A DNA stretch of 64,000 nucleotides from Hyphomicrobiales bacterium (lineage in GTDB: Bacteria > Pseudomonadota > Alphaproteobacteria > Rhizobiales > Beijerinckiaceae). A program made the position numbers and the translations under genes. The stretch is from contig CAKNFJ010000001.1 in assembly GCA_930633495.1 (NCBI GenBank), positions 2,477,001 to 2,541,000 of the forward strand, given 5' to 3'. Below the pieces are notes generated by a model. That model made no database searches. It was not told where the DNA came from and was given only the letters and a program-made list of their open reading frames with translations. Shown one piece after another: positions 1 through 64,000 of the stretch (position 1 is the first letter of the stretch; each line of letters starts with the position of its first letter).

Positions 1-11
1 GGGAAGTCCGG

Positions 12-638
12 TCAGCGGGCGAGGTAGCCGAGATCGCGCAAGGCGGCGAGAACGGCGAGCAAGGGCATGCCCAGGATGGTGAAGTGGTTGCCTTCGACGA
101 TCTCGAAGAGCTGCACGCCCAGCCCTTCGAGCTGGTAGCCGCCAACGCTGGACAAGACCGCCGGGCCGACAAGCTCGACATAGGTGCCGATGAACTCGAT
201 ATCGAGCGGGCGCATGGTCATCCGCGCGGTCTCCCGCCCTTCGGCGATCGGCGCACCATCCTTCGCCAGGACGAAGGCGGCGTGGAGCTCATGCGTCCTG
301 CCGGCAAGCGCGGCAATTTGCTCGGCGGCGGCGAAGCTGTCGGTCGGCTTGTGGAAGGAGACTCCGTCGCAAGTCAGCGTCTGGTCCGCGGCAAGGACGA
401 GGCGTCCGGGTCGCTCATGCGAGACCGCAAGCGCCTTGGCGCAAGCCAGCGCGGCGGCGATCTGGTCGGCCGGAACCCCCTGCTCGACAAGTGGGTGCTC
501 GACCGCGCGCTCGTCGATCTCGGGTTTCAGGACCTCGACGGGAATGCCTGCGGCGACGAGCATGTCCCGCCGGGCTTCGCTGCCGGATGCCAGGATCAGG
601 GGCTGCTCCCGCAGCCAGAGGCTGGTCGTCGGGGTCAT
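12..638 (-). CDS. maf: Maf-family nucleotide pyrophosphatase
   Basis: Maf/YhdE-type nucleoside triphosphate pyrophosphatase of 208 residues, a house-cleaning enzyme that hydrolyses non-canonical or modified nucleotides. The N-terminal motif [14 protein letters not shown] is the family signature (usual form LASxSPRR). The central segment [11 protein letters not shown] carries the conserved acidic residue of the active site. I chose the ATG at 638 because it overlaps the ppsR stop by four bases (ATGA) and gives normal length; the open frame extends further upstream but without family similarity. It is the downstream partner of ppsR, an order also found beside the Caulobacter origin. Confidence 0.93.
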
Positions 639-1498
639 GTCGCAATGAACTTCATGCGATGGTCGCGGAGCAGATCGAGAATCGAGGCGGCCGTTTCCTC
701 GATCGAGCGGCGCGTCACGTCGATGACCGGCCAGCCCCTGCGGGCACAAAGCCGGCGCGACTGCGTGACCTCGTCGGCCACCGCGGCCGGATCGACATAG
801 GCCGTCTCCTCATCCGCCCGCAGGGAGAGAAGCCGGTTCTGCCGGATCTGGACGATCCGGTCGGGGCTGGCGATCAGCCCGACGATCAGCGGGCGCTTGG
901 CATTCTCCAGTTCCGACGGCAGGGGGATATTCGGAACCAGCGGGATATTGGCGGTCTTGATGCCGCGATTGGCGAGATAGATGCTCGTCGGCGTCTTCGA
1001 GGTGCGGCTGATGCCGACGAGAATCACATCGGCGCCATCGAGATCGCCGCCCGTCTGCCCGTCGTCATGAAGCAGCGTGTAGTTCATCGCGTCGATGCGG
1101 CGGAAATATTCGGTGTTGAGCACATGCTGCGCGCCCGGCTTCGGTGCCGAGGCCTGGCCGAGATAGGACTGGAACAGCGACAGCACCGGCTGCAGCACGG
1201 AGAGGCAGGGACAGCCGAGCTCGCGGCAGAAGCTCTCCAGCTTCTCCTGCCATTCCGGCTCGACCAGCGTGTAGAGCACCACACCCGGCGAAGATTCGAT
1301 CTCGGCCAGGACGCGGGCGAGCTGCGCCTCGGAACGCACCAGCGGGTAGACATGCTCGATCGCGGAGACGCTCTCATACTGCGCCGCGGCCGCGCGGCTG
1401 ACGGCGATCAGCGTTTCGCCGGTCGCATCCGAAACCAGATGCAGATGGAAATAGTTGCGGACCACGGCATCCCCCGGCCTGAAGCGCTTCGTCATCAT
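635..1498 (-). CDS. ppsR: Pyruvate phosphate dikinase / PEP synthase regulatory protein (DUF299)
   Basis: DUF299 bifunctional kinase/pyrophosphorylase of 287 residues. In characterised members it switches PEP synthase or pyruvate phosphate dikinase on and off by ADP-dependent threonine phosphorylation and phosphate-dependent dephosphorylation. Visible signatures are [13 protein letters not shown] near the N-terminus and the P-loop-like [16 protein letters not shown] past the middle. In alphaproteobacteria the dikinase is the likelier target (inference). Two adjacent Met codons make the exact start uncertain by one residue. It is divergent from hemE across the putative origin; the homologous gene also flanks the Caulobacter origin. 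Confidence 0.93.
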
Positions 1499-1684
1499 CT
1501 AGCGCGCTTTCGCCCGGACCGGAATCACGCATTCGCGCGCCGGGCCGGGTTCCGCCTCGGGCCGGCTTGTCCACCGGCATGGGGAGCAATGTGGACAACC
1601 CGGGTTTCGCCGGGGCGCCGGGCGCGCGTCTGTATAACCCGCCCCGGCCATCAACAGCCCCCATACTGTGCATGGTTAAGGAAG

Positions 1685-1700
1685 TGTTTCACGTGAATCA
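1685..1700. promoter_or_regulatory. parS: parS-like ParB-binding site
   Basis: TGTTTCACGTGAATCA matches the bacterial parS consensus TGTTTCACGTGAAACA at 15 of 16 positions. It sits inside the putative origin, about 8 kb from the parAB genes. ParB encoded at 9954-10841 would load here as a CTP-dependent clamp. Centromere sites close to the origin are normal for chromosomal ParABS systems. Confidence 0.8.
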
Positions 1701-1737
1701 TTTCGCCGTCCCGGAAGGGTCGACGGATTCCGATCCG

Positions 1738-1752
1738 TTAACAAAGCCTTAA
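1738..1752. promoter_or_regulatory. CtrA-type binding site
   Basis: Perfect full CtrA box: TTAA (1738-1741), seven bases, TTAA (1749-1752), followed by C as in the consensus TTAA-N7-TTAAC. In Caulobacter, CtrA bound at such boxes in the origin represses initiation. This one lies in the same place between ppsR and hemE. A half-site TTAA also occurs at 1676-1679. Confidence 0.65.
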
Positions 1753-1856
1753 CGACCTGGCTGCCGATCGTGGGCCCGCGACCTGCTGTCCCACCGGCTG
1801 TGGAACGGTTGTGGACAGAATTGTGGCGGGCTATCTCCCCCGTCCAAGAGTCAAAG

Positions 1857-1883
1857 AAAGAGATTCTTTCATACAATCTCTTT
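1857..1883. repeat. Inverted repeat in AT-rich segment before hemE
   Basis: AAAGAGATT (1857-1865) and AATCTCTTT (1875-1883) are perfect 9-bp inverted arms with a 9-base spacer. They lie in the only AT-rich stretch of the gap and end just before hemE. They could mark the unwinding element or be an operator for hemE. Nothing in the sequence decides between these. Confidence 0.5.
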
Positions 1884-1899
1884 TATGAGAGGACACGGG

Positions 1900-2952
1900 A
1901 TGAGCGGGCGAGCCCCGGAAACGACCCGCACCGAGCCGCTCTTTCTGCGCGCGCTTGCTGGCGAAACGCTGAAGGTTCCTCCGGTCTGGCTGATGCGTCA
2001 GGCCGGACGTTATCTGCCGGAGTACCGGGAGGTTCGGGCGAAGGCCGGGAGTTTCCTCGCCCTCTGCTATAACCCGGAGCTGGCGGCCGAAGTGACGCTC
2101 CAGCCGATTCGCCGCTTTGGCTTCGACGCGGCGATCCTGTTTTCCGATATCCTGGTCGTACCGCAGGCCCTCGGGCAGAAGCTGTGGTTCGTCGAGGGCG
2201 AAGGGCCCCGGCTCGAACCAGTGGCCGATCCAGCGAGACTCGTCGAGATCGACGCGCTTGCCGATGGTGTCAAGCTGGAGCCCATCCTGGAGACCGTCAG
2301 GCGGGTTCGTGCTGCCTTGAGCCGTGAGACCGGCTTCATTGGCTTCTGTGGCGCGCCCTGGACCGTGGCGACCTATATGGTGGCCGGGCGAGGCACGCCG
2401 GATCAGGGACCCGCGAAAGCGCTCTTCGTGCGCGACCCCGTGCTGTTCCAGGCGATCATCGACAGGATCGTCGAGGCCTCGGTGATCTATCTCAACGCCC
2501 AGATCGCGGCCGGCGTCGATGCGGTGCAGATCTTCGACAGCTGGGCGGGGGCGCTGGGCCCCGACGACTTCCGGCGCTGGTGCATCGCGCCCACCCGCCG
2601 GATCGTCGAGGGCGTGCGCGCGGTTCATCCGCATGCGCGCATCATCGGCTTCCCGCGTGGCGCGGGTCGCCTGATCCCGGATTATGTGGCGGGCACGGAC
2701 GTCGATGCCGTGGGGCTCGAATCGGATATCGACCGGAGCTTTGCCCGCGACGCGATCCAGGCTCAGGTCCCGGTGCAGGGCAATCTCGATCCACTCGTTC
2801 TGAGAGCCGGCGGCGCCGCGCTGGAACAAGAGATCGAGGCGATTCTGGCGGCCTTCGGCAGCGGGCCGTTCGTCTTCAATCTGGGGCATGGCATCCTGCC
2901 GGACACGCCGATCGCCCATGTCGAGCGATTGCTGAAGGCCGTTCGGGGCTGA
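1900..2952 (+). CDS. hemE: Uroporphyrinogen decarboxylase
   Basis: HemE (350 residues) removes four carboxyl groups from uroporphyrinogen III to give coproporphyrinogen III in cytoplasmic haem biosynthesis. The N-terminal family signature [16 protein letters not shown], with its substrate-binding arginines, is intact. So are the GFCGAPWT segment and the C-terminal [12 protein letters not shown] motif. I prefer the ATG at 1900 over the one at 1885 because AGAGGA (1888-1893) lies six bases before it, while 1885 has no ribosome-binding site. hemJ follows after 10 bases, so two haem genes are co-transcribed. Its promoter must overlap the putative origin. Confidence 0.97.
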
Positions 2953-2962
2953 GGGTCAGGAC

Positions 2963-3385
2963 ATGTATGAGTGGATCAAGGCTTTCCACGTCGTCGCGGT
3001 CATCTCCTGGATGGCCGGGATGCTCTATCTGCCGCGGCTGATGGTCTATCACGCCGAGGCACAGACCGGCTCGATCCAGTCCGAGACCTTCAAGATCATG
3101 GAGCGGCGGCTGCTGAAGGGCATCATCAACCCGGCGATGATCGTCGCCTGGGTCCTGGGCCTCTACCTCGCCTGGGACGCTTTCGGCTTCAAGGGCGGGT
3201 GGCTGCATGCCAAGCTTCTGTTCGTCTTCATTCTCTCCGGCATCCATGGCGTGCTGGTGAAGCATGTCCGGGCCTTCGCCGAAGACCGGAACCAGAAATC
3301 GCCGCGCTACTTCCGGATCCTCAACGAGGTGCCGGCAGTGCTGATGCTGGGCATCGTGATTCTCGTGATCGTGAAGCCCTTCTGA
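2963..3385 (+). CDS. hemJ: Protoporphyrinogen oxidase HemJ
   Basis: HemJ (UPF0093), 140 residues, is an inner-membrane protein with about four hydrophobic helices. It oxidises protoporphyrinogen IX to protoporphyrin IX in many proteobacteria that lack HemG and HemY. Conserved features are WIKAFHVVAVISWMAGMLYLPR at the N-terminus (split here only for description), with its early histidine, and the central GWLHAKLLFVF with the His-Ala-Lys motif. It follows hemE directly, matching its role two steps later in the same pathway. Confidence 0.94.
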   Translation: MYEWIKAFHVVAVISWMAGMLYLPRLMVYHAEAQTGSIQSETFKIMERRLLKGIINPAMIVAWVLGLYLAWDAFGFKGGWLHAKLLFVFILSGIHGVLVKHVRAFAEDRNQKSPRYFRILNEVPAVLMLGIVILVIVKPF

Positions 3386-3405
3386 GTCACGCTATCGTTT
3401 CCCGC

Positions 3406-3434
3406 TTGAGCCTGGACGCATTTCCCGCTATCAG
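3406..3434 (+). promoter_or_regulatory. Candidate promoter of rho
   Basis: TTGAGC (3406-3411) and TATCAG (3429-3434) are spaced by 17 bases and lie just after hemJ. They would give a leader of roughly 165 nt before rho. A long leader fits the known autoregulation of rho by Rho-dependent attenuation in E. coli. This is a motif match only. Confidence 0.35.
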
Positions 3435-3607
3435 GACGCTACGCTTCTCCAGCGTCCTCCCTGTTGTCGACTGTTCGTGAGCCGCCTGCCCTTGCAGCAG
3501 CTCATGTCGCGCAACCTAAGCGCAGGTCCGCCAAGGACCCAGGTCGATCACTCCAGTACCGTCCCCACCCCTGCCGATCCGCAGGGCGTTCACGATCCGG
3601 GTGCCCC

Positions 3608-4873
<1,266 letters not shown>

Positions 4874-4903
4874 TCGGATCCATTTCCCGATCCGGCATTC
4901 GAT

Positions 4904-4953
4904 TCGCCCCCGGACCGATTGCGTGAGCGCAGTTGGTCCGGGGGCGATTTTTT
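4904..4953 (+). terminator. Intrinsic terminator after rho
   Basis: Perfect 12-bp stem CGCCCCCGGACC (4905-4916) / GGTCCGGGGGCG (4935-4946), extended by one T-A pair, with an 18-base loop and then ATTTTTTG. It ends the hemE-hemJ-rho transcript and separates it from mnmE. Confidence 0.9.
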
Positions 4954-5150
4954 GTTTCGGCGGTTGTTTGGCCCCCTTCCCGCTATGGCGGTGCCAACCG
5001 ATACGCATCCGATACATCGGTCGCGCCCCGCACCTTTCGATTCACAAGCGAAACGAATAGCGCAAGCGGGAGGAGACGGAGCCGCTCAGGCCCGCTTGAC
5101 CTGGCAAGCGCCTGAGAGCAGCACTATCTGGCATCGATGCTGAGCACCCT

Positions 5151-6491
5151 ATGACTAAACTCCACGCCGAAGGCCCTTCGCCTGCTGCAGATCATCCGAC
5201 GATCGTGGCGCTCTCGTCGGCTGCGGGGCGAGCGGGCGTGGCTGTTGTCAGGGTCTCCGGGCCGCGCGTTCGATTCGTTCTCGAAACAATAGCCGGAGTC
5301 GTACCGCCGCCGCGGGTCGCGACATTGCGCCGTCTGACCGATGGAAACGGTATGACCGTGGATACGGCCCTGGTGCTGTACTTTGCCGGGCCATCGAGCT
5401 TTACGGGCGAGGATATCGCGGAGTTCCACATCCATGGTTCTCGGGCTGTCCTTGCTCGATTGCTGGCCCTACTCACGGCACTACCCGGAGTCAGACTTGC
5501 GGAAGCCGGGGAATTCACGCGCCGCGCCTTCGAGGCTGGGAAGCTCGACCTTGCGGAAGTCGAAGGGCTGGCGGACCTGATCGATTCGGAAACGGAATGG
5601 CAGCGCAAGCAGGCCTTGCGCCAGATGGATGGCGCGCTTGGTGAGATCGCGAGACGCTGGCGAACCCAACTCACCGAGGCGATGAGCCTGCTCGCGGCCG
5701 AACTCGACTTCTCCGACGAGGGCGATGTTTCGGGGCCTCTGCAGGACCAGGCGTTAGGCATCGCACGCGACGTACTGGTTTCGCTGCGCGGGGCTCTGGG
5801 CAGCTTTGCTATGGGCGAGCGGGTGCGCGAGGGCTTCGTCGTCGTCCTTGCCGGGCCACCGAATGCCGGTAAGTCGAGCTTGCTCAACACGCTGGCCCGG
5901 CGAGAGGTGGCGATCGTTTCGCCGATTGCGGGTACGACCCGCGATGCGCTTGAAGTCCGGCTCGATCTCGAGGGTCTGCCGGTCATCCTGATCGATACGG
6001 CGGGCCTGCGCGACAGCGTCGATCCGATCGAAGCCGAAGGTGTGCGGCGCGCGCGCGCCTTGGTCGATCGTGCGGACCTCGTTCTCAGCTTGCGCGGGAC
6101 CGATTCGGATACGGATCGAATCGTAGGCAAGGAGACACCGACGCTGCTCATCGCGACCAAGTCCGATCTCGACGGCGTCGTCCGGGATGGAGAACGTGCG
6201 ATTTCGGTGAAGACCGGCGAAGGGATTCAAGCGTTGCTGGCGGAGATCGTCGCGCGGTTGCAGGGGCTGGGACAGGCCGAGCCCGCCCTCTTGACCCGTG
6301 AGCGGCACCGCATCGCCGTGACCGAGGCGATCCTCGCGCTGGAGCAGGCCGTTAGCGCCCGCCACGGACATGGGGAGTTGCTGTCGGAGGATTTGCGGGT
6401 CGCCGTCGTGGCGCTCGAGCGGCTGGTCGGTCGCATCGACGTGGAGGATGTGCTCGACCAGCTCTTCGCCGGATTCTGTATTGGAAAGTAA
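5151..6491 (+). CDS. mnmE: tRNA modification GTPase MnmE
   Basis: MnmE (446 residues) acts with MnmG to install (carboxymethyl)aminomethyl groups on wobble U34 of certain tRNAs. Order: N-terminal folate-binding domain starting TIVALSSAAGRAGVAVVR, helical domain, and an inserted G domain with G1 GPPNAGKS (235-242), G2 GTTRD (261-265), DTAGLR (282-287) and TKSD (336-339). It ends in the invariant C-terminal FCIGK (442-446) with its catalytic cysteine. G4 reads TKSD rather than the usual NKxD, a mild variation. mnmG follows, as expected for the partner subunit. Confidence 0.97.
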   Translation: MTKLHAEGPSPAADHPTIVALSSAAGRAGVAVVRVSGPRVRFVLETIAGVVPPPRVATLRRLTDGNGMTVDTALVLYFAGPSSFTGEDIAEFHIHGSRAVLARLLALLTALPGVRLAEAGEFTRRAFEAGKLDLAEVEGLADLIDSETEWQRKQALRQMDGALGEIARRWRTQLTEAMSLLAAELDFSDEGDVSGPLQDQALGIARDVLVSLRGALGSFAMGERVREGFVVVLAGPPNAGKSSLLNTLARREVAIVSPIAGTTRDALEVRLDLEGLPVILIDTAGLRDSVDPIEAEGVRRARALVDRADLVLSLRGTDSDTDRIVGKETPTLLIATKSDLDGVVRDGERAISVKTGEGIQALLAEIVARLQGLGQAEPALLTRERHRIAVTEAILALEQAVSARHGHGELLSEDLRVAVVALERLVGRIDVEDVLDQLFAGFCIGK

Positions 6492-6566
6492 GCCCAGGCA
6501 GCTTAGGGACGGTCTTTGCTGCGTTTGCCGTTGACCCGACTTGCCGGCTTCGATAGCGAACTTGCC

Positions 6567-8456
6567 ATGTCCATTCATCAGCAGCACTACGACGTGATCG
6601 TCGTCGGTGGCGGCCATGCCGGAGCCGAGGCCGCCGCGGCTTCGGCGCGCTACGGCGCGCGCACCGCGCTCATTACGCATAAGCCCGAAACCGTCGGCGT
6701 CATGTCCTGCAATCCGGCGATCGGTGGCCTCGGCAAGGGCCATCTCGTGCGGGAGATCGATGCGCTCGACGGGGTCATGGCCCGCGCCGCCGATCTCGGT
6801 GGCATTCAGTTTCGCATGCTCAACCGGCGTAAGGGCCCGGCAGTCCGGGGCCCCCGTACCCAGGCCGACCGGAAGCTCTATCGCCAGGCGGTGCAGGATC
6901 TCTTGGGCCAGCAGACAGGGCTCGATATCGTCGCTGGCGAGGTCTTCGATCTCGCTATCGAGGCTGGGCGGGTGGTGGGGGTCGTTCTCGCCGATGGCCG
7001 CCGATTCGGGACCGGAACGGTCGTGCTTACGACCGGGACCTTTCTGCGTGGACTGATCCATATCGGTGAGACGAGGATTCCGGCGGGCCGTGTCGGCGAG
7101 GAGCCTTCGCTTGGTCTTTCGGCGACGCTGGAACGCCACGGCTTTCCGCTCGGGCGACTCAAGACCGGCACCCCTCCCCGGCTCGATGGCCGCACCATCG
7201 ATTGGGCTTCGCTGGAGATGCAGCCCGGCGATGATCCGGCCGAGCCTTTCTCCGCGCTGACCGCGGCTATCACCAATCCGCAGATCTCCTGCGGGATCAC
7301 GCGGACGACGCTGGCGGGCCACGAATTGATCCGCGCCAATCTGCACCGGGCGCCGATGTTTTCCGGACAGATCGAAGGGCGTGGCCCGCGCTATTGTCCT
7401 TCCATCGAAGACAAGGTCGGGCGCTTCGGCGATCGCGACGGCCACCAGATCTTCCTGGAACCGGAAGGTCTCGACGACGACACTGTCTATCCGAACGGAA
7501 TCTCGACCTCGTTGCCGGAAGACGTTCAGCTCGGGTTGTTGAAGACGATTCCGGGCCTGGAACGCACTACGATGCTGCGGCCGGGCTATGCGATCGAGTA
7601 TGATTTCATCGATCCGCGCGCCCTGAAGAATACGCTGGAGACGCGTGCCATCGCCGGTCTTTTCCTGGCCGGGCAGATCAACGGGACGACCGGTTATGAG
7701 GAGGCGGGGGCGCAGGGATTGCTCGCGGGCCTCAATGCTGCGCGTGTGGCCGGGAACACGGAACCGGTGGTGCTGGACAGGACGCAATCCTATATCGGCG
7801 TGCTCGTCGACGATCTGGTGACGCGTGGCGTTACGGAACCGTATCGAATGTTCACGTCGCGAGCGGAGTTCCGCCTGTCGCTGCGTGTGGATAACGCCGA
7901 TGAGCGGCTGACCGATCTAGGAGCGAAGCTCGGCGTGGTCGGCTCGGCCCGGCAGGCGGCTTTTGCGACGCGGCATGGCCAGATTGCAGCGCTGCGCGAG
8001 GCGCTCCAGAATCTGTGGCTGACCCCCCGGCAAGCGGAAGCGGTCGGTTTGCAGCTCAATCAGGACGGTTTGCGGCGCAGCGCCTACCAAATCCTGTCCT
8101 ATCCGGATATCGGCTTCGAGCGACTTGCTGCGATCTGGCCTGAGTTGTCGGGATATTCGGCTCCTGTTCAGGCGCGCGTGACGGCGGATGCGGTCTACGC
8201 CGTATACCTCGATCGGCAGGCGTCTGAAATTCAGGCCTATCGCCGGGACCAGGCGCTGAAAGTGCCGGCGGAGCTCGACCTCGATGCCATTTCGGGCCTG
8301 TCGAACGAGCTCAAAGCCAAGCTCGCAGCGCAGCGCCCGGCTGACCTTGCGCAGGCCGGCAAAATCGAGGGAATGACGCCGGCTGCTTTGGCGCTGCTGG
8401 CGGCTCACGCGCGGAAGAACCGGAATCTGGCTTCGTTATCCACAGGATCGACGTGA
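6567..8456 (+). CDS. mnmG: tRNA modification FAD enzyme MnmG (GidA)
   Basis: MnmG (629 residues), the FAD-dependent partner of MnmE in wobble-uridine modification. The N-terminal dinucleotide-binding motif is [16 protein letters not shown]. The family blocks [31 protein letters not shown] and [17 protein letters not shown] are all present. I chose the ATG at 6567 to match the usual N-terminus. A TTG at 6516 with AGGGA six bases upstream is a real alternative that would add 17 residues. The 3' end carries a perfect DnaA box and overlaps rsmG by four bases. Confidence 0.96.
8436..8444 (+). promoter_or_regulatory. Perfect DnaA box in the 3' end of mnmG
   Basis: TTATCCACA matches the E. coli DnaA-box consensus exactly. 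It lies in the weakly conserved C-terminal codons of mnmG, 57 bases before the perfect parS. One such site per window can arise by chance, so its role is uncertain. Confidence 0.5.
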
Positions 8457-9096
8457 CTGTTGAAAAGACCGACCGTCAGCGCGCTTTGCGCTTGACGCCT
8501 GTTTCACGTGAAACAGAGGAGCGCCTGGCGCTGCTCGTGGCGGAACTCGAGCGCTGGCAGGCGGCGAAGAATCTGGTGTCGTCCACGACGCTGGCCGATG
8601 TCTGGACGCGCCATATCGCCGACTCGCTCCAGATCTTCAGTCTTGCCCCCGACCGGCAGCGCTGGCTCGATCTCGGTTCGGGCGGCGGCTTTCCGGGGCT
8701 GGTGATCGGGATCTGCCTGGCGGAGCGAGGCCACGGCCAGATCGATCTCGTCGAGAGCAATGCCCGCAAATGCGCTTTTCTGCGCCATGCCGCCCGGATC
8801 ACCGGAGCGCCGGTGAAGGTTCATGCCGCGCGGATCGAGGATGTGATCGGGGATTTCACCGGCAAGGTCGACGTGGTGACGGCCCGGGCGCTGGCTCCGC
8901 TGACGCAGCTGCTGGATTGGTGCGAAGAGCTGTTGAGAACAGGCACTCTGGGACTCTTTCCCAAGGGACAACATCTAGATGCGGAATTGACCGACTCGGC
9001 CAGATATTGGAAGATTCAGGCGACAACGGTTTCCTCCGTGACTGACGATGCCGCGCGAGTCCTGATGGTCCGCTCGGCCGAGAGACGAGCCGATCC

Positions 9097-9100
<4 letters not shown>
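8453..9100 (+). CDS. rsmG: 16S rRNA (guanine-N7) methyltransferase RsmG
   Basis: RsmG/GidB (215 residues) methylates N7 of a guanine in the 530 loop of 16S rRNA using S-adenosylmethionine. The SAM-binding motif is [15 protein letters not shown], followed by [14 protein letters not shown]. The N-terminal VSRETEERL is typical. Translation starts at GTG 8453, whose bases overlap the mnmG stop (GTGA), and the stop overlaps the parA start (ATGA). This implies translational coupling through mnmG-rsmG-parA. Codons for PVSRETE embed a perfect parS. Confidence 0.95.
8501..8516. promoter_or_regulatory. parS: parS centromere site inside rsmG
   Basis: TGTTTCACGTGAAACA is a perfect 16-bp palindrome and an exact match to the parS consensus bound by ParB. 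It is read through as codons for part of the N-terminus of RsmG. It lies 0.6 kb before parA and 1.5 kb before parB. Confidence 0.95.
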
Positions 9101-9927
<827 letters not shown>

Positions 9928-9953
9928 ACAAGCGAGAGAATGAGGTAACGAGG

Positions 9954-10841
<888 letters not shown>

Positions 10842-11870
10842 TCAGTCCGCCCGGCTGCTGCGTGCGAGCCGGGCGAGCGTCCACAGTGTGCGGGTTGCGA
10901 TGGCGCGGCCCATATCCGCATTCTGCCGTGTCGCCAGAACCGCGTTGCCCAACAGGCCGACCGCTTCGCCAAGCCGGGCGCTGGACCAGCTGTTCAGCGC
11001 GGCTTCAGTGGTTGCGATGCGCGGATAGGGCAGGCGCATCGCCCCGACGACATCGCGGATCCCCTTCCCGGCGTCGATCGACTGGCGCGCTTTCAGCAGC
11101 GTCAGCGCCTGGCGCAGGACCGCGCCGAGCATCACGCCCGGATCGAGGCCTTCGCTGCTGAGCTTGGCCTGGGCGAGGTCGAGAACCGGCAGTTTTCCGG
11201 CGAAGACGGCATCGACCAGCATCGCCTGCTCGCGCTGGGCGGTATCGCCGACGATCGCCTCGATATGCTCGTCCCGCACCGCCGGATCGCCACCGACATA
11301 GAGCAGCAGCTTCTCGATCTCGCGGCGGGATGTCTGCCTGTCGCCGCCGAGCAGGCTCGCGAGGTGGTCGCGGCTGGTCCGGTCGATCGACTTTCCGGCG
11401 GTGCGCACCATCTCGTCGATGATGGAGCCGAGATCACGGGCGGCATCGCCGTAGCATGGGACGGCGAGCGCGGTCCGTGCTTTCTCGCAGGCGGTCCGCA
11501 GGGGGTTGCTGCGCTGAAGATCGCCGGCCTCGACGATGACGAGCGCATCCTGGGAGGGGGCGGTCAGCAAGGGCTCGACGGCGGCGAGCAGCGGCTTCGA
11601 GGTCGGCGAGACCCGGATGGCGCGGCGGCCACCGAAAAGGCCGATGGTATTGGCTTCGTCGGCCAGCTTCAGCGGATCGGCGGCAATGGCGTCACCGTCC
11701 ATGCGGATGAGCTGGAAGGCGTCATTGGGATCGTCGACACTGGCACGGGCCAGCGCGTTTCCGCGCTCGGAGACGAGGCCGGCGTCCGGGCCGTAGATCA
11801 GGACCAGGCGCCAGGCCGGATCGAGGCGCGCCAGTGTCCGTTCGGCTTCGTGCGCCTTGATCGCGACCAT
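10842..11870 (-). CDS. holA: DNA polymerase III delta subunit
   Basis: HolA (342 residues), the clamp-loader subunit that opens the beta clamp. It has a degenerate AAA+ fold; the segment LVLIYGPDAGLVSERG near the N-terminus and the DDPNDAFQLIRMDGD and TIGLFGGRRAIRV blocks are typical of alphaproteobacterial delta subunits. The C-terminal collar domain includes LARLARS. It is the last gene of leuS-lptE-holA, starting six bases after lptE, an arrangement widespread in proteobacteria. It converges on parB. Confidence 0.93.
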   Translation of the reverse strand: MVAIKAHEAERTLARLDPAWRLVLIYGPDAGLVSERGNALARASVDDPNDAFQLIRMDGDAIAADPLKLADEANTIGLFGGRRAIRVSPTSKPLLAAVEPLLTAPSQDALVIVEAGDLQRSNPLRTACEKARTALAVPCYGDAARDLGSIIDEMVRTAGKSIDRTSRDHLASLLGGDRQTSRREIEKLLLYVGGDPAVRDEHIEAIVGDTAQREQAMLVDAVFAGKLPVLDLAQAKLSSEGLDPGVMLGAVLRQALTLLKARQSIDAGKGIRDVVGAMRLPYPRIATTEAALNSWSSARLGEAVGLLGNAVLATRQNADMGRAIATRTLWTLARLARSSRAD

Positions 11871-11876
11871 GCGTGC

Positions 11877-12410
11877 TCAGGAGGTGATGTCGGCGGCAAT
11901 CTGTCCGCGGACGATGGTCGCGAGGTTCTTCGCTGCCCGGACCTGGGCGTCGCGCGCCGCCCGGACGCTGGCAAATCGCTGCGAGGAGCGCTCATAGGGC
12001 GCGCGCACAGAGTTGGTGCCGGAGGAGACGACCTCGCCGGTTCCGATCCGGGTGACCTTCCAGGTCGCCGTGGCGATCAGGACGGCCGAATCGGCGCGGC
12101 CTGCGGCATAGTCGACCGTGATGACCTCGATCGATTCCGCGATGTTGGCCTCTAGTCTCAGCTTCTTCGGGGCGTCGGGATCGCCGCTGCCGTCGAGCTC
12201 GAAAACCATCTCGTTGCGGAAGTAGTGCCCCATCAGCCCTTTGATCTCGGGAATCTCGATGCCGCGCATCGCCGATTTGACGCTGCCGCCGACGGTGCTC
12301 GTGGTGTTCTCGGAATAGAGCGGCTGGAAGCAGCCCCCGAGAAGGACGGCCGCGCCGAGCGCGGCTGCCAGCAAGGCCCGGCGGGGGAACACGGCTTCAG
12401 ACGACGACAT
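11877..12410 (-). CDS. lptE: LPS-assembly lipoprotein LptE
   Basis: Outer-membrane lipoprotein of 177 residues that plugs the LptD barrel for lipopolysaccharide insertion. An N-terminal signal ([16 protein letters not shown]) ends in a lipobox with the cysteine at about residue 27. FQPLYSE after the cysteine is the hallmark of alphaproteobacterial LptE. The gene starts inside the last codons of leuS (14-base overlap) and precedes holA. Confidence 0.92.
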
Positions 12411-15021
12411 TCACGATTCTCCCCGGAACCACGATGATCTTGCGGATCGCGCGCCCTTCAAGAGCGCGCTGCACGGCCTCGTTCGCCCGCACCGCCGCTT
12501 CGACCGCCACCGTATCGGCATCGGCCGGCACGGTCACCTCCGCACGCTTCTTGCCGTTGAGCTGGACCGGCAGCGTGATGCTGTCGTCCTTCAGCAGCGT
12601 GCCGTCGACCTCGGGCCATGACGCCTCGCCGGCGAGACCCGGCCGGCCGAGGGTCTGCCAGCATTCCTCGGCCAGATGCGGCATCATCGGCGCGACAAGC
12701 TGGGTGACGATCGTGGCGGCTTCGAGGAGCGCGAAGGCGATGTCGGTATCGAGTTCGGGCTTCTCGGCCGCGCCGTCCAGCGCCTTACCGATGGCGTTGG
12801 TCAGCGTGTAGATATGAGCGACGCAGCGGTTGAAACCGAGGCGTTCGATATCGGCGCCGACAGCGTCGAGCGCGCGATGGCTCGCCTTGCGCAGGGCCAA
12901 TGCGGCCTCGCCGATGGCGGCAGGCTTGTCGGCCTTGCCGCCGGTGCGCTCGGCGATCTCCGCGACCAGGCGCCAGAGGCGCTGGACGAAGCGGGCGGCG
13001 CCCTGCACGCCCTCATCGGTCCAGATCACGTCGCGATCCGGCGGCGAATCGGAGAGCATGAACCAGCGCGCCGTATCGGCGCCGTAGGAGGCGATGATGT
13101 CGTCCGGGTCCACGACGTTCTTCTTGGACTTCGACATCTTCTCGATCGGGCCGATCTCGATCGGAGCTCCGGTCTCGACATCGAAACCGCGCCGGTCGCT
13201 GCCGGCGACCTCGATGCGGACATTGCCCGGCTCGACCCAGTCGCCATTGGCGGCGCGATAGGTCTCATGCACGACCATGCCTTGCGTGAAGAGGCCGGCG
13301 AAGGGCTCGTCCAGCCCGGCATGGCCGGTCTTCTTCATGGCGCGGGTGAAGAAGCGCGAATAGAGCAGGTGCAGGATCGCGTGCTCGACGCCGCCGATAT
13401 ACTGGTCGACCGGCAGGAAGCGGTCGACGGCCTTGCGGTCGGTCGGGCTCTCCGTGCGCCACGGGTCGGTGAAGCGGGCGAAGTACCAGGACGAATCGAC
13501 GAAGGTGTCCATCGTATCCGTCTCGCGACGGGCGTCCTTGCCGCATTGCGGGCAGGCGACATGCTTCCAGCTCGGGTGATGATCGAGCGGATTACCCGGC
13601 TTCTCGAAGGAGACGTCGTCCGGCAGCTTCACCGGCAGGTCGACATCGGGAACCGGAACCGTTCCGCAGTCGGAACAATGGATGACCGGGATCGGGCAGC
13701 CCCAGTAGCGCTGGCGCGAAATGCCCCAGTCGCGCAGGCGGAAATTGACCTTGCGCTGGCCGACTGGACGGTTGCCGCGGGTCTCAGCTTCGAGGCGGCG
13801 GGCGACCTCCTCCTTGGCTTCCGCGATGGTCATACCGTCGAGGAAGCGGGAATTGATCATCCGGCCGTCGCCGTCATAGGCGGTGTCGGTGATGACGAAG
13901 CCGGCCGGATCGGTGCCTTCCGGCGCGACGACCGGGGTATTGCCCAGGCCATACTTGTTGACGAAGTCGAGGTCGCGCTGGTCATGCGCCGGGCAGCCGA
14001 AGATGGCGCCCGTGCCGTATTCCATCAGGATGAAGTTCGCGACATAGACCGGTAGCGTCCAGTTCGGATCGAGCGGGTGGACGGCGCGCAAGCCGGTGTC
14101 GAAGCCGAGCTTCTCGGCCTTGTCGATGGCCTCCTGCGCCGTGCCGGTGCGCTTGCATTCCTCGATGAAGGCCTGCAGCTCCGGATTATTGGCGGCGATG
14201 GCCTTGGCGATCGGATGATCGGGCGCGACCGCGACGAATTTGGCGCCGAACAGCGTGTCGGGCCGGGTGGTGTAGACCTCGACCTCGCCCTGGCCGACCG
14301 CATTCGATTCGAGTGCGAAACGAACCAGCAGACCTTCAGAGCGGCCGATCCAGTTCTTCTGCATCAGCCGGACCTTGTCGGGCCAGCGGGTCAGGCCGTC
14401 GAGGGCGTCGTTCAGCTCCTGGCCGTAATCGGTGATCTTGAAGAACCACTGGGTCAGCTCGCGGATCTCGACCGGCGCGCCCGAGCGCCAGCCACGGCCG
14501 TCGATGACCTGCTCGTTGGCGAGCACGGTCTCGTCGACCGGGTCCCAGTTGACCTTAGCGGTCTTGCGGTCGACCAGCCCGGCCTTCAGGAAGTCCAGGA
14601 ACATCTTCTGCTGGTGGCGATAGTAGCTGGGGTCGCAGGTCGCGAGCTCGCGGCTCCAGTCGAGCGACAAGCCCATCGACTTCAGCTGCTTGCGCATCGT
14701 CGCGATGTTCTCATAGGTCCATTCGCGCGGATGAACCTTCTTCTGCTTGGCGGCGTTCTCCGCCGGCAGGCCGAAGGCGTCCCAGCCCATCGGGTGGAGC
14801 ACCGAAAAGCCCTTGGCGCGCTTGTAGCGCGCGACGACGTCACCCATCGCATAGTTGCGGACATGGCCCATATGGATGCGGCCCGACGGATACGGGAACA
14901 TCTCGAGGACGTAGTAGCTCGGCCGCGTGTCGTCGTTCCTCGTCTCGAAGAGCTTGCGCTCCTCCCAGACGGTGCGCCATTTCGGCTCGGACTCTTTCGG
15001 ATTGTAGCGTTCGACGGCCAT
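12397..15021 (-). CDS. leuS: Leucyl-tRNA synthetase
   Basis: Class I aminoacyl-tRNA synthetase of 874 residues that charges tRNA-Leu. The HIGH-equivalent is [15 protein letters not shown] and the KMSKS loop is [13 protein letters not shown]. The CP1 editing domain lies between, with the [20 protein letters not shown] block. I chose the ATG at 15021 ([15 protein letters not shown]), the normal start of the family; the frame extends 30 codons further upstream. It heads the operon leuS-lptE-holA and is divergent from the yggS-type gene. Confidence 0.97.
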
Positions 15022-15174
15022 GTCAGCGGGCAATTCTTGACGGTTTGCCGGCTCCCGGAGGCAGGCCGGCGCAGGGGCTGAATGCAAAAACCGGATGTCG
15101 GAATCTTGCAACCTGCTCTAGGACACCATTGCGCGCACGCGGTCAACGGCGCGCAGGGCATGAGAGGCTGGCAG

Positions 15175-15840
15175 ATGAGCGATACGGTTACGCGTTTGGC
15201 TGAAATCAGGGCGGCGATCGGCCGGGCCGAGCGCGATTTCGGGCGTGAAGCCGGTTCGGTTGCGCTGGTCGCGGTCTCCAAGACCAAGCCGGTCGAGCAG
15301 ATTGTGGAAGTGCTCGAAGCCGGGCAACGCATCTTCGGCGAGAACTATGTCCAGGAAGCCAAGGCGAAATGGCCGGCGCTGAAGGAACGCTTTCCCGATG
15401 CCGAGCTGCACATGATCGGCCCGCTGCAGTCGAACAAGGCGCGCGAGGCGGTCGAGCTCTTTGACGTCATCCAGTCGCTCGACCGGGAGAGCCTAGCGAA
15501 GGAGCTCGCACGCGAGATCGCGCGTGCCGGCAAGACTCCGCGGCTCTTCGTGCAGGTCAATACGGGCGAGGAGGCGCAGAAGGGCGGCGTGCTGCCGGCC
15601 GATACGGATGCCTTCATCGCCCGCTGCCGCGAGGTTCACGGTCTCGCGATCGAGGGGCTGATGTGCATTCCGCCGGCCGACGAGCCGCCCTCGCCGCATT
15701 TCGGACTGCTCGCGAAGATCGCCGTGCGGAACGGGCTCAAGGGCCTGTCGATGGGCATGAGCGCCGATTACGAGGCGGCGATCCAGCTTGGCGCGACCTA
15801 TGTGCGCGTCGGCAGCGCCATCTTCGGGGCGCGGGGGTAA
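15175..15840 (+). CDS. YggS-family pyridoxal-phosphate homeostasis protein
   Basis: YggS/PROSC family PLP-binding protein of 221 residues, thought to buffer pyridoxal phosphate rather than catalyse a reaction. The PLP-lysine region is VALVAVSKTKP, followed by FGENYVQEAKAKWP and HMIGPLQSNKAREAV. LSMGMSADYEAAIQLGATYVRVGSAIFG forms the phosphate-binding end, here quoted in two overlapping parts of the barrel. The ATG at 15175 has GAGAGG (15162-15167) upstream. It is divergent from leuS, and the 153-bp gap probably carries both promoters. Confidence 0.93.
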   Translation: MSDTVTRLAEIRAAIGRAERDFGREAGSVALVAVSKTKPVEQIVEVLEAGQRIFGENYVQEAKAKWPALKERFPDAELHMIGPLQSNKAREAVELFDVIQSLDRESLAKELAREIARAGKTPRLFVQVNTGEEAQKGGVLPADTDAFIARCREVHGLAIEGLMCIPPADEPPSPHFGLLAKIAVRNGLKGLSMGMSADYEAAIQLGATYVRVGSAIFGARG

Positions 15841-15853
15841 GGTCAACCAAGTC

Positions 15854-15977
15854 GTCATCACGGACAAGCGGCGAAGCCGCGCAGATCCGGGACCGCCACC
15901 CGGAGAGGGCACCCTCTTCTGATAGCGGTCCCGTGTCTGCGCAGCGGCACTGCGCGCCGCAGCGCGCACGGGATGAC
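15854..15977. repeat. Intergenic imperfect palindrome (GTCAT...ATGAC family)
   Basis: Starts GTCATCACGGACAAG and ends CACGGGATGAC. Internal partly paired segments are centred on GGGACCGC/GCGGTCCC. It is placed after the yggS-type gene and before the convergent VOC gene. It shares end sequences with other intergenic elements in this window. Confidence 0.6.
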
Positions 15978-15985
15978 AGCGCGTT

Positions 15986-16372
15986 TCAAACCTGTTTCAA
16001 GGGCTCGCCGACATCGATGCGGTTGCCGTCGGGGTCCTCGAAGACGAACGCACGCAAGCCGTAATCCTTGTCGCGCAGGCCCTTGACGATACGCAGGCCG
16101 CGCTCGCGGACGATGGCGTGCACCGCCTCGATATCTTCGACCATCATATGCGCGACGTTGAAGGGCGCCGCCTTATGGCCGGGTTGAAGCGTGAGGTGCA
16201 GTTCGGCGGCGTCGTGCTTCAGGATCATGAAGCCGACGGGGTTTCCGTTCTCGAAGGTTTTCCGGAAGCCGAGGGCTCCGATGTAGAAGTCGCAAGCCCG
16301 CGCCATGTCGGCTACGGGCAGCATGGCGGCGATCCGCCCGAAGCGGAGGCCGGAAGAGACCGAATCAGTCAT
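15986..16372 (-). CDS. VOC-family (glyoxalase-like) protein
   Basis: Small vicinal-oxygen-chelate fold protein of 128 residues. The pattern is AAMLPVADMARACDFYIGALGF at the N-terminus (given here only as the usual beta-alpha start) and the C-terminal AFVFEDPDGNRIDV, typical of glyoxalase/bleomycin-resistance folds. An HLTLQP segment holds a possible metal histidine. The substrate cannot be named. Start at ATG 16372 gives normal length. It lies 104 bases after the L,D-transpeptidase gene on the same strand. Confidence 0.8.
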   Translation of the reverse strand: MTDSVSSGLRFGRIAAMLPVADMARACDFYIGALGFRKTFENGNPVGFMILKHDAAELHLTLQPGHKAAPFNVAHMMVEDIEAVHAIVRERGLRIVKGLRDKDYGLRAFVFEDPDGNRIDVGEPLKQV

Positions 16373-16476
16373 CGCAATGCTCGTATTGGGAGCGGCGCGG
16401 CGATGCAGGACGGTGCCTGGTCGCGTCGGCCGGTTCCGGAGAGGATGGTCGAGACGGTGCTCCGCGCCAGTCTTAC

Positions 16477-17079
16477 TTACCTGACCAGAATCCGGCAATG
16501 GCGCGCCAGCCTGGGCAGCACCTTGGCGAAGACATGGCCTTCGACCGCGACGCAGCCCGCCGTCGGCGTGAAGCCCGGCCGGGCAAGGTGCCAGAAGATG
16601 GCGCTGCCGCGCCCGCGAATCACCGGCCGGTCGTTCCAGCCGAGCTCGACGATGACGTCGTAGAGATTATCCTCGCGCTGCAGGCGTTCCTCGGCCTCTC
16701 CGGGCGGACGGTCGATCAGGCGGTTGTAGCGGCGATCCTCCCTATCGTCGCACCAGGCGTCGCGCGGCCCGATTCGCTTCAGCGGCAGGAGCGTGCGCGG
16801 ACGGGCGAGGCGATCGGCACGGTAGAAGACGCTGCGTAGCGGCAGGGCTGTACGCGGTGTCCCGCCATCGCCCTCGCGTTTGTCGGTGCGGATGCCGGAG
16901 CGGCCGAGCGCACAGGGGAACACGGTGGAGCCGGCGACGATGAAGCCCTTGCGGCGGTCATGGACGGAGGCGAAGACCCGCAGCGAGGAGAGCTTGCGCG
17001 GGTCGGAGACGGCGGGCGGACGGTTTCTCACGGGGAATTCCAGGCTGCCTGACTTGCGATGACGACTCAGCGGGCTCAT
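16477..17079 (-). CDS. L,D-transpeptidase (YkuD-fold) family protein
   Basis: Protein of 200 residues ending in a YkuD-type catalytic block with His164 (AIFWHLARPGF) and Cys176 (TAGCVAV). This is the His/Cys arrangement of L,D-transpeptidases that form 3-3 crosslinks in peptidoglycan or attach proteins to it. I see no clear signal peptide: the N-terminus is basic and polar. The catalytic site should act in the periplasm, so export may need a different start or route. It is divergent from the response regulator with only 34 bases between. Confidence 0.8.
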   Translation of the reverse strand: MSPLSRHRKSGSLEFPVRNRPPAVSDPRKLSSLRVFASVHDRRKGFIVAGSTVFPCALGRSGIRTDKREGDGGTPRTALPLRSVFYRADRLARPRTLLPLKRIGPRDAWCDDREDRRYNRLIDRPPGEAEERLQREDNLYDVIVELGWNDRPVIRGRGSAIFWHLARPGFTPTAGCVAVEGHVFAKVLPRLARHCRILVR

Positions 17080-17113
17080 GTTGCCCTAACGATTGCGTGC
17101 GAGCGAACCGTTC

Positions 17114-17800
17114 ATGTCCGTCGTCCATCATATTCTCCTGGTCGATGACGACCAGACCCTGCGTGATGCGCTGGCCGAGCAGCTTGCGCTCTACGAGGAG
17201 TTCAGGTTGTCCACGGCCGGCACGGCCGGCGCGGCCGTCAAGGCCGTGCAGGGCGAGCGCGTCGACCTCGTCGTCATGGATGTCGGCCTGCCCGACATGG
17301 ACGGGCGCGAGGCCGTCAAGGTGATGCGCAAGAACGGCTTCAAGAGCCCGGTCGTCATGCTGACGGCGCAAGGGTCCGATGCCGACACGGTGCTGGGGCT
17401 CGAAGCCGGCGCCAACGACTATGTGGTCAAGCCGTTCAAATTCGCCGTGCTGCTGGCGCGCATCCGCGCGCATTTGCGGCAATACGAGGCGAGCGAGGAT
17501 GCGATCTTTCAGGTCGGCCCCTACACCTTCCACCCCGGCTCGAAGCTGCTCGTCAGCGAGAAGGGCTCGAAGACCAAGCTCACCGAGAAGGAAACCGCGA
17601 TCCTGCGCTTCCTCTACCGGGCCGGCCGCAAGCCGATCGCGCGCGAGGTGCTGCTGCAGGAGGTCTGGGGCTACAACAGCCAGGTCACGACCCATACGCT
17701 GGAAACGCATATCTACCGCCTGCGCCAGAAAATCGAACCCGACCCCGGCAATGCCCGCCTGCTCGTCACCGATGCCGGCGGCTACCGGCTGAATCCCTGA
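17114..17800 (+). CDS. OmpR/PhoB-family response regulator (CenR-like)
   Basis: Two-component response regulator of 228 residues. The receiver domain has the acidic pocket DDD (11-13), phospho-acceptor Asp56 in VVMDVGLPDMDG, and Lys106 in VVKPF. The C-terminal winged helix has VWGYNSQVTTHTLETHIYRLRQKI. The sequence recalls CenR, an essential cell-envelope regulator of Caulobacter and Brucella; this is from memory and is an inference. No cognate histidine kinase is adjacent, which also fits CenR. The ATG at 17114 starts the canonical receiver; the next gene begins four bases after its stop. Confidence 0.88.
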   Translation: MSVVHHILLVDDDQTLRDALAEQLALYEEFRLSTAGTAGAAVKAVQGERVDLVVMDVGLPDMDGREAVKVMRKNGFKSPVVMLTAQGSDADTVLGLEAGANDYVVKPFKFAVLLARIRAHLRQYEASEDAIFQVGPYTFHPGSKLLVSEKGSKTKLTEKETAILRFLYRAGRKPIAREVLLQEVWGYNSQVTTHTLETHIYRLRQKIEPDPGNARLLVTDAGGYRLNP

Positions 17801-17803
17801 CGC

Positions 17804-18268
17804 ATGGCGCTCGACGACGATATGGCCCTGCTGGCCCGGCAGCCGCTGCTGAGCCTGATGGAGCGCGACGCGCTGCGGCTGCTGGCCTTCGCGGCGGAAA
17901 GCCGCATCCTGCGGGCCGGGGACGTGCTGTTCCGGTCCGGCGAGCCTTCGGACGGGGCCATTATCGTGGTGTCCGGCGCGATCGCGATCACGACGCAGGA
18001 TGACGGCCAGCCCGCCAGCGAGATCATCGGGCCGGGCGCGATGATCGGCGAGCTCGCCCTCTTCACCTCGCTGCCCAGGCAGGTGACGGCCATCGCGCGC
18101 GAGCCGACGCAGATCATGCGGTTGCCGCGCAGCGTGATGCGGCGCGTGCTTGGCGAATCGCCCGACTCGGCCGAGGCGATCATGGCGGTGCTCGGCGACA
18201 GGTTGCGCGGGTTCGTCGACGAGCTCTCGACCGTGCAGCAGGCGCTCGGCGCGATCGACCACAAATAG
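17804..18268 (+). CDS. Cyclic-nucleotide-binding domain protein
   Basis: Single cNMP-binding domain of 154 residues with no DNA-binding domain. The beta-barrel is followed by a phosphate-binding cassette region GAMIGELALFTSLPRQVTA (GELAL is typical; the key arginine occurs as PRQVTA). It is four bases after the response regulator, so the two are co-transcribed. It could be a standalone sensor that works with that regulator, but the partner is unknown. A long palindrome follows the stop. Confidence 0.82.
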   Translation: MALDDDMALLARQPLLSLMERDALRLLAFAAESRILRAGDVLFRSGEPSDGAIIVVSGAIAITTQDDGQPASEIIGPGAMIGELALFTSLPRQVTAIAREPTQIMRLPRSVMRRVLGESPDSAEAIMAVLGDRLRGFVDELSTVQQALGAIDHK

Positions 18269-18289
18269 CGCTTTCGGGCCACCTCGACG

Positions 18290-18387
18290 GTCATTGCGAG
18301 GAGCGGAGCGACGAAGCAATCCAGGGGGGACCGGGTGAGACACCCAACCTGATCCCCCTGGATTGCTTCGCTTATGCTCGCAATGAC
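18290..18387. repeat. Long intergenic palindrome
   Basis: Arms GTCATTGCGAG (18290-18300) and CTCGCAATGAC (18377-18387) are perfectly complementary. An inner pair (CGAAGCAATCCAGGGGG against CCCCCTGGATTGCTTCG) also pairs over 17 bases. The element lies between the cNMP-binding gene and the convergent eamA gene and could terminate both transcripts. Confidence 0.8.
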
Positions 18388-18415
18388 GACATGCCTCCTC
18401 CGCTTTCTTCGCGGA

Positions 18416-19333
18416 TCAGGATGCCGGCGGGTGCCTGGCGGCGCGGATTGCCGCGAAGCGCGGCCAGAGGATGTTGATGCACAGGCCGGACATGACGAGC
18501 CCGGCGGCCAGGAACTTCCAGGCCGGCAGGGGCTCGCCGAGCCAGAGGGCGGCGGCGCCCATGCCGAAGATCGGTACCAGCAAGGCGGTCGGCGCGACCG
18601 TCGCGGCGGCGTAGCGCGAAAGCAGCCAGCCCCAGACGGCATAGCCGAACATGACATTGCCGACCGCTTGCCAGAGGGCCGCTGCCCATGCGGCTGGAGG
18701 GGCACTGGACAGCGCCTCGCGGATCGCTGGCCAGCCTTCGGCGAGCCAGGACAGGGCGAAGAGCGGCGGCACGGCGAAGAGGCTGGTCCAGACGACATAG
18801 GCCAGCATGTCGACGCCGGGCGTGCTGCGGGAGACGATGTTGCCTGCGGCCCAGCACAGCGCCGCCCCGAGCACGAGGGCGATCCCGAGCGGCGTCGTCG
18901 CGCCGTCGGTGTGCCAGAGAATGACGCCGATCCCGACCGCGGCGAGCAGCAGGCCGGTGATCTGGAAGGGCTGTACGCGCTCATGGGTGATCGCGGCGGC
19001 GAGCAGGATGGTGAAGAAGGGCTGCGACTGCACCACCAGCGAGGCGAGGCCCGGCGTGATGAGGCCCTTAATGGCGAAGAACAGCAGGCCGAATTGGCCG
19101 GCGCCGATCAGCACGCCATAGGCGGCGAGCTTGCGCCACGGCACGGCCGGCCGCTTGAGAAAGAAGACGGCCGGCAGCAGCGCGAAGGTGAAGCGCAGGC
19201 AGGCGAAGAGCGGCGGTGGAAAATGTTCCACGCCGATATGGATGACGACGAAGTTGGTGCCCCAGACCACCATCACCGCGAGGGTGAGCAGCGCGTCGCG
19301 CAGGGACAGCGATGTGGGAAGCGGGGAATGCAC
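18416..19333 (-). CDS. eamA: EamA-type drug/metabolite exporter
   Basis: DMT-superfamily transporter of 305 residues with about ten hydrophobic helices in two EamA repeats. The sequence is close to E. coli EamA (YdeD), an exporter of O-acetylserine and cysteine: VVVWGTNFV at the start, GLASLVVQSQPFFTILL in the first repeat and VAPTALLVPIFGMGAAALWLGE in the second. Substrate assignment is by similarity only. It is monocistronic, between palindromic elements on both sides. Confidence 0.88.
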   Translation of the reverse strand: MHSPLPTSLSLRDALLTLAVMVVWGTNFVVIHIGVEHFPPPLFACLRFTFALLPAVFFLKRPAVPWRKLAAYGVLIGAGQFGLLFFAIKGLITPGLASLVVQSQPFFTILLAAAITHERVQPFQITGLLLAAVGIGVILWHTDGATTPLGIALVLGAALCWAAGNIVSRSTPGVDMLAYVVWTSLFAVPPLFALSWLAEGWPAIREALSSAPPAAWAAALWQAVGNVMFGYAVWGWLLSRYAAATVAPTALLVPIFGMGAAALWLGEPLPAWKFLAAGLVMSGLCINILWPRFAAIRAARHPPAS

Positions 19334-19354
19334 CGGGCCGGTTCACCGTCTATG

Positions 19355-19400
19355 GCATCGGCCCGAAAAGCGGACTGCGGCTTTCGGGAAAAGCCGATGC
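19355..19400. repeat. Small palindromic element of Rhizobiales type
   Basis: GCATCGGC (19355-19362) and GCCGATGC (19393-19400) are perfect arms. The inner CCGAAAAGC and GCTTTCGG nearly pair. Similar GCATCGG...CCGATGC elements are common between genes in Rhizobiales genomes. It lies upstream of eamA and downstream of no convergent gene. Confidence 0.6.
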
Positions 19401-19516
19401 ACAATCAAAACGCTAGGAAACGGCCGGGGCTATATCACGTTGCGCCGGAGGCCCGTTAGGACGGCCGGGCATGGCGGAGGCGCCGCCCGCTCACGAGGCG
19501 GGGCGCGCTGCTGCCG

Positions 19517-20332
19517 TCAGAGTTCCAGCGTCACCGTGACCGGGACGTGATCGGAGGGGCGTTCCCAGCCACGGGCCTCGCGCAGGAAGGTGAGGTCACG
19601 CAGCGCCGGCTTCAGCGCATCCGAGAGCCAGATATGGTCGAGCCTGCGGCCGCGATTGGAGGCTTCCCAATCCTGGGCGCGGTAGCTCCACCAGGAATAG
19701 AGCTTTTCCGGCTCGGGCCGCAGCGTGCGTGCGGCGTCGGTCCAGCCGAGTTCGCTGCGCAGCCGCTCCAGCGTCGTGGTCTCGATCGGGGTGTGGCTGA
19801 CCACGTCGAGAAGCTGCTTGTGGCTCCAGACATCGTGTTCGAGCGGGGCGATGTTGAGATCGCCGAGGAGGATGGCGGGCCGGTCCGTTGGCTTCTTCGT
19901 CACGCCCCAGGCGCCGATCTCGTCGAGGAAGGCGAGCTTGTGGGCGAATTTGTCGTTCTTCTCCGGGTCGGGAATATCGCCGCCGGCCGGGATGTAGAAA
20001 TTATGGATCGCGACGCCGGCGGCGGCTCCGGCCGCCTTGTCGAGCGTCACCGTCATGTGCCGGGCGTCATTGCGGCCGCACATCGACATCGCCTCCTTCT
20101 CGCTGAAGGGCAGCTTCGAGACGATGGCGACGCCGTTGTAGCCCTTCTGGCCGATGAAGGCCTGGTGGACATAGCCAAGCTGGTGGAAGGCCTTGGCCGG
20201 GAACTGCTCGTCCGGCGTCTTGGTCTCCTGCAGGCAGAAGATGTCGGGGGCGTGGGCGTTCAGGAAGTCTCCGACCATGCCGATGCGCAGGCGGACGGAG
20301 TTGATGTTCCAGCTGGTGACGGTGAGTTTCAC
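19517..20332 (-). CDS. xth: Exodeoxyribonuclease III
   Basis: AP endonuclease/3'-5' exonuclease of 271 residues for base-excision repair. Conserved blocks: VTSWNINSVRLR at the start, CLQETK with the metal glutamate, YNGVAIVSK, LGDLNIAP, and the C-terminal RLDHIW and PSDHVPV with the catalytic histidine. The start is set at GTG 20332 (VKLTVTSWN), as in family members; the frame extends 17 codons upstream to an ATG without similarity. It is downstream of the lolA-type gene on the same strand. Confidence 0.93.
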   Translation of the reverse strand: MKLTVTSWNINSVRLRIGMVGDFLNAHAPDIFCLQETKTPDEQFPAKAFHQLGYVHQAFIGQKGYNGVAIVSKLPFSEKEAMSMCGRNDARHMTVTLDKAAGAAAGVAIHNFYIPAGGDIPDPEKNDKFAHKLAFLDEIGAWGVTKKPTDRPAILLGDLNIAPLEHDVWSHKQLLDVVSHTPIETTTLERLRSELGWTDAARTLRPEPEKLYSWWSYRAQDWEASNRGRRLDHIWLSDALKPALRDLTFLREARGWERPSDHVPVTVTLEL

Positions 20333-20431
20333 GCGAGGATTCCGGCCAAGAGGGGCGCCGGAAACTGGGTCGGCGCGCCGCAAAAGGCAAGCCCCGTCAC
20401 GGACTCACGCGATCGCTTCGGTCGAGAGGCG

Positions 20432-21298
20432 TCAGAGCGTGCGCTGGTAGTCGATCACGAAGTTCTTCGGGTCGGGCCGGCGGCGCGTGTCGAGATTGTA
20501 GAGCGAGACCGAGGTCTCGTAGCCCTGCGGGTCGACCACGACCCATTGGCGGAGCTCGTTGGCGACGAGATCGAATTTCAACGTGATCTTCGAGGTGCCG
20601 CCGAGCGTCGAGCGGTCCTCAAGCCGGACCGAGAGGATGTCGCCGTCGATACTGGCGCCCTTCAGCGTGCCCTCGCGGGCGATATCCATGCGCTCGCGCA
20701 CCAGGAATTTCAGCGGCGTCTGGCCGATCGAATAGATGTCCTGCGTCGCCAGGCGCTTGTCCCGCACCGCGACGGAGGTGCCGTCGGAGATGACCTCCGT
20801 GGTGGTGGGCGGCTCGTATTCGAAGCGCATCTTGCCGGGGCGTTGGATGTAGATGCGGCCTTCCAGCCGCCGGCCATTGGCGGCGAACTGGATGAAGTTG
20901 CCCTGCAGGGTGGTGAAGCTGTTGAGATAGGCGTTGAGCCGCTCGATCGCTTCTTCCTGCGTCGCGGGCGCCGCGAGCTTGCCCTTTGCGGGGGTGGCTG
21001 CAGGCTGCGCGGTCTCGGGGGCGGCCGTAGTTGCGGCAGCGCTGCCGGAGGAGGCAGGCTGGGCCGCCGGCGTCTCCGCCGCAGCCGAGCGGGGCATGCC
21101 GAGACCGGCGGGGCGCGGTGGCGGCAGGACAAGACGCGGCGCGGCCGGCCGGGGCGCGGCGGGCTTGGCTGCCGGGTTGGCGGGCGGCTGCTGGAGCGTG
21201 AGAGGCTGCGCGGCCAGAGGCCCGGCTGCGACCGCGCATCCGATCGCAGCCGTCGCCAGAAACACAGTCCGGACCGTCAAGGTCAATCTCTCGAGCAA
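20432..21298 (-). CDS. lolA: LolA-family outer-membrane lipoprotein carrier
   Basis: Periplasmic protein of 288 residues. A signal peptide (about 1-30) is followed by a Pro/Ala-rich linker to about residue 108. The LolA domain then begins EEAIERLNAYLNSFTTLQGNFIQ. The family pattern GRIYIQRPGKMRFEYEPP and a C-terminal aromatic-rich sheet support the call. It ferries lipoproteins from the LolCDE complex to the outer membrane. The unusually long low-complexity linker is the only oddity. It lies after ftsK on the same strand, a common pairing in alphaproteobacteria. Confidence 0.9.
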   Translation of the reverse strand: MLERLTLTVRTVFLATAAIGCAVAAGPLAAQPLTLQQPPANPAAKPAAPRPAAPRLVLPPPRPAGLGMPRSAAAETPAAQPASSGSAAATTAAPETAQPAATPAKGKLAAPATQEEAIERLNAYLNSFTTLQGNFIQFAANGRRLEGRIYIQRPGKMRFEYEPPTTTEVISDGTSVAVRDKRLATQDIYSIGQTPLKFLVRERMDIAREGTLKGASIDGDILSVRLEDRSTLGGTSKITLKFDLVANELRQWVVVDPQGYETSVSLYNLDTRRRPDPKNFVIDYQRTL

Positions 21299-21416
21299 GG
21301 CTGCTCCACTCCCTGTGCCGCGGCCATCCCCGTGCCGAAGCCTGCAAGCGCGTCGCGGCGAAAGGATCGGCGGGTCCCGGCCTGCCGAAAGCTCAACGCG
21401 TGGTCTGCCGCCGAGG

Positions 21417-21463
21417 TTGCAGCAGCGTCATGGCAATTTGAGGACTGATCGGTGCTGCTGCAA
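21417..21463. repeat. Inverted repeat between ftsK and lolA
   Basis: TTGCAGCAGC (21417-21426) and GCTGCTGCAA (21454-21463) are perfect 10-bp arms with a 27-base spacer, just after the ftsK stop. There is no T tract, so it is not an ordinary intrinsic terminator. It might stabilise the ftsK 3' end or be an operator for lolA. Confidence 0.5.
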
Positions 21464-21486
21464 GGGTTTGCCGCTGGCATCGGGCC

Positions 21487-24075
21487 TCATTCGTCGTGCT
21501 GGTTCTGGGTCTCGACCAGGATCTCGCGTTTACCTGCGTGGTTGGCGGGTCCGACGATGCCCTCGTTCTCCATGCGCTCCATGATGGATGCGGCGCGGTT
21601 GTAGCCGATCTGGAGGCGGCGCTGGATGTAGGAGGTCGAGGCCTTCCTGTCGCGCAGCACGACCGCGACCGCCTGCTCGTAGGGGTCGTCGGAATCGACC
21701 GCACCCATGCCGGTCTTGTCGAAGACGGCGCCGTCCTCGTCCTCGGCGCCCTCCTCCTCCTCGGAGGTGACGGCGTCGAGATATTGCGGCCGGCCCTGCG
21801 TCTTGAGATGCGCCACCACCTTCTCGACCTCGGCATCCGAGACGAAGGGGCCATGGACGCGGGTGATGCGCCCGCCGCCGGCCATGTAGAGCATGTCGCC
21901 CTGGCCGAGCAGCTGCTCGGCGCCCATCTCGCCGAGGATGGTGCGGCTATCGATCTTCGAGGTGACCTGGAAGGAGATGCGGGTCGGGAAGTTCGCCTTG
22001 ATCGTGCCGGTGATGACGTCGACCGAGGGGCGCTGGGTCGCCAGCACGACATGGATGCCGGCGGCGCGCGCCATCTGGGCGAGGCGCTGGATCGTGCCCT
22101 CGATCTCCTTGCCGGCGACCATCATCAGGTCGGCCATCTCGTCGACGATGACGACGATATAGGGCAGAGGCTCGAGGTCCATGACCTCCTCCTCGTAGAT
22201 CGCCTCGCCGGAATGCTTGTCGAAGCCGGTCTGGACCGTGCGGGTGATCACCTCGCCGGCGGCCTTGGCCTCCTGGACGCGGGCGTTGAAGCCGTCGATG
22301 TTGCGCACCGAGAGCTTCGACATCTTCTTGTAGCGCTCCTCCATCTCGCGCACCGCCCATTTGAGGGCGACGACCGCCTTCTTGGGGTCGGTGACGACCG
22401 GGGTGAGCAGATGCGGGATGCCGTCATAGACGGAGAGTTCCAGCATCTTGGGATCGACCATGATCAGGCGGCATTCCTCGGGCTTGAGCCGGTAGAGGAT
22501 CGACAGGATCATGGTGTTGATGGCGACGGACTTGCCCGAGCCGGTGGTGCCGGCGACGAGCAGATGCGGCATGCGCGCCAGATCGGCGATCACCGGCTCG
22601 CCGCCGATGGTCTTGCCGAGGCAGAGCGCGAGCTTGTGCTTGGTCGCCTCGAAATCCTGGCTGGCGAGCAGCTCGCGCAGGAAGACGGTCTCGCGGCGGG
22701 CATTGGGCAGTTCGATGCCGATCGCGTTCTTGCCCTGCACCACCGCAACGCGCGCCGACACCGCGCTCATCGAACGCGCGATGTCGTCGGCGAGAGAGAT
22801 CACGCGGGACGACTTCGTCCCCGGGGCGGGTTCGAGCTCATAGAGCGTGACCACGGGCCCGGGCCGGACCTGCGTGATTTCGCCGCGCACGCCGAAATCC
22901 TCCAGTACGCCTTCGAGCAGCGTGGCGTTCTGCTCCAGCGCATCGGTCGAGACCGCGTTGGCCGCGATCTTCTTCGGCTCGGCGAGATAGGTCAGCGGCG
23001 GCAGCTCGAAGGTTTCGCGGTCGAGAAGCGAGGGCTGTGCCTCGCGCTGCATGCGCTTGCCGGGCTTCGGCGCGGCGCGCGGCATGGCGACGCGGGGTGC
23101 GTTGAGGTCGCGTAGATCCTGCGGCTCATCGTCGAGATCGAAGGGAGCGTCGATTTCGTCGGGGCTTCGGCCGCTCACGGCCGGGCGGGCACCGGGGAGC
23201 GGCTCGGGGTCGAATTCAGGGAGGCTGCGGCGGGCGGCGGGCGCGGCACCGAATTGCGGTTCGCGCCGGATGCGCCCGTTGGCGTCGGAGGGGACCAGGC
23301 CGGCATCGACCGCGGGCTCGGGCGGCTGCGGCAGGCGCCGGAGGATCGCGGCGCGCAGCGCCATGGCGCCATGGGCCAGCCAGCCGATCAGGATGACGGT
23401 CAGGCCGGGTTCGTCGTCGCGGCGCTCCTCGCCATCGGACCAGCTGTCCTCGGCCTCGTCGGCATCGAGCGCGGGATCCTCGTCGGTGACGAAGCCGAAG
23501 CCGGCAGCCGCCGTCACGGCGAGGATTGCGATGCCGGCATAGAGGAAGCCGACGAGGCTGCCGACGGCGCTGCCGGCGATTCCGGCGATGTTGCGCGTGC
23601 CGAAGAGCAGGCCGTCGCCGACGACGCCGCCCATGCCGGTCGGGAGCGGCCAGCGCGGGGTCGCGGGCAGGGCGCTGGCGACGGCGGCGGCGGCGGCGAT
23701 GCCAACGACCCAGAGGCCGAGCTTGAGCGCGCCGCGGTCGAACAGGTGGAAGCGAATCAGCCGCAAGGCCCAGATCATCGGCGGGAACAGCAGTGCGATG
23801 ACGCCGAGGCCGATGAGCTGCATCAGCAGGTCGGCGACCATGGCGCCGGGGCGCCCGAGCCAGTTGCGGACCGCGCCGCTGGTGGCGTTGTTGAGGCTCG
23901 GGTCGTCGACCGACCAGCTGGCGAGCGCGATCGCGAAGGCGACCGTCAATGCCAGCAGCCCGAGCCCGGTCAGCTCCGACGCGCGGCGCGACAGGAAGTC
24001 GCGCACCGGGTCGGGCAGGCGGTCCATGAGCGATTGGGAGCGGCGAATGGTGCGCATGCGGCTTCGGGTCTTCAA
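21487..24075 (-). CDS. ftsK: DNA translocase FtsK
   Basis: FtsK (862 residues), the septal DNA pump that clears chromosome termini and activates XerCD. Order: four to five transmembrane helices (about residues 35-205), an acidic/proline-rich linker (about 210-370), the motor domain with Walker [13 protein letters not shown] and Walker [14 protein letters not shown], and the C-terminal gamma winged helix ([20 protein letters not shown]). The linker is short compared with E. coli FtsK. A second Met at codon 7 is an alternative start. A CtrA-type box lies about 60 bases upstream. Confidence 0.96.
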
Positions 24076-24131
24076 ATCCGGCTGTCGGGCCGCATCATGC
24101 CGGCCATAGCGGAGAGGTTAGGAAGGCGAGG

Positions 24132-24147
24132 TTAAGACCCGCTTAAC
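24132..24147. promoter_or_regulatory. CtrA-type box upstream of ftsK
   Basis: TTAA (24132-24135), seven bases, then TTAA (24143-24146) and C: an exact TTAA-N7-TTAAC match, 57-72 bases before the ftsK start on the opposite coordinates. CtrA drives several division genes in alphaproteobacteria, so cell-cycle control of ftsK is plausible. Confidence 0.6.
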
Positions 24148-24210
24148 CTTGAGGCGCGTCCACGCATTCCGGCCGTGTCCTTGCGAAAACCCGCTTCTGC
24201 GCGGGCCATG

Positions 24211-24241
24211 AAAAAGGCCCCGGTGTTGCCACCGGGGCCTT
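24211..24241 (-). terminator. Intrinsic terminator of glnK-amtB
   Basis: Reading leftward, a 12-bp stem AAGGCCCCGGTG / CACCGGGGCCTT with a 4-base loop is followed by a T run (complement of 24211-24215). It lies 24 bases after the amtB stop. Confidence 0.88.
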
Positions 24242-24264
24242 CTGTGCGTGAATTCCGCGGACGG

Positions 24265-25743
24265 TCACATGTTGTAGGCGCGCTCGCCATGCTCGGCGAT
24301 GTCGAGGCCCTCGCGCTCCTGATCCGAGGTGACGCGCAGGCCGACGGTGACGTCGACGATCTTATAAAGGATCGCCGAGCCGACGCCGCTGAACACCAGC
24401 GTGAACAGCACCGCCTTGACCTGCGCCATGACGGCCGTGCCGAACTCATAGGTGCCGACGGCGAGTTCGCCGGGCTTGCTGGCATAGTCCGGGATGCCGC
24501 CGCCGCCGAGGGCGGTGTTGACGAGAATGCCGGTCGCGATCGCACCGATGATGCCGCCGACGCAGTGGATGCCGAACACGTCGAGCGAGTCGTCGTAGCC
24601 GAGCGCGTTCTTCACCGTCGTGCAGAAGACGAAGCAGACGACGCCGACGACGAGGCCGAGCACGATCGAGCCCATCGGGCCAGCGAAGCCGGCGGCCGGG
24701 GTCACGGCGACGAGGCCGGCGACCGCGCCCGAGACCATGCCGAGCATCGAGGGCTTGCCCTTGACCGCCCATTCGATGAACAGCCAGCCCAGCGCGGCCG
24801 TAGCGGTGGCGACGAAGGTGTTGATCATGGCGAGCGCGGCGGTGCCGTTGGCCTCGAGGTTCGAGCCGGCATTGAAGCCGAACCAGCCGACCCAGAGGAG
24901 CGCGGCGCCGATCAGGGTCATGGTCAGGGAGTGCGGCGCCATCAGTTCCTTGCCGAAGCCGATGCGCTTGCCCATCAGGATGCAGCCGACGAGGCCGGCG
25001 ATACCTGCGTTGATGTGAACGACCGTGCCACCGGCGAAGTCGAGCGCGCCCCACTTGAAGAGCATGCCGGCATCGGCATTGACGGCGTCGAGCGCGGACT
25101 GCGCCGCAGCCTTGCCGTCGGCGCCGGCCTCGGCGAGAGCCTTGGCCGCATTGCCGACCGCGTCAGGCCCGCCCCAGTACCAGACCATGTGGGCCATCGG
25201 GAAATAGATGAAGGTGACCCAGAGCACGGTGAAAAGCAGCAGCGCCGAGAACTTCATGCGCTCGGCGAAGGCGCCGACGATCAGGGCCGGCGTGATGCAG
25301 GCGAAGGTCATCTGGAAGCAGATGTAGACGAATTCCGGGATGTAGACCCCGTTCGAGAAGGTGCCGGCCACCGTGGTCGCGTCGACGCCGCGCAGGAAGG
25401 CCTTGGAGAAGCCGCCGACGAAATCATTCAGCCCGCCACCATTGGTGAAGGCGAGCGAGTAGCCATAGGTCACCCAGAGGATGCAGACCACGCTGACGAT
25501 GGCGAAGACCTGCGTCAGCACCGAGAGCATGTTCTTGGAGCGGACGAGACCGCCATAGAACAGCGCGAGGCCCGGGATGGTCATGAGCAGGACGAGGATC
25601 GTCGAGCTCATCATGAAGGCGACGTCGCCCTTGTTGGGCACCGGCGGGGCCGCCGCGGGCGCCTGGGCGAGCGCGAGGCCGGTCGAGAGGCCCGTCAATG
25701 CGAGGCCTAGCAATCCGGCCCGCACGAAAGTCCTGAAAGTCAT
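24265..25743 (-). CDS. amtB: Ammonium transporter AmtB
   Basis: Trimeric inner-membrane ammonium channel of 492 residues with eleven predicted helices. A cleavable signal peptide (to about residue 27) precedes the core, as in E. coli AmtB. The pore twin-histidine motif is present as GGTVVHINAG and GIHCVGGIIG. The FAGPMGSI and LDVFGIH blocks are typical. An Ala/Asp-rich insertion (GNAAKALAEAGADGKAAAQS region) lies in a periplasmic loop. It is 27 bases downstream of glnK, whose PII product gates the channel. Confidence 0.96.
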   Translation of the reverse strand: MTFRTFVRAGLLGLALTGLSTGLALAQAPAAAPPVPNKGDVAFMMSSTILVLLMTIPGLALFYGGLVRSKNMLSVLTQVFAIVSVVCILWVTYGYSLAFTNGGGLNDFVGGFSKAFLRGVDATTVAGTFSNGVYIPEFVYICFQMTFACITPALIVGAFAERMKFSALLLFTVLWVTFIYFPMAHMVWYWGGPDAVGNAAKALAEAGADGKAAAQSALDAVNADAGMLFKWGALDFAGGTVVHINAGIAGLVGCILMGKRIGFGKELMAPHSLTMTLIGAALLWVGWFGFNAGSNLEANGTAALAMINTFVATATAALGWLFIEWAVKGKPSMLGMVSGAVAGLVAVTPAAGFAGPMGSIVLGLVVGVVCFVFCTTVKNALGYDDSLDVFGIHCVGGIIGAIATGILVNTALGGGGIPDYASKPGELAVGTYEFGTAVMAQVKAVLFTLVFSGVGSAILYKIVDVTVGLRVTSDQEREGLDIAEHGERAYNM

Positions 25744-25770
25744 CGTCGAAAACTCCTGAAGGGTCGGGGC

Positions 25771-26142
<372 letters not shown>

Positions 26143-26208
26143 TCAGCCCCGGCGATCTCGTTGCACCTCTCGCGCCTGCGGAACCGCAGTTGCATCGCAA
26201 CATGCAAT

Positions 26209-26223
26209 TCAAGGCGCGTGCCA
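26209..26223 (-). promoter_or_regulatory. Sigma-54-like promoter of glnK-amtB
   Basis: Read leftward the sequence is TGGCACGCGCCTTGA, against the -24/-12 consensus TGGCACG-N4-TTGC. The -24 element is perfect; the -12 has GA in place of the near-invariant GC. It lies about 100 bases before glnK, which is NtrC/sigma-54 controlled in many proteobacteria. The -12 mismatch keeps confidence moderate. Confidence 0.5.
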
Positions 26224-26298
26224 ACCCGCCCTCCGAACGGCGCGGGAGCGCATCCGGAGGGTCCAAGGTCGGCAAAACGGAGTCGAGACGGGATTTTG

Positions 26299-26315
26299 TG
26301 CCTAATTTATAGGCA
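26299..26315. promoter_or_regulatory. Possible NtrC-type enhancer dyad
   Basis: TGCCTA (26299-26304), five bases, TAGGCA (26310-26315): a perfect dyad with the 5-base spacing of NtrC sites (TGCACY-N5-GGTGCA). It is about 80-100 bases upstream of the sigma-54-like element, a usual enhancer distance. It lies in the 241-bp gap between glnK and tesB; the rest of that gap shows nothing else. Confidence 0.4.
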
Positions 26316-26350
26316 ATCGATCATCTGGAGGGCAGGCGCTCAAAATAGCG

Positions 26351-27217
26351 TCAGGCTCGGTCCGGCCTTGGTCGGACCAGGCCTTCCTGGGCGACCGAGG
26401 CGACAAGCCGGCCCTGTGTGTCGAAGATCAGACCGCGCGAGAAGCCGCGGGCGCCGGAGGTGGAGGGGCTGTCCTGCGAGTAGAGCAGCCAGTCGTCGGC
26501 ACGGAAGGGCCGGTGGAACCACATGGCGTGATCGAGGCTCGCCGCCTGGATCTTCGGATCGAAGACCGTCATGCCATGGGCGATCAGGCTGGAATCGAGC
26601 AGGAGCAGGTCGGAGGCGTAGGCGAGCACGCTCTGATGCAAGGCCGGCTCGTCGGGCAGGGGCTCCAGCGCCCGGATCCAGGCGTTGAACTTCGGTTCCA
26701 TCTTGCCGCCGGTCCGATAGCGCTCGAGCTCGACCGGCCGGATCTCGATCGGCCGCTTGCGCTGATAATAGGCCTGGATCGCGTCGGGGACGTGGGAGAG
26801 GAAGGTCTTGGCCATCTCTTCCCGGCCGGGCAATTCCTCGGGCATCGGCACCTTCGGCATCGGCATCTGGTGCTCGTAGCCCGGCTCCTCGACCTGGAAG
26901 GACGCCGACATGGCGAAGATCGCCTCGCCCTTCTGGACGGCGAGCACGCGGCGCGTCGTGAAGGAGCGACCGTCGCGCAGCCGGTCGACCTCGTAGACGA
27001 TCGGAACCTCCGGATCGCCGCCCAGCAGGAAATAGGCATGCAGCGAATGGGGCTGCCGGCCCTCGACCGTCTTGCAGGCGGCATAGAGCGACTGGGCGAT
27101 GACCTGGCCGCCGAAGACGCGCGGCCAGGTCGATTTGGGGCTGCGACCCCGGAACAGGTTGCGCTCGAGCGGTTCGAGGTCGAGAATCGCCGTCAGGGAG
27201 GCGCTGATCTGGGACAT
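26351..27217 (-). CDS. tesB: Acyl-CoA thioesterase II
   Basis: TesB (288 residues), a double-hotdog thioesterase that hydrolyses medium and long acyl-CoA. The first hotdog has the RVFGGQVIAQSL block and SLHAYFLLGGD; the second has LDHAMWFHRPFRADDWLLY, with the catalytic Asp in SLDHAMWFH, and ARGFSRGLIFD. Start at ATG 27217 (MSQISASL), with the frame open 16 codons further. It stands alone between glnK and the divergent ubiH-type gene. Confidence 0.93.
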   Translation of the reverse strand: MSQISASLTAILDLEPLERNLFRGRSPKSTWPRVFGGQVIAQSLYAACKTVEGRQPHSLHAYFLLGGDPEVPIVYEVDRLRDGRSFTTRRVLAVQKGEAIFAMSASFQVEEPGYEHQMPMPKVPMPEELPGREEMAKTFLSHVPDAIQAYYQRKRPIEIRPVELERYRTGGKMEPKFNAWIRALEPLPDEPALHQSVLAYASDLLLLDSSLIAHGMTVFDPKIQAASLDHAMWFHRPFRADDWLLYSQDSPSTSGARGFSRGLIFDTQGRLVASVAQEGLVRPRPDRA

Positions 27218-27336
27218 GGCGGCGGGTATCGCGGTCAGGTTGACGGAGCAGCCGGCTGCCCGCACAGGGAAACCGGATCGCTTCGCATCAGCACCGAGGC
27301 ATCCCGTGCCGTCAAGACGCCAGAGGGAGCAGCAGC

Positions 27337-28584
27337 ATGGCCACGAGGCAGGATTCGGACGCTCGTATCGTCATTGCGGGCGGCGGGATCGCGGGGCTGA
27401 CCCTGGCCCTGGCGCTGAAGCAGGCGCTCGGCGGCGCCTTCGCGGTCGTCCTGGCCGATCCGATGCTGGCCGCGGCGCCACGCGCCGATAATCGCGCCTA
27501 TGCGGTGGCGGCCGGCGCCCGCGCCATGCTGGAGACGCTCGGCGTCTGGAGCGCCGTCGCGGGCTCGGCGCAGGCCATGACGGAAATGATCGTCTCCGAC
27601 AGCCGCACGAACGATGCGGTGCGTCCAGTCTTCCTGACCTTCGACGGCGAGGTCGAGCCCGGCCAGCCTTTCGCCGACATGGTCGAGAACGCGGCTCTGG
27701 TCGCGCAGCTCAAATCGGCCTGCGAGAGGGAGGGCGTCGAGCTGCGCGCGACCGGTGTGCGCCGTTTCGTGACCGAAGCGGCTGCGATCGAGATCGTCTT
27801 CGAGGACGGAGCGCGCGCGCAGGCCACGCTGCTGGTCGCGGCCGACGGTGCCCGCTCGAAGCTGCGTGAGCAGGCCGGAATCGGCTGGGTCGGCTGGAGC
27901 TACGGCCAATCCGGCATCGTCGCCACGATCGGCCATGAGCGCCCGCATCACGGCCGGGCGGTCGAGCATTTCCTGCCATCCGGGCCTTTCGCGATCTTGC
28001 CGCTGGCCGATGGCGGCAAGCTCGGCCACCGCTCCTCGATCGTCTGGACCGAGAAGACGGCGAATGTCCCTGCGCTGCTGTCGCTCGATGCCGAGGACCT
28101 CCTGGCCGAGATCGAGACGCGCTTCGGCCTTGAACTCGGCGAGATCGCGCTGGAGAGCGCGGTCAGCGCGCATCCGCTCGGCTTCGGCGTCGCCCGGCGC
28201 TTCGTGGCCGAGCGATTCGCGCTGCTTGGCGATGCCGCGCATCTGATCCACCCGATCGCGGGCCAGGGCCTCAATCTGGGCCTGAAGGATGTCGCGGCCC
28301 TGGCCGAGGCCATCGTCGATGCGGCGCGGCTCGGACTCGATCCCGGCGCGCTCGACGTGCTGGAAGGTTATGAGAAGGCGCGCCGCTTCGACACCGTCGC
28401 GATGGGCGCGGTCACAGACGGGCTGAACCGGCTGTTCTCGAACGATGCGACGCCGATCCGGCTCGCGCGCGATTTCGGGCTCGGGATCGTCGACAGGCTG
28501 CCGGGGCTGAAGCGCTTCTTCATCCGCGAGGCGGCGGGTGTCGCCGGCGCGCCGCCACGGCTGCTCCGGGGCGAGGCGCTGTAG
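27337..28584 (+). CDS. UbiH/UbiF/Coq6-family FAD monooxygenase
   Basis: Flavin hydroxylase of 415 residues, likely acting on the ubiquinone ring. It has the GGGIAGLTLALAL Rossmann motif at 14-26, the NRAYAVAAGAR block, a DG motif (LLVAADGARSKLR) and the C-terminal FAD motif FALLGDAAHLIHPIAGQGLNLGLKD, quoted to 20 residues around GDAAH. Which ring position it hydroxylates (UbiH, UbiF or UbiL role) cannot be told. Divergent from tesB; the convergent ParE-type toxin ends eight bases after it. Confidence 0.88.
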   Translation: MATRQDSDARIVIAGGGIAGLTLALALKQALGGAFAVVLADPMLAAAPRADNRAYAVAAGARAMLETLGVWSAVAGSAQAMTEMIVSDSRTNDAVRPVFLTFDGEVEPGQPFADMVENAALVAQLKSACEREGVELRATGVRRFVTEAAAIEIVFEDGARAQATLLVAADGARSKLREQAGIGWVGWSYGQSGIVATIGHERPHHGRAVEHFLPSGPFAILPLADGGKLGHRSSIVWTEKTANVPALLSLDAEDLLAEIETRFGLELGEIALESAVSAHPLGFGVARRFVAERFALLGDAAHLIHPIAGQGLNLGLKDVAALAEAIVDAARLGLDPGALDVLEGYEKARRFDTVAMGAVTDGLNRLFSNDATPIRLARDFGLGIVDRLPGLKRFFIREAAGVAGAPPRLLRGEAL

Positions 28585-28592
28585 GGCCTCGC

Positions 28593-28898
28593 TTATGGGG
28601 GCCAATCCTCTTCGCGCCAGTCTCGTGCCATGTGGATGACGCGCAGGATCGCGACGACCTCGCGCCCGCCTTGGGAGGCGATGGTGTAGGCGAGGATGTA
28701 GGGCAAGCGGGGAACCAGCTTCTCATAAGTTCCGCCCACGCGGCCGGGCCGTCCGGTCGCGAATTCCCCGAGCTTGTTTCCGGTTTGCTCGATGACGTCG
28801 ACGACCCGCTCGGCCGCGTCCGGATTATCCTGGGCGATGTATCCGAGGATGGTAAGGTAATCGCGCCGGGCATCGTCCGACCAGACGACCGGCTTCAT
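28593..28898 (-). CDS. RelE/ParE-family toxin
   Basis: Toxin of 101 residues with the ParE fold pattern: WSDDARRDYLTILGYIAQDNPDAA, GEFATGRPGRVGGTYEKLVP and the end AILRVIHMARDW. ParE members poison DNA gyrase; RelE members cleave mRNA. The sequence looks ParE-like. It starts within the antitoxin stop (ATGA overlap), giving translational coupling with the antitoxin made first. It is convergent with the ubiH-type gene. Confidence 0.88.
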   Translation of the reverse strand: MKPVVWSDDARRDYLTILGYIAQDNPDAAERVVDVIEQTGNKLGEFATGRPGRVGGTYEKLVPRLPYILAYTIASQGGREVVAILRVIHMARDWREEDWPP

Positions 28899-29164
28899 TC
28901 CCGGTCGGCTTTCCGACGCCTCGCATCCGCGACGATACGGCGAGCGTCGGCGATGACCTCGTCATGGGGCACGACCCGACCGGCCTCGACATCGGCCAAG
29001 CCGCGCTTGATTCCCTCGATGATCTGGAGCTCGCGGTCGACGTAAGCCGAGATCGCTTCGCTGGCGAGGAAGGATTTGCTGCGCCGGGTGCCCGCCGCGA
29101 TGCGCTCAAGCTTGCGCTTGGTTTCGGCCGAAACCCGGATCGTCATGGTTTCCGTCGCGGCCAT
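28895..29164 (-). CDS. Ribbon-helix-helix antitoxin
   Basis: Antitoxin of 89 residues with an N-terminal RHH (CopG/Arc) domain: TMTIRVSAETKRKLERIAAGTRRSKSFLASEAI contains the MTIRVSAET beta strand and two helices. The C-terminal arginine-rich tail should bind the toxin. Start at ATG 29164; an ATG at 29146 (MTIRVS) is possible. A large palindrome directly upstream is the probable operator. Confidence 0.88.
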   Translation of the reverse strand: MAATETMTIRVSAETKRKLERIAAGTRRSKSFLASEAISAYVDRELQIIEGIKRGLADVEAGRVVPHDEVIADARRIVADARRRKADRE

Positions 29165-29167
29165 CGC

Positions 29168-29213
29168 TTCGACCCTTGTGTTGGCATGTGTACATCCTAA
29201 CACAAGGGTCGAA
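29168..29213. promoter_or_regulatory. Palindromic operator of the first toxin-antitoxin pair
   Basis: TTCGACCCTTGTGTT (29168-29182) and AACACAAGGGTCGAA (29199-29213) are perfect 15-bp arms with a 16-base spacer. They begin four bases before the antitoxin start. Ribbon-helix-helix antitoxins autorepress at such dyads. Confidence 0.75.
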
Positions 29214-29228
29214 ACAGGCCAAATGACT

Positions 29229-29423
29229 TCACTCCTCCAGCGGCCGTGCCTCTTCCGGCAGCATGATCGGGATGCCGTCGCGGATCGGATAGGCCAGCTT
29301 CGCGGCCCGGCTGATCAGTTCCTGCTTCGCCGCATCGTATTCGAGCGTCGCCTTGGTCAGAGGGCAGACCAGGATTTCGAGCAGCTTGGGGTCGATGCGG
29401 GTGCTGGTGTCGGTTTCGGTCAT
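29229..29423 (-). CDS. Trm112-family protein (UPF0434)
   Basis: Short protein of 64 residues with the family signature [17 protein letters not shown] and the end [18 protein letters not shown]. The zinc cysteines of eukaryotic Trm112 are mostly missing (only the CP motif remains), as is usual for the bacterial UPF0434 group. Exact function in bacteria is unsettled; homologues serve methyltransferases as activators. It lies 14 bases after the glutamate dehydrogenase gene and is probably co-transcribed. Confidence 0.88.
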
Positions 29424-29437
29424 TCGTCTCGTCCGGT

Positions 29438-32400
29438 TCAGCCGCGCTTGCGCGGCAGGTCGGCCAGCATGCCGGCCGCGACCATGAGCTTCGGCAAGGT
29501 GAGGCCGGAGCTTGTGATCGCGCTGACGGTGCTGCGAGTGCGCTCCGCCTCCTCGCCGCGTTCCGCGAGCCAGCTTTCCAGCGTGCCCGCGCCCTTGGCC
29601 GAAGCGGCAACCTCCTCGGTGAGGTTGGACTGGGCGTCGTCGAGCGTCTCCAGGGCGCGCTCGCGGGCGAGGCGCTCGTAATCGTCGGTCGCTGGCACCG
29701 CTGCCGCCGCAGCCTTCAGGCTCGACAGGCCGAACAGCGCATCGATGCCGAAATGGATCCGCGCGACGTCACCGATCTTGCGCTTGCTGCGCTCGGCGAT
29801 GTCGACGATGTCGGTCGCCTCCGCCAGAGCCGGCAGGCTGGCGACGCGGGCGGCGAGCGCCTCCGGCACGCCTTCCGAGGTCAGCACTGCGATGCGGGCG
29901 AGGCGGGCCTGCGATGCGGCCTCGGGCAGCAGGCTGCCGAGTTCCGCCGACAGTTCCTTCACGCCCTTGGCGTAGCGGGCGATCGTCTGCTCGATCGTGC
30001 CGGGTTTGGCCACGCCGCGCCGCAGGAACCAGCTCATCCGGTTGGTGACGAGTTCCTGGGCCGCGGCGTAGAGGCCGAGCTGAGTCTTGCCGGGAATCCT
30101 GGCGTCGAGCGCGTCGATCTCGCCGTTGAGCGTGAACAGGTCGAAGGAATCGCGGGCGATGGCGTAGGCAGCGGCGATGGCGGGCGCGCCCGAGCGGGTC
30201 AGCGCCGCCAGAACCGGCACCAGCGCCGGGCCGCCGCGGTTGACGATCGCGTTGGCGAGTTGCGTCGCCACGATCTCGCGCCTCAGCTTGTGGCTGGCGA
30301 TGGCATCCGGATAGGCGTCCCGCAGCGCCTTCGGGAAATAGCGGATGAGTTCGCTGGCGAGATAGGGGTCGTCCGGCACCGAGGATTCGAGCAGCGCGTC
30401 GTGCAGCGAGAGCTTGGCATAGGCGAGTAGCACGGCGAGTTCCGGCCGGGTCAGGCCTTCGCTGCGTTTCTCGCGCTCGGCGAGCTGGGCGTCGCTCGGC
30501 AGATACTCGACCGATCGGTCGAGCCTTCCGTCCTGCTCCAGCGTCTGCATCAGGAAGCGCAGGCCGGGCGTTGCCGCGGCGCCTTGCGCCTCGGTCAGCG
30601 AGAGCGCGAGTGTCTGCAGGTAGTTGTTGCGCAGGACGAGGAGGCCGACCTCGTCGGTCATCGCGGCGAGCAATTCGTTACGCTTGTCTTCCTTCAGACG
30701 GCCGTCCGTCACCGGACCGGCGAGCGCGATCTTGATGTTGACCTCGACGTCGGAGGTGTTGACGCCGGCCGAGTTGTCGATCGCGTCGGTGTTGAGTTTC
30801 ACGCCCTTGCGCGCCGCCTCGATGCGGCCGCGCTGGGTCACGCCGAGATTGGCGCCCTCGCCGATGACCCGGGCCCGGAGATCGTTGCCGGCGATGCGGA
30901 TCGCATCGTTGGCGCGGTCGCCGACCTGCGCGTCGGATTCGTCATGGGCGCGGATATAGGTGCCGATGCCGCCGAACCAGAGCAGATCGACGCGCGCCTT
31001 GAGGATCGCCGTCATCAGTTCCGGCGGCGAGACCTCGGCCTTGTCGAGGTCGAGCAGGGCGCGGATCTCGGCCGAGAGCGGGATGCTCTTGGCCGAGCGC
31101 GAGAAGATGCCGCCGCCCTTCGAGATCAGCGTCTTGTCGTAATCCTGCCAGGACGAGCGCGGCAGGGCGAAGAGGCGCTGGCGCTCGGCGAGCGAGCTCG
31201 CCGGATCGGGATTCGGATCGAGGAAGATGTCGCGGTGGTCGAAGGCCGCGACGAGCTTGATCGCCGGCGAGAGCAGCATGCCGTTGCCGAAGACGTCGCC
31301 CGACATGTCGCCGACGCCGGCGACGGTGAAGGGCGTCGTCTGGATATCGATATCGACCTCGCGGAAGTGGCGCTTCACCGCTTCCCAGGCGCCGCGCGCC
31401 GTGATGCCCATGCCCTTATGGTCGTAGCCCTGCGAGCCGCCGGAGGCGAAGGCATCGCCGAGCCAGTGGTGCTTCTCCAGCGAGATCGTGTTGGCGGTGT
31501 CGGAGAAGGTCGCCGTGCCCTTGTCGGCGGCGACGACGAGATAGGGGTCGTCGCCGTCATGGCGCACCGTGTCCGGCGGCGGCACGATGGTTTCGCCGTC
31601 GAGGTTGTCGGTGAGCTCGAGCAGGTTGCGGATGAAGATGCGGTAGCTTTCCGTGCCCTCGGCGAGCCAGGCGGCGCGGTCGGAGGCTGGCGGCAGCTGC
31701 TTCGGCACGAAGCCGCCCTTGGCACCGACCGGCACGATCACGGCGTTCTTGACCTGCTGCGCCTTGACCAGGCCGAGCACTTCGGTGCGGAAGTCCTGCG
31801 GCCGGTCCGACCAGCGCAGGCCGCCGCGCGCGACCTTGCCGAAGCGCATATGCACGCCCTCGACACGCGGCGAATAGACGAAGATCTCGTAGAGCGGGCG
31901 CGGCAGCGGCAGCCCGTCCACCTTGGCGCAATCGAACTTGAAGGTGATGGTCTGGCGCGGATGGCCGTCCGGGCCGATCTGGAAGAAGTTCGTGCGCAGC
32001 GCCGCGTCGACCAGATTGATCAGGCGGCGCAGGATGCGGTCCTCGTCGAGGCTGGTGACGGCGTCGAGCGCCTCCTCGATCTCGGCGCGCTTCTGGGCCA
32101 TGCGCTGCTCGCGCTCGGCGCCCGGGATGCGCGGGTCGAACTTGGCGTTGAAATAGGCGATCAGGCCCGAGGCGATGCCGGGATGGCGGGTCAGCGCATC
32201 GGCGATGTAGCCTTGGGCGTAAGGTGCGCCAGCCTGCCGGAGATAGCGACCGAAGGCGCGCAGCAGCGCCGCCTCGCGCCAGGCGAGTCCGGCGGCAAGC
32301 ACGAGCTGGTCGAAACGGTCGGATTCGGCCAGCCCACGGAACTGCGCCATCAGCGCCGCCTCGATCGTCGGATCGAGATGCTCGATGTCGATCTCGCCGT

Positions 32401-34273
32401 CGTCGGCGCGCTCCAGCGACATGTCGTGCAGCCAGACGCGGGCGTCCTCGCCGGTCCCCTGCGGCATGACGTTGTAGGTCCGCTCGTTGACGACGCGGAA
32501 GCCCATGTTCTCGAGCAGCGGCACGCGGGCCGAGAGCGAGATCGGCGCGCCGCGCGAGAACACCTTGAGGTTGGCGCGCTTGGCGTCGTCGCCTTCGCGG
32601 CGGTAGAGATTGACGGCGCGGCCCCGCTCCGGCGAGAGCTGCTGGAGCATCTCGATATCGACGAGGGCGTCGGCGGCCGAGAAGCGCTCGCGATAGGCGG
32701 CGCCGAAGGCTTCCGCGTAGCGCTCCGCCAGCGCGCGGGCGGCGGGCCCGGCCTTCTCCTGGTCGAGCACGTCCTTCAGCCCGTCGCCCCAGGTGCGGAC
32801 GATGGCGCTGATGCCCGATTCGAGGGTGGCGCGGTCGATGCGCGGGGTTTTGCCCTCGTCGCGACCGATGATGTAGTGGGTGCGCGACAGCGGCCCTTCC
32901 GGATAGGCCGGATAGGCGGCCGAGAGGCGGCCATTATAGATCCGGGCCAGGAACTCGCCGACGCGCTGGCGCACCGTGGTGTCGTAGCGGTCCTTCGGAA
33001 TGAAGACGAGGATCGAGACGAAACGGTCGAATTCGTCGACGCGGGCGAGCGCCCGGATGCGTGGCCGCTCGGTGAGCTGCAGGATGTCGAGCGCGAACTG
33101 CTCCAGCGTCGTCACGTCGATCTGGAAGAGCTCGTCGCGGGGATAGGCGTCGAGCACGTTCATCAGCGCGCGGCCGGAATAGCTCGCCGGGTCGAAGCCG
33201 ATGTTCTTGGCGACGCGCGCGACCTTCAGCCGCAGATAGGGAATGGCGCGGGCCGAGCCGGTATAGGCGTTCGAGGTCAGGAGGCCGACGATGCGCAGCT
33301 CGCCGTCGAGCCGGCCGTCCGGCGTGAACAGCTTGACGCCGACATAGTCGAGATGGACGCGCCGGTGGACGCGGCTCTTGACGTTGGCCTTGGTGATGAT
33401 GAGCGCCTGGGGCTTTGCCAGGAAGGAGCGCAGCTCCGGCGTGACCGTGACCAGCTCACGGCCCTTGCGCAGGACCTTGACCGTGGGATCGCGCAGGATG
33501 CCGAGGCCCGAGCCCTCGATCGGGTCGGCGGCGACGTCGCCGCCGGGGAAACGGTAGGCCCGGATGCCGAGCAGGGTGAAATTGTCGCCGGCGATCCATT
33601 CGAGGAACTGCAGCGCCTCGTTGATCTCGTCCTCCGGCAGCGGCGGCGGATTGGCGCGGTAGGCCTGGATCACCTCGGTGATGCGGCCGCGCATCGCGGC
33701 CCAGTCGTCGACCGCGAGCGCGACATCGGCATAGACGTGTTCGAGACCCGCGCGCAGCTTCTCGCGCGCTTCGGGCGTATCGATGCGCGGAATGTGAATG
33801 TGGAGCAGGCTCTCGCGCCGCGTGCCTTCGGGCGCGCGGCCGGTCGCTTCGCCGGCGAGCGAGGCGAACTTGCCCTTGGCGTCGCGCGCCACGGCCAGGA
33901 TCGGATGGGCGACGAGGCGGGGCTCGTAGCCCTGCTCCTGCAGCTCGGCGAGCGTCGAATCGAGCAGGAACGGCTTGTTGTCGTTGACGACCTCCAGGAT
34001 GGTGACCTGGCGGCGCCGGTCGCCCTCGCCGAATTCGTCGTCGCGGAAGCGCAGGTTGATGGTTTCCGGTTTGCGCGTTTCGGCGAGCTGGTCGTAGGCG
34101 GCGGCAGCGGCGCCGGCCAGCATGGCCGGTGGCGGGGCTTCGAGATCTTCGGCGACGGAACGACCGTAGAGCAGGCGGGGAAACTCGGCGGGCATCGTGC
34201 CCTTGAGGCCGGTGGCCGCGGCTTCGATCGCTGCGATCGCCCCCGCGGTCGCGTTCGTCACCCGTTTGCCCAT
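29438..34273 (-). CDS. gdhB: NAD-specific glutamate dehydrogenase, large type
   Basis: The 1611-residue NAD-dependent glutamate dehydrogenase (about 180 kDa class). It converts glutamate to 2-oxoglutarate for amino-acid catabolism. A long N-terminal regulatory part (ACT-like segments around [16 protein letters not shown]) precedes the catalytic core with [36 protein letters not shown] and [19 protein letters not shown]; each lies within one continuous frame. It ends in a helical C-terminal region. Length matches the family. It is divergent from the peroxidase-like gene; a 16-bp palindrome sits in the gap. Confidence 0.96.
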
Positions 34274-34346
34274 GTTTCACCCCAGTTGTTTTGCAGCAGC
34301 GATGGCATAGGCTGCGCAGGGTTTCAACTTTGCCTTGCCTGAAAAA

Positions 34347-34362
34347 GCGGCAAACTTGCCGC
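34347..34362. promoter_or_regulatory. Short palindrome in a divergent promoter region
   Basis: GCGGCAAACTTGCCGC: 7-bp arms with a 2-base centre, 74 bases from the glutamate dehydrogenase start and 23 bases before the peroxidase-like gene. It is a possible operator for either gene. Confidence 0.4.
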
Positions 34363-34384
34363 CCAGGATCGAACAGGATGCACC

Positions 34385-35002
34385 ATGGCGACGAAGAATG
34401 ACAAACCGAAGGTGGGCGAGGAGCCGGTGCGTCAGGATGCCCCGCCCCGCGTCATGGCGCTCGCGCTGAAGCCCGGCCAGCTCTCACCGGAGAACGAGGC
34501 CTATTTCGAGAAGTGCCGGGACAAGCTCGGCTTCGTGCCGAATGTGCTGACCTCCTACGCCCAAGACGACGCCAAGCTCTCGGCCTTCGCGCTGTTCTAC
34601 AACGATCTCATGCTCGCCCCTTCCGGCCTGTCGAAGCTGGAGCGGGAAATGATCGCGGTCGCGGTGTCGAGCGTGAACCGCTGCTATTACTGCCTCACGG
34701 CGCATGGCGCGGCGGTGCGGCAGCTCTCCGGCGATCCCGTGCTGGGCGAGATGCTGGTGATGAACTACCGGGCGGCGGAGCTCTCGACGCGGCATCGCGC
34801 GATGCTCGACTTTTCGGTGAAGCTGACCGAGGCGCCGCATCTGATCGGGGACGAGGACCGCGAGGCCCTGCGCAAGGCCGGCTTCACCGAGCGCGACATC
34901 TGGGACATCGGCGCGGTGGCGTCGTTCTACAACATGTCGAACCGGATGGCTTCGGCCGTCGATATGCGGCCCAACGCCGAATACCACGGCCAGGCGCGGT
35001 AG
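34385..35002 (+). CDS. Peroxidase-related / AhpD-like protein
   Basis: Carboxymuconolactone-decarboxylase/AhpD-fold protein of 205 residues in the peroxidase-related group. The redox motif is VNRCYYCLTAHGAAV, with a CxxC pair and nearby histidine. SKLEREMIAVAVSS before it and DIWDIGAVASFYNMSNRMA after it are typical. It probably has thiol peroxidase or disulphide reductase activity. It is followed by intergenic repeat elements and the candidate small RNA, with no co-transcribed partner. Confidence 0.88.
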   Translation: MATKNDKPKVGEEPVRQDAPPRVMALALKPGQLSPENEAYFEKCRDKLGFVPNVLTSYAQDDAKLSAFALFYNDLMLAPSGLSKLEREMIAVAVSSVNRCYYCLTAHGAAVRQLSGDPVLGEMLVMNYRAAELSTRHRAMLDFSVKLTEAPHLIGDEDREALRKAGFTERDIWDIGAVASFYNMSNRMASAVDMRPNAEYHGQAR

Positions 35003-35073
35003 AAACTCGGTCCTCTTCCGTCATTTCGGGGCTTCGCGCAGCGATTCGCCTGGGATTTGCGAATAGGCGTTTG

Positions 35074-35168
35074 CCGTCATGGTCGGGCTTGTCCCGACCA
35101 TCCACGTCTTCGCTGGCCGGAGATCGTGGTCAAGACGTGGATGCTCGCCACAAGGGTGAGCATGACGG
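35074..35168. repeat. Intergenic imperfect palindrome
   Basis: CCGTCATG (35074-35081) pairs with CATGACGG (35161-35168). GGTCGGGCTTGTCCCGACC is an inner hairpin, and CCACGTCTT pairs with AAGACGTGG. It belongs by its ends to the GTCAT...ATGAC family and follows the peroxidase-like gene. Confidence 0.7.
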
Positions 35169-35200
35169 AATTGGAACGATGGCGGTGGCTCCGGAAGCCC

Positions 35201-35232
35201 AAAAGAAAAACGGCCGGCGCAAACGCCAGCCG
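35201..35232 (-). terminator. Leftward intrinsic terminator
   Basis: Read leftward: CGGCTGGCG, loop TTTG, CGCCGGCCG (9 bp with one G-U pair), then TTTTTCTTTT. It is well formed for the minus strand only. Confidence 0.8.
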
Positions 35233-35349
35233 CTAGTTGGCCTCGACTCGGTGGCCCGGCTCCACCCGAACTCCGGGGGGCTGGGGGGCTGACAAACCGG
35301 CGTTCAGCGAAACCGGGCCGTCGAGGCAACGCCGGGAGTTGAGCGGCGC
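35201..35349 (-). ncRNA. Candidate structured small RNA
   Basis: Read leftward, three nested stems form a rod: P1 (35321-35330 with 35236-35246, 10 bp, one bulge), P2 (35313-35319 with 35253-35259, 7 bp) and P3 (35297-35305 with 35268-35276, 8 bp around one G-A mismatch). The apical loop is C-rich. A further small CGCCG/CGGCG hairpin precedes P1. The rod ends four bases before a good intrinsic terminator on the same strand. No minus-strand gene lies within 700 bases upstream, so the terminator has no other owner. The 5' end is not defined and no known RNA family is recognised; a 6S-like rod is one possibility. Confidence 0.55.
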
Positions 35350-35508
35350 AAATTGGCGGTCCCTTGACGCGTTCGCGGCGAAAATGGGGCATTTGCGACG
35401 AATGCCGACCCAGCGCCGGAGAGGAGGGCGAGGCGGTCCCTTGCCAGCGCAGCACTGCGGGCGCATCATCCGTGCTGTATCTCGTGAGGCTCCGCTCAGG
35501 GAGGCGCC

Positions 35509-35877
35509 ATGAGCGAAAGCGAATCGCCGCAATCGCAACCGGCCGGCGCGGTCGTCCATTTTCCGGCGCCGGCCCGGCCCATGACCGTTACCTTCGACCG
35601 GCGCGAGCTCAGCGAACTGCTCAATCTCTACGGCCGCATGGTCGCGGCTGGCGAGTGGCGCGACTACGCCATCGATTTCCTGAAGGACAAGGCCCAGTTT
35701 TCGGTGTTCCGGCGTTCGTCCGAAATGCCGCTCTACCGAATCGTCAAGGATCCGGCGCTGGCGCGCCGGCAGGGTGCCTATTCGGTCGTCGCGGCCACCG
35801 GCCTGATTCTGAAGCGCGGCTCGGAGCTCTCGCGAGTCCTGAAAGTGCTGGACAAGCAGCTCAGCGTGGTGAGTTAG
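35509..35877 (+). CDS. DUF2794 protein
   Basis: Protein of 122 residues of the DUF2794 family, found almost only in alphaproteobacteria, function unknown. Features: polar N-terminus, then VTFDRRELSELLNLYGRMVAAGEWRDYAIDF (the family core around LNLYGRMVA), AQFSVFRRSSEMPLYRIVKDP and a C-terminal LSRVLKVLDKQL helix. GGAGGC is close upstream of the ATG. It is a single gene between the candidate small RNA and a palindromic repeat. Confidence 0.88.
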   Translation: MSESESPQSQPAGAVVHFPAPARPMTVTFDRRELSELLNLYGRMVAAGEWRDYAIDFLKDKAQFSVFRRSSEMPLYRIVKDPALARRQGAYSVVAATGLILKRGSELSRVLKVLDKQLSVVS

Positions 35878-35902
35878 GCGCAGGCGATTTTCTGAAAATG
35901 CT

Positions 35903-36001
35903 GCCGTCATTCCGGGCTTGACCCGGAATCCATCGTAGAGCGCCGCGCCCTTCGATGGATTCCGGATCGGCGCCGCTTCGCGGCTTGTCCGGAATGACGG
36001 C
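35903..36001. repeat. Intergenic imperfect palindrome
   Basis: GCCGTCATTCCGG (35903-35915) pairs with CCGGAATGACGGC (35989-36001) over 13 bp. Inner GGATTCC/GGAATCC and TCGATGG-like segments also pair. It sits between the convergent DUF2794 and acetyltransferase genes. Confidence 0.8.
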
Positions 36002-36040
36002 GATGTTTTCGGATGAACTCGGGATTCTTTGATCAGGCGA

Positions 36041-36592
36041 TCAGAACTCCGGTGGTGTGCGGTTGCCTTTGCCCAGTTCCCTCTGCATCAGCATCTGGTC
36101 GAGCCAGCGGCCGTGCTTGAAGCCGACCTTCTCGGCGATGCCGATCAGGCGGAAGCCGGCCTTTTCGTGCAGGCGGCGCGAGCCTATCGAAGCGCCGGTG
36201 CCATCGCCGATCACCGCGATCATCTGGCGGAAGCCGCGTTCGGTGCAGGCTTGCATCAGGGCGCCGAGCAGCAGCCCGCCGATGCCGAGGCCCTGCGCCT
36301 CCGGGGCAAGATAGATCGAGTTCTCGACGGTCGTCCGGTAGGCGGGGCGGGGCCGATAGGCACCGGCATAGGCATAGCCCAGCACCCGGCCGCTCCGCTC
36401 GGCGATCAGATAGGGGTATCCGTCCGCCAGGGTCGCGTCGAGGCGACGCAGCATCTCCGCTTCCCCCGGCGGTTCGAGTTCCCAGGACGCGGTCCCATGC
36501 AGGACCGCATGGGCATAGATCGCGGCGATGGCGGGAATGTCGGCCGGGCTGGCGGGACGAATGAGGGATGTGGTCACGGTCGAGGCAATCAT
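36041..36592 (-). CDS. GNAT N-acetyltransferase, phosphinothricin-acetyltransferase type
   Basis: Acetyltransferase of 183 residues. IRPASPADIPAIAAIYAHAV and TASWELEPP at the start resemble the PAT/MddA group, which acetylates phosphinothricin or methionine sulphone/sulphoximine. The acetyl-CoA loop is LAPEAQGLGIGGLLLGAL, and HEKAGFRLIGIAEKVGFKHGRWLD is the typical end (shown by GFKHGRWLD). The natural substrate is uncertain. It lies after the ybhL terminator on the same strand, so it needs its own promoter. Confidence 0.88.
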   Translation of the reverse strand: MIASTVTTSLIRPASPADIPAIAAIYAHAVLHGTASWELEPPGEAEMLRRLDATLADGYPYLIAERSGRVLGYAYAGAYRPRPAYRTTVENSIYLAPEAQGLGIGGLLLGALMQACTERGFRQMIAVIGDGTGASIGSRRLHEKAGFRLIGIAEKVGFKHGRWLDQMLMQRELGKGNRTPPEF

Positions 36593-36619
36593 GGCTGCAG
36601 AATGAGCAATGCCCGTGCC

Positions 36620-36651
36620 AAAACAAAAGCCCCGGCCGTTGGGCCGGGGCT
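36620..36651 (-). terminator. Intrinsic terminator of ybhL
   Basis: Read leftward: AGCCCCGGCC, 4-base loop, GGCCGGGGCT (10 bp), then TTTGTTTTGG. It is 33 bases after the ybhL stop. Confidence 0.9.
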
Positions 36652-36683
36652 CTGGTCTGGCATGACGCCCGAAGGCGGAAGGC

Positions 36684-37457
36684 TCAGCGGCGGTCGCCGA
36701 GCAGGCTGATCAGCATCTGGAACATGTTGATGAAGTTCAGGTAGAGCGACAGAGCGCCGTTCACCGAGAGCTTCGCAGCCGATTCCGGATCCAGGTTTGA
36801 GTAGAGATACATCTCCTTCAGGCGCTGGGTGTCCCAGGCGGTCAGGCCGGCGAAGATCAGCACGCCGAGCACCGAGATGCCGAAGGAGAGCGCGCTCGAC
36901 GCCAGGAACAGGTTGACCACCGAGGCGATGATCAGGCCGATCAAGCCCATGATCAGGAAGGAGCCCATGCCCGAGAGCGACTTCTTCGTGGTGTAGCCGA
37001 CGAGGCTCAGCGCGCCGAAGGCGGCGGCCGTGATGAAGAAGACGCGCACGACCGAGGCGCCGGTGAAGACGACCAGGATCGACGACATCGAGACGCCCAT
37101 CACCGCCGCGAAGGCGAAGAACATGGTGCGCGCCGCGGAGGCGCTCATGTTTTCGGCCTTGAACGAGAAGAGCATGATGAAGGCGAGCGGGGCGAGCATC
37201 ACCACCCATTTCAGCGGGCTGAGATAGATCGCCTGGCCGAACGCCGTCAGTCCGGCGATCTTGCCGTCGGGCGTGAAGCCGGCGATCGCCAGCATCGAAA
37301 TGGCGAGCGCGGCGAGACCGGTGATGCCGAGGCCGATCGTCATGTTGTTGTAGACGCCGAGCATGAACGAGCGCAGGCCCTGATCCATCTCGACGGCGCT
37401 GGTCTGCTGTGCGCGGCCGGCACCCCAGACTGGAGCATTGCGGTCGAAGTTGCTCAT
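36684..37457 (-). CDS. ybhL: Bax inhibitor-1/YccA family membrane protein (YbhL-like)
   Basis: Integral membrane protein of 257 residues with about seven hydrophobic helices, BI-1 family. The conserved LSPLKWVVMLAPLAFIMLFSF, FTGASVVRVFFITAAAFGALS and the C-terminal DTQRLKEMY and GALSLYLNFINMFQMLL segments fit (each quoted in part). Family members can form pH-sensitive calcium-leak channels; the bacterial role is unclear. The ATG at 37457 shares a base with the stop of an upstream mini-ORF (TAATG), and AGGGG lies 11 bases upstream. A terminator follows. Confidence 0.92.
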   Translation of the reverse strand: MSNFDRNAPVWGAGRAQQTSAVEMDQGLRSFMLGVYNNMTIGLGITGLAALAISMLAIAGFTPDGKIAGLTAFGQAIYLSPLKWVVMLAPLAFIMLFSFKAENMSASAARTMFFAFAAVMGVSMSSILVVFTGASVVRVFFITAAAFGALSLVGYTTKKSLSGMGSFLIMGLIGLIIASVVNLFLASSALSFGISVLGVLIFAGLTAWDTQRLKEMYLYSNLDPESAAKLSVNGALSLYLNFINMFQMLISLLGDRR

Positions 37458-37540
37458 TAAAAGAGTTTCCCCTGACGTTGTTTCGGACGACGGAAGGCAT
37501 GCAGGCGCCAGCCGTCCTCGCGCATGATCAGCGCGATCAT
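37457..37540 (-). CDS. Upstream mini-ORF in the ybhL leader
   Basis: A 27-codon frame starts at ATG 37540, and its TAA stop overlaps the ybhL ATG by one base. The peptide begins MIALIMREDGWRLHAF and ends in a basic KQRQGKLF. The TAATG junction suggests coupling, but there is no clear ribosome-binding site. A ybhL leader RNA motif has been described upstream of ybhL genes in Rhizobiales; this region could be that motif, the mini-ORF, or both. Confidence 0.35.
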   Translation of the reverse strand: MIALIMREDGWRLHAFRRPKQRQGKLF

Positions 37541-37623
37541 CGGAATATGATGGGCTTTCCCGGTTCTTACAAGGGCCCGCCATGGTTAAGGCGAGTCGGG
37601 CCATAGAAGTTCGGCGCCGGGCC

Positions 37624-37652
37624 TATGCAGAATTACAGGATTTTAATGTCTA
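37624..37652 (-). promoter_or_regulatory. Candidate promoter of ybhL
   Basis: Read leftward, TAGACA (37647-37652) and TGCATA (37624-37629) are spaced by 17 bases. This would start a leader of about 155 nt covering the mini-ORF. The -10 match is weak. The region also contains the end of the ABC permease gene boundary at 37677. Confidence 0.3.
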
Positions 37653-37676
37653 CCGAGAGTCGATCTCAGATAGTCA

Positions 37677-40262
37677 TCATAAATTCCTGAGATAAGAAGC
37701 CGGCGCCTTTGTCAGTATTTTTATCGTACCGACCAGCCCGAACAGGACGGTAACACCGACAGCTGCAGTCGCGGCCAGTATCGCTCCGGTCGGATCACTG
37801 ACGAATGCGATCCGCATCACTTGCGTGACGATCCCCCACCCGGCCGCAGTACCCGCGAGAACGCCGAAGACGGCTGCGACGAAACCAATCGAAGCATATT
37901 CAAGGGCGTACGACGAAAGTATGAAGCGGCGGGTGGCGCCCAGCGTCTTCAGGATCATCGCGTCATAGAGCCGCGCCCGCTGGCCGGCCGCGAGCGCGCC
38001 GCCGAGCACGAGCAGGCTCGCCGCGATGGCGAGGCCGGACGCGCCACGGATCGCCATGGCGAGCTGGGCGACGATGGTGTTGACCGCTTCGAGCGCGTCC
38101 CGGACGCGGACGGCGGTGACGGCAGGGAAGTCGAGCGCGAGGCGGCGCATCAGCGCTGCGTCGGTCGCGCCCTTGCCGTCGGGGCTGATCGAAACGGTAG
38201 CGAGATTGGTGTGAGGCGCGCCGGCGAAGGTGTTGGGCGAGAACACCATGACGAAATTGATGCCGAAGGAACGCCAGTCGACCGTGCGCAGATTGGCGAC
38301 GCGGGCGGTGATGTTGCGGCCGAGCACGTTGACCGTCAGCCGGTCGCCGATCTTGAGGCCGATGCCGGCCGCATTCTGGGCGTCGAAGGAGACCAGCGGC
38401 TCGCCGCGGTAATCCGCCGGCCACCATTCGCCCGCCGCGACGCGCGAGCCTTCCGGCAACGTGGCGGCGTAGGTGATGCCGCGGTCGCCGTCGAGCACCC
38501 AGGCGGATTGCTCGCTCGCCTTGATGTCCTCGGCGCGGATGTCGTTCACGGCGACGATGCGGCCGCGCATCATCGGCACCCGCTCGGTCTTCGCGCCCGG
38601 ACGCTGCTCGGCCAGGAAGGCGTCGAAGCGGTCGGAATCGCGGCTGGGCACGTCGAGGAAAAAGAAGCTCGGCGCCTTGTCGGGCAGGGCGCCGGTGAGT
38701 TGCCGGGTCAGGCTGACGTCGATGAAGGAGAGCGCCGAAAGCAGCGCGACGCCCAATCCGAGCGAGAGAACGAGCGACGGCGTCAGCGCGCCCGGACGGT
38801 GGCTGTTGGCGAGCGCCATCCTGAGCGCCGGCCGGCGCGGGCGCGGAATGCGGCGGGCGAGCCGCATCAGGCCGAGGGAAACGACGCGCAGCAGCACGAA
38901 GATGCCGAACATCACGCCGATATAGATCAGGGCGATCCGGCGATCGTAGGCGAAGCCGACGGCGACGCCGGCAAGTCCCGCTAAGGCGAGCGCGCAGAGG
39001 ACGAGATAGATCGCGCGGGGGCGGCGCGGATCCGGCTCGATGCGGTCGCGGAACAGGGCGGAGACCGGGATGTCATGGGCCCGGCCGAGGGGGATGATCG
39101 CAAAGACGAGCGCTGTCAGCAGCCCGTAGAGCGCGGCGATGGCGAGCTCGCCCGGCGCCAGCGTCGGCTCGAACGGTACGGGCAGGATGCTCTGGACGAC
39201 GGCGCCGAGGCCGAACGGCGCGGCTGCGCCCAGCACGAGGCCAATGGCGGTGCCGATGGCGGCGACGAGCATCACTTCCGTCAGATGGATCGCGACGACG
39301 CGGCCTCCGGTGGCACCGACCGCCTTCATCGTGGCGAAATCGAGCTTCTTGGCCTCGACGAAGCGGCGCACCGCATTGGCGACGCCGACCCCACCGACCA
39401 GCAGGGCGGTCAGGCCGACCAGCGTCAGGAACTGGGTGAAGCGCTCGAGATTGCGCTGGAAGCTCGGCGCGGCATTGGCGCGGGATCGGATCTCCCAGCC
39501 CGCCTCGCGCTGCTGCGTGCCGACATCGGCGACGACGCGTTCGAGATCGGCGTCGCTCGCGGCCGTAGGCGGCAGCTGCAGGCGATAGGTCCAGCGGATC
39601 AGGCTGCCGGGCTGGATCAGGCCGGTGGCGCGCAGAGCCTCCTGCGACATCAGCAGGCGCGGGCCGAAGCCGACGCCGGCGGCGATCTTGTCGGGTTCCG
39701 AGACGAGATTGGCGCGCAGCTGGATCTTCGCGCCGCCGATGGTGACGGTGTCACCGGGCTTGAGGTCGAGCCGGCCGAACAGGACGGGGTCGGCGACGGC
39801 GCCATAGGCTCCGTCGCGCTGTTCGAGCAGGCCGGGCAGCGGCGCTTGCGGATCGGTCTCGACCGCGCCGATGCTCGGATAGGCGGAATCGACCGCCTTG
39901 ATCTCGACCAGCGCCGCGCCCTTCTCGCCGGCATTGGCCATGCCGCGCATGGTCGCGATGCTGGAGACCGCGCCGCGTGCCGCCAGGAAGGCGCGCTCCG
40001 GCGCTGTCGCCTCGCGGTGGATCAGGCTGAAGGCGGCGTCGCCGCCGAGGATGCGCCGCCCCTCGCGGGCGAGGCCCTCGGTCAGGCCGCGCGAGGCGGA
40101 TGCGACTGCGGCGATGGTCATGACGCCGAGCGCGAGGCAGGCGATGAAGATGCCGAAGCCGCGCAGGCCCGCGCGGAGATCGCGGGTGGCAAGGCGCAGG
40201 ACGAGGCCGATGCCGGGGGCGCGGTAGGCCGGGCTTTGCGGCGGCTTGACGGGTGCGTGCAT
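37677..40262 (-). CDS. ybbP: ABC exporter permease, YbbP/FtsX type
   Basis: Permease of 861 residues with two FtsX/MacB_PCD repeats, about ten transmembrane helices and a large periplasmic part. The N-terminal helix follows LRLATRDLRAGLRGFGIFI, and helix clusters occur near LVGLTALLVGGVGVANAVRRF, LALAGLAGVAVGFAYD and the C-terminus (SYALEYASIGFVAAVFGVLA region). With YbbA it forms a putative lipid or lipoprotein exporter of unknown substrate, linked in E. coli to esterase TesA. Its start is two bases from the ybbA stop. Confidence 0.9.
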   Translation of the reverse strand: MHAPVKPPQSPAYRAPGIGLVLRLATRDLRAGLRGFGIFIACLALGVMTIAAVASASRGLTEGLAREGRRILGGDAAFSLIHREATAPERAFLAARGAVSSIATMRGMANAGEKGAALVEIKAVDSAYPSIGAVETDPQAPLPGLLEQRDGAYGAVADPVLFGRLDLKPGDTVTIGGAKIQLRANLVSEPDKIAAGVGFGPRLLMSQEALRATGLIQPGSLIRWTYRLQLPPTAASDADLERVVADVGTQQREAGWEIRSRANAAPSFQRNLERFTQFLTLVGLTALLVGGVGVANAVRRFVEAKKLDFATMKAVGATGGRVVAIHLTEVMLVAAIGTAIGLVLGAAAPFGLGAVVQSILPVPFEPTLAPGELAIAALYGLLTALVFAIIPLGRAHDIPVSALFRDRIEPDPRRPRAIYLVLCALALAGLAGVAVGFAYDRRIALIYIGVMFGIFVLLRVVSLGLMRLARRIPRPRRPALRMALANSHRPGALTPSLVLSLGLGVALLSALSFIDVSLTRQLTGALPDKAPSFFFLDVPSRDSDRFDAFLAEQRPGAKTERVPMMRGRIVAVNDIRAEDIKASEQSAWVLDGDRGITYAATLPEGSRVAAGEWWPADYRGEPLVSFDAQNAAGIGLKIGDRLTVNVLGRNITARVANLRTVDWRSFGINFVMVFSPNTFAGAPHTNLATVSISPDGKGATDAALMRRLALDFPAVTAVRVRDALEAVNTIVAQLAMAIRGASGLAIAASLLVLGGALAAGQRARLYDAMILKTLGATRRFILSSYALEYASIGFVAAVFGVLAGTAAGWGIVTQVMRIAFVSDPTGAILAATAAVGVTVLFGLVGTIKILTKAPASYLRNL

Positions 40263-40264
40263 CG

Positions 40265-40969
40265 TCAGGCGACCGCCGTCTCGGGCTCGGCCTCGATCAC
40301 GCCGGAGCGCAGCCGGACCGTGCGTTCGCAGAGCGCGGCGAGCGAGAGGTCGTGGGTGACGAGCACCAGCGTCGCGCCGCGCTCGCGCTTGAGGGCGAAG
40401 ATCAGGTCCACGATCGAGCGGCCGGTCGCTTCGTCGAGATTGCCGGTCGGCTCGTCGGCGACGAGGATCGCCGGATCGGGCGCGACGGCGCGCGCGATGG
40501 CGACGCGCTGCTGCTCGCCGCCCGAAAGCTGCGCCGGGTAGTGGTCCATGCGCTGACCGAGGCCGACATTGCGCAGTTCCGCTTCGGCGCGGCTGAAGGC
40601 GTCGGGGTGGCCGGCGAGTTCCAGCGGCAGCGCCACGTTCTCGCGCGCCGTCATGGTCGGGACCAGGTGGAAGGACTGGAAGACGATGCCGATATGCCGG
40701 CCGCGGAACACGGCGAGCCCATCCTCGTCGAGGCGGCCGAGATCCTGCCCGGCCACGCGGACAAGCCCCGAATCGGGGCGCTCCAGCCCCGCCATGGTCA
40801 TCAGCAGGGTCGATTTGCCGGAGCCGGAGGGGCCGACGAGGCCGGTCGCCTCGCCGTCAGTCAGAGACACCGAAACGCCCTTGAGGATATGGACGCGGGC
40901 GGCGCCACGCCCCAAACTCAGATGGACATCCTGCAACTCGATCGCCGGGCCGGCCTTCTCGCTCATCAC
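40265..40969 (-). CDS. ybbA: ABC exporter ATP-binding protein, YbbA type
   Basis: ATPase of 234 residues. Walker A GPSGSGKSTLL, Q loop VFQSFHLVPTMTARENVALP, signature LSGGEQQRVAIARA, Walker B ILVADEPTGNLDE and switch histidine VLVTHD are all present, giving a LolD/MacB-like subfamily fit. It pairs with the YbbP permease downstream. It is divergent from tesA with only three bases between the two chosen starts. Confidence 0.94.
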   Translation of the reverse strand: MMSEKAGPAIELQDVHLSLGRGAARVHILKGVSVSLTDGEATGLVGPSGSGKSTLLMTMAGLERPDSGLVRVAGQDLGRLDEDGLAVFRGRHIGIVFQSFHLVPTMTARENVALPLELAGHPDAFSRAEAELRNVGLGQRMDHYPAQLSGGEQQRVAIARAVAPDPAILVADEPTGNLDEATGRSIVDLIFALKRERGATLVLVTHDLSLAALCERTVRLRSGVIEAEPETAVA

Positions 40970-40972
40970 GCC

Positions 40973-41755
40973 ATGATCCTGACTTACGCTTCCACCGCCA
41001 TTCCCACCGACACCGAATCACGCCCCGAGCAGGGCGGAATCACGGCGCAGCGCGATCTGCGGCCATATGGGCTCAGGTTTGCGCTTGTCCAATCGGTCCT
41101 GGTGCTTTTCGTCGCCATCATGCTGCTTTTCATCGGTTCCAGCGATATGGCCAACGCCCAGACCACTCCATCCAATCCCGGCGCCGCGAAGCCGCTGAAG
41201 CTCGTCGCCTTCGGCGATTCGCTGTCGGCAGGCTACAATCTGCCCGGCAGTGCCGCCTTTCCGGCGGTGCTGGAGCAGGCCTTGCGCCAGAAGGGCGTCG
41301 CTGTCGAAATCGTGAACGCCGGCGTTTCCGGCGACACGACGCAGGGCGGACTCGAACGGCTCGACTGGTCGGTGCCGGACGGCACGGACGGCGTGATCAT
41401 CGAGCTCGGCGCCAACGATGCGCTGCGCGGCGTCGACCCGGCGCAGACGCGGCAAGCGCTCGAAGCGATGATCGCGCGGCTGAAGGAGCGCAAGATTCCG
41501 GTGATGCTCGCCGGGATGTACGCGCCGCGCAATCTCGGCGCGGATTACGCGAAACGTTTCGATGCGATCTACCGTGAGCTTGCGGAGAAGCACGGGCTGG
41601 TGCTTTACCCGTTTTTCCTGGAGGGCATCGCGGGCGACCGCGCTCTGAATCAGGCGGATGGGCTCCATCCCACGGCCGAGGGCGTCACCGTCATCGTCCG
41701 CAACATCCTGCCGACGGTCGAGCGCTTCATCGCCACCCTGCCCGCCCGGTCCTGA
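40973..41755 (+). CDS. tesA: SGNH esterase / lysophospholipase (TesA-like arylesterase)
   Basis: GDSL/SGNH hydrolase of 260 residues from the chosen ATG. Block I is VAFGDSLSAGYN (nucleophile Ser), block III GANDALRG and block V DGLHPTAEG with Asp and His. A hydrophobic signal (VQSVLVLFVAIMLLFIG) follows a long 37-residue N-region and ends MANAQ, so it is probably periplasmic. Later starts (GTG 41102, ATG 41120) would give the usual 211-217 residues. It forms the conserved tesA-ybbA-ybbP neighbourhood seen in E. coli. Confidence 0.88.
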   Translation: MILTYASTAIPTDTESRPEQGGITAQRDLRPYGLRFALVQSVLVLFVAIMLLFIGSSDMANAQTTPSNPGAAKPLKLVAFGDSLSAGYNLPGSAAFPAVLEQALRQKGVAVEIVNAGVSGDTTQGGLERLDWSVPDGTDGVIIELGANDALRGVDPAQTRQALEAMIARLKERKIPVMLAGMYAPRNLGADYAKRFDAIYRELAEKHGLVLYPFFLEGIAGDRALNQADGLHPTAEGVTVIVRNILPTVERFIATLPARS

Positions 41756-41838
41756 TCCGTTCGCGGCTCCCTTCCGCGACGAATCCCCGATTCTTGCATC
41801 GCCGCCCGCCGGCCCCCCGTTTCCGGAGTTGCTTCGCC

Positions 41839-42894
41839 ATGGATTATCGCCGCCTCGGGCGCACCGATCTCAAGGTCTCGGTGATCTGCCTCGGAACCAT
41901 GACCTGGGGGCAGCAGAACACCGAGGCCGAAGGCCATGCCCAGATGGATTATGCCGTCGAGCAGGGCGTCAATTTCTTCGACACGGCCGAACTCTATTCG
42001 ATTCCGCCCAAGCCCGAGACGCAGGGCTCGACCGAGCGGATCATCGGCAGCTGGTTCAAGGCGCGGAAGAACCGCGACAAGGTCATCCTGGCCTCGAAGG
42101 TCTGCGGGCGCGGCGGCAATACCTGGTTCCGCGACGACAAGAGCCCGACGCGGGTGACGCGCAAGCAGATCTTCGAAGCCGTCGACAAGAGCCTGGCGCG
42201 CTTGCAGACCGACTATATCGACCTCTACCAGCTGCATTTCCCCGAGAGGTCGATCCAGTGGGGCTCGAATCCGACGCGCTTCCAGCGCTCCGCCTACGAG
42301 CCGGCGGCCGACGAGATCGGTATCGCCGAGCAGCTCGACGCCTTTGCGGAGGTCGTCAAGGCCGGCAAGATTCGCCATCTCGGCCTCTCCAACGAGAGCG
42401 CCTGGGGCACGATGCGCTTCGTGACCGATTCCGAAGCACGCGGCACGCCGCGCGTGCAGTCGATCCAGAACGCCTACAACCTGCTGAACCGCACCTTCGA
42501 GACGGCGCTGGCCGAGGTCGCGCTGCGCGAGCATGTCGGCCTGCTCTCCTATTCGCCGCTGGCGCAGGGCTATCTCACCGGCAAATATCTCGACGGCGCC
42601 CGCCCGGCCGGCACCCGCACGGTGCTGTTCGGCCGCGGCCAGCGCTACGAGACGGCGGGCGCCGAGGAGGCGGTCAGGCGCTATGTCGCGCTCGCCCGCG
42701 AATCCGGGCTCGATCCCGCGCAGATGGCGCTCGCCTTCGTCAACAGCCGCCCCTTCCTGACCGCCAACATCATCGGCGCGACCACGATGGAGCAGCTCAG
42801 GACCGATATCGCCTCGATCGACGTCAGGCTTTCGCCGGAGGTCGAGGCGAAGATCGACGCGATTCACCAGCTCGTCGGCAATCCCTGCCCCTGA
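41839..42894 (+). CDS. tas: Aldo-keto reductase, Tas family
   Basis: NADP(H)-dependent aldo-keto reductase of 351 residues, close along its whole length to E. coli Tas (346 residues). It has the catalytic Asp/Tyr segment NFFDTAELYSIPPKPETQG, the lysine segment VILASKVCGRGG, and QLHFPERS. SIQNAYNLLNR and the coenzyme-binding end IIGATTMEQL are also typical. Physiological substrate is unknown. The ATG at 41839 is preferred over a TTG 15 codons upstream. A palindromic repeat follows the stop. Confidence 0.92.
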   Translation: MDYRRLGRTDLKVSVICLGTMTWGQQNTEAEGHAQMDYAVEQGVNFFDTAELYSIPPKPETQGSTERIIGSWFKARKNRDKVILASKVCGRGGNTWFRDDKSPTRVTRKQIFEAVDKSLARLQTDYIDLYQLHFPERSIQWGSNPTRFQRSAYEPAADEIGIAEQLDAFAEVVKAGKIRHLGLSNESAWGTMRFVTDSEARGTPRVQSIQNAYNLLNRTFETALAEVALREHVGLLSYSPLAQGYLTGKYLDGARPAGTRTVLFGRGQRYETAGAEEAVRRYVALARESGLDPAQMALAFVNSRPFLTANIIGATTMEQLRTDIASIDVRLSPEVEAKIDAIHQLVGNPCP

Positions 42895-42900
42895 GCGGGC

Positions 42901-43004
42901 GCTCGTCATTCTCGGGTGAAGCAACGCTTCGACCCGAGAATCTCTTCCACAAGAAGGCGCCTTTCCTTCCTGAGATGCTCGGGTCAAGCCCGAGCATGAC
43001 GAGC
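42901..43004. repeat. Intergenic imperfect palindrome
   Basis: GCTCGTCAT (42901-42909) and ATGACGAGC (42996-43004) are complementary ends. Two inner hairpins occur: TCTCGGGTGAAGC...CGACCCGAGA and ATGCTCGGGTCAAGCCCGAGCAT. It lies between tas and thpR. Confidence 0.8.
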
Positions 43005-43100
43005 TTGTGGTTGGCGCGATCCAAGTAAAAACAATTCCCTTGAGCCGGCTTCGCGCTTACCGTCTCGCCAGAGTCACAATTGCTTGGCAGGGATTCACTC

Positions 43101-43673
43101 ATGCCGAGGCTGTTCATCGCTCTGGAAATTCCCGCCGATGTCGCATCCACGCTGACGCTGCATCGCGGCGGCCTGTCGGGTGCCCGCTGGATCGAGCCGG
43201 CCGACTATCACATCACCCTGCGCTTTCTGGGCGATGTCGACCGGCGCATGGCGAACGATGTCGATCACATGCTCTCCGACCTGACCGCCTATCCCTTCGA
43301 GGCGACGCTCGATGCGCTCGGCAGCTTCGGCGGCGACAAGCCGCGCGCGGTCTTCGCCCGGGCAACGCCGACGAAGGCCCTGACCGAGCTGCAGGCAGAT
43401 ATCGAACGGCAGATGCGGCGGATCGGCCTGCCGGCGGAGGGGCGCAAATTCGTGCCGCATGTCACGCTGGCGCGGCTGCGAGACACGGCGCCGACCGAGC
43501 TCGCGCATTATCTCAGCCTGCATCCGATCGTCCGGCCGATCAGCTTCACGGCGCGCCGCGTCGCCCTGATGTCGTCGCGCGACTCGATCGGCGGCGGGCC
43601 TTATGCGCTGGAAGCGGCCTATCCGCTCGGCCCGTCCTACCCGAATCGCCTGCCGCGGGAGATGCGCCGATGA
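43101..43673 (+). CDS. thpR: RNA 2',3'-cyclic phosphodiesterase
   Basis: 2H phosphoesterase of 190 residues. The two HxTL motifs are [10 protein letters not shown] (about residue 44) and HVTLARLR (about residue 126). The start [11 protein letters not shown] is typical of ThpR/LigT. It hydrolyses 2',3'-cyclic RNA ends. ATG 43101 is chosen over an in-frame upstream ATG. Its stop overlaps the next start (ATGA). Confidence 0.92.
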
Positions 43674-43966
43674 CGCGGCCGAAGCGGCTTTCTCCCGAGG
43701 CGCAGGCCGAGGCGCTGGCGACCCTGACCGGCTGGAAGCTGGCGCAGGGGCGCGAGGCGATCACCCGGCGTTTCGTCTTCCGCGATTTCAGCGAGGCCTT
43801 CGGCTGGATGACGCGTGTCGCCTTGCTCGCCGAGGCGATGAACCACCATCCCGAATGGTCGAACGTCTATCGGACGGTCGAGGTGACGCTCGCCACCCAT
43901 GACACCGGCGGGTTGACGGAGCTCGATGTCAGACTCGCTCGCGCGATCGACGCGTTGGGGAGCTGA
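43670..43966 (+). CDS. phhB: 4a-hydroxytetrahydrobiopterin dehydratase (pterin carbinolamine dehydratase)
   Basis: PCD/DCoH-fold protein of 98 residues. The active-site block is [22 protein letters not shown], shown here as HHPEW plus the downstream THD. It dehydrates the carbinolamine formed during pterin-dependent hydroxylation. No phenylalanine hydroxylase is adjacent, which is common for this gene. It is translationally coupled to thpR. Confidence 0.9.
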
Positions 43967-43975
43967 CGGAGTTTT

Positions 43976-44010
43976 GCCGTCATTCTCGGGTCAAGCCCGA
44001 GCATGACGGC
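43976..44010. repeat. Short palindromic repeat between convergent genes
   Basis: GCCGTCAT (43976-43983) pairs with ATGACGGC (44003-44010), and CTCGGG with CCCGAG across a 5-base loop. It is the minimal single-unit form of the GTCAT...ATGAC family. It lies between phhB and the convergent pseudouridine synthase gene. Confidence 0.75.
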
Positions 44011-44018
44011 CTGGGCAG

Positions 44019-44768
44019 TCAGGACTCATGCCACCCACAAGCCCGCAACGCCGCCAGCATGTGCGGCGGCGGCGGCGCCTCGACCTGGATCGGCTCGCGC
44101 TTGCGATAGAGCGGCACGGTAATCGTCCGTGCATGGAGCTGGAGGCCGGGGCCGCCCTCGCGCGGAGCGGCGCCGTAGATCTCGTCGCCGAGCATCGGCC
44201 AGCCGGAGGCCTGGCAGTGGACGCGTAGCTGATGCGTGCGGCCGGTCAGCGGCTCCATGGCAAGCCAGGCGATCGGGCCGGCCTCGTCGCGTCCGCGGCC
44301 CAGCACGCGATAGCGGGTCTGCGAGGGCAGGCCGGCAGGATCGACCTTCATCCACCAGCCGCGCTCCGGCGAGCGCTTGGCGAGGGGGAGGTCGATCAGC
44401 CCCTCGTCCTGTGCAGGCTCGCCCTGCACGATCGCCCAATAGGTCTTGTCGATCCGACCGTCGCGAAACATCTGGTTGAGCTCGGCCATGGCGCGGGGAT
44501 GCCGGCCGAGGATGAGGCAGCCGGAGGTGTCCTTGTCGAGCCGGTGGGCTGCTTCCGGTTTGCGCGGCAGGCCGAAGCGCAGCGCATCGAGATAATCGGT
44601 CAGGACCGGGATGATGCGACGCTTGGCCTGCGGGCCGCGATGCGAGGGCAGGCCGGCGGGCTTGTCGATGACGAGCATCATGGCGTCGCGATAAAGCAGC
44701 GGCACCGGCAGCTCGGCCTCGATCTGCCCCGGTGCTTGCGAATTTTCTGGTCGGTCCGGCTGAGCCAT
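44019..44768 (-). CDS. RluA-family pseudouridine synthase
   Basis: Pseudouridine synthase of 249 residues. The catalytic motif is AAHRLDKDTSGCLIL with Asp78. ALVIDKPAG-like MLVIDKPAGLPSH and the RTHQLRVHCQASGWPMLGDEIYG end (core RTHQLRVH) are family hallmarks. There is no N-terminal S4 domain. Target RNA position is not deducible. It is divergent from ftsY. Confidence 0.92.
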   Translation of the reverse strand: MAQPDRPENSQAPGQIEAELPVPLLYRDAMMLVIDKPAGLPSHRGPQAKRRIIPVLTDYLDALRFGLPRKPEAAHRLDKDTSGCLILGRHPRAMAELNQMFRDGRIDKTYWAIVQGEPAQDEGLIDLPLAKRSPERGWWMKVDPAGLPSQTRYRVLGRGRDEAGPIAWLAMEPLTGRTHQLRVHCQASGWPMLGDEIYGAAPREGGPGLQLHARTITVPLYRKREPIQVEAPPPPHMLAALRACGWHES

Positions 44769-44831
44769 GGCATTGCGCTAGCGAAGCCGGCCCGGCGGCG
44801 CAACCAAAGATCCCGCCGAACCGAAGACAGG

Positions 44832-46094
44832 ATGGCGATGAGCGAGACCGAACCGAAGAAACGCGGCTTCTTTTCGAGGCTGTTCGGACGCGACGAGGAG
44901 CCGGCCAAGCCGGCCCCCGCTTCTGAGGCGGTGACCGAACCGGCCGTCGAGCCTGTCGAGGAGGCGAAGCCGGACGTCGAAGCAGTCGCGGTTCCATCAG
45001 CCGTCGTGGCCGAGGCCCCTGTCGTCGAGACGCCGGACCTTCAGCCGGCCGTGCCGCCCGTTCCCGTCGAAACGGCTCTGCCGCCCGTCGAGCCGGAACC
45101 TGTGGTCGCAGCCGTACCGCCGCCCGAGCCTGTCGCGATTCCGGAGCCCGCTACCGCGCCGCCGCCGAAGCGCAGCTGGTGGCGCCGGCTGACGGAGGGT
45201 CTGTCGCGGACCTCGTCGGCGCTGACGACGGGGATCACCGACCTTTTCACCAAGCGCAAGCTCGATGCCGGCACGCTGGAGGATCTCGAGGATATCCTGA
45301 TCCAGGCCGATCTTGGTCTGGCGACTTCGGCGAAGATCGCGAAAGCGGTGGGCGACGGGCGCTACGACAAGCAGATCGAACCCGGCGAGGTGAAGGCGAT
45401 CCTGGCCCGCGAGGTCGAGATGATCCTCGTTCCGGTGGCGCAGCCTCTGGTGATCGACGCCACGAAAAAGCCGTTCGTGCTGCTGATGGTCGGGGTCAAT
45501 GGCTCCGGCAAGACCACGACGATCGGCAAGCTCGCGGCGAAATTCCGCGCCGAGGGGAAATCCGTGATGCTCGCCGCCGGCGACACCTTCCGCGCCGCCG
45601 CGATCGAGCAGCTACGCGTCTGGGGCGAGCGCACCGGCGCCGAGGTCGTCTTCGGCCAGCAGGGCGCCGATGCGGCCGGGCTCGCCTTCGAGGCGTTGCA
45701 GAAGGCCAAGGCAAACGGCACCGACGTGCTGCTCGTCGACACGGCTGGGCGGTTGCAGAACAAGCAGGGGTTGATGGACGAGCTCGCCAAGGTGGTTCGC
45801 GTCATCCGCAAGCAGGACCCGAGCGCCCCGCATGCGGCGCTGCTCGTGCTCGACGCGACCGTCGGCCAGAACGCGATTTCCCAGGTCGAGGCCTTCCGCG
45901 AGACGGCGGGCATCACCGGGCTGGTGATGACCAAGCTCGACGGCACGGCGCGCGGCGGCATCCTTGTGGCGCTGGCGGCGCAGTTCGGCCTGCCGGTGCA
46001 TTTCATCGGCGTCGGCGAGAGCGTCGAGGATCTGGAGCCGTTCTCGGCGCGCGACTTCGCCCGCGCCGTGGCGGGGTTGGGAGAGGCGGCGTGA
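44832..46094 (+). CDS. ftsY: Signal recognition particle receptor FtsY
   Basis: SRP receptor GTPase of 420 residues, docking ribosome-SRP complexes at the inner membrane. A basic start (KKRGFFSRLFGR) precedes an acidic Pro/Val/Glu-rich A domain (about 21-112). The N helical domain and G domain follow, with G1 GVNGSGKTTT (221-230), DTAGRLQNK and TKLDGTARGG. ATG 44832 has an AAGACAGG site upstream; ATG 44838 is possible. The stop overlaps the GTG start of ispZ. Confidence 0.97.
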   Translation: MAMSETEPKKRGFFSRLFGRDEEPAKPAPASEAVTEPAVEPVEEAKPDVEAVAVPSAVVAEAPVVETPDLQPAVPPVPVETALPPVEPEPVVAAVPPPEPVAIPEPATAPPPKRSWWRRLTEGLSRTSSALTTGITDLFTKRKLDAGTLEDLEDILIQADLGLATSAKIAKAVGDGRYDKQIEPGEVKAILAREVEMILVPVAQPLVIDATKKPFVLLMVGVNGSGKTTTIGKLAAKFRAEGKSVMLAAGDTFRAAAIEQLRVWGERTGAEVVFGQQGADAAGLAFEALQKAKANGTDVLLVDTAGRLQNKQGLMDELAKVVRVIRKQDPSAPHAALLVLDATVGQNAISQVEAFRETAGITGLVMTKLDGTARGGILVALAAQFGLPVHFIGVGESVEDLEPFSARDFARAVAGLGEAA

Positions 46095-46726
46095 GCGAGA
46101 CGACACAGCAGGCTCCAGTCGAGGCGGCCAAGGGCAGGACGGTCAATCCCCTGCTGAAGCTCGCGCTGGAATTCGGGCCGCTCGCGATCTTCTTCTTCGC
46201 CAATTCCTATGGCGACCGGCTGTTCGGCGTGGCCGAGGACCGGCGCATCTTCGTGGCGACCGGCATCTTCATCGTCGCCTCGCTGGTGGCGCTGGTCCTG
46301 TCGCGGGTGCTGATCGGCTATCTGCCACGCATGGCGATCGTCAACGCCATCGTCGTTACCGTTTTCGGCGGGCTGACGCTGGCGCTGGACGACGCCTTCT
46401 TCATCAAGGTCAAGCCGACCATCGTGAACGCGCTGTTCGGCTGCGTGCTGCTCGGCGGGCTCTTCTTCGGCCGCTCGCTGCTCTCGCTGGTGCTGGAAAC
46501 GGTGCTGCAGCTCGACGAGGAAGGCTGGCGCAGGCTGACCTTCCGCTGGGGCGTGTTCTTCTTCGTGCTGGCCGCGCTGAACGAGGTGGTCTGGCGCACG
46601 CAGACCCAGGATTTCTGGGTCGCCTTCAAGGTCTGGGGCGTGATGCCGCTGACCATGGCCTTCGCCCTTGCGCAGACGCCTCTGATCCTGAAACACGAGA
46701 TCAAGCCGGCGAAGGCGGAAGAGTAA
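46091..46726 (+). CDS. ispZ: Septation protein A (YciB/IspZ)
   Basis: Inner-membrane protein of 211 residues with about five to six helices. Signatures: LKLALEFGPLAIFFFANSYGDRL, FIKVKPTIVNALFG and LNEVVWRTQTQDFWVAFKVWG (partial). It has a role in envelope/septum maintenance. It starts at GTG 46091, overlapping the ftsY stop (GTGA), so the two genes are coupled; ftsY-ispZ is a conserved alphaproteobacterial pair. Confidence 0.93.
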   Translation: MSETTQQAPVEAAKGRTVNPLLKLALEFGPLAIFFFANSYGDRLFGVAEDRRIFVATGIFIVASLVALVLSRVLIGYLPRMAIVNAIVVTVFGGLTLALDDAFFIKVKPTIVNALFGCVLLGGLFFGRSLLSLVLETVLQLDEEGWRRLTFRWGVFFFVLAALNEVVWRTQTQDFWVAFKVWGVMPLTMAFALAQTPLILKHEIKPAKAEE

Positions 46727-46746
46727 GGCAAACGATCGCCAAGCTG

Positions 46747-46858
46747 TCGTCCCGGGCGGAGCGAAGCGAAGACCCGGGATTCGTTCCGGAGCGTTTCCGA
46801 TAGAGGTTCGGGCATGGATCCCGGATCGGCGCCGCTGACGCGGCTTGTCCGGGATGAT
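46747..46858. repeat. Intergenic imperfect palindrome
   Basis: TCGTCCCGGG at the left pairs with CCGGGATGA at the right. An inner CCCGGGCGGAGCGAAGCGAAGACCCGGG hairpin and GGATCCCGGATCGGCGCCGC follow. It lies between ispZ and the RES/Xre pair and shares its right half (GGATCGGCGCCGC...CGGCTTGTCCGG) with the repeat at 35903-36001. Confidence 0.75.
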
Positions 46859-46881
46859 GCGGCGTTTTGGACGGTCTCTTG

Positions 46882-46918
46882 CCATTTGGCCGCATTATCT
46901 CCATTTTATGCCAAATGG
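46882..46918. promoter_or_regulatory. Palindromic operator of the RES/Xre pair
   Basis: CCATTTGGC (46882-46890) and GCCAAATGG (46910-46918) are perfect 9-bp arms with a 19-base spacer containing an AT-rich -10-like stretch. They end 12 bases before the antitoxin start, the expected place for Xre autoregulation. Confidence 0.65.
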
Positions 46919-46929
46919 AGAGTGGTGCC

Positions 46930-47343
46930 ATGGCAGCCCTGCTGCGCATCGAGACGGCCCAGCGCGATTTCGTCCCCGATCCGATCACGGACGAGGAGGC
47001 GGCCGCGATGTTCCGCGCGGCGGTCAACCTGTTCCGGCTCTGGCGGATCACGGACGAGGAAGCGGCCGTGCTGATCGATCTGCCGGTCCGGAGCTACCGG
47101 CGCTGGAAAGCCGGCGAGATCGGCCGCATCTCGCGTGACGGCAAGGCGCGCCTCTCGAACCTGATGGGCATCCACAAGGCGCTCAGGCTGATCTTCACCG
47201 AGCCGCAGCGCGGCTATGACTGGATCAAGCGGGCGAATGCCGATTTCGGTGCCAGGTCGGCGCTCGATGTCATGCTCGGCGGCGAGCTCACCGACCTGAT
47301 GCGGGTGCGCCGTCTGCTCGATGCCGAGCGGGGCGCCTGGTGA
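46930..47343 (+). CDS. Xre/MbcA/ParS-type antitoxin
   Basis: Antitoxin of 137 residues. An N-terminal Xre-like helical domain (TDEEAAAMFRAAVNLFRLWRITDEEAAVL, with DLPVRSYRRWKAG as the recognition region) leads to the MbcA/ParS toxin-binding C-terminus IFTEPQRGYDWIKRANADFG. The ATG at 46930 has GGAGAG upstream; ATG 46915 would add five residues. It precedes and overlaps the RES toxin. Confidence 0.9.
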   Translation: MAALLRIETAQRDFVPDPITDEEAAAMFRAAVNLFRLWRITDEEAAVLIDLPVRSYRRWKAGEIGRISRDGKARLSNLMGIHKALRLIFTEPQRGYDWIKRANADFGARSALDVMLGGELTDLMRVRRLLDAERGAW

Positions 47344-48053
47344 TCGATCCGGCGAGCCTGCCGGTCGCCGAGATCGCGTGGCGCGGGGCGGTCAGGATCG
47401 TCCGCAGCATCTTCCCGCCGATCGATCTGTTCGAGGATATCGCCGACCCCGCCGACTGGCCGCTCCTGATCGCGGCCGAGCAGAAGACCAATCCGCGTCT
47501 GATGGAGACGATCGGCAATCTCGATCTGGTGCCGGCCGACCGGCGCGTCTCGGGGCCGGGGGCGAGCTGGCTGATGGCGCCCTTCACCCATGTCAGCCGG
47601 GACCGGCCGAGCCGCTTCAGCGATGGCAGCTTCGGCGTGCTCTATATCGGGAACAGTTTCGAGGTGGCGTTGCTGGAGACGATCCACCACCACGCCCGCT
47701 TCATGTGGGCTACGGCCCAGCCGCCGGGCTGGACCTCGCAATTCCGCGAGATCGTGCTGGAGGTCGAAGCGGAGCTTCACGACATCAGGCCGCTCGGGGC
47801 CGAAGCCACTCCGGCGCTCGACCCAACGGATTACACCGCCGGCCAGGCGCTCGGCCTCGGCTTGCGGGCGCTTGGCTCGGCCGGCATCGCCTATCCCAGC
47901 GTGCGCTACCCCGGCGGCGAATGCGTGGGGTTGTTCTACCCCGATGGGGCGAGCCAGCCGGTGCAGGGCCGGCATCTCGACTATCATTGGAACGGCGAGC
48001 GGGTGGACCTCTACCGGGACCGCAGCGCCGGCGAGGTCTACCGCATCGTCTGA
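47340..48053 (+). CDS. RES-domain toxin
   Basis: RES-family toxin of 237 residues. Characterised RES toxins degrade or modify NAD+. The RES fold appears as a central segment FSDGSFGVLYIGNSFEVALLET (conserved Tyr and Glu) and the later SAGIAYPSVRYPGGECVGLF with the Ser. It starts in the antitoxin stop (GTGA), so expression is coupled. It ends five bases from the convergent dehydrogenase gene. Confidence 0.9.
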   Translation: MIDPASLPVAEIAWRGAVRIVRSIFPPIDLFEDIADPADWPLLIAAEQKTNPRLMETIGNLDLVPADRRVSGPGASWLMAPFTHVSRDRPSRFSDGSFGVLYIGNSFEVALLETIHHHARFMWATAQPPGWTSQFREIVLEVEAELHDIRPLGAEATPALDPTDYTAGQALGLGLRALGSAGIAYPSVRYPGGECVGLFYPDGASQPVQGRHLDYHWNGERVDLYRDRSAGEVYRIV

Positions 48054-48057
48054 AGGC

Positions 48058-48843
48058 CTATTTCGGCGCGAGACGGATCGCGCCGTCGAGGCGGATCGCG
48101 GTGCCGTTCAGCATGTCGTTCTCGATGATGCTGCGGGCGAGCGCGGCATATTCCGCCGGGCGGCCGAGGCGCGAGGGATGCGGCACGGAGACGGCGAGCG
48201 AGGCTTTGGCATCGTCGGGGAGGCCGGCGAACATCGGGGTTTCGAACAGGCCCGGCATGATCGTGACGATGCGGATGCCGACCCCGGCGAGATCGCGCGC
48301 GATCGGCAGGGTCATGCCGACGACGCCGGCCTTGGAGGCGGCATAGGCGGCCTGGCCGATCTGGCCGTCCTCAGCCGCGATCGAGGCGGTGCAGATGATG
48401 ACGCCGCGGCTGCCATCCTCAGTGATCGGATCGAGGCCGGCGAGCGCGACCGCCGATTTGGCGATGACGCGGAAGGTGCCGTTCAGATTGATCGCGACGG
48501 CCTTCTCGAAGGTGGCGAGGTCATGGGCGACGAGCTCGCCGGTGTCGCGCTTCTTCGAGATCACGCGGCGGCCCGGCGCGATGCCGGCGCAGTTGACGAC
48601 GATGCGGGCGACGCCGTGCGCGGCGCGGGCCTTGGCGAGTGCTTCGTCGACCGAGGCTTCGCTGGTGACGTCGCAGGCACAGAAGATGCCGCCGATCTCC
48701 TTCGCAACCGCCTCGCCGCGCTCGGCGTTGAGATCGAGCAGCGCGACCTTGACGCCCTGGCCGGCCAGCATGCGGGCGGTCGCCTCGCCAAGACCGGAGG
48801 CGCCGCCGGTGACGATGGCGGCGAGAGAGGAATCGAGTTTCAT
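48058..48843 (-). CDS. Short-chain dehydrogenase, 3-hydroxyacyl-CoA dehydrogenase type
   Basis: SDR of 261 residues. TGGASGLGEATARML is the NAD motif, NCAGIAP follows, then catalytic Ser in CTASIAAEDGQ and YAASK. The sequence resembles the 3-hydroxyacyl-CoA dehydrogenase type-2 (HSD10) group, with PLL-like MPGLFETPMF. A role in fatty acid or branched amino-acid breakdown is likely. It is monocistronic, with 179 bases of featureless sequence before the next gene. Confidence 0.85.
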   Translation of the reverse strand: MKLDSSLAAIVTGGASGLGEATARMLAGQGVKVALLDLNAERGEAVAKEIGGIFCACDVTSEASVDEALAKARAAHGVARIVVNCAGIAPGRRVISKKRDTGELVAHDLATFEKAVAINLNGTFRVIAKSAVALAGLDPITEDGSRGVIICTASIAAEDGQIGQAAYAASKAGVVGMTLPIARDLAGVGIRIVTIMPGLFETPMFAGLPDDAKASLAVSVPHPSRLGRPAEYAALARSIIENDMLNGTAIRLDGAIRLAPK

Positions 48844-49022
48844 GGCGCGTTTCCCGGACGTTGTGAGTTTGAGTCCGGTTTAGAGGGCGTTGGACCTTGC
48901 TCCAAGCGGGTTTTCCGGCAGGCCTCTTGTGCAGGATTGCGGCGGGGCCATCTTTCGACATGGCGCGCCGCTTTCGGGTGCGCAATCATCGGCATCACCG
49001 GATGCCAAGGAGCGAGACAGGG

Positions 49023-49397
49023 ATGAGCGAGGGGTTCAGCGCAAGCTTCAGCCGCGAGGAGATGGAGGCGATCCGCAAGAGCCTGCGTGACGAAGCGAAG
49101 TTCGGCGCCGATTTCATGGCCCGGCTGAAGCGCGTCGCGAAGCGGATTCCGTTTGCCGAGGATCTGCTGGCCGCGTGGTTCTGCGCGCGCGATCCGGCGA
49201 CGCCCCGGCGCGTGCGGATGACGCTGCTGGCTGCGCTCGGCTATTTCGTGCTGCCGGTCGATGCGCTGCCGGACATCATGCCGTTGCTCGGCTTCACCGA
49301 CGATGCCGCGGTGATCGCGGCCGCCATCGCGGCGGTGGCGGGCTCGATCACGATCGAGCACCGGGAGCGGGCAAGGAAGGCGATGGCGGAGCTCTGA
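49023..49397 (+). CDS. YkvA-family DUF1232 protein
   Basis: Small protein of 124 residues with the DUF1232 core LLAALGYFVLPVDALPDIMPLLGFTDDAAVI (central YFVLPVDALPD). Two short hydrophobic stretches suggest a membrane-associated protein; function unknown. ATG 49023 gives the best length and a GAGACAGGG ribosome-binding site. A palindromic repeat follows. Confidence 0.85.
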   Translation: MSEGFSASFSREEMEAIRKSLRDEAKFGADFMARLKRVAKRIPFAEDLLAAWFCARDPATPRRVRMTLLAALGYFVLPVDALPDIMPLLGFTDDAAVIAAAIAAVAGSITIEHRERARKAMAEL

Positions 49398-49406
49398 ATT
49401 CCGGGG

Positions 49407-49503
49407 CGTTATGCTCGGGCTTGACCCGAGCATCTCGGAAACCAGCGCCTGTTCGTCCTGAGTTTCTCGGGGCGAAGCTTCGCTTCGCCCCGAGAATGAC
49501 GCG
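49407..49503. repeat. Intergenic imperfect palindrome
   Basis: ATGCTCGGGCTTGACCCGAGCAT is an inner hairpin on the left. TCTCGGGGCGAAGCTTCGCTTCGCCCCGAGA is a strong hairpin on the right (described by its arms TCTCGGGGCGAAG / CTTCGCCCCGAGA). It lies between the convergent DUF1232 and quinone oxidoreductase genes. Confidence 0.75.
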
Positions 49504-49511
49504 GAATCATG

Positions 49512-50486
49512 TCACAGCGTCAGGACGATCTTGCCTTTGGCCTTGCGGTCGCCGATCAGCGCGTAGGCTTCCGTCCAGCGCTCCAGCGGGAAGGTCGCGT
49601 GGATATGCGCGCGGATATGGCCGCCCGCCGCCCAGTCGAGCAGGCGTTCCATGTTGCGCCGATGCGCGGCCGGTTCGCGCGCGACGAACTCGCCCCAGAA
49701 CACGCCGCGCAAATCGCACCCCTTCAGCAGCAGCAGGTTGAGCGGGATCTTCGGAATCTCGCCGCCGGCGAAGCCGACGACGAGATAGCGCCCTTCCCAG
49801 GCCATCGAGCGCAGGGCGGGCTCGGCGAGTTCGCCGCCGACCGTATCGTAGAGCACGTCGACGCCCCGGCCTTCCGTGAGCTTCTTCAAGCGGGCGCGGA
49901 TGTCGTCCTGCGCATAGTCGATCTCTTCCTGCGCCCCGTGCTCGCGAGCCAGCGCGAGCTTCTCGGGCGAGGAGGCGCAGGCAATGACATGGGCGCCGAG
50001 CAATGCGCCGATCTCCACCGCCGCGAGCCCGGCCCCGCCGGAGGCGCCGAGGATCGCGAGCGTTTCACCCGCCTTCAGATGGGCGCGCTGGATCAGCCCG
50101 TGCATCGCGGTGCCGTAGGTCACGAACAGGCTGGCGGCCTGCGCGTCGTCGAGCCGGTCGGGAACGCGGACGAGCGCATCGGCCGGCACGGCGACCTTGC
50201 CGCGGGCGGCGCCATACCCCAGCCAGGCCGCGACACGCTCCCCGACCTGCCAGCCGGTGACCCCCTCGCCGAGGGCGGCGATGGTGCCGGCGCATTCGGC
50301 CGAGGGCGAGAAGGGAAAGGCGGGCTTGGTCTGGTAACGCCCCTTGATGATCAGCGTGTCGAAGAAATTGAGCGCCGCCGCCTTGACCGCGATGACGACC
50401 TCGCCCGGTCCGGGCTGCGGCTCGGGCAGGTCGCGGATGACGAGCTCCTCGGCCGGTCCGTGATGTTCGCAGAGCAGGGCTTTCAT
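49512..50486 (-). CDS. NADPH:quinone oxidoreductase family protein
   Basis: Zinc-independent medium-chain dehydrogenase/reductase of 324 residues. The start MKALLCEHHGP is typical. It has AALNFFDTLIIKGRYQ, the NADPH motif ILGASGGAGLAAVEIG and DVLYDTVGG. No zinc-binding cysteines are present, fitting quinone oxidoreductases. Substrate unknown. ATG 50486 chosen. It is convergent with the DUF1232 gene across a palindrome. Confidence 0.9.
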   Translation of the reverse strand: MKALLCEHHGPAEELVIRDLPEPQPGPGEVVIAVKAAALNFFDTLIIKGRYQTKPAFPFSPSAECAGTIAALGEGVTGWQVGERVAAWLGYGAARGKVAVPADALVRVPDRLDDAQAASLFVTYGTAMHGLIQRAHLKAGETLAILGASGGAGLAAVEIGALLGAHVIACASSPEKLALAREHGAQEEIDYAQDDIRARLKKLTEGRGVDVLYDTVGGELAEPALRSMAWEGRYLVVGFAGGEIPKIPLNLLLLKGCDLRGVFWGEFVAREPAAHRRNMERLLDWAAGGHIRAHIHATFPLERWTEAYALIGDRKAKGKIVLTL

Positions 50487-50675
50487 CGTCGCTTCACCAT
50501 TGCCGTCTCGTGCTCCGGACTGTGCCATGGCGGCTCCGCGCACGGAACCGGCCGGGGCCCGCGCTATTCGCAATTTCGCCAGGATCGTGACACTCTATGC
50601 CACCGTCCCGCGCGATCTGCTCCGTCAACAGGTGGTAAACGCGGTATTAAGATTTTTAGTGACTGATGGCGGTCC

Positions 50676-51278
50676 ATGATCAGCTCGTTCTTTCCCACCC
50701 GCGACGCCGCACTGTCCCGTCTGGCCGCCGCGCTCGGCCTGACGGCCGGACTTCTGGTTCTGGCCTGCCCGCCGGCCGAGGCCGCGCCGGCCAAGCCCAA
50801 GCCGGCCGCGACGGCGGCTGCCGCCACGCCCGGGCAAGGGCAGGCGATGCTCCTGGAAACGGCGGGCAAGTGGCAGGCCTTCTCGTCGCAACAGGGCCGT
50901 TCCAAGGTCTGCTACGCGCTGTCCAAGGCCGAAAGCCGTTCCCCGGCCAATCTCAAGGATGTCGAGGGCATGCTCTTCGTCTCCAACCGGCCGGGCGAGG
51001 GCGTGCGCAACGAGATCAGCTTCGTGATGAATTTCGACGTCAAGGAAGGCGTCGAGCATCAGGCGATCATCGGCAACGAGCGCTTCGCGCTGGTGGCCAA
51101 GGGCCAGAACATGTGGCTGAAGAACCCGGCCGAGGAAACGCGCATGCTCGATGCGATGCGCCGCGGTTCCGGGCTGGAGATCAAGGCGATGTCGAAGCGC
51201 GGCAACGCGACCAGCGACAAATATTCGCTCGGCGGGATCAGCCAGATCGTGAAGCGGGCCGAGGACGCCTGCAAGTAA
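50676..51278 (+). CDS. Invasion-associated locus B (IalB) family protein
   Basis: Secreted protein of 200 residues. A signal peptide (to about residue 35, [12 protein letters not shown]) and an Ala/Pro-rich linker precede the IalB domain with [20 protein letters not shown] and [21 protein letters not shown] (paired cysteines at both ends). IalB proteins of Bartonella and Brucella aid host-cell entry or envelope stability; in an environmental species only an envelope role can be assumed. Monocistronic. Confidence 0.88.
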
Positions 51279-51313
51279 GGCGTTCGCGGAGCGGCGGGAC
51301 CGAGCACCGCAGG

Positions 51314-51399
51314 CTCGTCATGCCCGGGCTCGACCCGGGCATCGCATACCGGAAGAGACTCTACGCGCCTTCTCGTCCGGAGATTCCCGGGCGTGCCCG
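51314..51399. repeat. Intergenic imperfect palindrome
   Basis: Begins CTCGTCATGCCCGGG with the inner hairpin ATGCCCGGGCTCGACCCGGGCAT, and ends in GATTCCCGGGCGTGCCCG. The right half is degenerate. It follows ialB. Confidence 0.6.
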
Positions 51400-51485
51400 C
51401 TGCTGTCCGGTTTAATCCGGCTCCTCATCGAAGGACGCAATGGATCGGGATTTTTCCCGCAGATGCCGGGGCCGGGGCAGGCGCG

Positions 51486-51637
51486 GGAAACCCCTCCCCC
51501 TTGCGGGGAGGGGCAGGGGTGGGGGTCGCAAAGCCGACGCTCAGCCTGGGTTCTTATACTCCCCGTTTCTGCAATCGGCCGCGCACCTGGTCATGCGACC
51601 CCCATCCCCATCCCTTCCCCTCAAGGGGGAAGGGAGG
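51486..51637. repeat. C/G-rich inverted repeat (CCCCTCCCCCTTG type)
   Basis: The left arm holds CCCCTCCCCCTTGCGGGG and GGGGTGGGGGTCGC; the right arm holds GCGACCCCCATCCCC and CCCCTCAAGGGGGAAGGG. The arms are complementary and enclose about 65 bases. Such elements recur between genes in Rhizobiales. Confidence 0.7.
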
Positions 51638-51789
51638 AGACCGCATCTGCAAACGCTCGCTCAGACGAACCGGATAGCCCTGGGCCGAGCCCTGGAATGA
51701 CGTCGAGGCAGGATTTCCGCTTTCCGCCGAATTGTGCTAGGGAGCGCCGAAATCCCGCGCCTTCCCCGATGGGCGACGACAGAGCTCCG

Positions 51790-53016
51790 ATGACCGTGTC
51801 CGCTTCCGCTACCGCCGCTCCGGCGGCCGAAACCGCTTTGCGCCGCCCCTCGCTGGTCGGCCGCACCCGCGCTGGCCTGAGCCAGGCGCTGGCCGAGATC
51901 GACGTTCCCGAGAAGGAGCGGCGCATGCGCGTCGGCCAGCTCTGGAACTGGATCTACCATTACGGCGTGCGCGATTTCGACGCGATGACGACCATCGGCA
52001 AGGGGCTGCGCGGGCAGCTGGCCGAGCGCTTCTCGCTCGACCTGCCGACCGTCACGGCCGAGCAGGTCTCGACGGACGGTACGCGCAAATGGCTGATGCG
52101 CATGCCCTCGACCGGCCCGCATGATCGCGGCGCCGAGATCGAATGCGTCTATATCCCCGAGGTCGATCGCGGCACGCTCTGCGTCTCCAGCCAGGTCGGC
52201 TGCACGCTGACCTGCACCTTCTGCCACACCGGCACGCAGCGTCTGGTGCGCAACCTCAAGGCCGAGGAGATCGTGGCGCAGTTGATGGTCGCGCGCGACC
52301 GGCTCGGCGACTTCCCGAACCGCAAGGCACCGGATGGCGCCTTCGTGCCGAATGATGGCGGGCGCTTCGTCTCGAACATCGTGTTCATGGGCATGGGCGA
52401 GCCGCTCTACAATTTTGACGGCGTGCGCGATGCGATCGACGTGATCACCGACGATCAGGGCCTGTCGCTCGGACGCCGGCGCATCACCGTCTCGACCTCG
52501 GGCGTGGTGCCGCAGATCGGCCCGCTCGGCGCGGAGATGGGCACGATGCTGGCGATCTCGCTGCACGCCGTGCGCGACGATCTGCGCAACGAGCTGGTGC
52601 CGCTCAACAAGAAGTATCCGATCAAGGATTTGCTCGAGGCCTGCCGGAATTATCCGGGGCTATCGAACGCAAAACGCATCACTTTTGAGTACGTCATGCT
52701 CAAGGGCGTGAACGATTCCGATGCCGAGGCGCGCGAGCTCGTGCGCCTGCTCAAGGGCATTCCGGCCAAGATCAACCTGATCCCGTTCAATCCCTGGCCC
52801 GGCACCAAATATGAGTGCTCGGACTGGGACCGGATCGAGCGCTTCTCCGAGATCGTCTTCCGCGCCGGCTATGCCTCTCCGGTCCGCACGCCGCGCGGTC
52901 GCGACATCCTCGCCGCCTGCGGTCAGCTCAAGAGCGAGACCGAGAAGCTCTCCGCCCGTGCCCGGCTGATGCTGGACGAAGCGCAAGCCGCTGCCCCGGC
53001 CGTCGCGGCGGAATAA
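51790..53016 (+). CDS. rlmN: Dual-specificity RNA methyltransferase RlmN
   Basis: Radical SAM enzyme of 408 residues that methylates C2 of A2503 in 23S rRNA and A37 in some tRNAs. The cluster motif is GCTLTCTFC with Cys138, Cys142 and Cys145. GMGEPLYN and the C-terminal [20 protein letters not shown] with the mechanistic cysteine are intact. An Ala-rich N-terminus is extra. ATG 51790 chosen; ATG 51769 is possible. A small membrane protein gene follows after three bases. Confidence 0.94.
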
Positions 53017-53019
53017 GCC

Positions 53020-53499
53020 TTGCTGCGCTGGATTCTGCTGCTTCCCTTTGCCTGCCTCGTCGCGATGGGCGCGGGGCTGTTCTTCCTCGCCATGGCGAGC
53101 GTCGCCTCGCCGGCGGTGGCGCTGCTGATCGGCGGCGGCATCGAGCGGCTTCTCGACATCCTGTTCGGGCTTGCCGAGAGCGGCATCGATCCGGGACCGG
53201 CGGCACAGGCCGCCTTCGGCCTGATCGGTCGCCTGGGGATGGCGATCATCGTGGCTCCGGTCGTTCTCGTCGCCGTCGGCAGCGAATTGTTCCGGTTACG
53301 CAGCGGCCTCATCCAGAGCGGGCTGACGGGGCTGCTCGCGGCGCTCCTGCCGATCGCGATGCTGCGCCTGTCGCGGGTGCCGAGCCCGGCGGAGATCCAG
53401 ATCATTTCCGGGCTCTTTCTGGTCGGCGCGGCGACGGGCTTCGTCTACTGGCTGATCGCCGGACGCAATGCCGGCGGCGAGAGCCCGGCGCAGGCGTAG
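53020..53499 (+). CDS. Small membrane protein of unknown function
   Basis: Protein of 159 residues with four hydrophobic segments (about 4-27, 30-45, 75-92, 130-150). It starts at TTG 53020, three bases after the rlmN stop. I do not recognise the family. Proximity to rlmN suggests co-transcription. It converges with ggt. Confidence 0.7.
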   Translation: MLRWILLLPFACLVAMGAGLFFLAMASVASPAVALLIGGGIERLLDILFGLAESGIDPGPAAQAAFGLIGRLGMAIIVAPVVLVAVGSELFRLRSGLIQSGLTGLLAALLPIAMLRLSRVPSPAEIQIISGLFLVGAATGFVYWLIAGRNAGGESPAQA

Positions 53500-53505
53500 T
53501 CCCGC

Positions 53506-55242
53506 TCAATCCCCGATCGCCACGCCTTCGCGGCGGCCGTCGGCGCCGCCCAAAAAGCCTTCCGGCGTCTTGACGATGGCCTGCGTGCCCGAGGTCATCT
53601 CCAGCAGCCGAACCTCGTGGCCCTTCGCTTCCAGTGCCGCCTTCCAGGCTTCGGCTTCGGTGCCTTTCTCCAGTTCGGTCGGGCCGTTGCGGCTGCCGAA
53701 ATTGCCGAAATCGACCGCTTGTTGCGGATCCATCTTCCAGTCGAGCAGGGCGACCAGGGTCTTGCCGACATAGCCGATGATCTGGCTGCCGCCGGGCGAG
53801 CCGACGACGGCGTAGAGCCGGCCGAAGGCGTCGAAGACCAGTGTTGGCGCCATCGAGGAGCGGGGCCGCTTGCCCGCCTCGACGCGATTGGCGACAGGCT
53901 TGCCGTCCTCCTCCGGCGCGAAGTTGAAGTCGGTCATCTCGTTGTTGAGCAGGAAGCCGCCTCCGGTCATCAGGCGCGAGCCGAAGCCGTCCTCGATCGT
54001 CGTGGTCATGGCGACGGCATTGCCGTCGGCATCGACCACCGAGATATGGCTGGTTCCGTTCTCGATGCCGTCGGACGGTGCGAGGAGCCCTGCGCGCCGA
54101 TGCGGCGGGTCGCCCGGCTTGGCGCGGCCCATCGAGCGCTCCGGGCTGATCAGGCCGGCGCGGGAGCGGATATAGTCCCGGTCGATCAGGCCGCGCACCG
54201 GCACATTGATGAAGGCGGGATCGGCGAGATAGAGCGCCCGGTCGGCGAAGGCGAGGCGACCCGCCTCGCTGAACCAATGGGCCGCCTCGGCTCCGGGGCC
54301 CATGCGGCGGAGATCCTGCCCCTCCAGAGCCCCCAGCATCTGCTGGATCGCGACGGCGCCCGAGCTCGGCGGGCCCATGCCGCAGAGGCGCCAGATGCGG
54401 TAGCTGCCGCAGACCGGCTCGCGTTCCTCGATCTTGTAGCCGGCGAGATCGGCGAGCGTCATGTCGCCGGGATTGCTCGGGTGGCTGGTGACGGTCGCCA
54501 CTATGTCCTCGGCGATCGGCCCCTCATAGAGCGCTTTCGCGCCCTGGGACGCGACTGCGCGCAGGGTCGTGGCGAAGGCAGGATTCTTGAGGATGCTGCC
54601 GACAGCCTTCGGCTTGCCGTCCGGTTCATAGAAATAGGCGGCGGCGAGCGCATTCTTCGGCAGGTCGCGTTCGGCCGCGAGCAGTCCGTTGAGGCGCGGC
54701 GAGACGGCGAAGCCGTCCTCCGCCAGCTTCAGCGCCGGCGCGATGACATCCACCCAGGGCAGCTTGCCCCAGCGGCGATGCGCGTCTTCCAGCAGCCTCA
54801 GCGTGCCCGGCACGCCGACGGAACGGCCGCCGATCACGGCCTCGCGAAACGGCATCGGCTTGCCGTCCCGCATGAAGCGATCGGGTTTGGCTGCGGCCGG
54901 CGCGGTCTCGCGGCCGTCGAGCGTCGTCACCTTGCGCGCCGCCTCGTCCCAATGGACGAAGAAGGAGCCGCCGCCGATGCCGGAGCTCTGCGGCTCGACC
55001 AGATTGAGCACGAGCTGGATGGCGATGGCCGCATCCGTCGCGCTGCCGCCGGCGCGCAGGATGTCGCGCCCGGCCGACGCGGCCAGCGGGTTGGCAGCGG
55101 CCGCCATGAAGCGCTGGGCGGTGCCGAGTGCCTTGAGGCTGCGTCCGGTCGCGGCTTCGGGCGCGGGGGCGAGCGGCTGGGCGGTCGCGAACGGGGCTGT
55201 CAGCAGGGCCGCGATCAGCGGCAGGAGGAAGGGCAGACGCAT
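53506..55242 (-). CDS. ggt: Gamma-glutamyltransferase
   Basis: Periplasmic Ntn hydrolase precursor of 578 residues that cleaves gamma-glutamyl bonds such as in glutathione. A signal peptide ends near residue 21 (FATAQ). Autocleavage and catalysis are at Thr397 in ENGTSHISVVD. The GGSFFVHWD start block and GSPGGSQIIGYV end block are typical. Monocistronic and divergent from lemA. Confidence 0.95.
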   Translation of the reverse strand: MRLPFLLPLIAALLTAPFATAQPLAPAPEAATGRSLKALGTAQRFMAAAANPLAASAGRDILRAGGSATDAAIAIQLVLNLVEPQSSGIGGGSFFVHWDEAARKVTTLDGRETAPAAAKPDRFMRDGKPMPFREAVIGGRSVGVPGTLRLLEDAHRRWGKLPWVDVIAPALKLAEDGFAVSPRLNGLLAAERDLPKNALAAAYFYEPDGKPKAVGSILKNPAFATTLRAVASQGAKALYEGPIAEDIVATVTSHPSNPGDMTLADLAGYKIEEREPVCGSYRIWRLCGMGPPSSGAVAIQQMLGALEGQDLRRMGPGAEAAHWFSEAGRLAFADRALYLADPAFINVPVRGLIDRDYIRSRAGLISPERSMGRAKPGDPPHRRAGLLAPSDGIENGTSHISVVDADGNAVAMTTTIEDGFGSRLMTGGGFLLNNEMTDFNFAPEEDGKPVANRVEAGKRPRSSMAPTLVFDAFGRLYAVVGSPGGSQIIGYVGKTLVALLDWKMDPQQAVDFGNFGSRNGPTELEKGTEAEAWKAALEAKGHEVRLLEMTSGTQAIVKTPEGFLGGADGRREGVAIGD

Positions 55243-55295
55243 GGCTCATCTCCAGGGACGCGCGCAGGATAGGCCATTCGTCGCGGCCTGACAGC

Positions 55296-55324
55296 TTGGA
55301 CCAGCGCCCGACGGCGGGTAGAGT
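55296..55324 (+). promoter_or_regulatory. Candidate promoter of lemA
   Basis: TTGGAC (55296-55301) and TAGAGT (55319-55324) with a 17-base spacer, 45 bases before the lemA start. Confidence 0.45.
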
Positions 55325-55368
55325 TCCGAATCGAGACCGTAGTGACGGTGCCAAAAGGGGTTTTCGGC

Positions 55369-55971
55369 ATGTCGTTTTCAGCCCATCTCCGCCGCCCGTT
55401 CGCGTGGCTCGTCCTCGGCCTTGTCGGCATGGCGCTTGCCGGCTGCGGCTACAACAACGTGCCGACGCTGGAAGAGCGAGCAAAGGCGGCCTGGTCCGAG
55501 GTGCAGAACCAGTATCAGCGCCGGGCCGACCTGATTCCCAATCTCGTCGAGACCGTGAAGGGCTATGCGGCGCAGGAGCGCGACGTGCTGACGGCGGTGA
55601 TCGAGGCCCGCGCCAGGGCGACGCAGGTCAAGGTCGACGCCTCCACGATCAACGACCCGGCGAAGTTCAAGGAATTCCAGGATGCGCAGAATCAGCTGAC
55701 CGGCGCGCTCGGGCGCCTGCTCGTCACGGTCGAGCGCTATCCGGAGCTAAAGTCCAACCAGAACTTCCTCGCCCTGCAATCGCAGCTCGAAGGCACCGAG
55801 AACCGGGTCGCCGTGGCGCGACGCGACTATATCCAGGCGGTTCAGGCCTTCAACACCGAGATCCGCACCTTCCCGGGCGTGATCTGGGCGAAGCTGTTCT
55901 GGGGCGCCAAGCCAATGGAGACCTTCACGGCGACGGCCGGCGCCGAACGGCCGCCCGCGGTGAAGTTCTGA
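55369..55971 (+). CDS. lemA: LemA-family lipoprotein
   Basis: LemA family, 200 residues. The signal ends in a lipobox GMALAGC at about residue 26, so it is a membrane lipoprotein. The core has GYNNVPTLEERAKAAWSEVQ, YQRRADLIPNLVETVKG and ESNQNFLALQSQLEGTENR-like KSNQNFLALQSQLEGTENR. ATG 55369 chosen (AGGGG upstream). It leads lemA plus two TPM genes, a common envelope module of unknown biochemical function. Confidence 0.92.
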   Translation: MSFSAHLRRPFAWLVLGLVGMALAGCGYNNVPTLEERAKAAWSEVQNQYQRRADLIPNLVETVKGYAAQERDVLTAVIEARARATQVKVDASTINDPAKFKEFQDAQNQLTGALGRLLVTVERYPELKSNQNFLALQSQLEGTENRVAVARRDYIQAVQAFNTEIRTFPGVIWAKLFWGAKPMETFTATAGAERPPAVKF

Positions 55972-56004
55972 GATCGCCGACCGAGCGCGGGTGATGTCGA
56001 CAAG

Positions 56005-56083
56005 GTCGTCATGCCCGGGCCTGACCCGGGCATCTCATGCCGGAGATTCTCGGGCCTGCGCTTCGCTTCGTCCGAGGATGACG
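56005..56083. repeat. Intergenic palindrome that supplies a start codon
   Basis: GTCGTCATGCCCGGGCC at the left, CGTCCGAGGATGAC at the right, with an inner hairpin ATGCCCGGGCCTGACCCGGGCAT. The right end GAGGATGAC includes the ribosome-binding bases and ATG (56078) of the first TPM gene. Confidence 0.75.
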
Positions 56084-56875
56084 GTGCTGCATGCGGTTGC
56101 GCTTCTGCTGCTTCTGCTCTGGAGTCACCTCGCCCTCGCCGCCGATCCCTCCTATCCCGCCCTGACCGGCCGCGTCGTCGACGGCGCGAACCTGCTCGCG
56201 CCCGATGCGCGGCAGCGGATCGAGGACAAGCTCAAGGCGCATGAGGACAAGACCTCCGATCAGGTCGTGGTCGCGACCGTGCCGTCGCTGCAGGACGTCA
56301 CGGTCGAGGATTTCGCCAACGGCCTGTTCCGGCGCTGGAAGCTCGGCGAGAAGGCCAGGAACAACGGCGTCCTGCTGATCGTCGCGCCGAAGGAACGCAA
56401 GGTCCGCATCGAGGTCGGCTATGGTCTCGAAGGCGCGCTGACCGACGCGCTGTCCAAGGTCATTATCACCACCGCGATCGCGCCGAAGTTCAAGACCGGG
56501 GATTTCGCCGGCGGCATCGAGGCGGGCGTCGATGCCATCCTGACCATTCTGGCGGGCGATGCCGAGGAGTGGCAGCGCCGTGCCGAGGTCCGCTCCGACG
56601 AGAGCTCGCTGGGCGAGGACATCGCCGTGATCATCGCGATGGTCTTCATCTTTCTGTTCATCGTCGCCTTCCTGCGCGGCTTGAGCCAGCAGGGCGGCGT
56701 GCGCCGGCACCGCCTGCGCAACGGGCAGTGGGTGACGCTGCCGCAGAGCACGGGCTGGAACACGGGTTCCGGTTCGGGCTGGAGCGGTGGCGGCGGTGGC
56801 GGATGGAGCTCGGGCGGCGGCTTCTCGGGTGGTGGTGGCTCCTCCGGTGGGGGCGGGGCTTCGGGAGACTGGTGA
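56078..56875 (+). CDS. TPM-domain protein with glycine-rich tail (YgcG-like)
   Basis: Protein of 265 residues. A signal peptide (to about AALA at 23) is followed by the TPM domain: GRVVDGANLLAPDARQRIEDKL, SDQVVVATVPSLQ, WKLGEKARNNGVLLIVAPKERKVRIEVGYGLEG. One transmembrane helix (about 188-206) precedes a cytoplasmic tail ending in long Gly/Ser runs. The start lies in a repeat element. It overlaps the next gene by one base (TGATG). Confidence 0.88.
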   Translation: MTVLHAVALLLLLLWSHLALAADPSYPALTGRVVDGANLLAPDARQRIEDKLKAHEDKTSDQVVVATVPSLQDVTVEDFANGLFRRWKLGEKARNNGVLLIVAPKERKVRIEVGYGLEGALTDALSKVIITTAIAPKFKTGDFAGGIEAGVDAILTILAGDAEEWQRRAEVRSDESSLGEDIAVIIAMVFIFLFIVAFLRGLSQQGGVRRHRLRNGQWVTLPQSTGWNTGSGSGWSGGGGGGWSSGGGFSGGGGSSGGGGASGDW

Positions 56876-57480
56876 TGGATGCCGCCGACAGGGACGCGAT
56901 CGCGGAAGCCGTGCGCCGGGCCGAAAGCCGGACCGCCGGAGAGATCGTGGTGGTGATCGAACGCGCCGCCGCAAGCTACCGCAACGTGCCGGTGCTGATG
57001 GCGCTGACGCTTGCGCTGTTCGTGCCGTGGCCGCTGCTGTCGTTCACCGCGATCAGCGCCCAGCGCATCTTCATGATCCAGCTGTTCTGCGCCGTGCTGC
57101 TGCTGGCGGGGCTGCTCTGGCACGGGCGCGGCGGGCGTTTCGTGCCGGGCTTCGTCAAGCGCCGGCGGGCGCATGAGGCGGCGCTGCGCGAATTCACGGC
57201 ACGCGGCCTGACCCGGACCACGGGGCGCACCGGCGTGCTGCTCTACATCGCCTTGCAGGAGCGCTATGCCGAGGTCCTGGCCGATACCGGGATCGACGGC
57301 TTGGTAACCCAGGACACCTGGAGCGGCATCATCGAGCCGCTGCTTGCGGCTGCGCGGGAGGAGAGGCTCACCGAAGGGCTGATCAAGGCGGTCGACAGCG
57401 TGGGCGCCGTGCTCGCGCAGCATGCTCCGCCGGTGCCGGGCGACATCGACGAGCTGTCCAACAACGTCATTCTGCTCTGA
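56875..57480 (+). CDS. Second TPM-domain membrane protein
   Basis: Protein of 201 residues. It starts AEAVRRAESRTAGEIVVVIERAA and continues with two transmembrane helices (about 38-88). The TPM-like part is TGRTGVLLYIALQERYAEVLADTGI. Its start shares one base with the stop of the previous gene (TGATG). The pair forms an operon with lemA. Function is unknown, probably envelope related. Confidence 0.85.
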   Translation: MDAADRDAIAEAVRRAESRTAGEIVVVIERAAASYRNVPVLMALTLALFVPWPLLSFTAISAQRIFMIQLFCAVLLLAGLLWHGRGGRFVPGFVKRRRAHEAALREFTARGLTRTTGRTGVLLYIALQERYAEVLADTGIDGLVTQDTWSGIIEPLLAAAREERLTEGLIKAVDSVGAVLAQHAPPVPGDIDELSNNVILL

Positions 57481-57504
57481 GGCAGGATCTCCGGCAGGCG
57501 GCCT

Positions 57505-58272
57505 TCAGCGCGTTGCCGGGCCTTTGGCGGCGGCCAGGATGGCGCCGGGCATCGTGTAGCCGTGCTTGCCCGGCCGCTCGGCCTGGATGATGACGACATA
57601 GCCGTCGGCTTCCGGCGCCTGCGTCACGTTGAGCGGAGCGGTGAGGGTCGCATCCTTGCCGTCCCAGTCGCCGACACGGACCATGCCGCGCACGACATTG
57701 GCGTAGGTCAGGGTCTTGCCCTGATTCTCGCCGCGCGTGATCGGTACGATCGCCTGATGCGTCGTCGGCAAGACCCAGATTCCGGCGGCCTCCTCGGTCG
57801 CGGTTCCGGTCGGCGAGACCTTGATCTGGAGATTGCCGTTCTCTTCCTTCAATGCCAGCTTCGCGACGAAGCCGGTGGCGGCAAACTGGTTCACCGCCTT
57901 CTCGATCTCGCTTTTCTCCGAGCCGACCGCATGGGAGGCGCCGCTGATGACGACTTGCGGCGTGTAGACCTGCCCGTCGCCGCGGGACTTGGCATACAGC
58001 TTCTGGCGCTTCGCGAAGGAATCCTTGCCGAGCGTGTCCTTCCAGCCGAGATAGTCCCAATAGGTCACGGGCAGCGTCAGCGCGATCAGCTCCGGATTCT
58101 TCGCCAGCTCGACGACGAGCGCATCGGCCGGCGGGCAGGAGGAGCAGCCCTGGCTGGTGAAGAGCTCCACCACGGCCTTCGGCGGCTTCGCGGCCGGTTG
58201 CGCGAGCGCCATCGTCACATCGATGAGGATGGCGGCGACCGTCGCGGCGGAGTGGCGCAGGGCGGGGGACAT
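57505..58272 (-). CDS. DUF1223 thioredoxin-like protein
   Basis: Secreted thioredoxin-fold protein of 255 residues, DUF1223 family. A signal peptide ends near AQPA; VELFTSQGCSSCPPADALV carries a CxxC motif near residue 45. VTYWDYLGWKDTLG and YTPQVVISG are family blocks. A redox role is suggested but unproven. It follows lpxXL on the same strand after 68 bases. Confidence 0.88.
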   Translation of the reverse strand: MSPALRHSAATVAAILIDVTMALAQPAAKPPKAVVELFTSQGCSSCPPADALVVELAKNPELIALTLPVTYWDYLGWKDTLGKDSFAKRQKLYAKSRGDGQVYTPQVVISGASHAVGSEKSEIEKAVNQFAATGFVAKLALKEENGNLQIKVSPTGTATEEAAGIWVLPTTHQAIVPITRGENQGKTLTYANVVRGMVRVGDWDGKDATLTAPLNVTQAPEADGYVVIIQAERPGKHGYTMPGAILAAAKGPATR

Positions 58273-58340
58273 GATCTCGACTTTGAGGGCGATTTATTTT
58301 CCGGAGGTTACCAAAGCCAGCAATCCGTCCGATAGGGAAA

Positions 58341-59321
58341 TCACGTTGCCTTGAAAACGGGCACGGTCGCGCTGGCGTGATCGAAAGCTTCGCGCGCGGC
58401 GGCTGAGATCATGTTGGGCCGCCAGCGGCGATGCATCCAGAGCCATTGCTCGGGGTATTCGCGCACCCAGCCCTCGACGACGGCCGTCATCATCGCCATC
58501 GCGCCCTGCACGTCGATTTCGCCATTGGCGTCGCGCGGCAGGTCGAGCGGCGGCGTCAATTCCAGCCGGAAGCGGTGATTGGGCAGGCGGATGACGCGCA
58601 CGCCATGGACCGGGCATTCGAAGCGCTTGGCGAACTTGCCCATGATCGGATTGGTCAGCGCTGGGCGGCCGAAGAAGGGCACGACGACGCCACGGGTGAA
58701 ATGCTGGTCGATCAGCATGCCAAGATGGCCGCCATTCTCCAGCACGCCCTGCATGGCGAAGGCCGCGCCCTGCTTGGCGGCGGCGAGCCCGCCCATCGCG
58801 CCGGAGCGGATCTCGTGGACGACGGCGGCGATCGCGGGATCGTTGGGCGCCCGGAAGACCGCAGTGGTCTCCAGATCATAGGTCTGCGCGCAGATCGCCG
58901 GCAGTTCCCAGTTGGCGAGATGGGTCGAGAAGATCAGGCCGGGCTTCTCGTCATCCTTGAGCGCGATGAAATGCTCGATGCCCTTCACCTCGACGCGCGA
59001 AGGCCTGTCGGGGTTGTGATAGTCGTAGTCGAAGAGCGCCTTGAGGTTGGCGTATTCGCCGGCGACGCGGCCGAGATTCTCCCAAGCGCCGCGCGCGATG
59101 CGTTTCACCTCCGCCTCGCCCTTCTCGGGAAAGGCGGCGCGGATATTGGCCAGCGCGACGCGGTTGACCGGGATCAGCGGGCTCGCTGTGCGCAACAACC
59201 AGCCGCCCAGATCGCTGGCGCGCTCGGGACCGAGCATGCGCAGGAACGCGAACAGGGTGCGGATCATGCCGATCATCACCGCGGCGCCGGCGCGCGCGGC
59301 GATAGCCTTCAATCGTCTCAA
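58341..59321 (-). CDS. lpxXL: Lipid A VLCFA acyltransferase LpxXL
   Basis: LpxL/HtrB-family acyltransferase of 326 residues. The catalytic H(X)4E is HLANWE in the segment FSTHLANWELPAI; substrate-binding RAPNDP and LIDQH follow. In Rhizobiales the homologue beside acpXL-fabF genes transfers the 27-hydroxy C28 chain to lipid A, and this gene ends that cluster. I start it at TTG 59321 because AGGA lies six bases upstream; an ATG at about 59276 is an alternative. Confidence 0.85.
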   Translation of the reverse strand: MRRLKAIAARAGAAVMIGMIRTLFAFLRMLGPERASDLGGWLLRTASPLIPVNRVALANIRAAFPEKGEAEVKRIARGAWENLGRVAGEYANLKALFDYDYHNPDRPSRVEVKGIEHFIALKDDEKPGLIFSTHLANWELPAICAQTYDLETTAVFRAPNDPAIAAVVHEIRSGAMGGLAAAKQGAAFAMQGVLENGGHLGMLIDQHFTRGVVVPFFGRPALTNPIMGKFAKRFECPVHGVRVIRLPNHRFRLELTPPLDLPRDANGEIDVQGAMAMMTAVVEGWVREYPEQWLWMHRRWRPNMISAAAREAFDHASATVPVFKAT

Positions 59322-59430
59322 GGTCGGTCCTGCCTGAAACGCCCGTGCCGAGAGCAAGACCGGGCCTTGAACGGGCGATCTGGGGCAGGAACGCGCTCGC
59401 GTCAAGTCTTTGACCGGAAACAGGTCCCGA

Positions 59431-60453
59431 TCAGAAGGCGATGACGACCTTTCCGAAGACCTGGCGACCCTCGATCCGGGCGAGGCCCTTCTCGAATTCG
59501 GCGAGCGGGAAGACCGAATCGATCACCGGCTTCATGCCGCCGGCCATCTTCTCCAGCGACTGCGCGATATTCTCGATGCGGCAGCCGAAGGAGCCGGTGA
59601 TCCGATATTGCTGCTGGAAGAGCTGCATCAGGTTGATCGTGGCCGAGGGGCCGGAGGTCGCGCCGCAGGTGACGAGCCGGCCGCCACGCTTCAGGCAGAG
59701 CAGCGAGCCGTTCCAGGTGTCGGCACCGACATGCTCGAAGACGACGTCGACGCCCTTGCGGCCGGTGAGCTTGCGCACCACGCCCTCGAAGCGGTCCTCG
59801 CGGTAATTGATGACGTGGTCGGCGCCGAGTGCCTTGGCTTTGGCGCCCTTCTCGTCGTCGCCGACGGTCGTGTAGACCGTGCAGCCGATCGCCTTGGCCA
59901 TCAGGATCGCGGCCGTGCCGATGCCCGAGCCGCCGGCATGGACGAGCACGGATTCACCGGGCTCCAGCTTCGCATTGTCGAACAGCATGTGCTGGACCGT
60001 GCCGAAGCCGATCGGCGCGCAGGCGGCGTCCTCGAAGGAGACTCCCTTCGGCGCCTTGATGGTGAGGCGCGCCGGGCGGTTGAGCAATTCGCGGGCGAAG
60101 CCGTCGATATGGAAGCCCATGATCCCGGCGACGTTCTCGCAGAGATTGTCGCGGCCCTCGCGGCAGGCCTTGCACTGGCCGCAGGTATCGGCGCCATAGG
60201 CCGTGACGACATCGCCCGGCGCGAAGCCGGTCACGCCCTCGCCGACGCAGACGATCTCGCCGGCCGCCTCGACACCCGCCGCCTGCGGCATCTTGCGTTT
60301 GGCGAAGGCCATGCCGCGGAAGCCCCAGAGGTCGAGATAGTTGAGCCCGACCGCCTTGATGCGGATCTGCACCTCGCCCGGAGCGGGCGGCGGCGGCGGC
60401 TCGATTTCCTCGAGACGGAGGTCACGGTCGCCATGGAGCTGGAGGGAACGCAT
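59431..60453 (-). CDS. Zinc-binding dehydrogenase of the VLCFA cluster (adh2XL-like)
   Basis: Medium-chain dehydrogenase of 340 residues. A structural zinc lobe with four cysteines (CGQCKACREGRDNLC) is present. VHAGGSGIGTAAILMAKAIG is the cofactor motif and VVFEHVGADTW follows. It lies between the toxin-antitoxin pair and lpxXL. In Rhizobium the adh2XL gene holds this position and is thought to help make the C28 chain. The role of the enzyme is inferred from location. Confidence 0.88.
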   Translation of the reverse strand: MRSLQLHGDRDLRLEEIEPPPPPAPGEVQIRIKAVGLNYLDLWGFRGMAFAKRKMPQAAGVEAAGEIVCVGEGVTGFAPGDVVTAYGADTCGQCKACREGRDNLCENVAGIMGFHIDGFARELLNRPARLTIKAPKGVSFEDAACAPIGFGTVQHMLFDNAKLEPGESVLVHAGGSGIGTAAILMAKAIGCTVYTTVGDDEKGAKAKALGADHVINYREDRFEGVVRKLTGRKGVDVVFEHVGADTWNGSLLCLKRGGRLVTCGATSGPSATINLMQLFQQQYRITGSFGCRIENIAQSLEKMAGGMKPVIDSVFPLAEFEKGLARIEGRQVFGKVVIAF

Positions 60454-60469
60454 GAGGGTTCGGAGTCTT

Positions 60470-60754
60470 TCAGAGCTGGTCCGGCCATTGCCGGGAGGTA
60501 TGGATCACGGCGAGGATTTCGACGCGGCTATCGCGGACGCGGTAAGGCAGGATGTAGTTCGTGCCGGAGACCACGAGTTCGCGCGTTGCCTCGACCCGGC
60601 CCGGTCGGCCTATGGCAGGATGATCGGCGAGCACCTTGGCTGAAAGCCGGAGCTTTCGGGCCAGGGAAAGCGCTGCGGCCGGATTGAAATCAGCGATATG
60701 ATGGCCGATCTCGCGTAAGTCGTCTTTGGCGCGAGGCGTCCAGATCAGTTTCAT
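60470..60754 (-). CDS. RelE/ParE-family toxin inside the VLCFA cluster
   Basis: Toxin of 94 residues: WTPRAKDDLREIGHHIADFNPAAAL, LSAKVLADHPAIGRPGRVEATREL (from DHPAIGRPGR), and EILAVIHTSRQWP. This is the standard ParE/RelE pattern. Coupled to the antitoxin by an ATGA overlap. It ends 16 bases before the dehydrogenase gene. Confidence 0.9.
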   Translation of the reverse strand: MKLIWTPRAKDDLREIGHHIADFNPAAALSLARKLRLSAKVLADHPAIGRPGRVEATRELVVSGTNYILPYRVRDSRVEILAVIHTSRQWPDQL

Positions 60755-61002
60755 CGAGCGGCATCAATCCGCGCTTGCAGTTCCGCCTCAATGGCGTCCA
60801 ACTCCTCCTCGGTCGCAAACTCACCACGATCGGCTTGGGCGATGCCTTCCTTGATCTTGGCGATCTGCCAAGCATTCAGTTCGACATAGTCCTGGATCGC
60901 TTTCGCCGCGATCCAGTTGCGCGAGCGGTCGGTGTCGGCGGCCAGCGCGTCGAGCTTGGCCAGCATCTCGTCGTCGAGGCGGATGGTGAAGGCTGCCGTC
61001 AT
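60751..61002 (-). CDS. Ribbon-helix-helix antitoxin inside the VLCFA cluster
   Basis: CopG/RHH antitoxin of 83 residues. The N-terminal AAFTIRLDDEMLAKLDALAADTDRSRNWIAAKAI contains the RHH (FTIRLDDEML, then SRNWIAAKAI). The helical acidic C-terminus should mask the toxin. An operator palindrome begins four bases before its start. Confidence 0.9.
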   Translation of the reverse strand: MTAAFTIRLDDEMLAKLDALAADTDRSRNWIAAKAIQDYVELNAWQIAKIKEGIAQADRGEFATEEELDAIEAELQARIDAAR

Positions 61003-61005
61003 GTC

Positions 61006-61030
61006 GGTTCACTCCGGTTCGAAGTGAACC
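61006..61030. promoter_or_regulatory. Operator palindrome of the second toxin-antitoxin pair
   Basis: GGTTCACT (61006-61013) and AGTGAACC (61023-61030) are perfect 8-bp arms with a 9-base spacer, just before the antitoxin. It implies a promoter inside the VLCFA cluster that is repressed by the antitoxin. Confidence 0.7.
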
Positions 61031-61057
61031 ATATCACGGACGACCGCCCCGGTCGAT

Positions 61058-61804
61058 TCAGCGATGCACGCCGAGCTGGGCGGTCAGGCCGCCATCGATC
61101 GGCAGCACGGTGCCGCTGATATAGGCGGCGGGCTCGCTCATCAGGAAGGCGGCGAGTCCGGCGACCTCGTCGGGCTTGGCGAAGCGGCCGGCTGGGATCT
61201 GTGCTTGCATCTTGTCGCGATAGGCGGCGTAGGGCGCCATCATGTCCGTGTCGACGAAGCCCGGCGCGATCACGTTGACGGTGACGCCGCGCTTTCCGGT
61301 CTCGACCGCCAGCGTCTTTGCGTAGGAGATCAGCGCGCCCTTGGAGGCGGCATAGGCAGCGTTGCCGGGGTTGCCGCGCAGAGCCGCGACGGAGCCGATC
61401 GCGACAATGCGGCCGGCGCGAGCGCGGATCATGTTGCGCATCAGGCTCTTGGCGAGGCGGGTGAAGGCCCAGAAATTGACCTGCATCGCCGCTTCGGCCT
61501 TGTCCTGCGCCATCATCGCGGCCAGCGAATCATAGGGTTGGCCGGCATTGTGGACGAGACCGAAATAGGTTTCGTCCTCGCGCGCTTCGCAGAAGGCGTC
61601 GAGCGTCTCCTTGTCGGACAGATCCAGCGGCAGCGCCGTGACCGCGCGGCCGGGGTGGGCCGCCGCGATCTCCGCTGCCAGCGCCTTCGCCTGTTCGGCG
61701 GAGGAGCGGAAGGTGAAATCGACATCGTGGCCGGCCGCTGCCAGCGCGCGAACGATGGCCGCGCCGACGCCCTTGGCGCCGCCGGTGACGAGAACCCTGG
61801 TCAT
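61058..61804 (-). CDS. 3-oxoacyl-ACP reductase (FabG-like SDR) of the VLCFA cluster
   Basis: SDR of 248 residues. VLVTGGAKGVGAAIV is the cofactor motif, HNAGQPYDS follows, Ser in AIGSVAALRG, and YAASKGAL carries catalytic Tyr and Lys. The end GTVLPIDGGL is FabG-like. Its start overlaps the fabF1 stop (ATGA). It likely reduces 3-oxoacyl-AcpXL in long-chain elongation. Confidence 0.88.
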   Translation of the reverse strand: MTRVLVTGGAKGVGAAIVRALAAAGHDVDFTFRSSAEQAKALAAEIAAAHPGRAVTALPLDLSDKETLDAFCEAREDETYFGLVHNAGQPYDSLAAMMAQDKAEAAMQVNFWAFTRLAKSLMRNMIRARAGRIVAIGSVAALRGNPGNAAYAASKGALISYAKTLAVETGKRGVTVNVIAPGFVDTDMMAPYAAYRDKMQAQIPAGRFAKPDEVAGLAAFLMSEPAAYISGTVLPIDGGLTAQLGVHR

Positions 61805-63081
61805 GCCGCCTCCGGAGGAGCCGTCAGCACGAGGCAGGTATTCTGGCCGCCGAAGCCGAAGGAGTTGGAGAGAACCGTCCTCACCTTCGCCTTGCGCGCC
61901 GCGTTGGGCACGACGTCGATGGCGATGGCGGGGTCGGGGTTCGCATAGTTGATCGTCGGCGGGATCGTGCCGTTGGCGATGGTGAGGAAGGAGATCACCG
62001 CCTCGACCGCGCCGGCCGCCGTCAGCGTGTGCCCGATCATCGACTTGTTCGAGGAGATCGGCAGCTTCGCCATGCGCTCGCCGAAGACGGCGGCGCAGCT
62101 CATCGCCTCCATCTTGTCGTTCTCGGGCGTCGAGGTGCCGTGGGCGTTGATGTAGTCGACATCGTCGGGCGTCAGCCCGGCATCGGCGAGCGCGTCCTGC
62201 ATGGCGAGGATGGCGGGCTTGCCGTCCGGACTCGAGCGGGTGCGGTGGAAGCCGTCGCCGCGCTCGCCGCAGCCGGCGACGATGCCGAGGATCGTGGCGC
62301 CGCGCTTGAGCGCATGGTCGTAATCCTCCAGCACCAAGGCGCCCGCGCCTTCGCCCATGACGAAGCCGTCGCGATTCTTCGAGAACGGCTTGGCCGCGCC
62401 TTCCGGCGGATCGTTCTGGGTCGACAGCGCCGAGAGCAGCGAGAAGCGGATCAGCGCCTCGGCATGGATCGAGCCGTCCGTGCCGATGCACAAGGCTGCC
62501 TGCGTATCGCCGCGGCGGATGGCCTCGACGCCCATCTGGATCGCGGTCGCGCCGGAGGAGCAGGCGGTCGAGAGTGAGATCGGCGAGCCCTTGGTACCGA
62601 AACGGTCGGCGATATGGTCGGCGACGCCGCCGAACACGAAGAGCTCGTGCATTGCCCGGAATTTGCCGGTGGCGGCGGTGCGCAGCAGGCCGTCGTAATC
62701 CGCTTCGCCAGAGGTGGCCTGGGCCATCTCCTGTTTCTGCGGCCATTCCATCTCGACGGGCGGCACCGCCATGAACAGCTCGCCCGGGAAATCGCCGGCC
62801 GCGCCGATGCCGCTCTGGCTCACGGCTTCCTCGGCCGCCAGCGTGGCGAGCTTCTCGGAGAGCTGCGGGGCGGTGAAGGGACCGTCGAACAGGAAATCGA
62901 CCGTGCCGCCGATGCTGGTCTTCAGCCCCTCGGTCGGAAAGCGATCGATGCGGTGGATACCCGATTTGCCGGCCGTCAGGGCCTGCCAGTTGGTCTCCTT
63001 GCCCTGGCCGAGCGAGGTGACGACGCCGAGGCCGGTGACGGCGACGAGCGGGCGGCCCTTGGCATCACGATGCGTGGTCAT
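61801..63081 (-). CDS. 3-oxoacyl-ACP synthase FabF1XL
   Basis: Condensing enzyme of 426 residues with the complete KAS II triad: Cys174 in STACSSG, His314 in INAHGTSTP and His351 in MIGHTLTAAG. The final NSFGFGGQNTCLV is typical. It is the active synthase of a pair with the upstream degenerate FabF2. It should elongate acyl chains on AcpXL for lipid A. Gap to fabF2 is 12 bases; overlap with fabG is four. Confidence 0.9.
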   Translation of the reverse strand: MTTHRDAKGRPLVAVTGLGVVTSLGQGKETNWQALTAGKSGIHRIDRFPTEGLKTSIGGTVDFLFDGPFTAPQLSEKLATLAAEEAVSQSGIGAAGDFPGELFMAVPPVEMEWPQKQEMAQATSGEADYDGLLRTAATGKFRAMHELFVFGGVADHIADRFGTKGSPISLSTACSSGATAIQMGVEAIRRGDTQAALCIGTDGSIHAEALIRFSLLSALSTQNDPPEGAAKPFSKNRDGFVMGEGAGALVLEDYDHALKRGATILGIVAGCGERGDGFHRTRSSPDGKPAILAMQDALADAGLTPDDVDYINAHGTSTPENDKMEAMSCAAVFGERMAKLPISSNKSMIGHTLTAAGAVEAVISFLTIANGTIPPTINYANPDPAIAIDVVPNAARKAKVRTVLSNSFGFGGQNTCLVLTAPPEAA

Positions 63082-63093
63082 GGCTTCAACCTC

Positions 63094-64000
63094 TCAGGCT
63101 TGAACCAGATGCGCGGCGCCCTCGCCGCGCCAGTGGCCGGCGCCGGTGACGAGCGCTTCCTTGGCCTGCCCGGCCGACACGGCGATCGCGGCCAGCGCCA
63201 CCGAGACTGGGAAGGCCGCCTCGACGCCATGGCCGACGAGATCGCCGGTGGCGATGCGCTTGGCCGCAGGGGCGGCAGCCTTTAGCGCGGCCGCTTCCTC
63301 GGCCGTGATGCCGGCGCAGCCGGTGGCGGCGGAGATGGCGAGGCTGTTGGCGCCCAGGGCGCCGAAGCCGCCGATCAGCTGCTTCAGGGCGGATTCGACG
63401 GTGCCCGGCGCGCGGCGGCTGCGGGCCGCGCCGGCATGGCTCAGCTTGGCATAGACCTTGGCGCCGCGCGCCGCGGCGCGCTCGGCCGATTCCAGCACGA
63501 GGAAGGCGCCGGCGCTGCCGGTGATCAGCCCCGGTGCATCCTCGCGCGCGAAAACCGGCGCGAAGCTGTCGCGGCGCAGATAGCCGCCGAGTTCGAAGAG
63601 CAGCAGCATGTCGCGGCGCTCGGCATTATAGGCGCCGCCCACGAGCATCAGCTCGGATTGGCCGGAAGCGATGCGGGCATGGGCCGTGCGGATCGCGTCG
63701 ACGCCGGCCTGCTCCTCGCCCATGAAGGTGCGCGAGGGGCCGGTGACGCCATGGACGATGGCAATGTTGCCGGCGAGCAGGTTGGAGAGCTGGGCGAGGA
63801 AGAGCGTGGGGCGCAGGTCGCCCATCAGGCGCTCGTTGAGGAAGGTGCCCGGCTCGTTGGCGCCGCGCAGGCCTTCGAGGATTGCCGCATCGACGGCATG
63901 GTCGCGCTCGCCGCCGCCGGCCGCGACGATGACCTGCAGGGCGCTCTTCGCCTCGGCGTCGTCCTTCAGCCCGGCGGAATCGAGGGCAAGCCCTGCGGCG
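63094..64000 (-). CDS. Degenerate 3-oxoacyl-ACP synthase FabF2XL (partial)
   Basis: The frame is open to the right edge, so the 5' end lies outside. The visible 301 codons are a KAS-fold protein but with no nucleophile: the expected active-site Cys region reads HGVTGPSRTFMGEEQAG. The first histidine motif reads ISAATGCAG, while the GDLVGHGVE end keeps one His. This resembles chain-length-factor subunits. It probably partners FabF1XL. Next upstream genes (expected acpXL, fabZ) are out of the window. Confidence 0.85.
   Translation of the reverse strand, partial: AAGLALDSAGLKDDAEAKSALQVIVAAGGGERDHAVDAAILEGLRGANEPGTFLNERLMGDLRPTLFLAQLSNLLAGNIAIVHGVTGPSRTFMGEEQAGVDAIRTAHARIASGQSELMLVGGAYNAERRDMLLLFELGGYLRRDSFAPVFAREDAPGLITGSAGAFLVLESAERAAARGAKVYAKLSHAGAARSRRAPGTVESALKQLIGGFGALGANSLAISAATGCAGITAEEAAALKAAAPAAKRIATGDLVGHGVEAAFPVSVALAAIAVSAGQAKEALVTGAGHWRGEGAAHLVQA

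Follow-up and report, generated by a model that had tools for sequence, protein, structure and literature searches.

A putative hemE/ppsR-type chromosomal origin in a Bosea-like Beijerinckiaceae, with an embedded parS-like site that overlaps a candidate CcrM target

In Caulobacter crescentus, the chromosomal origin of replication (Cori) lies between hemE and a COG1806 gene and is described as harboring binding sites for DnaA, CtrA and IHF (PMC1914354, excerpt). A consensus sequence for parS has been reported (PMC7383237, excerpt), and the spreading of Caulobacter ParB from a parS site placed in E. coli has been described as extending up to about 2 kb (PMC5815017, excerpt). On chromosome 2 of Vibrio cholerae, ParB spreading affects binding of the initiator (PMC6399470 and PMC6090056, excerpts). 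With regard to methylation, GANTC methylation at the Caulobacter parS locus is reported to be unchanged upon over-expression of methylases (PMC5172544, excerpt), which suggests to us that the GANTC sites of that locus are shielded.

Here we report on a 64-kb stretch of DNA (termed the window, by which the whole of the analyzed stretch is meant; C1:2,477,001-2,541,000) from a genome of 5,944,473 bases in three contigs, of which contig C1 comprises 5,142,540 bases. The organism is taken to be Bosea-like because contig C2 shows, in its first 12 kb, a match to a Bosea sp. ANAM02 plasmid around repC (23% coverage, 83.9% identity) and because the closest named hemE locus is that of a Beijerinckiaceae MAG (81%). 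From the features set out below we consider it highly likely that the window contains the main-chromosome oriC of this Bosea-like member of the Beijerinckiaceae, that this origin is of the hemE/ppsR type and that it carries an embedded ParB nucleation site overlapping a CcrM site.

Position and flanks of the putative origin

The putative oriC is a gene-free gap of 401 bp at positions 1499-1899 (C1:2,478,499-2,478,899), which an earlier note on this DNA had placed between ppsR and hemE. Both assignments hold, each with a family model above its cut-off: ppsR, coding for the PEP synthase regulatory protein (DUF299/COG1806), occupies positions 635-1498 on the minus strand (NF003742, 343 bits, cut-off 225), and hemE, coding for uroporphyrinogen decarboxylase, positions 1885-2952 on the plus strand (TIGR01464, 393.5 bits, cut-off 303). 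Translation of hemE may start at the ATG at 1885 or at that at 1900, the latter being preceded by the better ribosome site as judged by eye. To the right of the gap the genes follow in the order hemE, a UPF0093 gene that we take to be hemJ-like, rho, mnmE, mnmG, rsmG, parA and parB. A search of positions 1200-2200 against Rfam (E 0.5) returned no RNA element in the gap.

GC skew was sampled in 39 stretches (767 kb, about 15% of contig C1) and in the window, divided into four pieces, for a total of 43 segments. The best one-step fit to these segments has its change point at 2,480,000, where the mean passes from -0.014 to +0.034. When cumulated with interpolation, the skew is lowest at 2,475,000 and highest at the contig edge. 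The minimum is thus found at the gap, where it would have to be if the gap is the replication origin, as the earlier note had proposed. Replication might conceivably begin elsewhere, for instance near dnaA (at 2,241,748, about 237 kb from the gap), the gap being a remnant, and the noise of the skew, slightly positive in 6 of the 23 segments left of the window and in two of these at 2.30-2.36 Mb, leaves some room for this reading. However, the step fit and the cumulative minimum both fall at or beside the gap, and 2.24 Mb is absent among the best skew fits listed, so that we give an origin elsewhere next to no credence. Skew alone places the origin only within some tens of kb, and it is the conserved location and the motifs that narrow it to the gap. 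A hemE-COG1806 gap, a skew minimum, a cluster of DnaA-like boxes and a CtrA box, which are among the marks of a hemE/ppsR-type oriC, are found here, and judging from them the ppsR-hemE gap is very probably the chromosomal oriC.

As a separate observation on the genome, the DnaA-ATPase model yields nineteen matches, 18 on contig C1 and one on contig C2, all in the same 285-aa open frame. One checked DnaA-ATPase match (L022) corresponds to an IS21-type IstB ATPase, and the nineteen-copy frame is probably an expanded insertion element.

Within the genus, hemE was found in all 61 genomes searched, own genome included, and 54 ppsR-hemE gaps were used, that of the window among them. The seven that were dropped comprise one in which the contig ends in the gap (L206) and six (L207-L212) with a ppsR only 65-72% identical, which look like another sublineage. 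In the other 53 genomes hemE is 74-85% identical to that of the window in 51 and 57-58% identical in two (L204 and L205, from genomes G076 and G108). In both of these, ppsR is 88-89% identical over the part retrieved and the oriC block is retained, and it is possible that hemE was replaced there beside a fixed origin. The family sample comprised 57 genomes of other genera and yielded 42 clean gaps, 6 genomes being set aside because hemE had no match in the fetched stretch and 9 because no ppsR was adjacent. Finally, 80 named loci were considered, of which 43 gave a gap.

Replication-control motifs in the gap

Three DnaA-box-like 9-mers are present in the gap: TTGTCCACC at 1567-1575 on the plus strand, with two mismatches to TTATCCACA, TTGTCCACA at 1590-1598 on the minus strand, with one, and CTGTCCACA at 1810-1818 on the minus strand, with two. 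A poorer box, TTATACAGA, lies at 1629 on the minus strand, likewise within two mismatches of TTATCCACA, and no exact TTATCCACA occurs in the gap. The DnaA-box-like 9-mers claimed in the earlier note are therefore real as near-consensus boxes sharing the core TGTCCAC, none of them exact. This core occurs five times in the 64 kb of the window and three of these occurrences are inside the 401-bp gap (P 2e-6). When the gap was resampled 2000 times (first order), three DnaA cores were never obtained, a CtrA box arose in 4 and a parS with up to three mismatches in 2. In the genus, the core TGTCCAC/GTGGACA is present in 48 of the 54 gaps, and for the box at 1590-1598 a counterpart of the form TGTGGACAA or TGTGGATAA is found upstream of parS in 42. 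The TGTGGA core columns of the box at 1810-1818 are at least 98% conserved, against 44-74% for its other columns, and the hemE-proximal box is complete as TTGTGGACA in 25 of the 54 gaps.

The note had also reported an exact CtrA box and an AT-rich end with an inverted repeat, and both are confirmed. The box, TTAACAAAGCCTTAA at 1738-1752, conforms exactly to TTAA-N7-TTAA and is one of only two such sequences in the 64-kb window. In the genus, an exact box is present in 51 of the 54 gaps and begins 51-64 bp beyond the parS start. A second box is present elsewhere in one of these 51 gaps, and the three remaining genomes (G103, G111 and G115) present a degenerate box only. Exact boxes are likewise found in 29 of the 42 family gaps, against 0.12 expected from resampling, in 6 of 42 named gaps (L045 left out), against 0.28 expected, and in two of the six gaps of L207-L212. 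The genome encodes CtrA (profile match 424.8, cut-off 350). The other exact box of the window, at 24132-24146, is located just upstream of ftsK (21487-24075, minus strand, Pfam FtsK domains), which is a possible CtrA-controlled cell-division gene.

AT content is 63% in the last 45 bases of the gap, as opposed to 39% in the rest. The AT-rich stretch at 1841-1884, a putative unwinding element, contains an inverted repeat with 9-bp arms (1857-1865 and 1875-1883) and a GATTC at 1862-1866. Inverted-repeat arms of at least 6 bp occur in the last 60 bases of 40 of the 54 genus gaps, as opposed to 31 of 270 shuffles. The remaining 14 gaps lack the end repeat, and the sequence of the repeat varies. Together with the skew change point and with CtrA, CcrM and ParB being encoded in the genome, the conservation of these motifs in the 54 genus gaps supports the replication origin that the note had suggested, and the gap might be called, in its words, a compact control node.

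A parS-like site overlapping a GANTC sequence

As the earlier note stated, the gap contains a 15/16 parS: the variant TGTTTCACGTGAATCA at 1685-1700 departs by a single mismatch from the consensus. A perfect palindromic parS, TGTTTCACGTGAAACA, is found at 8500-8515, within rsmG (gidB; 8453-9100, plus strand), where it codes for VSRET. Next to rsmG are parA (9097-9927, plus strand), which codes for a ParA/MinD-type ATPase with family matches below the curated cut-offs, and parB (9954-10841, plus strand), which codes for a member of the ParB/Spo0J/Noc family (TIGR00180, 187.6 bits, cut-off 58; the Noc model scores higher than TIGR00180, yet below its own cut-off). These two are the only parS-like sites with up to three mismatches in the 64-kb window and the only ones with up to two in the whole genome of 5.94 Mb. 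The site in the gap has the features of a putative chromosomal parS, as it matches TGTTTCACGTGAAACA, is located at oriC and has parAB at a distance of about 7-9 kb. Its distance of about 190-200 bp from both start codons would also suit a site for some other regulator of ppsR or hemE, with ParB uninvolved. Against this stand the agreement of 15 of its 16 bases with the ParB consensus and the fact that the genome has just one further copy (up to two mismatches), namely the perfect parS of the parAB-adjacent rsmG, and we hold a role for another regulator to be highly improbable.

The sole departure of the putative oriC parS from the palindrome, an A-to-T change, creates a GAATC in its right half (1695-1699), that is, a GANTC and a putative CcrM target. 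This GANTC, which goes beyond what the earlier note had pointed out, is invariant across the genus. The genome encodes a CcrM: it contains a single RAMA-domain match, a domain that among 14 control genomes was matched in Caulobacter only, and the gene product aligns with the solved CcrM structure PDB 6pbd (E 1e-164), scoring 615.7 bits with NCBIfam NF050803, below the cut-off of 830. GANTC is scarce in the genome at large, with 1237 occurrences in the 767 kb sampled (1.6 per kb) as opposed to the 2340 predicted from base composition. The gap holds five (12.5 per kb), as opposed to a resampling mean of 1.6 (P 0.02).

The 18-mer TGTTTCACGTGAATCATT, which comprises the parS-like site and reaches position 1702, occurs in all 54 genus gaps, exactly once in each and in one common orientation, beginning 197-222 bases before the hemE start (extrapolated from the ATG at 1885 of the window). 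All 18 columns are 100% identical, and the 20 columns on either side average 46% identity to the window. One half-site of the oriC parS, TGATTCAC, is accordingly asymmetric and invariant in 54 of 54 gaps, and the symmetry of parS must be regarded as typical and not strict, since 195 of the 397 genomes sampled from the order have asymmetric sites of the same kind. A parS within one mismatch is present somewhere in 60 of the 61 genus genomes. Among the matches listed, every genome has both the perfect site and the variant, with the exception of G098, which is outside the 54. In ten more perfect parS sites of the genus, picked by hand, the site always lies in a frame coding for LTPVSRET, as in rsmG of the window.

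Beyond the genus, a parS-like site (up to three mismatches) is present in the gap in 2 of the 42 family genomes, both belonging to genus g6 and both with GGATTCACGTGAAACA, and in 3 of the 43 named gaps. Of the latter, L045 carries the same block as the window, and L081 and L085, which are counted as one lineage (hemE 82% identical, same block), carry TGTTTCACGTGAGTCA. Such a site is absent from the other 40 family gaps, from the other 40 named gaps and from all six gaps of L207-L212. Since these gaps lack one, a parS in the gap is not needed for a hemE/ppsR-type origin. All three lineages with a parS-like site in the gap have a GANTC at the equivalent half-site position, and the half-site can be read as TGANTCAC, with N = T for the genus and for g6 and N = C for L081 and L085. 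In L081 and L085 the block TGTTTCACGTGAGTCATT directly adjoins a CCACAA motif and both continue with TT, as in the genus. An extended motif, with ATT outside the GANTC half, is invariant in the genus and present in L081 and L085. As a general feature this extension is only weakly seen, the nearest base being A in 28 of the 70 distinct GANTC-type sites listed, which include those of the window, L045, L081 and L085.

Related sites were observed at other places. Four Phyllobacterium and Brucella/Ochrobactrum loci (L096:11132, L103:11099, L107:11099 and L115:11099) provide a further overlap of centromere and methylation site next to the origin, in that they have the GANTC-type parS variant TGTTTCACGTGAATCC some 100-120 bases beyond the point where the hemE match stops. 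Six genomes from other genera of the family (L213-L218) carry TGATTCACGTGAAACA about 2.6-3.3 kb upstream of hemE, in three of them (L213, L214 and L217) inside a frame that resembles coaE by eye. In family f44 of the order sample (e.g. G366, G262 and G463), three GATTC-type parS are arrayed about 40-60 bases apart.

The composite of parS and GANTC is thus invariant across one genus and also present in this gap in two further lineages. It is tempting to speculate that it constitutes a methylation-gated centromere in oriC, with ParB reading or hiding the CcrM mark of the origin parS. Initiation would turn the oriC parS hemimethylated until CcrM returns late in the cycle, ParB occupancy at oriC would differ between just-fired and licensed origins, and this difference would help to couple segregation with once-per-cycle initiation. 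We advance this gating as a tentative possibility, to which we give well under an even chance. A live rival is that the A-to-T change is simply a variant which the ParB of Hyphomicrobiales accepts or favors in one of the half-sites, the GANTC arising as a by-product without methylation meaning, because GANTC-type parS are common in the order, including outside oriC, and absent from the 48 genomes of other orders. In particular, GANTCACGTGAAACA occurs, at whatever position in the genome, in the 195 genomes of the order mentioned above, and 23 of the 26 GANTC-bearing parS-like sites of the named loci lie outside the gap. The GANTC pattern is present in 19 of 38 genomes from within the order, in 6 of 213 genomes of other classes and in none of 48 genomes belonging to the class but to other orders, the last being a count without a denominator, since it covers GANTC-type sites and neither ordinary parS nor CcrM, though CcrM is reported to be conserved in most Alphaproteobacteria (PMC3973325, excerpt). 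The trait is distributed along with the order and not with the class as a whole, and it may reflect a property of Hyphomicrobiales ParB, the order being judged from the named relatives to be Hyphomicrobiales. The presence of CcrM alone as the driver of GANTC-type parS is weakened by the same zero count, ordinary parS being uncounted there.

The GTVTC control, GTVTCACGTGAAACA, also exists, in 4 of the 397 genomes of the order with one site each, and two further GTCTC sites were found (G015 and G055). GACTC occurs at least eight times among the order matches listed, with 11 more in the scan of the order, other orders and other classes, and N is only T or C among those order matches. At the level of lineages the two differ little, with about five for GACTC and four for GTVTC. 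Simple tolerance is, on the other hand, less easily reconciled with an asymmetric base that is the same in all 54 genus gaps, the other parS of the genus being a perfect palindrome among the matches listed. The same holds for the pattern of change in 89 parS-like sites (up to two mismatches) from 33 of the 80 named loci, in which the T at position 3 of the half-site is replaced by A in 26 cases and by C or G in none, and position 4 differs in four cases, always together with an A at position 3. A point against ParB loading at the oriC parS is that a change at position 3 may weaken binding, because H. neptunium ParB is described as losing its binding to TGCCTCACGTGAAACA, in which positions 3 and 4 are both changed to C (PMC6650430, excerpt). 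On balance, tolerance by ParB seems to us a serious contender, though somewhat short of an even chance.

The conserved base might alternatively serve an overlapping DnaA box, since TGATTCACG, on the minus strand, resembles TTATNCACA. DnaA is reported to bind the parS region of Caulobacter (PMC6399470, excerpt), and the CCACAA motif abuts the site in L081 and L085. Yet it is in these same loci that TGACTCACG loses the T at position 4 of the DnaA box and keeps the GANTC, which disfavors a DnaA overlap and makes it an unlikely explanation.

Proposed working and comparison with known systems

Based on motifs, conservation and the known system, DnaA would occupy its boxes at either side of the gap and open the AT-rich stretch next to hemE, and phosphorylated CtrA would repress firing from the single exact box. 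ParB would load on the mid-gap parS and slide over oriC, where DnaA and CtrA would act within the same 250 bp. With ParB over oriC, the partition complex would include the origin itself, and sister centromeres would exist from the very start of replication. The CcrM target in the half-site, if methylated at all, would become hemimethylated upon replication of the origin. Replication, methylation and segregation of the chromosome may in this way be tied together at one spot, with initiator, repressor, centromere and methylation sites within about 250 bp. The arrangement touches on two open questions, namely the coupling of replication initiation with segregation and the role of CcrM methylation at origins. 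Since the centromere and methylation sites share bases that are fixed in the genus, a single base-pair change would allow both questions to be addressed.

The locus is best described, as far as its sequence goes, as an ordinary kind of origin that would contain an unusual and strictly conserved composite parS-CcrM element. The origin type itself is known, and what appears new is a centromere embedded in a hemE/ppsR origin and fused to a CcrM site. Among the matches listed, the titles and abstract starts of open-licence PMC articles mention no GANTC-bearing parS inside a chromosomal oriC, a prior description being possible, and the exact strings GATTCACGTGAAAC and TTTCACGTGAATC had no match in the open-licence PMC literature.

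Several described systems share some of these features. The repABC modules, such as pAMI4 3parS and ori2 of A. tumefaciens, resemble the locus in having GANTC close to parS (PMC9040568 and PMC11514494, excerpts), but they are of the plasmid RepABC type and, in the excerpted parts of these sources, GANTC is near parS and not inside it. With chromosomal ParABS systems the gap shares a site with 15 of 16 consensus bases, parAB at some 7-9 kb, a ParB gene and the perfect site in rsmG, whereas its own parS is asymmetric, bears an invariant GANTC in one half and is set between DnaA-like boxes. The rctA/parS2-ori2 region of V. cholerae chromosome 2 likewise places a centromere among replication-control sites (PMC6399470 and PMC6090056, excerpts), but it relies on the unrelated initiator RctB and belongs to a secondary chromosome, as opposed to DnaA and CtrA on a main chromosome here. 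The likeness to Cori of C. crescentus extends to the flanking genes, the DnaA and CtrA sites and the AT-rich stretch (PMC1914354, excerpt). Cori is described as having five CtrA boxes in the same source, as opposed to one exact box here, and the Caulobacter parS lies about 8 kb from Cori (PMC6399470, excerpt), whereas in the Bosea-like chromosome one putative parS is inside the origin and a second is about 6.8 kb away.
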